Source of the DNA: a virus | DNA length: 24,001 nt | Virus record (IMG/VR): IMGVR_UViG_3300021392_000012 | Coordinates: 1-24,001 of that record | Direction: 5' to 3' (one strand) | Shown: positions 1-24,001 of the stretch, in pieces | Position numbering within the stretch: position 1 is the stretch's first letter | Layout of the letters: each line of letters opens with the position of its first letter | Made by a program: the position numbers and the translations under genes | The notes under the pieces: model-generated | Databases searched by the model: none | Told to the model about the DNA's origin: nothing | The model's input: only the letters and a program-made list of their open reading frames with translations

Positions 1-426
1 TCAGACCGAAGAACCCCTCCGGATGCGATAGTCCACCTCAAGGGTACAGTTATCCCCCAGTATTTTCCGCAGCACTGGAGCTAAAGATGATTGAGCAACT
101 GACTTAATGGTTGCCTTGCAGGGTCTGTCGTTGAACACCCCAGTTCCCACATCCCCTGGCTTGATATCGGTAGGAAGTTGGAAGGATTCAAAATCTCCAT
201 CAACTGCCACCACCTTACAACTATAGATTTCCGATAAGTCAGACCCCACCTCAGTCTGCTGTAATCCCCGTTCCGTCCCTTGCTTCTTCATCTTGAAAGT
301 CACTGCAATCTCTTTGCCTGTACTGATTTGATTGCCGAAACGGTCTATTTCTGTTGTGTCGCCAACAGCAGTAAAGGTAAACGTGGCGTGATTCCAGAGA
401 TTGGGGTCAGCAAATGGAGTGGGCAT
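1..426 (-). CDS. Small phage structural protein, unrecognised family
   Basis: A 141-residue protein whose stop codon is at bases 1-3, so the gene is complete but sits on the window edge. It is soluble, with alternating hydrophobic residues suggesting beta strands, and has no signal peptide or membrane segment. I do not recognise a named domain. It is the most downstream gene of the head block, directly after the minor head gene, which it overlaps by about 20 bases. That position is typical of a head-completion or neck protein, but this is inference from context. The ATG at 426 is preceded by a GAAGGAAAC stretch that can serve as ribosome binding site. Confidence 0.7.
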   Translation of the reverse strand: MPTPFADPNLWNHATFTFTAVGDTTEIDRFGNQISTGKEIAVTFKMKKQGTERGLQQTEVGSDLSEIYSCKVVAVDGDFESFQLPTDIKPGDVGTGVFNDRPCKATIKSVAQSSLAPVLRKILGDNCTLEVDYRIRRGSSV

Positions 427-1235
427 CTAATAATGTTTCCTTCTCGGCAGTGTGAACAGAGCAAGCATCCTCTCTAGAACTCCTGAATTCCACCGTACAC
501 TTACAATTTGTCCTACACTCACATTGTTGTGTAGGCAAGATTAACTCAGATAGTGAAACCCATCCTAGAGCTGCATATTTAGGGCAGTGGCGGCAATGCT
601 CACCGCTTCCAAGTACCCGTCGAGCCTCCCTCATTCCGTTGGTTTTTGCGATCAGCTTCGCTGGTGCCGTAGGCAATCGCAGATTTAGTTCCCCAAAACG
701 TCACCTTCCCCGACTCCGAAAACATTCTGAGGCGGTTGGTTAGCTGTGCAGGAGATACTTTTTCCTGGAGTATATCTATCGCTAAATATTTGATTCCAAA
801 TCGCTCACCGGTTAGAACATCTTTTCCTGAATGATACTGTTGCTTGAGGTTTCTAGCTACTAACAGGAATTTATCAGAAGTTAAATCCTCTTGCCTATCC
901 AATGCCTGAATCATCTGGGCAATATGGATATGTTTAAGAGCTAATCCTGCTTTCTGTTGCAGCTCTTTTAAGTCTATTCTCCCTTCGTTGTAATCGTTTC
1001 CTAGTTTGATTAGAGTCTGTTTTTCTTGCCCAAAATAGCGCTCAGCCTGAGTGCGTACCGCTTCCATTGATGCGAAAGCTCCATTATCCCGATATCTCCA
1101 TCGACGCGAACGCACATCGAAGGAAATTTGGGGCAGAGCATCTGAATAGAATGTAGAATTTAGAATGTAGAATTTAGAATTATTTTTTTCTTGATTTTTC
1201 ATTCTAAATTCTTCATTTTTACATTGATTTTTCAT
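407..1235 (-). pseudogene. Minor head / head morphogenesis-like protein, split by a +1 frameshift
   Basis: Two overlapping frames make one protein. The upstream frame (1235 to 600) encodes a helical, Mu F-like minor head body with the stretch DVRSRRWRYRDNGAF near residue 36 and KVSPAQLTNRLRMFSESGKV. The downstream frame (676 to 407) encodes the conserved Cys-rich tail: RRVLGSGEHCRHCPKYAALG, then LILPTQQCECRTNCKC. This tail normally follows the body in one polypeptide. The switch falls near 620-632, where the minus strand reads AATGAGGGAGGCTCG: removing one G from the GGG restores a continuous frame. The first 31 residues are encoded by 7-base repeat DNA, and the conserved part starts at about residue 32. 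The cause may be mutation, sequencing error or programmed frameshift; I cannot tell which. Confidence 0.7.
1148..1181. repeat. 7-base short tandem repeat (AGAATTT/AGAATGT)
   Basis: Nearly five units alternating AGAATGT and AGAATTT. It lies inside the 5' end of the minor head reading frame and codes for FYILNSTFYSD-type residues that precede the conserved region. Such heptanucleotide repeats are known from filamentous cyanobacterial genomes. Confidence 0.8.
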
Positions 1236-1581
1236 ATTTTACAATCAGTGGAATTGCATCCCTCCAACCCGTTGAGGGCTTAGTAATCCCGTACTCAGCC
1301 GCTATTTTGCTGATAGCTGCATATCCTTGCGATTCGTACAGCTGCTCAAGCTCCACAGTACGCCCATAGGAAGTCTCAGGTTCATCCCTGAAGATGATTG
1401 CTCCTTTATCCAAATAGTACTCTAAACCATCAAACTGTTTGAGCCTTTGAACCTGAGAATCTGATAGCTCATTCAGCCCCTTCTTCAGTTCAATGCGCCA
1501 AAATTGTTGCTCCAAATAACCACTAATGTAATGGTTATTTGACATCTCTCCAATCTTTTTTGGGTCAAATTCTACTATCAT
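1219..1581 (-). CDS. Hypothetical phage head-region protein
   Basis: A 120-residue protein of unrecognised function. It is acidic to neutral and mostly helical, with no membrane segment. Its C-terminal third (about residues 80-117, including IAAEYGITKPSTGW) looks like a small helical HeH/LEM-like motif, but the match is only by eye. It lies between the major capsid gene and the minor head gene and overlaps the latter by 17 bases, so it is probably part of the head/connector block. No Shine-Dalgarno is visible before the ATG at 1581; the leader consists of 7-base repeat DNA (AATTGCT units). Confidence 0.65.
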   Translation of the reverse strand: MIVEFDPKKIGEMSNNHYISGYLEQQFWRIELKKGLNELSDSQVQRLKQFDGLEYYLDKGAIIFRDEPETSYGRTVELEQLYESQGYAAISKIAAEYGITKPSTGWRDAIPLIVKYEKSM

Positions 1582-1585
1582 TTGT

Positions 1586-1730
1586 AAATTGCTAATTGCT
1601 AATTGAAAATAAAAGTCAGGAACCAGGAGTCAGGAGTCAGGATAGATTGATTTTCATTCATAGTAGTGAAAAAATATTTTATTGGACTGCCTTCTGCTTT
1701 CTGCCTTCTAAATTCTAAATTCTAAATTCA
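1586..1730. repeat. Intergenic spacer built of several 7-base tandem repeat types
   Basis: The spacer between the capsid gene stop and the next gene contains three separate period-7 tracts: AATTGCT units near 1586-1606, GTCAGGA units near 1615-1642, and TTCTAAA units at 1706-1729. No promoter, terminator or reading frame is convincing here. Confidence 0.75.
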
Positions 1731-2663
1731 TCATGCTTTCACAGGGATATCAATATAGCGGCAATCGGTAGGATAATCAAAGATTGCAGGAGTGATACAA
1801 GAAAACATCGGGTAGATTCTTCTTAATCCATCTGTCCGAATGTACTCTTCCGGAGCCAGCATTGCCACCTGCTCTTCAATGTGACGATTAATGATATCAG
1901 ACTCCTTAGGATAGAGCATGATGCGGTCTTTACCAACCCCTGGTCTAGTTATCCCTGAGCTATCTATTTGGGCAGCTTCTAGTTCTTTAATTTTAGTAAT
2001 CATCAAATCAGGATAAAGCTGCTCCAACCTTTCCTTAACACTAATAGTTCCTAGGGAATTTTCCAAACTTACTATTAGATGGTGAGGGTCTTTTGGCAGT
2101 AGTAAATCCGTAGGGTAATCGGTGACAAAGTTATCGGTAAGACTCTCGATAACGTCTACAAAAAAATCCAAACACTGTTGATAGGTTGACGTGTAGATGT
2201 TAAATGCACTGTTATCTGTAGCAACTAGCCCATTGACCAAAAAGCCAGGAAAGTTAACGTTGGGAACACCCAATGCCGTGAATTTATTAGTTCGTTGGGC
2301 GATCGCTTTTCTCGCTACTGCCATCCGTCGCTGAAACCGATCTAGATTAAATGCATGGTAATGCTGAGCATTGTAAGCCCGTTCTTCCTGCAAACTCAAG
2401 GGGAACCCAGATGCAACCATGTAGATGGGGTATCTATCCTCATCTAGGGAGATATCCACCACTGGAATATTGGTAGCAGCATCAGACACTAAATCTGCAT
2501 CCCCAAATTCGTTGATCTTTTCATATGCAATTTCCTTCATGCCTGGAGCAAGATCAACCATTGTCGGAATCAAGTCCCCATTCTCAAAGTACATGGTTCG
2601 GTATCTCGGTTCTAATACCTTCTCCATGCGTTGAGTCAAATCTTCATACAAAAAAGCCGCCAT
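1731..2663 (-). CDS. Major capsid protein (HK97-fold, DUF2184-like)
   Basis: A 310-residue protein that I assign as the major capsid protein. It has the overall look of the DUF2184/'major capsid family' group: an N-terminal helical segment, a middle part with FQRRMAVARKAIAQRTNK, the stretch PTDLLLPKDPHHLIVS near residue 185, and a C-terminal beta-rich part ending YIDIPVKA. Size and position fit: it follows portal, protease/scaffold and cement genes, the usual head-gene order. The start at 2663 is supported by a perfect AGGAGG four bases upstream of the ATG, the strongest ribosome binding site in the block, as expected for the most abundant virion protein. The assignment rests on recognition by eye plus context. 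Confidence 0.8.
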   Translation of the reverse strand: MAAFLYEDLTQRMEKVLEPRYRTMYFENGDLIPTMVDLAPGMKEIAYEKINEFGDADLVSDAATNIPVVDISLDEDRYPIYMVASGFPLSLQEERAYNAQHYHAFNLDRFQRRMAVARKAIAQRTNKFTALGVPNVNFPGFLVNGLVATDNSAFNIYTSTYQQCLDFFVDVIESLTDNFVTDYPTDLLLPKDPHHLIVSLENSLGTISVKERLEQLYPDLMITKIKELEAAQIDSSGITRPGVGKDRIMLYPKESDIINRHIEEQVAMLAPEEYIRTDGLRRIYPMFSCITPAIFDYPTDCRYIDIPVKA

Positions 2664-2675
2664 CAGTCCTCCTGG

Positions 2676-2820
2676 AAATTTAGAATTTAGAATTTAGAAT
2701 TTAGAATTGGAGCATTCCCTATTCCTCATTCCCCATTCCCCATTACTCATTACTCATTACTTATTACTCATTACTCATTACTCATTACTTATTACTCATT
2801 ACTCATTACTCATTCTTCAT
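2676..2820. repeat. Long 7-base tandem repeats between cement and capsid genes
   Basis: Two period-7 arrays follow one another. AATTTAG units fill 2676-2708; then about fifteen units of CATTCCC/CATTACT/TATTACT fill roughly 2712-2820. The second array reaches the stop codon of the cement-like gene. A plus-strand reading frame across it (LLITHYSLLITHYS) is only a translation of the repeat. This is heptanucleotide repeat DNA as known from filamentous cyanobacteria. Confidence 0.85.
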
Positions 2821-3350
2821 ATCATTCTCAATTCCAAAATTCCCACCCCCATTTCCCCAGCTACTGGGGCAGGTGCAGCTTTCAGGAAAGTAGCATTAGG
2901 AATTGCGATCGCATTTGCAGTATCGGCATCCTTTCTAAAGCAACCTGCTATCCCCGTCGTTCCAGGCGTTGCTGTGTGACGTAGGAATACTGGACTGCCA
3001 CGGCTCACATCAGAATCAATAAAGACAGCTATCACACCACGTCTGACTATTGAAACTTCCCGGTCCTTGGGATAGCCAACCCTCCCAGTGGCATCATCCA
3101 GGGTATACCCACTGCGTTTCTCAAACGTATCAGTGCGGTAGGTAATCCCTTCAAACTTCCCATTAGCATCAGCTGGTAAAATCACCTTCCCCGTCGCACC
3201 TTCCCCAGTACCAGCAACCACACCCAAACCAAAAGGGAGGATTACTCCTGTGCCGTTAGTGAATGTCCAAATCTGAGCATCATCGAGGGTAACCAGTTCC
3301 CCTGGTTCATGAGACTTTTCAATAATCAAGTCATAGTTAGTTACTGGCAT
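2817..3350 (-). CDS. Capsid cement / decoration-like protein
   Basis: A 177-residue, glycine- and beta-rich protein (GVILPFGLGVVAGTGEG; VSIVRRGVIAVFIDSDVSRG). It resembles the small structural cement (Gp24-like) or DUF2190-like proteins that bind the outside of HK97-type shells. It lies between the protease/scaffold and the major capsid gene, where decoration proteins usually sit. The ATG at 3350 has AAGGAG nine bases upstream and overlaps the preceding gene by 14 bases, suggesting translational coupling. Its last codons and stop abut a 7-base repeat array, so the original C-terminus could have been altered. The family assignment is by appearance and context. Confidence 0.65.
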   Translation of the reverse strand: MPVTNYDLIIEKSHEPGELVTLDDAQIWTFTNGTGVILPFGLGVVAGTGEGATGKVILPADANGKFEGITYRTDTFEKRSGYTLDDATGRVGYPKDREVSIVRRGVIAVFIDSDVSRGSPVFLRHTATPGTTGIAGCFRKDADTANAIAIPNATFLKAAPAPVAGEMGVGILELRMI

Positions 3351-4500
3351 TGCGTCTGCTCCTTCGGTATGCTCCTTCGTAATTCGCCACCACTTTAGAG
3401 CGGATGGTGTTCACCCCATCTGTTCTCTGGTTAGTTTGGGTGAGGAATCGGTCAGTTTTTCTTTGGCTACCTCTATCCTTGATGCCCTCCCAAAGACCAT
3501 CAATGTAGCTATTGCTCTTATCGTCTAGGTTGAGTTTGGGGTCGATGAGTGCGATCGCAGCTGCTTTAATCTGTGATGGGGTTAGCTTACTATCAATCTC
3601 AAGTTTGTCAGACCCAACTACTGGAATAACTTCGTTCCAGGCATCAAACCGCGCCTGGACTTGAGTCTCTATATCCTCATCAGTATTAGTTGTGGTATCA
3701 GCTGCGTCAAGCCGTCCCTGTAAGGTATCGTTTTCCTTTTCTAGTTCCCCAATCTTCCCCTCTGCTCCCTCTAAGTCTTTGGTGAGGGTGTCAATTCGAG
3801 ATTGTAAAGCTGTAATTGCATCCTTCACATCATCAGCCACATCCTTCAAGATGCGCTGGTCCTTCTCATCTATTTTTACTATTAAATCGCTCACATTACG
3901 TTCCTCCTTTTTCTCACTATCGTTGTTAAACAAGAAATACAGAGGCTCTACCACAGCATCTCCTGTATCAAATCTGAGTGTTAAGTTTTGTCCTCCTCTA
4001 CCCTGTCCCGGTAGTAGTGGTGCTGCTACATGGTTGTACTCCTCCCTGATTTGTTCAAAAATTCCATCTTCTCGCTCTCTCAACTCTTTCAAAAAATAGC
4101 CGCTGCTAGCCTCTGGCGTTTTCCCTTCTGCTAGCAAGCGGTCAATGATTTCCACGGCTCGGTAATCATCAATGATAGCTTCAGCTATTAGCTTGCCATC
4201 CTCTCTGCCAATTGTTCCTAATAGATGCCCAACCTTTAACCCGTCGCGGTTTAGATTAAATCGACGGCTTTTGGGGTGAGCAAGAAGAATTGGCAGTCCT
4301 GCAACAGACTTGACGGAATCGTTAAACAATCCCTCCTCTGTAACAATTTCTACCCGTTTTTGGGTTATACCACTCTTATCCGGGAAAAGATAAGTAAGAG
4401 GAATATCCTTTTGTCCCAAAGTAACGTGCATCCAATATCTGCCGTCGGCTTTCTTTTCCCACGGCAGAGGGCTGTATTTGTCTAAGCGCAGTAAGTCCAT
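3337..4500 (-). CDS. Prohead protease fused to scaffold (DUF2213-type)
   Basis: A 387-residue protein with two parts. Residues 1-165 look like the DUF2213 capsid maturation protease: LLAHPKSRR near 72-80, VGHLLGTIGREDGKLIAEA near 90-108, PEASSGYFLKEL (candidate catalytic Ser 132/133) and EEYNHVAAPLLPGQGRGG (His 157). Residues about 200-275 form a strongly charged coiled coil with heptad character (ITALQSRIDTLTKDLEGAEG), typical of a scaffold that is digested during maturation. The basic tail (YRRSRRNASN) is also scaffold-like. The gene lies between portal and cement/capsid genes. The known fold of the family suggests a Ser/His enzyme; activity here is inferred. Confidence 0.75.
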   Translation of the reverse strand: MDLLRLDKYSPLPWEKKADGRYWMHVTLGQKDIPLTYLFPDKSGITQKRVEIVTEEGLFNDSVKSVAGLPILLAHPKSRRFNLNRDGLKVGHLLGTIGREDGKLIAEAIIDDYRAVEIIDRLLAEGKTPEASSGYFLKELREREDGIFEQIREEYNHVAAPLLPGQGRGGQNLTLRFDTGDAVVEPLYFLFNNDSEKKEERNVSDLIVKIDEKDQRILKDVADDVKDAITALQSRIDTLTKDLEGAEGKIGELEKENDTLQGRLDAADTTTNTDEDIETQVQARFDAWNEVIPVVGSDKLEIDSKLTPSQIKAAAIALIDPKLNLDDKSNSYIDGLWEGIKDRGSQRKTDRFLTQTNQRTDGVNTIRSKVVANYEGAYRRSRRNASN

Positions 4501-4512
4501 CCCTTTAAACTA

Positions 4513-6501
4513 TCACAGCTCCATCGCTACTTCTATAAAATCTGCCGCTGTCACCGTTGCTAGTTCCTCCCACTCTTCATCAGTGAGGATGTCATTGCTA
4601 TCAGTACGAATTTCGGAGCGCATCACCTCACGTATGCCACCAAAGAATTCAGGGGGCATCACCTGCTTGTAAATCGCCTCGGCTTCTTCCTTGGACTCCA
4701 CACCAATAAAGAGCTTCTCTTCATCGAACTTCCCATCAATATACTGTGCGATTGCAAATATCTTCGGTGAGTTCAACTTAGTCCCCACATACACATCCAA
4801 TGCCATACCATCAGCACCTTTGGTCTTTTGGATGTGTCCATAGCCAACAGGCAGCATCTTACCGTGACGTAGCTGGAAAGGAAAGTATTGAAGTCCAATA
4901 TTAAACCCATTCCACTCAATGATCCGCTGTACCGGAGTGGCATCATCTGACCTAAGCTGACGAGCCGACTCTACAGGCTGGTCATGCCCTGCGACTTTCT
5001 TGTTCCGTGCTTTGCTAATTGCGCTCGTGCGATCGCTAGCCTCAACCACTGTTGGGGTATTTCTTCCTTGGAACCACACCCCCCATAGAGCATCTTCTCT
5101 CTTTGAGTCATCCTCACTACTAACGTCATCACTCAAAACAAAGTCTGGGGAAAACTGGGAACCTTCGTACCCTGAGCGCACTTCTTCTGGAGTAATTGCT
5201 CCAATCTCAGTCAGGGTCTTACTTCTGTCAGCTGCTAGCTTCTCGTATTCCATGCGTTCTGTATCTGTTAGCTGCAAGTCGAAGGGAACTTTGATGTCCC
5301 ATGATTCGGGAATTTTTCCCTTTGATGGGGAATCTTTGGCAAGAAAAGTATAAATTAGCAACTGCCGTAAGTTACTTACCCAGCTGTGAGCATAGTCCTG
5401 CACAAGGATTGCCCACTCAGAGCGCATAGCCAACCCTTGATTATTAGTCAGTCCCTGGCTCCCTATCTCTCCGAATAACTTAAACTTTGGAATACCTGAT
5501 GCTGCCGCCCAACGATTTTCTAGGGATTCCATAATGTCCTTTGCCCCACCGTAGGAACGAGTTACACTCCCCGGTTCCTCATTTTCCAAATCGTAGTAGA
5601 TACCCCTAACCACAGACTTCCCCATATCCAAAGCAAGGGAGCGGTTGATAATTTGCTGCTGACCTGCTTGAGTTCCTTTCTGTTTGTCTTGTAGGAGTAT
5701 CTGTCCCAAACCTTTCATACCAAGGGTAAATACATCGTAATCAGCCAACATTGCGCTGCCAGCTTTGATACCCTGGAGCCAATCAATGTAAGCATCGTAC
5801 ATTGCTTGGATAACGCTCACACCGTCGTCATTCAGTCCTGTTTTCAGGTAGTTCCGTCTACTGTAGATTCGATTACCCCAAAATGGCAGAATTCGAGACT
5901 TGTGGATTTTTGCCCCATACTGTTGGTCTGATTCTACAGAATACAAACGGTAAAAGTTGGGTTGGCGAGTCCTGTTATTGCCCCAATCTGGGTAAAGCTC
6001 CCAGCAGTCATAAACCTGGAGCCATCTAATAGATTTAATATTATTTTTATCAACGGGTTCACTAAATTCTTTCCCGTCATCTATACCAATTACTATATAA
6101 GCTTTGCCAAATTGACGAGCTAGGATAGCTGCAATAGGGAAAGCATCATTAGCACCATAAATATCCGCTTCATCTTCTTCGGTAGTTTTGTCCTCTCTGC
6201 TCCCCAGCTCTGCAATGTATTCCATCATCAAATCAGGAAGATTATCACCTGAAGAATTGTTAGCTATTGCCAAGTGGAACCAAGCTTTAGCAGCACATTC
6301 AGGATAAAGGAACACAGCCTTCCTGAGCAACTCGTCTCGGTAGGGTAAAGCTTCTAGGGATTGCCTAGTGAGTCGTGTTTTACTTGTGTTGATAGTAACA
6401 TTCTCAGTTTTACTTCGAGATGTCCCAATCCCGGTGTAGGGGTTGCTTAAAGCTGCAAAAGCTCCAAACAAAGCTTGAGAATCAATTCGCAGTTCACTCA
6501 T
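4513..6501 (-). CDS. DUF1073-type portal protein with C-terminal InPase-like domain
   Basis: A 662-residue protein. Residues about 30-470 look like a DUF1073-family portal, the dodecameric ring through which DNA enters the head: WLQVYDCWELYPDWGNNR, SRILPFWGNRIYSRRNY, WAAASGIPKFKLFGEIGSQG, and DLQLTDTERMEYEKLAADRS before the C-terminal end of the portal part. Residues about 475-520 form a linker with ALWGVWFQGRNTPTVVEA. Residues about 529-632 form a separate domain with KGADGMALDVYVG (561-573) and DEEKLFIGVESKEEAEAIY (593-611). These are the signatures of the phage 'InPase' (inorganic pyrophosphatase-like) domain. The gene lies between a connector-like protein (ATGA overlap at 6498-6501) and the protease, as expected for a portal. 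The function of the fused domain is unknown. Confidence 0.8.
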   Translation of the reverse strand: MSELRIDSQALFGAFAALSNPYTGIGTSRSKTENVTINTSKTRLTRQSLEALPYRDELLRKAVFLYPECAAKAWFHLAIANNSSGDNLPDLMMEYIAELGSREDKTTEEDEADIYGANDAFPIAAILARQFGKAYIVIGIDDGKEFSEPVDKNNIKSIRWLQVYDCWELYPDWGNNRTRQPNFYRLYSVESDQQYGAKIHKSRILPFWGNRIYSRRNYLKTGLNDDGVSVIQAMYDAYIDWLQGIKAGSAMLADYDVFTLGMKGLGQILLQDKQKGTQAGQQQIINRSLALDMGKSVVRGIYYDLENEEPGSVTRSYGGAKDIMESLENRWAAASGIPKFKLFGEIGSQGLTNNQGLAMRSEWAILVQDYAHSWVSNLRQLLIYTFLAKDSPSKGKIPESWDIKVPFDLQLTDTERMEYEKLAADRSKTLTEIGAITPEEVRSGYEGSQFSPDFVLSDDVSSEDDSKREDALWGVWFQGRNTPTVVEASDRTSAISKARNKKVAGHDQPVESARQLRSDDATPVQRIIEWNGFNIGLQYFPFQLRHGKMLPVGYGHIQKTKGADGMALDVYVGTKLNSPKIFAIAQYIDGKFDEEKLFIGVESKEEAEAIYKQVMPPEFFGGIREVMRSEIRTDSNDILTDEEWEELATVTAADFIEVAMEL

Positions 6502-6902
6502 ATCACATTGGCTCCTAGCAACCCTACAACAACATTACCTGTTTCGGCTTCACAACCACAGTTAAGCCGCGGCCTAAGAGCATCCACCCCCCAACATTCA
6601 TCAATCGTTAGTCCACAATCTGCTGATTCCTGTAGGGTAAGTAATGAGGTAATTAGTGGGGTAAAATCAGCAGGTTTTAACCACTTTGCCCCATCTCCTT
6701 CTATCAACCCAGAGCGCGATACAGCCCCCCACAGTGGGAGAAAGTAGGCAGCTACTAGATAGGGGCGATAGTTAGTAGTCCCGTTGTTATCAGTCCCAGC
6801 TGAAGCAGTCAAAATAGCTGTTATTTCAGCATCCTTGGTGGTGTCGGTTACACCAAGGTTAGACTTTGTGATCGCAAGGGCTGTGTTTAGGTCGGTGAAC
6901 AT
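6498..6902 (-). CDS. Small connector-like phage protein
   Basis: A 134-residue protein of unrecognised family. The N-terminal half is helical (LNTALAITKSNLGVTDTTKDAEITAI), followed by RPYLVAAYFLPLWG. The C-terminal third is rich in cysteine (C at about 98, 103, 115 and 117), which could bind a metal. It sits between the large terminase and the portal and overlaps the portal start by four bases (ATGA), so the two are probably co-translated. In HK97-like head blocks small proteins near the portal often join portal to tail; here that is only a contextual guess. No clear ribosome binding site is visible before the ATG at 6902. Confidence 0.6.
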   Translation of the reverse strand: MFTDLNTALAITKSNLGVTDTTKDAEITAILTASAGTDNNGTTNYRPYLVAAYFLPLWGAVSRSGLIEGDGAKWLKPADFTPLITSLLTLQESADCGLTIDECWGVDALRPRLNCGCEAETGNVVVGLLGANVI

Positions 6903-6980
6903 GGTGAGACAAGGGAGGACACTATCTACTAGCGTACAAAAAAAGTTACAGTATTTGGGGATTATTTCCGAAAATGGGAA

Positions 6981-8420
6981 TTAGGTAAGTAACAATGGAT
7001 TGATAAGTGCTAGTTGCCTTGCCTCTTCAATATAAGCAAAAGCCACAGCCCATGCCATCACACTATCATCATGCCCGGTAATCGCTTCCCTGGAATATGA
7101 GCTAAAACTCCTCAGCTCATCAATCCCGTCCCAATCTGGAGGGAACTGAATTAAGCCTTCTTCCAATGCGATCGCAATCCTGTCGGTATTGATAATTTTA
7201 CTGTTCTTTGTGGTAGTCACAGCCTCAATCCGAACACCAGGGAAATGTTCAATAAGGCGTTCCTGGACTGTTCTACCACCTCCATTAGTTTCTACTGCCA
7301 CCAAAACAGGAGTGTACTTATCGACCAACTTACTGCATTGATTAATCGAAGAAGTAATTGATGCATTACTTTGTTTATACTCAGCAACCAGCTGGTAAGG
7401 GATATCAGAAATATCCCAGACTTGGCAGCTAAAAGCATCATCACCACCAAAGTTAGGGTCAATGCCGAATAGGTAAGACTTGGCAAACACAGGATCAGAC
7501 CATTCCCCATGAGCTGAAGCGGAAATAGCCTCTGCCTTAAATAGCCGTGATTCAGATTTCTTTACCCGCCAATTCCCATCCAGAAGTCTAGCCCGTTCCA
7601 CCACATCTTGAGCTTCGAGGTTGGCTAGGTAATGGGGGTCTTTTTCTAATAGGGCTGGGTTATCAGTGAGCTTTGCACTGATGAAGGTGAAGGATTTGGG
7701 GTTACTGTTGGGATATCGTGATCGCAAATCCTCGGCTGTATCTGCCCAAATTACCTCATCCGACTTCACTATAAACCAACGCAACACCCCAGAGCGCTCA
7801 GGGTAGGGGTAACCTTGGGGGTTTATCCACCAATCAATCAGCTCAGCCAGCCAGGATTCAGCATCAGGGTTACAAGTTGCTCTGAGTTGAGGTTTTATGC
7901 CGTGAGTAGACCTCATTCTGGTCATGAGGTAGAAGAACATTTTCTTAGAAAAGTGGGTCAGCTCATCGTAAGCAATTCTACTCACCTGTGCGCCCTGCCA
8001 ATTATAGATATTCTTCTCATGTTGTAGATGAGCAAACCGAACACTAGCACCCGTTGGGAACGTCCACCTCAACCATTTCTGATTAGATGTAGCACCAAGG
8101 GAAGGATACCAAATACCAGCTTCATCCCATAATCCACCCTCATTGGTAATTTCTGGGGAAGTCCTGCGAAATATTACACCGCCGTAATGGGGATTCGACC
8201 GTAGTTCTGGTTTGGCAAAGTCAAGGAGCAAGGCTAGGGTTTTTCCTGAGCCTGCACTGCCACCATAGATGGCAATGTCAGCATCACTATCCAGAAACTC
8301 CTGCTGCTTGGGTTGAGGTTGGGGAAGTCCGCTATCAGTATCAGTTGGTTTCGGGGCTAGGAGGGAGTTTAGCTTGACTCGCGCTGCCATTTTGGGGGTT
8401 AATGACGGGAATTTCTCCAT
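6981..8420 (-). CDS. terL: Terminase large subunit
   Basis: A 479-residue motor that packages DNA into the prohead and cuts it. The ATPase has Walker A GGSAGSGKT (53-61), Walker B RIAYDEL (148-154) and the coupling motif ATCNP (181-185). The C-terminal RNase H-like nuclease has the expected acidic residues: D321 in FGIDPNFGG, E377 in AVETNGGG, and D451/D452 in GHDDSVMAWA. Length is normal for the family. It overlaps the small-subunit gene by 80 bases, an unusually long overlap. The ATG at 8420 has a weak TAGGGTAG upstream; an internal ATG at 8390 is an alternative but has no ribosome binding site. Confidence 0.95.
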   Translation of the reverse strand: MEKFPSLTPKMAARVKLNSLLAPKPTDTDSGLPQPQPKQQEFLDSDADIAIYGGSAGSGKTLALLLDFAKPELRSNPHYGGVIFRRTSPEITNEGGLWDEAGIWYPSLGATSNQKWLRWTFPTGASVRFAHLQHEKNIYNWQGAQVSRIAYDELTHFSKKMFFYLMTRMRSTHGIKPQLRATCNPDAESWLAELIDWWINPQGYPYPERSGVLRWFIVKSDEVIWADTAEDLRSRYPNSNPKSFTFISAKLTDNPALLEKDPHYLANLEAQDVVERARLLDGNWRVKKSESRLFKAEAISASAHGEWSDPVFAKSYLFGIDPNFGGDDAFSCQVWDISDIPYQLVAEYKQSNASITSSINQCSKLVDKYTPVLVAVETNGGGRTVQERLIEHFPGVRIEAVTTTKNSKIINTDRIAIALEEGLIQFPPDWDGIDELRSFSSYSREAITGHDDSVMAWAVAFAYIEEARQLALINPLLLT

Positions 8421-8904
8421 CTGCTACTACCCTAAATCCATGTCTTTCAATAAATGCGATCGCAGCATTAATGTCATCCTCTATCGGTCGGGGAATTACC
8501 CTCTCTATTGCCCACTTTGGCGCTGGACGGTGTTCTGTATGCTCCTCTGTAACTGTCTCCTCCTGATGCCATTTTAACTGAGGGGGCTGACCTTTCCTTC
8601 CTGGAACATAATGTTCAAGCCGTCTGGTTTTCTTAGTAGTCCACTTAATTGGTTGTCCGTTTTCAAGAGCATCAGTCAATTTTTGCAGCGCCAAACCCTT
8701 TTGGTACTTGGGACAGCGTTTTCGGAACTCTTCTCTTGCATGTACAACTGCGTCCCTAAATTCCGGTTTGTCCTCAATCCACTTATAAAAGGTTGTCTTC
8801 CCTATTCCCCCAGCCAACCAGCCAACCTCATCCCCTCCCTCTGTGGCTATCGCTTCACAAATGGTTTCGACAATTTCTTGGTTGTAACGCGATTTTCTAG
8901 GCAT
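8341..8904 (-). CDS. terS: Terminase small subunit-like DNA-binding protein
   Basis: About 187 residues from the ATG at 8904 (MPRKSRYNQEIVE). The N-terminal part is a helix-turn-helix of the small-terminase type (GGIGKTTFYKWIEDKPEFRDAVVHAREEF), followed by a helical oligomerisation-like region and a basic segment (KKTRRLEHYVPGRKGQPPQL). It should recognise the packaging site and recruit TerL. I chose 8904 over an upstream ATG at 8982 because GGGAG lies seven bases before it and the extra upstream residues (LPFTNFPFPIF) do not look like protein. Its position directly before and overlapping TerL supports the call. The basic segment followed by a strongly acidic one (EETVTEEH) is unusual. Confidence 0.75.
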   Translation of the reverse strand: MPRKSRYNQEIVETICEAIATEGGDEVGWLAGGIGKTTFYKWIEDKPEFRDAVVHAREEFRKRCPKYQKGLALQKLTDALENGQPIKWTTKKTRRLEHYVPGRKGQPPQLKWHQEETVTEEHTEHRPAPKWAIERVIPRPIEDDINAAIAFIERHGFRVVADGEIPVINPQNGSASQAKLPPSPETN

Positions 8905-8994
8905 AAGTGAACTCCCACTCCCTCCCTCAACCATAACGGATTGAGAGAAGATGGGGAAAGGGAAATTAGTAAAGGGCAGCAATATAGATATTTT

Positions 8995-10047
8995 TCACCA
9001 ATCCCTCAATGTTGCCATCTCAGCCTTCACCCAAGCCAGATTATGCCGCCAGTACGGGAAAGTCGCGCCAGCCTTACGCCAAGTTTTCTTCCACAGTGCA
9101 TTAGCAATAGGCGATCGCCCGTCCGTTGATAAACTCAACCCATACTCATCGCAAAGCCTCAGCAAACCAGGCAGCGGCGGGTCATAACCTTGATGCGGCT
9201 TGAGCCAAGTCACCCCAAAGATATGCACCTTTTGGACTCCAGATTCAGCAATCAGGGGAATTACCCGCCGCATTGTTTCCCAAAACACGGGCATCCACTT
9301 CTTCTGTTTGCCTAAAATACACCAACCCCCTAACCCAAGCACATCATCAGATGTCGCGTGCTCTAAAACCTGCTCTACGCACCTTTGATACTGAGGCGCA
9401 TTAACGCCCTGGCAACTCAGCACCAGTTTGTAACCGTCAAGTCGATAACGTTGAGAAGCGAGATACTGCGCTGCTTCCACAGTCTGCCGAACAGCTTCCC
9501 ACGCCTCATCGACCGACCAGCGCTGCTTAATTCGCTTCCCGTCAATGAATTTCTCATCGATTAGCCTGTCGTAGGAAACGAGCCAAGTTTCCCTACAGTT
9601 GGGCATCTCAGCTAGGGTTTGAAGCTGGCGATTAAGGGAACCTTCAAAAGTCAACCTAGAGTTGGTCAAAACATCCGTGAAAGCGCACGAATCAAATAGT
9701 AAGCGGACTCTGGATAAATCAATGCCCTTGCAATTGGGAACTTTGGTGATGGTGGCCGTTTTTCCTCCTACTTTACCAGTGCGCCCTGGCGAAAGCTGCA
9801 CGCTGCCACAGATATTGTTCAGCTCTGAGCGCCCCTGGTAAGCATAAGTATTCGCCTGGGCGTTCACAAAACACTCCAAATCTGGCTTAAGCTGAGACTG
9901 CCTGACCCCATACGCTTCAGCCAGATATTCTACAAGAAACGCCTGAAACCTTGGAGTAACAGAGACTCCTGCATCATCAATCAGTTGTTCAGCAAGGAAC
10001 TCAAAATTCGGAACCTTGGGAATAATTGGGGAATTATTCTTGAGCAA
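8995..10047 (-). CDS. dpdA: DpdA-like 7-deazaguanine DNA transglycosylase
   Basis: A 350-residue protein that resembles the DpdA branch of the tRNA-guanine transglycosylase superfamily, which swaps guanine in DNA for a 7-deazaguanine base. Visible landmarks: LLFDSCAFTDV (D119 matches the first catalytic Asp; the family usually has DSG/DSGAF, here DSC), LVSYDRLIDE (157-165), LVLSCQGVNAPQY (208-220), DVLGLGGWCILGK (235-247), KVHIFGVTW (273-281) and LSLSTDGRSPI (D309, candidate second Asp). The gene follows the methyltransferase fusion by 26 bases and precedes the terminase genes. There is no ATG at the 5' end; the likely start is TTG at 10047, with GGGGA upstream. No preQ0 synthesis genes are present here, so the substrate would have to come from the host. 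Confidence 0.75.
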   Translation of the reverse strand: MLKNNSPIIPKVPNFEFLAEQLIDDAGVSVTPRFQAFLVEYLAEAYGVRQSQLKPDLECFVNAQANTYAYQGRSELNNICGSVQLSPGRTGKVGGKTATITKVPNCKGIDLSRVRLLFDSCAFTDVLTNSRLTFEGSLNRQLQTLAEMPNCRETWLVSYDRLIDEKFIDGKRIKQRWSVDEAWEAVRQTVEAAQYLASQRYRLDGYKLVLSCQGVNAPQYQRCVEQVLEHATSDDVLGLGGWCILGKQKKWMPVFWETMRRVIPLIAESGVQKVHIFGVTWLKPHQGYDPPLPGLLRLCDEYGLSLSTDGRSPIANALWKKTWRKAGATFPYWRHNLAWVKAEMATLRDW

Positions 10048-10073
10048 GGGAGTATCCCCAGAATCCGCTTGCT

Positions 10074-13000
10074 CTAATTCTTTCCCACCAGCACCAAATC
10101 TGATGTTGATTTACCATTTTTGGGAATAGTCGGACATTGCAGATTGGCTAAACGTTGCTCAATGCGATCGCGCACCTCCACCAGTTGCTCAACACTCATC
10201 TGGTCAATGTTGCTCGTGAAGCCAATTATGTAATCTTCGACTGGTGGGGATTTTGGGACTGATGTATGATGCCTATTGCCATTGTTACTGTGATCATTGC
10301 CCTCCGGAAGAGTGCCATTGCTATTATTGGCAGGTAATGGTTGTGAATTTTCTACATCCGCTAGGGGTAGCCCTGAGGTTTCCCCATTCTCTGTTTCCTG
10401 TTCTCCATTCCCTGTTTCCTGCTTCCCCTTCCCGATACTTCCGACCTGCATCGCAGCAGTAGTGCCGTGTTTGGTGGTGTAAGTTCGGGTTTTGGGTTTA
10501 TCCTCACTACGAATTTTCGCAGTGAGACTCTTGCGAATATTCCGCACTGTTGCCTCGGAAACCTTACATTGTCGGGCAATCTGATAATTACTCCAACTAC
10601 TCCATTCCTGATCTCTGAGGAGCATCATCACAGCACGGCGCTTATCTGCACGGCTACGAGGCTTAGCTGCTTTATGATCAGCGTTGGCGGCAGCAGCGTA
10701 TAATACGGCATCGCGACGGGTTCCCTGGTGAATGATTACTTGAATATCCTCAATCCCTAATTCTTCATAAGCCTTGCAACGGTGGAAACCGTCAGCTAAC
10801 CAGTCGTTTTCCCCATCATAGAAAACGTCAGCCGGATCTAGTTCAGCGCCTTCTTCTATCGCTTCTTTCAATGTAGCGACGTGAGCCATATCAAGTTTCT
10901 CACGGGGCTGAGTTCCCCCATCGCGGCGTATTTGGGCAATGGGGAGAGCGGTAGGAGTTAGAAGTTGAGACTTGAGGAAGGAAAATTGGGATTTAGATTT
11001 TGTTATCTGAGGAATCTGGGGGACACCATGCACCCGACCATGCTTACTAAAAGCTTTCTGAAATTTCTCAAAATTCTCCCCTAGATAAAATACTGAGCTA
11101 GCAAAGGGAGCGGAGGAACTATTTCCCTTAAACTTGAGCCTTCCATTCCACAAGCACTTGGGGAACTGATCAAGTTTCTGATACCATTTGGTGTCAGTGG
11201 CAGATTTTACTAGCACCACTGCCTCTTTCACTCCACCAGCTAAGTATTCTTCTAGGAGCTTATCCACCCAAGAGGCTGTGGCAGAGTATGGGGGATTCAG
11301 GTAAATCCTGCCCTCACCAATTGCCCAAGATTTGCTCAATCCATCATCTTCAATAGTGTAATGATTGGCAGCGGGGATATTTGGAGCTGTGTGGGAGTTT
11401 GAGCAAGGATCAAGGTCGATGGTTCCAAGGGTTGCGATGGTCGCTTCGCGAACCGCCGCAGGCATCGCAGCTTCTTTCACTTCATCGGGACTGTAATGCT
11501 CGTCAGTTTTGCTGCTGGTTTGTACAGATAGAGCATGATTACTCTTGCAGTCCTGGCTTTTCTGTTCTGATTCAATCGGTTCAAACTTGAACCGAATCAC
11601 CCAAACCACTTTTTGATCATCACCATCAAAATAATGCTCAATGAATTCAGCCAGAGTCAGTTCAGGGAAACCTTCTTTGATTAGGTCGGCCATTGGCATA
11701 TCAGCCAATTTTTCTTGGTAGGGTTTTTCTGTTAGGGTCAGCCAGCCTACTTGTTTACCTCCATATCGCTTATCCTTGTCTAAAGCTTGAAACCTTGCCC
11801 CTTCCTCAAAAATCTTGATAAATTTCAGAGCATGAGAATCCTTCCAAACTCGACGAGTAACTGATTTTCCTTTAAGTAGTTGGGGATAGGTTTTCCCAAA
11901 ACTGATACTCAAACCAGACTCTTTAACATCATCTCCCCACTCCCCTATCCTTCTTACCAATTCCCCGACTTTGTCAGCCCAATCCTTCAATTCTTTCTTT
12001 TGATACTCAATAGTAGGCATCGCATTCTCACAGCCCATCTCCTGCACAATTTCCCCACTCTCATCCAGCTCAGCTGTGTGGTTGGAATTGGTTAGAGTTG
12101 GGGTAATCTGTCCGATTGGCTTAAGAAAAAGCTCTACAAACTTGGGAGGGACAGAATATCCCAAAATCGAGCCTGCCACCCCCACTTCTTCTGGAAACTC
12201 GTACCAATCTGAAAAGCTTTGAAGGCGGCGCACACACTCAATAGTGACCTGTTTTACCTGGCCAGACGCTCCTACGTCGCTACCACTGACGCTATCAGGG
12301 AGCCAGATGTCAGCGAATTTAGAGCGACTATTATTTCTGTGATCAGTGAAATGCGATCGCAAAATTGTGTTTGCGGGTTTAAAACTAGGTATCGCAGCAT
12401 ACCTACTGCGGACACCAACGCGATCAATTAGCAGTGGCTCTGAAGCATTATTCTCCAAAAACTTGTCAACTGAACGCCGTTGTCCCTTGAGCAGTTCCGA
12501 GTCAGGCAAACTAGGAATCAAGTCCTTAATCGCTTCGTACCAGCTAATTTTTGCAGATTTTTCGGGTAGCTCCAAAGGTGGTTGGGCATCACGGGATGCC
12601 CAGGCAATAAACCTTTTCCGCGCCTGGGGAACACCATAATCTGACATATCCACAATGGTCGATTTGAGATTGTAGCCAAGAGACGGGACAACAAACCCAA
12701 TCTGCTTCCAGCTCTGAGATTTTTGATAAGCTGGGACATTCTCCAAGACAAAGTGCTTGGGCTTAATTTTCTTAATTGCGGCTACTACTGCTTTCGCTGC
12801 TGCCACATCATCATCCTGCTCGGTACCACCCTTCTTGGCAGCACTGAAGTTGGAGCACATTGGGGATGCCCATAGAATATCTGGCTCTTGGGGAAATCCA
12901 GGGAAATCCTCTGCGGCTAGTTCCTGCACTGTTCGACGAATAACCCGACATTGAGGGAAATTAGCCTCGTGAGCATCACTCATAGCCTCGCTCAAATCAG

Positions 13001-13340
13001 GCTTGTCTGGGTTATATTCAACCGCCAATAACGGTTCAATTCCCGCGTCCATCAGTCCAGCCTCGACACCGCCGCCACCAGAGAACAAAACTACTGCTGT
13101 AGGTTTCTTCTCGACTTTGGCAATTAACTCCATGCAATATGGGACAAGACCATGCCCTGCCTCGTGTACCCAAAATTGAGGCATTCCACCAGGGGAGAGA
13201 AACTTCTCGGTAATGATGCCAATTTTTCCATTCTTCATAGTAGCAATCATGCCCACTTCTGATGAGTCGTAAAGCTCCATTAAATGCTGCTTATTTGCAG
13301 TTTCTTGGCTTGCAGTTTTGGTATTTTTGCGTCGTACCAT
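10074..13340 (-). CDS. Four-part DNA modification protein: C5-MTase, ASCH, Dam N6-MTase, ParB/HTH
   Basis: A 1088-residue fusion. Residues 80-408 form a cytosine-5 methyltransferase: motif I LFSGGGGVEAGL (85-96), motif IV SPMCSNFS with C162 (PMC instead of the usual PPC), ENV (200-202), VPQARKR (237-243), RRLQSF (371-376) and GYSVPP (394-399). Residues about 470-590 resemble an ASCH/PUA-like domain (SVTRRVW ... VVWVIRF). Residues about 615-770 form a Dam-type N6-adenine methyltransferase with DLDPCSN (642-648) and LNPPYS (681-686). Residues about 795-940 form a ParB-like domain (WLADGFHRCKAYEELG; RADKRRAVMMLL) plus HTH (NYQIARQCKVSEATVRNIRK). Residues 1-78 include a small beta-rich segment of unknown type. 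GGAGGTGA precedes the ATG at 13340. All visible catalytic residues are present, so both methylases may be active; target sites are unknown. Confidence 0.85.
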   Translation of the reverse strand: MVRRKNTKTASQETANKQHLMELYDSSEVGMIATMKNGKIGIITEKFLSPGGMPQFWVHEAGHGLVPYCMELIAKVEKKPTAVVLFSGGGGVEAGLMDAGIEPLLAVEYNPDKPDLSEAMSDAHEANFPQCRVIRRTVQELAAEDFPGFPQEPDILWASPMCSNFSAAKKGGTEQDDDVAAAKAVVAAIKKIKPKHFVLENVPAYQKSQSWKQIGFVVPSLGYNLKSTIVDMSDYGVPQARKRFIAWASRDAQPPLELPEKSAKISWYEAIKDLIPSLPDSELLKGQRRSVDKFLENNASEPLLIDRVGVRSRYAAIPSFKPANTILRSHFTDHRNNSRSKFADIWLPDSVSGSDVGASGQVKQVTIECVRRLQSFSDWYEFPEEVGVAGSILGYSVPPKFVELFLKPIGQITPTLTNSNHTAELDESGEIVQEMGCENAMPTIEYQKKELKDWADKVGELVRRIGEWGDDVKESGLSISFGKTYPQLLKGKSVTRRVWKDSHALKFIKIFEEGARFQALDKDKRYGGKQVGWLTLTEKPYQEKLADMPMADLIKEGFPELTLAEFIEHYFDGDDQKVVWVIRFKFEPIESEQKSQDCKSNHALSVQTSSKTDEHYSPDEVKEAAMPAAVREATIATLGTIDLDPCSNSHTAPNIPAANHYTIEDDGLSKSWAIGEGRIYLNPPYSATASWVDKLLEEYLAGGVKEAVVLVKSATDTKWYQKLDQFPKCLWNGRLKFKGNSSSAPFASSVFYLGENFEKFQKAFSKHGRVHGVPQIPQITKSKSQFSFLKSQLLTPTALPIAQIRRDGGTQPREKLDMAHVATLKEAIEEGAELDPADVFYDGENDWLADGFHRCKAYEELGIEDIQVIIHQGTRRDAVLYAAAANADHKAAKPRSRADKRRAVMMLLRDQEWSSWSNYQIARQCKVSEATVRNIRKSLTAKIRSEDKPKTRTYTTKHGTTAAMQVGSIGKGKQETGNGEQETENGETSGLPLADVENSQPLPANNSNGTLPEGNDHSNNGNRHHTSVPKSPPVEDYIIGFTSNIDQMSVEQLVEVRDRIEQRLANLQCPTIPKNGKSTSDLVLVGKN
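10377..10436. repeat. Degenerate 7-base repeat inside the linker of the modification fusion
   Basis: On the minus strand this stretch reads as imperfect 7-base units (GGAAACA, GGGAATG, GAGAACA, GGAAACA, GAGAATG). It encodes residues 969-988 (KGKQETGNGEQETENG), a low-complexity linker after the ParB/HTH module. Because 7 is not a multiple of 3, three units make a 7-residue protein period. Confidence 0.7.
11434..11468. repeat. 35-bp cyanobacterial dispersed-type repeat inside the Dam domain
   Basis: The stretch has ends GCGATG and CATCGC in inverted orientation and a core TTCGCGAACCGCCGCAGGC. It looks like the GCGATGCC...GCATCGC family of short dispersed repeats common in filamentous cyanobacteria. 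It lies in frame in the modification fusion and encodes residues about 624-635 (AAMPAAVREATI), just before the Dam motif DLDPCSN. Confidence 0.55.
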
Positions 13341-13359
13341 TTTTCTTTATCTCACCTCC

Positions 13360-14205
13360 CTAAACAGAACACTCACAAGGCATAAAAATGGTTGATTGAA
13401 CCCAATATTCCCGTTGATTGGGTTTCACAAATTTGGCAACATCAGCCCAAAATCTTTGATGGGGAATATGCTCAGAAGCAGGAATACAAGCAGTTTTCAT
13501 CGCATCAAAAAGAGGTTCGAGACTTTCAATAGATTCCCCTGGCAAAATCGTGTAACCAATGTAGTTCTCTGCTGCTTTAGCTTCTTCCCAAACATCTGGG
13601 CGAGTACAGTAAACAACGTACCAATGCCGTCTACCAGCCTTTAGGCATCCAACACAATTAGCGTGTTTAAATTGTGCATAAGTACAAGGCGGTTTAATAC
13701 CAATTTCTACTGTGCTGTGGATAGTGCGTTTCCACTCTGCCAAAGGATAGCAACTTGAATAGCCTAGGGAATGAATAATTTTTTGGCGTCGAGCAATCCT
13801 GTCAGCCTCTGAATTGTCAAAACCGTAGTAGATGATGGCATTACCTGGGGTACAATTCTTGTTTAACCAGTTGTAAAAAGGAGCCGTTTTGAGTCTGTTT
13901 GTACAAAGTGGTTGACCATTACCAACCTTAAACGCTTTGGCTATCATGCAGACTTGAAACTGGTTGGGAAGTCGTTCTGGTTGGGAAATATCTAGGCAGT
14001 TAGCGTAAGTGATTGGCAATCCTAAGTAATCAACAACCTCCCGCTTAAATCTTTTAATGTCAGAATGTTCAAAATTGGGGTTAATGTCGTGATTCAGCAG
14101 AACAACATTATTGATGCCATACTTACGAACTACTTCAATTGCTACTAGTGCGCTACTATGTCCGCCTGAATAGCAAACTATATGCTTGGTCTTTTTGTGT
14201 TGCAT
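13360..14205 (-). CDS. PP-loop ATPase / PAPS-reductase-like protein
   Basis: A 281-residue member of the adenine nucleotide alpha-hydrolase (PP-loop) superfamily: VCYSGGHSSALVAIEVVRKYG has the SGGxSS pyrophosphate loop at residues 13-18. Further family-like features are CTNRLKTAPF (101-110), matching the CTxxLK motif of PAPS-reductase/DndC-like proteins, and HANCVGCLKAGRRHWYVV (181-198), whose C184 and C187 with C101 could hold metal or an Fe-S cluster. Such proteins activate a substrate with ATP, then transfer sulphur or an amide. The gene lies between the HNH gene (stop and start overlap as TAATG) and the methyltransferase fusion. A role in nucleotide or DNA modification is plausible from context but not shown. 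QueC, DndC or a cysH-like role cannot be separated by eye. Confidence 0.75.
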   Translation of the reverse strand: MQHKKTKHIVCYSGGHSSALVAIEVVRKYGINNVVLLNHDINPNFEHSDIKRFKREVVDYLGLPITYANCLDISQPERLPNQFQVCMIAKAFKVGNGQPLCTNRLKTAPFYNWLNKNCTPGNAIIYYGFDNSEADRIARRQKIIHSLGYSSCYPLAEWKRTIHSTVEIGIKPPCTYAQFKHANCVGCLKAGRRHWYVVYCTRPDVWEEAKAAENYIGYTILPGESIESLEPLFDAMKTACIPASEHIPHQRFWADVAKFVKPNQREYWVQSTIFMPCECSV

Positions 14206-14636
14206 TATTTTAAAGTTCCAAATAAGTTCAACTGTCCATTACTCTCTAACTTCTGCTGCCTCTTCCTAGCTCTCGTTGATGCAGCTTTTTTGGCGTGATG
14301 CTGTGCGTCGTATCGAAGGTGACAAACACTGCACAGGGCTTTTAAGTTGTCGGAATTGCAGTTAGCTGGATTGTGGTCAAGATGAGCAACTGTGAGGACA
14401 AATCTTCTGTATTTTGGTTTGTCATCAGAATCATAATCATCAAACAAATCCATGTACCACTTAAGACCTCCAAAATGAACGGCATTGCCATACAATTCAT
14501 GGTCAAACTCATCCCAGCTTTGTGATGGTCTTTTGCAGGGACGTTGGCATTCTTGGCAATGCCAATCTGCTGCCTCTTTTATCTCTAGTGCTATCGATTC
14601 CCAATTCTTGGGATATAGCTTGCGATTCATTGGCAT
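14205..14636 (-). CDS. HNH endonuclease with clamp-binding-like tail
   Basis: A 143-residue nuclease-like protein. The HNH core is VAHLDHNPANCNSDNLKALC followed by SVCHLRYD (residues 83-110), with paired cysteines at 27/30 and 102/105 that should form the structural zinc site. Catalytic-type histidines are at 85/88 and H106. The C-terminus reads GQLNLFGTLK; QLNLF fits the QLxLF bacterial sliding-clamp binding pattern. It resembles the HNH protein at 20210-20500 (shared PxNW...I..A.KE.A.W.C..C). It lies between DnaB and the PP-loop gene, so a role in replication, recombination or homing is possible. An ATG at 14630 is an equally good start. Confidence 0.85.
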   Translation of the reverse strand: MPMNRKLYPKNWESIALEIKEAADWHCQECQRPCKRPSQSWDEFDHELYGNAVHFGGLKWYMDLFDDYDSDDKPKYRRFVLTVAHLDHNPANCNSDNLKALCSVCHLRYDAQHHAKKAASTRARKRQQKLESNGQLNLFGTLK

Positions 14637-14681
14637 CGTTTTTGAGTAAAATTATCGTATTTGGTGAAGTGATGGTAAAAA

Positions 14682-16028
14682 TTAGGTCAAACTTAGGAAC
14701 TGACTGGTCTCAGGTTTGAAAAGGCATTTCACAGTTCCCGTTTTTCCACCCCGATGCTTGCCAACAATGATTTCGGCTATCCCTTGGTCTGGGGTGTCTG
14801 GGTTATAGTAATCGTCTCGGTAGAGAAGCATAATCACGTCAGCTGCTTGCTCTAATCCCCCTGATTCTCTGAGTTGGGAAATAGTTGGGCGCTTATTTTT
14901 CTGCCCTTCTACTGAACGATTGATTTGAGCTAAGGCAAGGAAGGGAACATCAAATTCTTTAGCTATCGATTTGCACCCGTTGGCAAGCTTATCAAGCTCA
15001 GATACTCGGTTAGTCCTACCGTCCTCCGAGCCTAGTAGTTGGAGATAATCAAGTATCACCAATCCAGGATGCCCGTAGGTGGCAGTAGCACGTCTAATAC
15101 CTGCTCGTATTCGCATCAGACTTAACCCAGAGCCTGGGGTGTCATCAATCCAAAGTGGAGTATGCCCAATCTTGCCAACGGATTGAGCTAGCTGATCATA
15201 ATCCGCATCTGTTAGAGTTCCTTCCTCAATTAGCCTGCTATCGACACCAGAATCTCTGGCAATAATCCTTGTCATCAGCTCATCCCGATCCATTTCAGCA
15301 GAGAAGAAAATGACAGGTTGACTCTGTAAAACTGCTATTTGGTGGGCTAGCCAAACTGATAGTTGAGTTTTTCCAATCCCAGAGCGACCGGCAACCACAT
15401 AGAGTTTTTTCTTCTTGAGCCCACCAACTAGATTATCTAGGTCATAGATCTCAGTCCTTAACCCCAACTCCTGAACCCCAATCTGCTTGAAAATCCTCGT
15501 GGCAATATCCCCAGGGGTTTCAATATTGGTAGACGACCCCTGCTCCGACAACTTGAAAATCTTCTGTTCGCTATCGTCAAGAACATTTTCCAATTCGGTA
15601 GATGTTTCATAACCCATCTGCACAATCTCGTTGCCAGCCTTAATCAATTGGCGACGAGTAAACTTGTCCATCACCAACTCTGCGTATCGGTCAATATTAA
15701 CCGCTGATACAGTACGTTCAACTAGCTGTGCTAATTTAACCTGACCTCCAATTTTCTCCAAGGTATTGTGGTCATACAACCAGCTGGTAACACTCATCAA
15801 ATCCGTTGGTTTACCCAACAGATACAGCGATAGTGCAGCCTCGTAAATACTCCTGTGAGCATTGATATAGAAAGCCTGTGGGTACAAAATATCCACAATC
15901 CGACTCATAGCTTCTGGATCTAGCAGAATCCCTCCCAGGATTGCCTCCTCTGCATCAATGTTCTGAGGGGGTAAGGCGTTACCTCCAAGAGCTTGAAAAC
16001 TGACAATGTTGTTTGTATCTGCGTACAT
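14682..16028 (-). CDS. dnaB: Replicative DNA helicase, DnaB family
   Basis: A 448-residue hexameric helicase that unwinds the fork. The N-terminal domain (LPPQNIDAEEAILGGILLD, residues 19-37) and the RecA-like domain are both complete: Walker A GRSGIGKT (214-221), FFSAEMDRDEL (241-251), Walker B LVILDYLQLL (323-332), QINRSVEGQKNKRP (368-381) and LRESGGLEQAADVIMLLYRD (386-405). Length matches bacterial DnaB, with no intein. It starts five bases after the initiator-like gene stops (TAG, then GTAA, then ATG), so both are likely made from one message. Phage-encoded DnaB can replace the helicase-loader strategy of lambda P. Confidence 0.95.
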   Translation of the reverse strand: MYADTNNIVSFQALGGNALPPQNIDAEEAILGGILLDPEAMSRIVDILYPQAFYINAHRSIYEAALSLYLLGKPTDLMSVTSWLYDHNTLEKIGGQVKLAQLVERTVSAVNIDRYAELVMDKFTRRQLIKAGNEIVQMGYETSTELENVLDDSEQKIFKLSEQGSSTNIETPGDIATRIFKQIGVQELGLRTEIYDLDNLVGGLKKKKLYVVAGRSGIGKTQLSVWLAHQIAVLQSQPVIFFSAEMDRDELMTRIIARDSGVDSRLIEEGTLTDADYDQLAQSVGKIGHTPLWIDDTPGSGLSLMRIRAGIRRATATYGHPGLVILDYLQLLGSEDGRTNRVSELDKLANGCKSIAKEFDVPFLALAQINRSVEGQKNKRPTISQLRESGGLEQAADVIMLLYRDDYYNPDTPDQGIAEIIVGKHRGGKTGTVKCLFKPETSQFLSLT

Positions 16029-16032
16029 TTAC

Positions 16033-17295
16033 CTAAAACTCCATTACTTCTTGCATCCATTGGGGAACTTCTGATAGGGCAAGCTCACCGCTCCTAACCA
16101 ACTCTGGTAGACAATCAGGAATCAGCCTTTTATTGCCTTTGGGGGTATTTCTAATCCGCCTTAATAGTTTTTCTTTCTGTTCTGCTGCTTTCTCTTCTGG
16201 GGATGGTGGCTTGCGGATTGTGTATGAGGGGGCTGTGAGGGGCTGTGAGAGTTGTTTATCTTCCTTTGAAGCAGAGTAAGCATCCCACTCGATAAGAAGC
16301 TCGTCACGGCGCTTAAAATCGTATTTCCCAGCTGAGATGTGCTTCCGAACCTTCGTGATCAAGTCTCCGTTTATTAATCCCTGGTAGGCGGGGTAGTCTG
16401 ACAAAGACTTGGACATCCACTCTTCAAACCCCTGCTCAAACTGTCTCGGACTCTTGCTAGTCTCCCACGGCAGATGGTCACTCCCGTCAAGATCATTTTG
16501 GTAACGAGAACCATTCTCAATCGGGGCAGCGGAATCTTTGATCCTTTGGAGAGTCTGGTGGGTTGGGTTTAATTCTTCCTTTTTTTGATCGACTGAAGAG
16601 GAGAGTATCTCGGTTACCTCTTCTTGTCCGGAGGAATTTTCTTTACACACACTCTCTTGGGTGGGGGGTGGGGGGGAGTGTATGTGTGTGGTCTCTGAAG
16701 TAGTCTCTGAAGTAGTCTCTGTATATATGGAGTGTTTGGCGCTTTCCGCCATTTCTGTTTGGCGCTTTCCGCCATTTCTGTTTGGCGCTTTCCGCCGTTC
16801 TAGTTTGGCGCTTTCCGCCATTTTTGTTTGGCGCTTTCCGCCATTTTTGTTTGGCGCTTTCCGCCGTTCTAGTTTGGCGCTTTCCGCCATTCTAGTTTGT
16901 ACAGTATCTTCAACTCCTTCAAACCCTGACTCGGATGAAGTTTGAGCGGCAATTGTCTCAAGCAAAACTTCGGTATTAATGCGGTAAAAAAGCTTGCAAG
17001 GAACGCCACACTTCTTTTCCTGCAAGAGTTTCTTCTGTTTGAGCAGCCTCCTTGCAGTCTCCTGCTCACGTCGTGTTAACGCAGTTTCCTCGTACCATTC
17101 TTTAGCTGTTTTGTAGATCCAGCTATCCTCATCCTTTCCTCTCGGAGTCCAATAAAATAACTGGCTAAGGAATAGTCCAGCTGTCACACTTCCAGCTATT
17201 TTGGCAAAAATGCGATGATAGGCAATTGGTCGCTCCAGCAGTACCTGGAGATACCTGTACCGCTCTTGCGGATCCAGAATATTTTTAGATATCAT
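16033..17295 (-). CDS. Lambda O-like replication initiator with internal repeats
   Basis: A 420-residue protein. Residues about 20-115 look like a winged helix of the phage initiator/DnaD-RepA N-terminal type (RPIAYHRIFAKIAGSVTAGL; LFYWTPRGKDEDSWIYKTAKEWYEETALTRREQETARRLL). Residues 136-187 are a protein repeat with 23-residue period (MAESAKLERRKAPN.NGGKRQT). A low-complexity stretch follows (TETTSETTSETT, then PPPP), then a charged C-terminal part (about 270-420) that includes FEEWMSKSLSDYPAYQGLIN. It lies directly upstream of dnaB, as lambda O lies before P. It should bind the embedded iterons and load the helicase; this is inferred from architecture. The ATG at 17295 has only a weak AAGTGA upstream. 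Confidence 0.75.
   Translation of the reverse strand: MISKNILDPQERYRYLQVLLERPIAYHRIFAKIAGSVTAGLFLSQLFYWTPRGKDEDSWIYKTAKEWYEETALTRREQETARRLLKQKKLLQEKKCGVPCKLFYRINTEVLLETIAAQTSSESGFEGVEDTVQTRMAESAKLERRKAPNKNGGKRQTKMAESAKLERRKAPNRNGGKRQTEMAESAKHSIYTETTSETTSETTHIHSPPPPTQESVCKENSSGQEEVTEILSSSVDQKKEELNPTHQTLQRIKDSAAPIENGSRYQNDLDGSDHLPWETSKSPRQFEQGFEEWMSKSLSDYPAYQGLINGDLITKVRKHISAGKYDFKRRDELLIEWDAYSASKEDKQLSQPLTAPSYTIRKPPSPEEKAAEQKEKLLRRIRNTPKGNKRLIPDCLPELVRSGELALSEVPQWMQEVMEF
16659..16731. other. G-rich tract, 12-bp repeats and TATATAT beside the iterons
   Basis: Next to the iterons, on the downstream side in gene direction, the plus strand carries GGG-T-G6-T-G7 (16659-16676), enough G runs to form a quadruplex. 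Next come 2.6 copies of GTCTCTGAAGTA (16691-16721) and TATATAT (16722-16728). It encodes the low-complexity protein stretch TETTSETTSETT and a proline run. It may be the unwinding or structural part of the origin, as lambda has an AT-rich segment on one side of its iterons. Confidence 0.45.
16735..16895. other. Seven 23-bp iterons inside the initiator gene: candidate replication origin
   Basis: Seven direct repeats with an exact 23-base period start at 16735, 16758, 16781, 16804, 16827, 16850 and 16873. All share TTTGGCGCTTTCCGCC; the last seven bases vary among ATTTCTG, GTTCTAG, ATTTTTG and ATTCTAG. Each unit also holds a small dyad (GGCG-CTTTC-CGCC). Copies 1-3 and 4-6 form two near-identical 69-base superunits. 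There are no unique spacers, so this is not a CRISPR array. Repeats inside an initiator gene directly before a helicase gene match the layout of the lambda origin. On this analogy it is a replication origin. Confidence 0.7.
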
Positions 17296-17467
17296 AAAGT
17301 CACTTGATAATCATTGATTACCTCAATTGGTTATTGAGCTGACACCCTTCACTTGTAAGCAAAGGTGTCATCTAGAAATCAGAGGCTTCCCGTTGGCAGC
17401 GGGGGGCTTCGCCGTTTTTAGGGGTTGCCCTTGCGCCTTCCCTCTATTATGGCTTATACTTACCTTA
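17296..17467. promoter_or_regulatory. Divergent control region between initiator and plus-strand regulators
   Basis: This 172-base region separates the leftward replication block from the rightward regulators. It contains dyads CTCAAT-tggtt-ATTGAG (17322-17338) and TGACACC...GGTGTCA (17340-17346 and 17364-17370), both candidate operators upstream of the initiator. A GC-rich stretch at 17385-17437 (CCCGTTGGCAGCGGGGGGC) resembles dispersed cyanobacterial repeat DNA. For the rightward gene, TTGCGC (17431-17436) and TATACT (17455-17460) are spaced 18 bases apart and could be a promoter. Confidence 0.5.
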
Positions 17468-17480
17468 ATGGCAAGTATAA
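17454..17480. promoter_or_regulatory. 8-bp inverted repeat over the -10 box of the rightward promoter
   Basis: Perfect arms TTATACTT (17454-17461) and AAGTATAA (17473-17480) are separated by 11 bases. The left arm covers the candidate TATACT -10 box and the right arm lies about 12 bases before the preferred ATG at 17492. This is where a repressor would block transcription start. Confidence 0.5.
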
Positions 17481-17491
17481 ATTTAGTAAAA

Positions 17492-17785
17492 ATGTCGTAC
17501 ACATTGGATACACTGGAGTTTTCTCGAAAACGTGTAGACTTATTTTTATCGATGCGTTTTAAAGATAAAGTCCGAATCTCTGGTTTCAGCGAAGCCTCAT
17601 GGACTCGTTGGATGAATGGAGACAGGAATCCGTCTACCGTAATCCTTGAGCAAATAGCAGAATCTCTCTCAAACCACAGTTCATTACTTGCTGGTCTTAA
17701 CCCAATGGAGGTGTTAGCAGGAATCCTCATAATTCGTTCTCAGAAGGCTAATCCTCGTCAAGCTCAAACAGCTCAAGCTGGATGA
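17492..17785 (+). CDS. Small HTH-like regulator (Cro/repressor type)
   Basis: A 97-residue protein starting MSYTLDTLEFSRKRVDLFL. The middle part (FKDKVRISGFSEASWTRWMNGDRNPSTVILEQIAESL) reads like a helix-turn-helix: KVRISGFSEASWTRWMNG resembles the XRE pattern of two helices with a recognition helix and a following NG turn. No membrane segment or effector domain. It is the first rightward gene after the divergent control region, the usual place of a phage switch regulator. An ATG at 17468 would add eight residues and lies inside the 17454-17480 dyad; neither start has a Shine-Dalgarno. Its 3' end overlaps the oppositely directed gene at 17748-18066. Confidence 0.6.
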   Translation: MSYTLDTLEFSRKRVDLFLSMRFKDKVRISGFSEASWTRWMNGDRNPSTVILEQIAESLSNHSSLLAGLNPMEVLAGILIIRSQKANPRQAQTAQAG

Positions 17786-18066
17786 ACTCTGGGCTTGTAC
17801 AGCCAACCAGTTCTTTCTTCTGAAGTTTGGCACTCTTCGGCTCCCACTTCATGGGGCAATAGCCCCCAATCTTTACAGAAAGATTCAGAGTGGATGCGCA
17901 TATGGGATTTTTTCCCGTACTGTATCTTGCCCTCAAGATACACGTAAGCCTCAAGGTTGATGATTTTGGCTCTCCGTAGTTTTTTGAGTTCTTTGGCGTT
18001 AAGCGTGAACTCGTTTAATTCGATGGGGTGCGGTATGTCTACTGTTCCGATTAGTTCTAGTGGCAT
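17748..18066 (-). pseudogene. Small unknown protein, apparently frameshifted, with QLELF tail
   Basis: Two minus-strand frames fit together as one protein of about 106 residues. The N-terminal frame starts at 18066 (MPLELIGTVDIPHPIELNEF; LKKLRRAKIINLEAYVYLEG) and runs out into unlikely sequence after FCKDWG. The second frame continues sensibly with YCPMKWEPKSAKLQKKELVG and ends SPEFIQLELFELDED. They join with a +1 shift at a run of five Gs (17865-17869 region, minus strand GATTGGGGGCTATTG). The C-terminal QLELF resembles a sliding-clamp binding motif. It is alone on the minus strand between two rightward HTH genes. Function unknown; the shift could be a sequencing error in the homopolymer. 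Confidence 0.5.
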
Positions 18067-18073
18067 AATCTAC

Positions 18074-18126
18074 GTAATATTACTGAGAAAATTGATTAAA
18101 GAAATCACATTCCCAAATTTGGGAAT
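18074..18126. promoter_or_regulatory. Two perfect palindromes between divergent small genes
   Basis: GTAATATTAC (18074-18083) lies eight bases before the leftward ATG at 18066. ATTCCCAAATTTGGGAAT (18109-18126) is a perfect 18-bp palindrome 24 bases before the rightward ATG at 18151. The second is a strong operator candidate for an HTH dimer. Promoter hexamers here are not clear. Confidence 0.55.
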
Positions 18127-18150
18127 AAATACATTATATGGGGAGCCATT

Positions 18151-18453
18151 ATGGATATTGAGTTAGCGAGAGAGCAGCTGAAGCGTATCATTCAAGATTA
18201 TGACCTCAATGTAGCCAGCCTGAGCAGTACTACAGATATTCATCACAACAGCCTGTACCGTTTCTTAAAGGGGGAGCAGGACTTATCGTTATCCAGGTGG
18301 CTAAAACTCTTACACGCTCTACCACCGAGGGCAAGAGAGGAGTATCTATCAGTAATGTTTGGGATAGGGGATATTAACAGACTCAGTAGTGAGGCGAAAA
18401 AAAGTATACTCTTTCGGATGGTGAGCGAAATCGTTGATAGCTCTAAAGTTTAA
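18151..18453 (+). CDS. XRE/Cro-like HTH regulator
   Basis: A 100-residue protein with a helix-turn-helix near residues 20-50: LNVASLSSTTDIHHNSLYRFLKGEQDLSLSRWLKLL, where the order helix, turn, helix NSLYRFLKG and a following helix fits XRE/Cro DNA-binding domains. The remainder is helical and may dimerise. GGGGAG lies six bases before the ATG at 18151, a good ribosome binding site. The 18-bp palindrome at 18109-18126 sits in its upstream region, so autoregulation is plausible. Together with the regulator at 17492 it probably forms the phage decision circuit, but which acts as repressor cannot be told from sequence. Confidence 0.65.
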   Translation: MDIELAREQLKRIIQDYDLNVASLSSTTDIHHNSLYRFLKGEQDLSLSRWLKLLHALPPRAREEYLSVMFGIGDINRLSSEAKKSILFRMVSEIVDSSKV

Positions 18454-18484
18454 GTGGTATGTCTCAAAAAAAGCATTTACCACT
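18453..18484 (+). promoter_or_regulatory. Inverted repeat abutting a start codon
   Basis: Arms AGTGGTA (18453-18459) and TACCACT (18478-18484) are perfect and flank 18 bases including a run of seven As. The right arm ends directly at the ATG at 18485, which has no Shine-Dalgarno. As RNA it could hide the start; as DNA it could be an operator. Confidence 0.4.
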
Positions 18485-18808
18485 ATGGATAATAATCACC
18501 TCCCTTGCAAGAGAGACAAAGTGAACGCAGAAGACTTGCTCAAATTTATAGAAACCGTTGAAGTTGGGGCTTTAAGCCCAGATGAGAAAATCCAGATATG
18601 CACAACGCTTAATCAAAAATTTTTAGGGATTGAGATACCAGAAACAGTATCTCAATCCTTTTCACTAGAGGGGATTCAGCCAGTAGGAGGAAATATCAGT
18701 CTCAATATTTTTAATCCAGAAGTATTGTTAGAGTTGCTTGAGAAAATGGCAGAGAAAGAGCCAGAAATTTTGCTTAAACTAGCTGAAATAATTGCCAAAA
18801 GATTTTGA
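18485..18808 (+). CDS. Hypothetical acidic protein
   Basis: A 107-residue protein from the ATG at 18485 (MDNNHLPCKRDKV). It is acidic and helical, with a C-terminal amphipathic helix rich in E and L (VLLELLEKMAEKEPEILLKLAEIIAKRF) that could mediate oligomerisation. No domain is recognised. An earlier in-frame start at 18434 would overlap the regulator gene and adds lysine-rich residues that look less protein-like. Its stop (TGA at 18806-18808) overlaps a TTG start of the next gene, so the two are probably translated together. It may belong with the regulators or with the tail-fibre group; sequence gives no answer. Confidence 0.55.
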   Translation: MDNNHLPCKRDKVNAEDLLKFIETVEVGALSPDEKIQICTTLNQKFLGIEIPETVSQSFSLEGIQPVGGNISLNIFNPEVLLELLEKMAEKEPEILLKLAEIIAKRF

Positions 18809-19317
18809 AAAATGCTGAAATTCAAGCCAGTATCGCTTCAATACTGGCTGACCAAACAAAAACACCACTCTATAGCTTGCTGGGACTTTCTTCTATTGAT
18901 TACCAGATAGAAGCTGAGCGGATGGTACGGAGTGCGATCGCAAAGTACGAACCTCGCGCTGAAGTAATGGCGGTAGAGTTTTCCGACGGGTTGGAGGTAC
19001 TGTGGCAACCTCTCACTCATAATATTATGAGTGACACTTACCCAAACTACTCATCACTACCCCCACAAGAAGCTGCGGATAAATTAGTGGAATATGCTTT
19101 GGCTCAGTATTTAGGGAGTACCCACCCCCAAATCCTTCAAGGAGGGGAGGTAGTTGAGGAAATAAGGAGAGCGGTAGAGTCGGATGCTAGGTTGAGTGTC
19201 GTCACTGTGTCCGGACACAGTAACGGATACCAAGTAGAGATTGTATCGTCGGCAGCTATCGAAAAAATTCTCAGATACGATAGCATCTCACAGTATGATG
19301 GCACTTGGAGCTACTAA
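18805..19317 (+). CDS. Hypothetical phage protein, possibly baseplate (gp25-like)
   Basis: A 170-residue protein. Residues 20-72 (LYSLLGLSSIDYQIEAERMVRSAIAKYEPRAEVMAVEFSDG) faintly resemble the gp25-like baseplate wedge pattern in which a helix is followed by AI.KYEPR and a beta strand. This is a weak eye match, not a family assignment. The likely start is TTG at 18805, overlapping the previous stop; the first ATG comes 40 codons later, inside the helix. It ends 13 bases into the tail-fibre-like gene, which supports a role in the adsorption apparatus. It is an oddity to find tail-type genes beside regulators and on the opposite strand from the head block. Confidence 0.55.
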   Translation: MKNAEIQASIASILADQTKTPLYSLLGLSSIDYQIEAERMVRSAIAKYEPRAEVMAVEFSDGLEVLWQPLTHNIMSDTYPNYSSLPPQEAADKLVEYALAQYLGSTHPQILQGGEVVEEIRRAVESDARLSVVTVSGHSNGYQVEIVSSAAIEKILRYDSISQYDGTWSY

Positions 19318-20093
19318 TACGATCCGTGCCTGACCTTCCTGAAAATTCAGCAACCTACCCCGCCGCTGTACGCCAAATTGATTCTGGGGAATTTGCAGTA
19401 GGGGGAGATACTACTAAACCCCCAAATGAGCAGCTGCTTGCTTTGGCTAGTCGGACAGCATTTCTGAAGGCTCAAGTTGATGCTCTTACAGCTGCGATTA
19501 ACGGATTGACTATTGGAGAAGAGGTCCAGGCACACTCTGGTACACTAGATGCGATCGCAGGGTTAAACTTGATTGCTGATAAATTCATTGGAACCAATAG
19601 TGCTGGAACGATCACTTTAAAATCTGTTCCGACAATATCAATAGCCATTTTACAAGATTTCAAAACTGCCTTTGGGGGACAGGGAAATACTACTGGGTGG
19701 TTGAAGCGTGACTTGAATGATAAACAGGAAACTGGTACAAGTTTCTGTACTTTGAATGGTGACAGTACCTTCAGCTTGCCAGCTGGGAGTTATTTAGTTT
19801 GGGCTAGAGTGCCAGGGACAATGGTAGATAAGCATCAGTGTCGCGTCGCAAATACTACCGACACTATTTACTATAAGGGCAGTTCAACTCAGACACTAAC
19901 CGCCGCTGCTGTATCGGGGCAGAGTATTACTACCGATAGCTGGGTGTTTGCTACTTTTGCGATCGCATCTACAAAAACGTTTCAGATTGAACATAGAATC
20001 TACGATACTATTATTGACCGCAGTTTAGGTGCTGAGGTGGGGACGGGAATGGGGGAGGTTTATACTCAGGTTGTCATTGTTAAGTTGAGCTGA
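19305..20093 (+). CDS. Tail-fibre-like protein
   Basis: About 262 residues. The N-terminal part (PDLPENSATYPAAVRQIDSG, then GGDTTKPPNEQLLALASRTAFLKAQVDAL) matches the phage tail-fibre attachment pattern GG......N..A.ALA.RT.FLK.QVD.L. The middle (TLDAIAGLNLIADKFIG) is typical shaft sequence. The C-terminal 120 residues are a beta-rich, C1q-like head: STFSLPAGSYLVWARVPG, HQCRVANTTDTIYYKGSS, FQIEHRIYD, and VYTQVVIVKLS. It should bind the host surface. The start is uncertain: TTG at 19305 or GTG at 19326. It carries two HIP1 sites. It overlaps the 170-residue gene and reads opposite to the head genes. Confidence 0.75.
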   Translation: MELLIRSVPDLPENSATYPAAVRQIDSGEFAVGGDTTKPPNEQLLALASRTAFLKAQVDALTAAINGLTIGEEVQAHSGTLDAIAGLNLIADKFIGTNSAGTITLKSVPTISIAILQDFKTAFGGQGNTTGWLKRDLNDKQETGTSFCTLNGDSTFSLPAGSYLVWARVPGTMVDKHQCRVANTTDTIYYKGSSTQTLTAAAVSGQSITTDSWVFATFAIASTKTFQIEHRIYDTIIDRSLGAEVGTGMGEVYTQVVIVKLS

Positions 20094-20101
20094 GGTGTAA
20101 G

Positions 20102-20176
20102 ATGACTTTGCAGACTGAACTGGAAGTTTTAATGAGGTTATTTATCCAGGTATTCTCAAAATACCTAGATAAATAA
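20102..20176 (+). CDS. Possible 24-residue micro-ORF
   Basis: An ATG at 20102 opens 24 codons (MTLQTELEVLMRLFIQVFSK plus YLDK) before TAA at 20174. It is preceded by GAGGTG at six-base spacing, partly overlapping the tail-fibre stop. The peptide would be an amphipathic helix. The last third of the frame coincides with a strong hairpin (20137-20177), so this may be a regulatory leader rather than a protein gene. Confidence 0.35.
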   Translation: MTLQTELEVLMRLFIQVFSKYLDK

Positions 20177-20177
20177 C
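20137..20177 (+). repeat. Strong hairpin (17 of 18 bp) after the tail-fibre gene
   Basis: GTTATTTATC, a mismatched C, AGGTATT, loop CTCAA, AATACCT, a mismatched A, then GATAAATAAC. No T run follows, so it is not a classical terminator. It could be an mRNA stabiliser or processing site, or a recombination site. Confidence 0.6.
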
Positions 20178-20209
20178 ACAAGCGTTAAGTGGTGTGCAAT
20201 GAATAAGTA

Positions 20210-20500
20210 ATGTCGAACAACCGTTACCCTGATAATTGGTCAGAAATCGCTACAGCAATCAAAGAATCAGCTAAATGGCGCTGTAGTAAGTGTGGGTGTC
20301 AGTGCATCCGTCCTGGGGAAGATACATCGCATCTATCGCACTCAGAGAGGATGGCAAAAACTCTCACAGTGCATCATTACAATCGGATTCCGGAGGATAA
20401 TCGTCCTGAGAATTTAGTCGCACTCTGTACCGGGTGTCACCTGGCTTATCATCAGGGCGGTTTGTCTAATGTCTCTCCTGGACAGTTGTCACTGTTGTAG
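20210..20500 (+). CDS. HNH endonuclease, second copy, with QLSLL end
   Basis: A 96-residue protein with HNH core LTVHHYNRIPEDNRPENLVA (52-71) and LCTGCHLAYH (72-81), and zinc-type cysteine pairs at 25/28 and 73/76. H55/H56 and H77 are candidate catalytic residues. The start region (YPDNWSEIATAIKESAKWRCSKCGCQCIRP) is clearly paralogous to the HNH protein at 14205-14636 but this copy is shorter, lacking about 40 residues in the middle. It ends GQLSLL, close to the sliding-clamp pattern QL[SD]LF. It lies after the tail fibre and the 20137 hairpin, convergent with the AlkB-like gene. Confidence 0.85.
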   Translation: MSNNRYPDNWSEIATAIKESAKWRCSKCGCQCIRPGEDTSHLSHSERMAKTLTVHHYNRIPEDNRPENLVALCTGCHLAYHQGGLSNVSPGQLSLL

Positions 20501-20557
20501 GTAGTGATCGCATTCTTACAGGTGTCGGTAACTGTGTGAATTGGGTTATTAAGGTTA

Positions 20558-21088
20558 TTAATGAGAATCCGCTTTGACTTGACGAAATGTAATTGAAATT
20601 CTTCTCTGTTTAACAGGGCGTAATTCGTGAGTCCACAAGTATCGTGCCTCATCGGTCATGACAGCCAAACAACAAGGTTGTACAGCTACTTCAATAGGGT
20701 GATTATCTTTTGTGAAAACTAATATTCCTGGACTTCCAAGAGAAAGAGTAATGATAGTCGAGCCAAAATTTGAAACATGATCTATGTGTTTTCCAATTTT
20801 TTGCCCTTTTAAATATTCGTTCACTATGACTTGATTACAAATAGGTAACCACTCCCTTAAACACTTGGATAGCTTTTGCAGCCAAAGCGGTAGTTCTCCT
20901 AAATAATCACGAGATTTATTTAATGGACGGCGATTATAGCGATATTGCCAACCATAGTGCTGCGTTCTTCTTTTTAGGGAGTTATCCCAAGGCTGGGAAT
21001 CTATCTTTTTTAGCAACCAATCATGTTGATATTGGTCGATGAATTCTGGAATTATTATTAATCCTGGAACTAATGATGTGTTTTGCAT
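20558..21088 (-). CDS. AlkB-like 2-oxoglutarate/Fe(II) dioxygenase
   Basis: About 176 residues. AlkB-type features: VPGLIIIPEFIDQYQHDWLL at the N-terminus, WDNSLKRRTQHYGWQYRYNRRP (nucleotide-recognition loop), IVNEYLKGQKIGKHIDH with HxD iron ligands (H118/D120 counted from the upstream GTG at 21139), TIITLSLGSPG, TDEARYLWTHEL (H171, third ligand) and VKQRRISITFR (2-oxoglutarate arginines). Such enzymes remove alkyl groups from DNA or RNA bases. Two starts are possible: GTG at 21139, inside a perfect 20-bp palindrome, or ATG at 21088. I chose 21088 because the domain begins there and neither start has a good ribosome binding site. No partner gene is seen. Confidence 0.8.
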   Translation of the reverse strand: MQNTSLVPGLIIIPEFIDQYQHDWLLKKIDSQPWDNSLKRRTQHYGWQYRYNRRPLNKSRDYLGELPLWLQKLSKCLREWLPICNQVIVNEYLKGQKIGKHIDHVSNFGSTIITLSLGSPGILVFTKDNHPIEVAVQPCCLAVMTDEARYLWTHELRPVKQRRISITFRQVKADSH

Positions 21089-21136
21089 TGTTCTCAAGTA
21101 TTGGTAGTCCCCACTAAATAATGAGGTGAAATTGCT

Positions 21137-21156
21137 CACTGGGGAATTCCCCAGTG
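21137..21156. promoter_or_regulatory. Perfect 20-bp palindrome CACTGGGGAA/TTCCCCAGTG
   Basis: A 20-base perfect palindrome with an EcoRI site in its centre. Its left edge coincides with a potential GTG start of the AlkB-like gene. There is no T run on either strand, so it is more likely an operator or an RNA hairpin that hides a start than a terminator. Confidence 0.55.
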
Positions 21157-21204
21157 ACAGATGTGGCAGGAGTTTATTGGTTAAAACTCACACCCCTCGT
21201 CAGT

Positions 21205-21513
21205 TCAATTGGGGTCATGGTAACCGTTGGGGGCTGCTGGAAATTCCATCCCTTCGTCACTGAATGAGTAGCCAAAGATGGCATCGGGGTTAGTTTCGAT
21301 TGGTTCAATGAGCCAGGAGTCGTTTGTATAAGTAGTCGATAGCTGTTCTAGTACCCGGTAGCAGTCTGCTGTAGCCTGCCAATGCCCACGAGTTACTGGA
21401 TTGTGGTGGTTGTGAACTGCACCGCATAGGTAGCGATCGCGGTCTAGGTGTTGTGCTAAGGGGCAGGTTGCACAAGTTGTGGACGCTGAGCGTAGCCCAA
21501 GTGTAGTTGTCAT
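21205..21513 (-). CDS. Small Cys/His-rich protein, conserved cyanobacterial type
   Basis: About 102 residues from the ATG at 21513 (MTTTLGLRSAS). The conserved-looking core is TCATCPLAQHLDRDRYLCGA followed by VHNHHNPVTRGHWQATADC: four cysteines and several histidines in a C..CP...C...H..T..C arrangement, typical of small cyanobacterial proteins of unknown role that may bind metal. The C-terminus is acidic and has no domain I recognise. A GTG at 21546 is an alternative start, but the ATG has GGA seven bases upstream. It is driven by the leftward promoter at 21600-21628, and its leader contains ACCCACC/GGTGGGT arms able to pair. Confidence 0.6.
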   Translation of the reverse strand: MTTTLGLRSASTTCATCPLAQHLDRDRYLCGAVHNHHNPVTRGHWQATADCYRVLEQLSTTYTNDSWLIEPIETNPDAIFGYSFSDEGMEFPAAPNGYHDPN

Positions 21514-21598
21514 ATAATTCCAATAGATGTGGTTTTCGCATCGCACCCACCTCTGCCAGGTTCCAATTGATAGGGGTGGGTTTTTGCTTTTCTATATC

Positions 21599-21628
21599 TA
21601 TTGTAATCGTTTCCGATTACAATATCAA
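21599..21628 (-). promoter_or_regulatory. Leftward sigma-70 promoter with 11-bp inverted repeat
   Basis: Read on the minus strand: TTGATA (21623-21628), a 17-base spacer, and TACAAT (21600-21605). Perfect arms TATTGTAATCG and CGATTACAATA (21599-21609 and 21614-21624) are four bases apart and cover the spacer and both hexamer edges. It should drive the Cys-rich gene at 21205-21513 and be blocked by whatever binds the dyad. Confidence 0.7.
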
Positions 21629-21647
21629 GGTATAAATGTAAAATTGC

Positions 21648-21703
21648 ACTCACTAGCGATGTTGACAGCAAAAGTCAATTATTTTATGATATCGGTAGTG
21701 AGT
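21648..21703 (+). promoter_or_regulatory. Rightward sigma-70 promoter flanked by 13-base operator-like arms
   Basis: TTGACA (21662-21667), 17 bases, TATGAT (21685-21690): a near-consensus promoter for the XRE gene. It lies between two inverted arms, ACTCACTAGCGAT (21648-21660) and ATCGGTAGTGAGT (21691-21703), which match in 12 of 13 positions. The right arm covers the expected transcription start. The layout suits a repressor that binds both arms. Confidence 0.75.
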
Positions 21704-21708
21704 ACAGT

Positions 21709-21939
21709 ATGCTCCAGATGAAAATGATGTATTGTAGATTAGCTGTATTGATGGCAGAAAAAAACCCAAAGTTAACCCAGAGGGGATTAGCGAGGGAAAT
21801 TGGGTTGGGAGTTTCAACGGTGCAACGGCTTTACAACAACGATTTTGCCCGTGTAGATAAAGCTACAGTAGAAAGCTTGTGTGATTATTTCGGTTGTGGG
21901 ATTGAAGACTTGTTTATTCTGCGGGAGAAAAAATCGTGA
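21709..21939 (+). CDS. XRE-family transcriptional regulator
   Basis: A 76-residue protein made almost wholly of a Cro/C1-type helix-turn-helix: KLTQRGLAREIGLGVSTVQRLYNNDFARVDKATVESLCDYFGCGIEDLF, with the classical TQ..LA...G.S..TV.R...N......TV..LC.YF......LF pattern of five helices. It is a minimal single-domain regulator. Starts at 21709, 21718 or 21724 are all possible (MLQMKMMYC); no strong ribosome binding site is seen, and the first lies about twelve bases after the predicted transcription start. Its own promoter sits between two inverted arms, so it probably represses itself, and perhaps the leftward promoter too. Confidence 0.85.
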   Translation: MLQMKMMYCRLAVLMAEKNPKLTQRGLAREIGLGVSTVQRLYNNDFARVDKATVESLCDYFGCGIEDLFILREKKS

Positions 21940-21990
21940 AAAACTGGAAAGCTGGGGGTTGATACTGATGCCGTACAAAATGACCAGGTG

Positions 21991-22170
21991 ATGGACTCCG
22001 AAGCAACTGTTAGCCATCAATTCCAGGTAGGCGATCGCGTGTTTTGGGATAATTGCCCAGCTCATGCGGAATGGGCTAACCCCTTTGAAGTGATGGAGAT
22101 TCGTAAGGAGTACGCCAAGCCGGACATCTATGAGATAAGAGTGCTAATCAGCGAACTCAGGAAAGCGTGA
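21991..22170 (+). CDS. Small conserved-type protein, function unknown
   Basis: A 59-residue protein (MDSEATVSHQFQVGDRVFWD; NCPAHAEWANPFEVMEIRKE). The F.VGDRV.W..CP.....W.NPFEV..I pattern suggests a small SH3-like beta barrel, as seen in many short cyanobacterial proteins of unknown role. It has a HIP1 site at the VGDRV codons. GTG at 21988 is an alternative start. The gene follows the XRE regulator after 51 bases and may share its transcript. Confidence 0.55.
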   Translation: MDSEATVSHQFQVGDRVFWDNCPAHAEWANPFEVMEIRKEYAKPDIYEIRVLISELRKA

Positions 22171-22230
22171 ACCTGACATGGACGTTTGCTGCGATTTATT
22201 GTATTAACAGATAAAATTTGTTTTACGCCT

Positions 22231-22788
22231 ATGTTGAATGAACCGGATGAGTCTGGGGTGATAAAAGCTCTCTCAGTTGAAATTAATCTTGGGTCAGCAA
22301 TTCTGGATGCTTATATGTTACCCAGTGGTGAGAAGCGTTTGGGTATTGAAAACACTGGGGTAGCTTTGGGGTATTCCAAGCGCTTCTTTTTCCAGCGAAC
22401 AAAACGCCAGTCTAAAACGCTGAAAGACTTACAGGATATGGGTTTTTCCGGCGAACAAATTTGGGTAAAGATTATTAGGCAAGGAGAAGATAAGAGAGGG
22501 TCTAGCTTAGCTAAGACGGTCAGCCTGCGAGACTTTGTGAAGCTTGTTACTTTTGAGGCTATCAAAAAGCGTAACAAGGAAGCTGTTGTTCTTTTAGCTG
22601 CTTTTGCTGAAGTCGGTTTAGAGCGAACTATAGAAGATGCCTTTGCGGGGCGCTCTATAGAATTTCTACTAGAGAAGATAGTCCACTACAGTAAGTGGAC
22701 TCATGAGGAACTAGAGGAGGTACTTGCTTATAACCGAAGTGAGGTTAGAGGGTTGTATTCCTGGGGTTACCCTCCTTCACTCAATTAG
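22231..22788 (+). CDS. Conserved cyanobacterial protein of unknown function
   Basis: A 185-residue protein from the ATG at 22231 (MLNEPDESGVIKALSVEINL). It contains LGSAILDAYMLPSGEKRLGI, VALGYSKRFFFQRTKRQSKT, KTVSLRDFVKLVTFEAIKKR and VVLLAAFAEVGLERTIEDAF, ending LEEVLAYNRSEVRGLYSW. This combination looks familiar from hypothetical proteins of filamentous cyanobacteria that occur near phage- or plasmid-like genes; I know no function for it. The GYS.RFF.QRT segment could be an anti-repressor/BRO-like DNA-interacting part, but that is speculation. A longer version from TTG at 22186 is less likely. No Shine-Dalgarno is evident. Confidence 0.65.
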   Translation: MLNEPDESGVIKALSVEINLGSAILDAYMLPSGEKRLGIENTGVALGYSKRFFFQRTKRQSKTLKDLQDMGFSGEQIWVKIIRQGEDKRGSSLAKTVSLRDFVKLVTFEAIKKRNKEAVVLLAAFAEVGLERTIEDAFAGRSIEFLLEKIVHYSKWTHEELEEVLAYNRSEVRGLYSWGYPPSLN

Positions 22789-22795
22789 CCCATTC

Positions 22796-22810
22796 AGTGA
22801 CCCTGTCACT
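22796..22810. terminator. Short hairpin between convergent genes
   Basis: AGTGAC, loop CCT, GTCACT: a perfect 6-bp stem between the rightward gene ending at 22788 and the leftward gene ending at 22813. The following TCCTAATTTT is only weakly T-rich, so it may be a weak bidirectional terminator. Confidence 0.35.
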
Positions 22811-22812
22811 TC

Positions 22813-23100
22813 CTAATTTTCGTCGCTAGCATCTTTTTGCATTTCGGTGAACTCCTCTGGGGAAATTGGCTTAAATGTTCCAGCCAGCAGTTGATTCCAA
22901 CACTCTGTAAAACTAATACCTCTCTTATCAGCCAAGTACTGAACTCGTTTTTCAATGTGAGGCAGTTTCTGTTCTACTTTGACTGCCAACAGAGATGATG
23001 CCATTTGAGAAACAGTTCGATTCTGAACCCGTGCCAATACAGTTAACAAGTCGGTCTGGTATTCACCCATTGGTGCTACTCTTAATCTATCGTCCGCCAT
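22813..23100 (-). CDS. Small basic protein, possibly ribbon-helix-helix type
   Basis: A 95-residue protein from the ATG at 23100 (MADDRLRVAPMGEYQTDLLT). The pattern RLRVAPMGEYQTDLLTVLARVQNRTVSQMASSLLAVKVEQKL suggests a beta strand followed by two helices, as in ribbon-helix-helix DNA-binding or antitoxin-like proteins; KRGISFTECWNQLLAGTF may be a second such unit. This is by eye only. No toxin-like partner is adjacent, and there is no Shine-Dalgarno. Its upstream region (23101-23289) is shared with the rightward gene at 23290 and is rich in dyads, including CCATTAATGG at 23141-23150. Confidence 0.55.
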   Translation of the reverse strand: MADDRLRVAPMGEYQTDLLTVLARVQNRTVSQMASSLLAVKVEQKLPHIEKRVQYLADKRGISFTECWNQLLAGTFKPISPEEFTEMQKDASDEN

Positions 23101-23289
23101 TTTTGTCACACAAACTGTAGTTTATAGTTCCAATATTAGACCATTAATGGGACGGTTATGGTAAGATGTCAGCATTCATCGATATCTGGATAGCTGATTT
23201 GTGGAACATGGGACGAGCTTTGACCGGAACGCCCCATGTCACCGCCAAGCGGCTGACCCCTAAAAGAGACTTAGAGGCTATATAAGATA
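23101..23289 (+). ncRNA. Structured intergenic region: possible leader RNA or small RNA
   Basis: A 189-base gap with no reading frame of note. It contains palindrome CCATTAATGG (23141-23150), an extended -10-like TGGTAAGAT (23159-23167), stem ACATGGG/CCCATGT (23206-23212 with 23233-23239, extended by CG/CG), and a GC-rich hairpin GTCACCGC-caa-GCGG-c-TGAC (23238-23257). The two hairpins share two bases, so they partly exclude each other. It could be a structured 5' leader of the HTH gene at 23290 or an independent small RNA. Confidence 0.35.
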
Positions 23290-23511
23290 ATGAATCCAAT
23301 TGAACTTCTCATCAAGTACCAGTGGTCTTACCAAAAACTGGCGGTATTTTTTGGCGTTTCAGAACAGTCAGCACGAAGGTGGAACTTTAGGGATAGAGCA
23401 TCAAATTATAGGAAGCCATCAAAAACGGCACAGATTCTTGCTGCTGTTATCGATGCTCACCCAGATGTTTGGACAACAATTCAATCGGTGAGTCTTGAAT
23501 TAGAGGATTAA
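23290..23511 (+). CDS. Small HTH protein
   Basis: A 73-residue protein with a helix-turn-helix: WSYQKLAVFFGVSEQSARRWNF (residues 11-32) fits a helix, a G.S turn and a recognition helix, followed by a basic stretch (RDRASNYRKPSKTAQILAAV) and a helical end. It looks like a compact DNA-binding protein such as an excisionase- or Cro-like regulator. GAGG lies about 16 bases upstream of the ATG, a bit far for a ribosome binding site. A strong terminator follows at 23539-23561, so the gene is probably a single-gene transcript with the structured leader at 23101-23289. Confidence 0.7.
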   Translation: MNPIELLIKYQWSYQKLAVFFGVSEQSARRWNFRDRASNYRKPSKTAQILAAVIDAHPDVWTTIQSVSLELED

Positions 23512-23538
23512 TACCAACCTCAATACCAAAGGTTCTAG

Positions 23539-23561
23539 CCCCTCAATGTGAGGGGTTTTTT
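23539..23561 (+). terminator. Rho-independent terminator
   Basis: Stem CCCCTCA/TGAGGGG with loop ATG, directly followed by TTTTTT (23556-23561). It ends the transcript of the small HTH gene at 23290-23511. Confidence 0.9.
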
Positions 23562-23617
23562 AATGGAATTGAACCGAAATAAAGGCGAAATGATATCAGA
23601 CACAAAAACCGAAATGT

Positions 23618-24001
23618 ATGGAAGCGACCATCAGAAGACTAACACCAGAAGAAAGTGATAATTTGCTTCAAAAATCAACTCCCAAGCCAGAGGAGGGGAG
23701 GTTTCCTGCCAGGGTAAGGATTGACTGGCTGAGTCGGGTTTTAGGGAAAAGCGATCGCACTTTAGCTAGGTATAGAAAGATTGCCTTTGAAGAGATTGCT
23801 GAGTACTGGTTAATCTGTCTGGACACTAACCCAGGATACATATTAGGGGAAACCAAGCTACCAGACAAACCACCACTCACTCAGCGTCAGGCGGAAATCC
23901 TAGTCATTATCAGCAAACTATTTGACTCTCTTAAAGACCAATATTTAGTCCGGCATCAACTTAATCAATTCTTTGTCCATCCAAACGATTTACAGGAGTA
24001 A
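23618..24001 (+). CDS. Hypothetical protein, possibly DNA-binding
   Basis: A 127-residue protein that ends exactly at the window edge with TAA, so it is complete. Residues about 30-60 (ARVRIDWLSRVLGKSDRTLARYRKIAFEEI) suggest a helix-turn-helix with a basic recognition helix; the rest is helical (TQRQAEILVIISKLFDSLKDQYLVRHQLNQF). I do not recognise a named family. It starts at an ATG without clear Shine-Dalgarno, 57 bases after the terminator of the previous gene, and includes a HIP1 site at the GKSDRT codons. It may belong to the next module to the right, which is outside this window. Confidence 0.6.
   Translation: MEATIRRLTPEESDNLLQKSTPKPEEGRFPARVRIDWLSRVLGKSDRTLARYRKIAFEEIAEYWLICLDTNPGYILGETKLPDKPPLTQRQAEILVIISKLFDSLKDQYLVRHQLNQFFVHPNDLQE

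Follow-up and report, generated by a model that had tools for sequence, protein, structure and literature searches.

Whether one viral protein genuinely joins two chemically different DNA methyltransferases to DNA-binding modules, and what such a chain might do, is the question raised by a single open reading frame in a stretch of 24,001 nucleotides from the IMG/VR record IMGVR_UViG_3300021392_000012, referred to here as the window, whose virus infects filamentous cyanobacteria. The ORF (10074..13340, minus strand) encodes 1088 amino acids from an ATG start and has a GGAGG-type ribosome-binding site approximately 13 nt 5' of this start. An earlier note, made from the letters of the window, had given the same coordinates and length, which were borne out, but had left the minus strand unstated. 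In the predicted structure of the protein the modules are well folded, and the linkers between them are of low confidence. All features of the ORF described below lie on the minus strand.

Modules of the fusion protein

The N-terminal module (13107..13340, aa 1-78) was delimited by a homemade HMM and the predicted structure, and its small beta domain at approximately aa 31-77 reads as SH3-like from the predicted strands. It is followed by the C5-cytosine methyltransferase module (12099..13106, aa 79-414), which is matched by PF00145 over aa 85-408 (E 1.7e-31, 110.3 bits as opposed to a cut-off of 22, profile positions 6-321 of 324) and has M.HaeIII and M.HhaI as its PDB fold matches. Motifs I, IV, VI, VIII and X are all present (LFSGGGG, SPMCSNFS, ENV, QARKR and GYSVPP), with the P-M-C of motif IV, including the presumed catalytic cysteine, at 12855..12863 (aa 160-162). 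The remark that the PMC variant of this loop is uncommon carries little weight, since PMC and PVC are usual in this subfamily: among 17 distinct C5 stretches, PVC occurs in 10, PMC in five (representing four genes, as two stretches are pieces of one gene) and PPC in one, with one stretch unmatched.

The second enzyme is a Dam-type N6-adenine methyltransferase module (11046..11531, aa 604-765), for which PF05869 is found over aa 626-759 (E 1.8e-13, 51 bits, cut-off 28.1) and whose catalytic motifs DLDPCS and NPPY are intact. Both methyltransferases are therefore complete, as the earlier note had claimed, each with a Pfam match above the cut-off and its catalytic motifs. The phage N6A methyltransferase profile TIGR01712 reaches 40.5 bits, below its equivalog cut-off of 97.05, which points to a family resemblance and not to an equivalog.

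Between the two enzymes, a linker (11910..12098, aa 415-477), predicted to contain one helix and otherwise mostly of low confidence, leads to a conserved, folded module at 11577..11909 (aa 478-588), delimited by PHROG 11705, a family without a named function, and by the predicted structure, with pLDDT mostly above 80. We take this module to be ASCH-like, judging from the way in which its predicted strands and helices succeed one another and from its likeness to ASCH sequences. The ASCH label itself found no support in the searches: PF04266 (ASCH) had no match in either the window or L002 at a threshold as loose as E<=10, Pfam gave nothing bearing on ASCH for three stand-alone relatives of the module, and a PDB profile search returned chance-like matches only.

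A linker predicted to be disordered (10962..11021, aa 774-793) connects Dam with the ParB-fold module (10701..10970, aa 791-880). The ParB-like PHROG 1033 covers aa 799-938 (2.5e-16), and the box II arginine of the ParB/Srx fold is present (ADGFHR), as it is in 15/15 of the distinct ParB stretches listed. Of the ParB/HTH part proposed earlier, ParB is thus upheld by PHROG 1033, whereas both Pfam profiles remain below their cut-offs: the ParB N-terminal domain PF02195 scores 13.2 bits in the window against a cut-off of 26.3, and is also below it in P0002-P0004, and HTH_23 matches the HTH module (10497..10700, aa 881-948) with 1.7e-4. The chain ends in a helical C-terminal tail (10077..10235, from aa 1036; DYxIGFxSNIDxM...), which is common to every ParB-bearing member tested.

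Related genes and mosaic divergence

The survey of relatives comprised 89 loci, with all matching ORFs listed below L113 and only ORFs with several core modules above it. A C5 methyltransferase is fused to one or more adenine methyltransferases in ten distinct genes, found on viral contigs and in genomes of cyanobacteria, namely those of the window, L002, L003, L004, L044, L065, L064, L066, L106 and L111; other cyanobacterial genomes gave matches to single modules. Module order is constant across the ten genes and module content varies. Some carry a third methyltransferase of the D12 class, some have no Dam, and two of the ten (L066 and L106) have no ParB. The window lacks D12, and the place that the D12 methyltransferase occupies in L002, L003 and L004 corresponds to its 10212..10273, a junction at which the homology to L002 ends at 10274 and restarts at 10211. 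The Dam of L111 is distant, with 38-39% identity to that of the window, L002 and L003, and the ASCH-like module of the window is a different allele from that of L002-L004, with saturated synonymous sites and an identity of 45-47%. Dam, D12, the ASCH-like module and the HTH have been separately gained, lost or replaced.

An assembly artefact, which the earlier note had named as a refutation, was ruled out: the same joins recur in independent contigs, taken from collections of viruses as well as of genomes. The coding sequence of L064 recurs unchanged in the viral contigs L094-L096 (4011/4011 bases), and the D12-less ending of the window (PKSPPVxDY) is found in L067 too. This phage protein accordingly does unite DNA-binding modules with two methyltransferases of unlike chemistry, and relatives carry three methyltransferases. 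Among 50,697 isolate phage records there was none with a single place covering 80% of P0001 or P0002, and among 72,556 plasmid records none with such a place for P0001.

Within the gene, synonymous divergence jumps from module to module, the mark of an intragenic mosaic, and selection on it is purifying. The window and L002 are 97-98% identical over the packaging and head genes, whereas the methyltransferase genes are far more diverged and D12 is present in L002 only. The dS values between these two are 0.04-0.11 for TerL, portal and w350 (the gene downstream of the fusion), as opposed to 0.83 for C5, 0.47 for Dam and 0.78 for ParB. Between L002 and L004, dS is 0.22 for C5, 0.065 for the ASCH-like module, 0.04 for X, 0.10 for MID, 1.45 for ParB, 1.9 for the HTH, 0.016 for D12 and 0 for the tail. 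In comparisons among the window, L002, L003 and L004, dN/dS of C5, Dam, ParB and D12 is 0.07-0.16, with the exception of the L002/L004 D12 pair (0.64), which has almost no changes. A coordinated modification strategy had been suggested for this protein. Modification is plausible, because the catalytic motifs of both enzymes are preserved and both modules are subject to purifying selection; coordination had been deduced only from the shared chain, and the separate variation of Dam, D12, the ASCH-like module and the HTH points to interchangeable parts rather than a fixed coordinated set.

Neighbouring genes and proposed function

Directly downstream of the fusion lies w350 (8995..10047, minus strand), an uncharacterised gene of 350 aa without a match above cut-off or otherwise meaningful in Pfam, PHROG or PADLOC. 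Its hhalign comparison with DpdA (E 4e-4, probability 35%, 132 columns) aligns DSxAF, GLGG and HxFGxT with the DpdA motifs DSGAF, GLGG and HGFG, which is suggestive of a DpdA (TGT transglycosylase); against the DpdA of phage 9g alone the probability is 0.6%, and a PDB search with its poor structure model gave no significant match. An annotated ParB-like gene adjoins the DpdA-like gene, or is at most one small gene away from it, in phages Hilltopfarm, Lephleur, Finch and phiSM, a neighbourhood that fits w350 as a DpdA but proves nothing. Just upstream of the fusion is a PAPS-reductase/SspD-like gene (13360..14205, minus strand; PHROG 424 3.2e-31, PADLOC SspD 7.4e-10), which was not found in L002-L004, and an HNH gene lies at 14205-14636 (PHROG 1571).

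We consider it fairly probable that the protein is an anti-restriction DNA methyltransferase put together from modules by recombination, and that it belongs to cyanobacterial phages as well as to one or more elements with a VapE-type primase. C5, Dam and, in relatives, D12 would act as separate catalytic cartridges, each methylating its own target in phage DNA, while ParB, HTH and C-terminal tail would form the DNA-binding scaffold of the chain, perhaps with NTP-dependent loading. This scaffold is not obligatory, because L066 and L106 have no ParB. Recombination, largely at the disordered linkers, would add, remove and replace cartridges, so that near-identical phages come to differ in the sites protected; the turnover probably serves to match the many restriction systems of the hosts. 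Members in host genomes could have a role for the host or in superinfection. GATC is depleted in the window (46 observed, 119 expected) and GGCC strongly so (4 observed, 49 expected); the window and related DNA of hosts and elements also avoid CTGCAG, and GGCC falls short of its expected number in every related host or element sequence tried. No module specificity could be read from the avoidance of these three sites, and the counts lend no support to the idea that an obvious site is protected.

That the fusion is instead the modifying partner in a mobile cassette for restriction-modification or another form of defence, with w350 or another neighbour as effector, appears improbable to us. The gene w350 does adjoin the fusion in five of the ten members (window, L002, L004, L044 and L065), in a sample of 388 genomes it occurs only in G001, where both copies lie beside a fusion, and no further window gene was matched within the 15-19 kb examined around L044 and L065, the former of which adjoins a VapE-like primase gene outside a tailed-phage context. 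However, the weak likeness of w350 is to DpdA and not to a nuclease, and the fusion stands without it in L003, L064/L094-L096, L066, L106 and L111. The position of the gene between replication and terminase genes in the window, L002 and L004 would suit methylation for phage gene regulation, replication timing or packaging with no evasion of restriction, to which we give only a slim chance: a regulatory role should keep the set of specificities constant, but phages with almost the same terminase and portal can lack Dam or D12 or carry another Dam.

Nuclease or NTPase activity is conceivable for the ParB domain, and the chain might combine an NTP-regulated nickase or nuclease with methyltransferases that shield the phage's own DNA, a self/non-self discrimination within one polypeptide. 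The invariable box II arginine agrees with this, as does the non-specific nicking of DNA by the ParB domain of Bce_0392, a ParB-methylase from Bacillus cereus, according to an excerpt of PMC5512222; the passages of PMC12704722 drawn on here give ParB of partition proteins a CTPase role other than that of a nuclease. With two of the fusions, L066 and L106, lacking ParB altogether, we regard this combination as rather unlikely.

The multispecific C5 methyltransferases of Bacillus subtilis phages have one catalytic core with several target-recognition domains. In those enzymes one phage protein methylates several sites to counter restriction and has a modular specificity, features that the reading proposed here would share; the difference is that catalysis here is divided between two domains of unlike chemistry, C5 and Dam, or among three with the D12 of relatives. 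The Eco29kI R-M hybrid (PMC3039593), reportedly a fused R-M gene, likewise has two DNA enzymes per chain, but no endonuclease was recognised here.

According to the passages of PMC12704722 drawn on, phages often carry fusions of a ParB fold with a methyltransferase, for which an anti-defence role is suggested. Such pairings, including Bce_0392 (PMC5512222), share with our protein the two domains in one phage-typical chain; those in the excerpts used are with adenine/SAM methyltransferases, whereas here ParB stands behind C5 and Dam and, in relatives, before D12. As presented in part of PMC5512222, the polyvalent proteins that phages and conjugative elements encode also carry many conflict-related domains per polypeptide, among them methylases and ParB folds, and are injected together with the DNA of the element; their hub domains (zincin peptidase, SWI2/SNF2 ATPase, ArdC) were absent from a Pfam scan of the window. 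In cryoconite phages, methyltransferases are the commonest known genes of the variable islands, at least in an excerpt of PMC7468147, and near-identical phages differ at an orphan methyltransferase locus, read as anti-restriction; there whole genes vary, in contrast to modules within one open reading frame here. No description of a C5-Dam-ParB(-D12) fusion or of repeat-derived linkers in phage methyltransferases was found in the open-licence literature, mostly at the level of titles, a result that argues only weakly for their absence.

Phage methyltransferases that counter restriction are usually regarded as stand-alone enzymes, gained and lost gene by gene. In the family described here, what is exchanged is a single domain within a reading frame, and one chain can combine a ParB-type DNA-binding core with as many as three methyltransferases of two chemistries. 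Domain-level exchange within one chain allows two questions to be put to the test. Does tethering in a common chain enable a protein to methylate unrelated sites efficiently, and do phages vary their sets of methylated sites by shuffling domains at linkers derived from repeats? One family offers natural variants with or without Dam, D12 and the ASCH-like module.

Tandem repeats at the ParB edge

Most members carry repeats at the ParB edge: 7/8-bp tandem repeats occur in the linker before ParB in seven of ten ParB-bearing genes. The strongest such repeat lies within a 43-aa zone at the ParB edge in 6/9 genes, or 6/10 with L111, which was left out of the original tests; this zone was defined after the sequences had been seen, the genes are related, and the beginning of ParB in L068 was placed manually. 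Any above-threshold repeat at this edge is found in 7/10 genes with L111 included, the threshold being derived from only 20 shuffles per gene. Two of the repeat types are dispersed in host genomes (pattern counts include overlapping placements).

These dispersed host repeats may have been the in-frame joints at which the protein was built and reshuffled, intergenic spacers before ParB having been read into the coding sequence and now serving as linkers and crossover sites; we hold this idea to be doubtful. As neither 7 nor 8 is divisible by three, a gain or loss of repeat units would shift the frame of all that lies downstream, ParB and D12, and spare C5 and Dam, and could thus be a phase switch of the phage methylome. 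There is about an even chance that the repeats are mere passengers of linkers that tolerate insertions, with no role in joining or exchanging modules: the linkers are predicted to be disordered, the units are not alike among L002, L003 and L004, and L064, L065 and L111 are fused without such a repeat at the ParB edge. The specific position of the strongest repeats argues against passengers, although other linkers are equally disordered. The window itself is a weak case, with a 7/8-bp repeat of score 0.61 at its ParB edge (aa 785-804), overlapping the Dam/ParB linker, and its strongest repeat, a 21-bp (3 x 7) tandem repeat detected by TRF (10380..10433, score 0.68), in the disordered stretch after the HTH.

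Modules of the fused methyltransferase and its relatives

In the window, a virus record of 24,001 bases, the methyltransferase ORF occupies 10074-13340 on the minus strand, with a GGAGG stretch 5' of its ATG, and has a product of 1088 aa. The C5 methyltransferase (PF00145) and Dam (PF05869) modules exceed the Pfam cut-offs and their motifs are intact, and the ParB and HTH modules, which are under these cut-offs, are supported by PHROG 1033. The composition proposed in the earlier note holds for all modules except the one labelled ASCH, here called ASCH-like, and the PMC motif, described there as uncommon, is present, but ordinary within its C5 subfamily. The methyltransferase activity of the modules is predicted from family membership and the intact motifs. 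The AlphaFold2 model, built from an alignment of 23 sequences, has a mean pLDDT of 74.8 and a pTM of 0.47, so that the module folds can be read and their relative placement cannot; the low-confidence stretches are mainly inter-module (415-451, 463-475, 591-602 with a number of pieces up to 650, 774-793, 968-1042, 1067-1088). A Foldseek search of the PDB with the complete chain gave C5 methyltransferases, M.HaeIII at the top, and the other modules were absent among the matches listed.

Full-length relatives were found in viral contigs (locus L002) and in the metagenome-assembled genome of Symploca sp. SIO2C1 (L003, L004), an indication that the hosts are filamentous cyanobacteria. In these three, an adenine methyltransferase of the D12 class (PF02086, E 7e-23 to 1e-22) follows the HTH-side linker and precedes the C-terminal tail, and L004 is devoid of Dam. 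Ten homemade module profiles, run over the ORFs of loci L001-L072, L084-L093 and L094-L182, revealed ten distinct genes in which C5 is joined to at least one adenine methyltransferase: C5 with Dam in the window, L066 and L106; C5 with Dam and D12 in L002, L003, L064 and L111, the latter with its 5' end missing; and C5 with D12 in L004, L044 and L065. ParB is present in eight of the ten (not in L066 and L106), and the modules that a gene has always follow one another in the order C5, Dam, ParB, HTH, D12, tail. The modules probably derive from single-module genes elsewhere. The protein query P0002 was matched by 50 of 388 cyanobacterial-class genomes at E<=1e-20, almost all with single modules only, and by 8/20 genomes of a family-level sample at E<=1e-30.

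The tail occurs in all nine ParB-bearing genes tested, including L067 and L068, in which the homemade profiles found no methyltransferase module, so that ParB, HTH and tail appear to constitute a separate protein. From this distribution, we infer that D12 was inserted into this protein and that C5 and the other modules were joined at its front.

Further arrangements were observed. The ASCH-like module of L087 and L090 is joined to an apparent family A DNA polymerase with exonuclease, identified by eye. The C5-Dam fusion of L106 (3959-7027) continues for ~517 aa, coiled-coil-rich by eye, with no Pfam match over the cut-off, and L064 carries ~215 aa between Dam and ParB (aa 597-810), likewise with no Pfam match in that stretch. 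Before the L111 Dam, where the ASCH-like module is missing, a short stretch resembles the start of the window's module (SGLAISFGKTYE), likely a deletion scar.

Divergence along the reading frame

The larger finding is variability module by module within one reading frame. The window and L002 are 97-98% identical over terminase, portal and adjacent genes, a block which starts at 10211 within the tail of the methyltransferase gene, and 76-82% identical over the aligned rest of this gene. Synonymous divergence is 0.06 for portal, 0.11 for TerL and 0.04 for w350, the gene directly downstream, and 0.83 for C5, 0.47 for Dam and 0.78 for ParB, the ASCH-like module being saturated. Upstream of the fusion, DnaB (dS 0.82) and HNH (0.66) have diverged too, so the high-diversity stretch extends beyond the methyltransferase gene; in-frame gain and loss of modules was observed in this gene only.

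Between L002 and L004, synonymous divergence rises from 0.016 for D12, 0.04 for the homemade module X and 0.065 for the ASCH-like module to 0.22 for C5, 1.45 for ParB and 1.9 for HTH. Third-position identity reaches up to 1.00 inside C5 near aa 230, drops at ParB and increases again at ~aa 980, past HTH, and exchange therefore need not follow module edges exactly. The L111 Dam shares 38-39% identity with those of the window, L002 and L003, its D12 89% with that of L002 and its HTH 98.5% with that of L004.

Tandem repeats at the ParB edge

Tandem units of 7 or 8 bp reach the threshold, set by codon shuffling per gene, at the ParB edge in 7/9 ParB-bearing genes, or 7/10 with L111 added later. 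They are of the CGCGTCCC type in L002, CCCCATCT in L003, of the CCCGTGTC type in L004, of the GAATGTA type in L044 and L067, CCCAACT in L068 and weak in the window; L064, L065 and L111 have no such repeat there. A 43-aa zone at this edge, chosen post hoc, holds the strongest repeat of the gene in 6/9 cases (chance 6e-7 under independence). Repeat scores of at least 0.8 occur in 5/66 ORFs of at least 120 aa from the window and L002-L004, namely in three of four methyltransferase genes, the exception being the window's, versus 2/62 other ORFs (Fisher 0.0009). Two units are dispersed in host genomes: three copies of CCCCATCT with <=1 mismatch were counted 145 times in G001 and 315 times in G393 (reversed control 0), and the GAATNNA type 766 versus 51 times in G001, 633 versus 7 in G393; the counts for G395 are 14 and 0. 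Such repeats may have caused the joining of modules or may just have settled in tolerant linkers.

A 7-bp repeat at 1147-1181 is translated within a second, unrelated phage gene (600-1235, minus strand), of which a 26-aa piece is 73% identical to the L067 ParB protein, apparently through a common repeat-derived peptide.

Gene neighbourhood and possible function

The neighbours of the fusion are phage-type (RepO-like replication by PHROG, HNH, terminase small subunit, portal, major head protein), and 6981-8420 and 14682-16028 are read from their sequences as putative large terminase and DnaB. The 350-aa w350 (8995-10047, minus strand) immediately follows the fusion in the window, L002, L004, L044 and L065 and was not found beside it in L003, L064/L094-L096, L066, L106 and L111. 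Within the 388 genomes it occurs in G001 only, in two copies, each adjoining a fusion. A VapE-like primase gene (PF05272) adjoins L044, and the pair thus also travels outside this tailed-phage context. Family searches with w350 gave no meaningful match; hhalign against eight phage DpdA-type proteins yielded E 4e-4 with motifs in order and a probability of 35%, from a query profile almost without diversity.

The most economical reading would be anti-restriction self-methylation with exchangeable specificities, as suggested by family knowledge, phage context, variable composition, the purifying selection that acts on every module, and published analogues (PMC7468147, PMC12704722, PMC5512222).

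A PAPS-reductase/SspD-like gene (13360-14205, minus strand) adjoins the ParB-bearing fusion, with none found in L002-L004. GGCC and CTGCAG hardly occur in phage DNA or in the related DNA of hosts or elements (window, L044, L045, L047, L049, L064, L065). Within the replication-protein gene (16033-17295), a 23-bp unit is repeated in tandem about seven times (16733-16899) and stays in frame as 69-bp units. The portal-like protein (4513-6501, minus strand) bears a C-terminal inorganic-pyrophosphatase-type domain (PF18823, 6.1e-18), and this methyltransferase-encoding phage also has an AlkB-like 2OG-Fe(II) oxygenase at 20558-21139 on the minus strand (PF13532, 3.2e-16).

Follow-up and report, generated by a model that had tools for sequence, protein, structure and literature searches.

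Our analysis indicates that this phage very probably has its replication origin inside its own initiator gene, where iterons that the initiator would bind are followed by a putative DNA-unwinding element. The candidate origin, originally predicted from the iterons of the window (the whole stretch of DNA analyzed, 24,001 bp from an IMG/VR virus record), gained support from the presence of such repeats in homologous genes and from covariation between the iterons and a helix of the initiator. We infer that the unwinding element is an array of 12-mers, absent from the original prediction, which lies directly downstream of the last iteron on the gene strand. The features are as follows.

16733..16899, minus strand: seven 23-bp iterons (TRF, repeat search and exact-word search; kept in 97 homologous genes)
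16722..16733, minus strand: TATATA-rich junction from the last iteron to the 12-mers (sequence; stability profile, near the gene's weakest duplex)
16688..16721, minus strand: array of the 12-mer CAGAGAYTAC, three copies at 12-bp spacing (TRF and word search; conserved across phages)
16033..17295, minus strand: initiator gene, 420 aa (ORF, PHROG 9773, AlphaFold2)
17035..17073, minus strand: putative recognition helix RREQETARRLLKQ, codons 75–87 (AlphaFold2 and covariation; R76 covaries with the iteron half-site)
14682..16028, minus strand: dnaB replicative helicase (Pfam DnaB_C 9.5e-78, DnaB 1.5e-29)

The iteron array and the initiator gene

The prediction of seven direct repeats of exactly 23 bp, each with a dyad, held in both respects. 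Seven identical 16-bp cores (TTTGGCGCTTTCCGCC) start at 16735, 16758, 16781, 16804, 16827, 16850, and 16873, every start-to-start spacing being 23, and no other occurrence was found in the window even with two mismatches. TRF gave the array a period of 23 with 7.3 copies and a score of 258. The unit reads TGGCGGAAAGCGCCAAACnnnnn on the gene strand, with a CGGCGG start in two copies, and its dyad is TGGCG-GAAAG-CGCCA. Exact matches to the dyad core GGCGCTTTCCGCC number seven in the window, all of them in the array; when up to three mismatches were allowed there were 12 matches against 3.65 expected, a number that no shuffle reached. Translation of the unit in three frames gives MAESAK, RRKAPN, and NGGKRQT, and the protein does contain the expected 23-residue repeat (MAESAKLERRKAPNKNGGKRQTK), which is one DNA repeat unit read in three frames.

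The repeats lie, as predicted, in an initiator-like gene directly upstream of dnaB, which is 4 bp downstream of the initiator gene end. The initiator protein matched PHROG 9773 (replication initiation O-like; E 9.4e-37, residues 15–201), a family matched by all 36 aligned members, and three further PHROG families related to it, while the Pfam scan of the protein gave no match and the PDB sequence search nothing useful. AlphaFold2, run with the 36-row alignment, predicted a confident domain up to about residue 120, in which helix 75–87 followed by two strands forms a winged helix; the repeat-encoded linker had low confidence and the C-terminal part was helical. The predicted layout is thus a winged-helix N-domain (about residues 20–120), the linker encoded by the repeats, and a helical C-domain. 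Fold matches in the PDB were weak and generic, with many regulators among them as well as the RepA_N initiator domains 5kbj, 4pql, and 4pt7 (E 0.017, not significant).

The genes downstream of the homologues encode DnaB or DnaC-like or P-like loaders. The GC skew of the window changes sign near 17 kb, but this switch coincides with divergent transcription and is therefore not independent evidence. Rfam and tRNA scans were empty. Elsewhere in the window, a 1,088-aa protein (10074–13340, minus strand) joins C5 cytosine methylase and Dam N6-adenine methylase domains, a portal protein (4513–6501, minus strand) has an extra match to an inorganic pyrophosphatase-like domain, and the heptamer ATTACTC is repeated in tandem at 2721–2814 (TRF, 13.4 copies).

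The 12-mer array and the weak duplex

Two copies of the 12-mer in the window are exact (16712–16721 and 16700–16709) and the third (16688–16697) has one mismatch. Homologues were collected by tblastn against named phages (52 records, among them phages of Synechococcus, Vibrio, Salmonella, Acinetobacter, and Pseudomonas) and by searches with an alignment as query (80 viral and 80 genome loci); a single-protein query found no viral relatives, whereas the alignment query did find some. One homologue belongs to Synechococcus phage Yong-L1-251, whose listed host is the laboratory cyanobacterium PCC 7002. These sets come from pattern-based retrieval, and the pattern of the genome scan fixed TRxE with x free. 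Hosts beyond Cyanobacteriota and Pseudomonadota are suggested by MAG contigs (e.g., L111 and L144), which are possibly misbinned.

CAGAGAYTAC is found in most homologues, whatever their iteron sequence, and 97 of the 142 distinct homologous genes have at least two such words. Successive copies in the homologues lie 12 bp apart in 114 cases, 11 bp apart in 13, and 10 bp apart in 8, and 45 of 95 genes have a distance of 23 bp from the start of the last iteron to the start of the first 12-mer. When viral contigs were searched by pattern for a pair of 12-mers, at least 119 stretches matched. Among the matches listed were 80 loci, 62 of which lie in ORFs that match the N-domain HMM; most of the remaining 18, judged by eye from their translations, resemble diverged winged-helix initiators, the exceptions being a few fragments without the N-domain (such as L178 and L224) and an unrelated ORF of 6,360 bp (L249). 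Upstream of the 12-mers in most of these 18 loci there are iterons of quite different sequence with a spacing of 21–24 bp; the iterons thus change and the 12-mer does not. No 12-mer pair was found in the sampled genomes (292 and 274) beyond the known carriers G002 and G003. BLAST with the array as query gave no matches in phages or plasmids, a result that we attribute to probable low-complexity masking and do not read as absence. Among the listed papers of the open-access literature, to which the search was confined, we saw no description of CAGAGAYTAC, so priority is uncertain.

Codon use in 104 T-E-[TI]-T units, defined by their peptide, was nearly fixed (ACA 60/60, TCA 21/21, GCA 17/17, GAG 104/104, ACT 59/62, ATT 37/37), although codon choice is mixed elsewhere in the genes that carry the 12-mer. 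The third base of the fourth codon is free and an exchange of T for I is tolerated. The near-fixed codons argue for selection on the nucleotide sequence, which could act on RNA instead of DNA; selection on the peptide may also play a part because the frame is always the same at a spacing of 12.

In 64 of 85 genes, the 30-bp stretch with the lowest computed stability lies no more than 40 bp from the first 12-mer; a rough proportion (81 bp out of about 1 kb of gene) would lead one to expect about 7 such genes. A predicted unwinding region thus adjoins the iterons, at a site that is only moderately AT-rich (58%–64% AT on average).

The strongest competing explanation accepts the iterons as the origin and gives the 12-mers another role, as starts for primase, as a site for a host factor, or as a signal in the mRNA. 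The 12-mer stays the same where iterons and recognition helices differ, which makes a different reader likely, and its constraint is visible at the sequence level only. Yet the same sequence occurs in phages of cyanobacteria and of proteobacteria, whose host factors differ, and both its abutment to the iterons (at the offset of 23) and the weakest duplex fit an unwinding element. We regard another role for the 12-mers as a real but lesser possibility.

It is improbable that the repeats are operators for the initiator's own transcription and that replication starts elsewhere. Winged-helix proteins are often regulators, as were many of the PDB fold matches, but we rejected this explanation because the array stands in the middle of the gene, about 400 bp past the start codon, beside both the weakest duplex and a second element that is nearly universal, and because the family is annotated as replication initiators, whose genes are followed by those of a helicase or a loader.

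Covariation between the putative recognition helix and the iteron half-site

In this helix, the residue next after "TR", which is R76 in the window, varies together with the half-site of the iterons: R goes with CGCC or CGAC, Y with AG, AA, or CA, K with GG, T with TG, and S and D, in most cases, with CG. In the reduced set of 69 genes, iteron position 11 was G in 26 of the 27 genes with R at residue 76 and in 5 of the 42 with another residue (Fisher 6e-13), the PWM and the covariation both being computed on one gene set. The full best tree gave 13–17 independent pairs (C12 with R 12.7:0, G11 with R 10.7:0), which is weaker evidence than pairs on supported branches; this tree has few of those, and 3 independent pairs fell on well-supported ones. 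The covariation is good but not final support for base-specific reading of the iterons by this helix. The initiator gene therefore holds tandem repeats that are putative binding sites of its product, covariation being the evidence for the binding itself.

Conservation of the iterons as DNA

The original prediction also held that selection acts on the DNA repeats and that the protein segment is a by-product, and it proposed an alignment of homologous initiator genes as a check. When this was done, the period of 22 or 23 and the logic of the core were kept in three frames and the peptides differed. The strongest lag was 23 in 97 of the 142 distinct homologous genes and 22 in 12. A trained matrix mapped 433 iterons in 97 homologous phage or prophage genes, with a spacing of 23 in 284 cases, 22 in 48, and 21 in 4. 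These iterons are distributed over the reading frames as 141, 133, and 159, and 88 of the 97 genes use all three frames. After reduction of the set at 85% identity, 64 of 95 genes showed a 22/23 periodicity stronger than in any of 200 synonymous-codon shuffles. The information at conserved iteron positions was 1.37 bits for the third codon base and 1.32 bits for the first and second; third bases are as conserved as the others, which argues that the DNA and not the peptide is selected. Comparison of the homologues therefore strongly supports the view that the iterons are maintained as DNA, with the linker peptide as a by-product. A repeat of the protein, that is, a low-complexity linker grown by slippage with incidental regularity in the DNA, would suit the 69-bp in-frame expansion described below and the low confidence of the linker in the AlphaFold2 model, but it is most improbable and was rejected, because a single DNA motif yields three peptides that differ, conservation extends equally to third bases, synonymous shuffles are exceeded, and the iterons covary with the DNA-binding helix.

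Iterons or 12-mers are absent from some homologues, and several have no repeats at all (e.g., L112, L145–L147, L154, L160); L112, from a Moorena MAG, has a low-complexity EPEPKP repeat in the middle of the gene, where iterons would stand. Three loci from Burkholderiales and similar MAGs (L140, L148, L165) have a double winged helix, 23-bp repeats of the CGCC type, and a TRREQET helix without 12-mers. L135 likewise has 23-bp repeats without 12-mers, and several of these four loci have two tandem winged-helix domains. In L018 and L098 the winged helix and the iterons are separated, at about residues 140–240, by an HNH-like segment (CHVCDQAI...FDHVIPLSKGGGHT), which looks as if it were a homing-type insertion.

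The 69-base superunits, predicted as a hint of recent expansion, were recovered by TRF (period 69, 2.4 copies, 95% match) and agree with a length change in a close relative. L094, from a Symploca MAG, has an N-domain 94% identical to that of the window and four iterons instead of seven; its first 12-mer is 69 bp nearer the gene start, a difference of one in-frame 69-bp step. This one resolved length change amounts to three units, as 23 is not divisible by 3. Three relatives with a 22-bp period differ by 66, 198, and 264 bp, all multiples of 66. In two further pairs the differences, 36 and 45 bp, keep the frame without amounting to whole iteron triplets; the rule of three therefore describes a tendency and is not a law.

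Comparison with known origins

The candidate origin of the window is a variation on the known plan of an origin within the initiator gene, represented by lambda ori/O and RepA_N. The predicted likeness to lambda O/ori stood as plan and mechanism and failed as sequence family. In lambda, as in the window phage, ori lies in gene O, with dyad-bearing iterons in the middle of the initiator gene and an AT-rich unwinding tract after them (PMC7466680). Both phages have a helicase-linked gene downstream of the initiator, which in lambda encodes the loading partner P and in the window DnaB itself. The lambda iterons have start-to-start spacings of 20, 24, and 23, and ACTATTACA after the iterons is common to lambda and several homologues. 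Lambda O falls outside the sequence family, the N-domain HMM giving no match to it at E ≤ 10 with filters off, and no 12-mer array was found after the lambda iterons within one mismatch.

In initiators of the pSK41-type RepA_N group, boxes within the rep gene are bound by a winged-helix N-domain, and the linker, whose coding sequence holds the origin, can be dispensed with (PMC5703833); semi-palindromic repeats surround an A tract (PMC7145576). The window initiator may resemble them, given the weak fold matches noted above, but had no match to RepA_N in Pfam at E ≤ 1. The origin of RK2 lies outside its initiator gene, and TrfA is a plasmid Rep of another family than the window initiator. RK2 oriV has iterons beside repeated 13-mers, one strand of which TrfA binds specifically (PMC4081077). 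The candidate origin of the window likewise has iterons beside an array of short repeats, and by analogy we propose that a strand may be captured at its 12-mers.

A model of origin opening and its implications

In the mechanism that we propose, the N-terminal winged helix would bind the seven iterons, with a base-specific reading that the covariation backs, probably as a dimer on each dyad. The assembled complex would then melt the adjacent TA-rich junction and the 12-mer array, and one exposed strand of the CAGAGAYTAC repeats may be held by the initiator or a partner. The gene order suggests that the neighbouring phage-encoded DnaB would be loaded at the opened 12-mers. There is an even chance, in our estimate, that CAGAGAYTAC is the host-independent origin-opening element of a large superfamily of phage initiators with a readable helix–iteron code, and that their origins can be predicted from sequence.

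The two-part layout, a repeat matched to the protein and then a near-invariant 12-mer at the weakest DNA, is shared by phages whose bacterial hosts differ widely. With this layout as a signature, origins may be located from sequence in phages of cyanobacteria, of proteobacteria, and perhaps of further phyla, and the protein–DNA code, one helix residue against two bases, would predict which initiator reads which origin. In the iterons, moreover, a single DNA element clearly overrides coding constraint in three frames. The 12-mer, constant amid changing surroundings, makes the way in which such origins open a pointed question.
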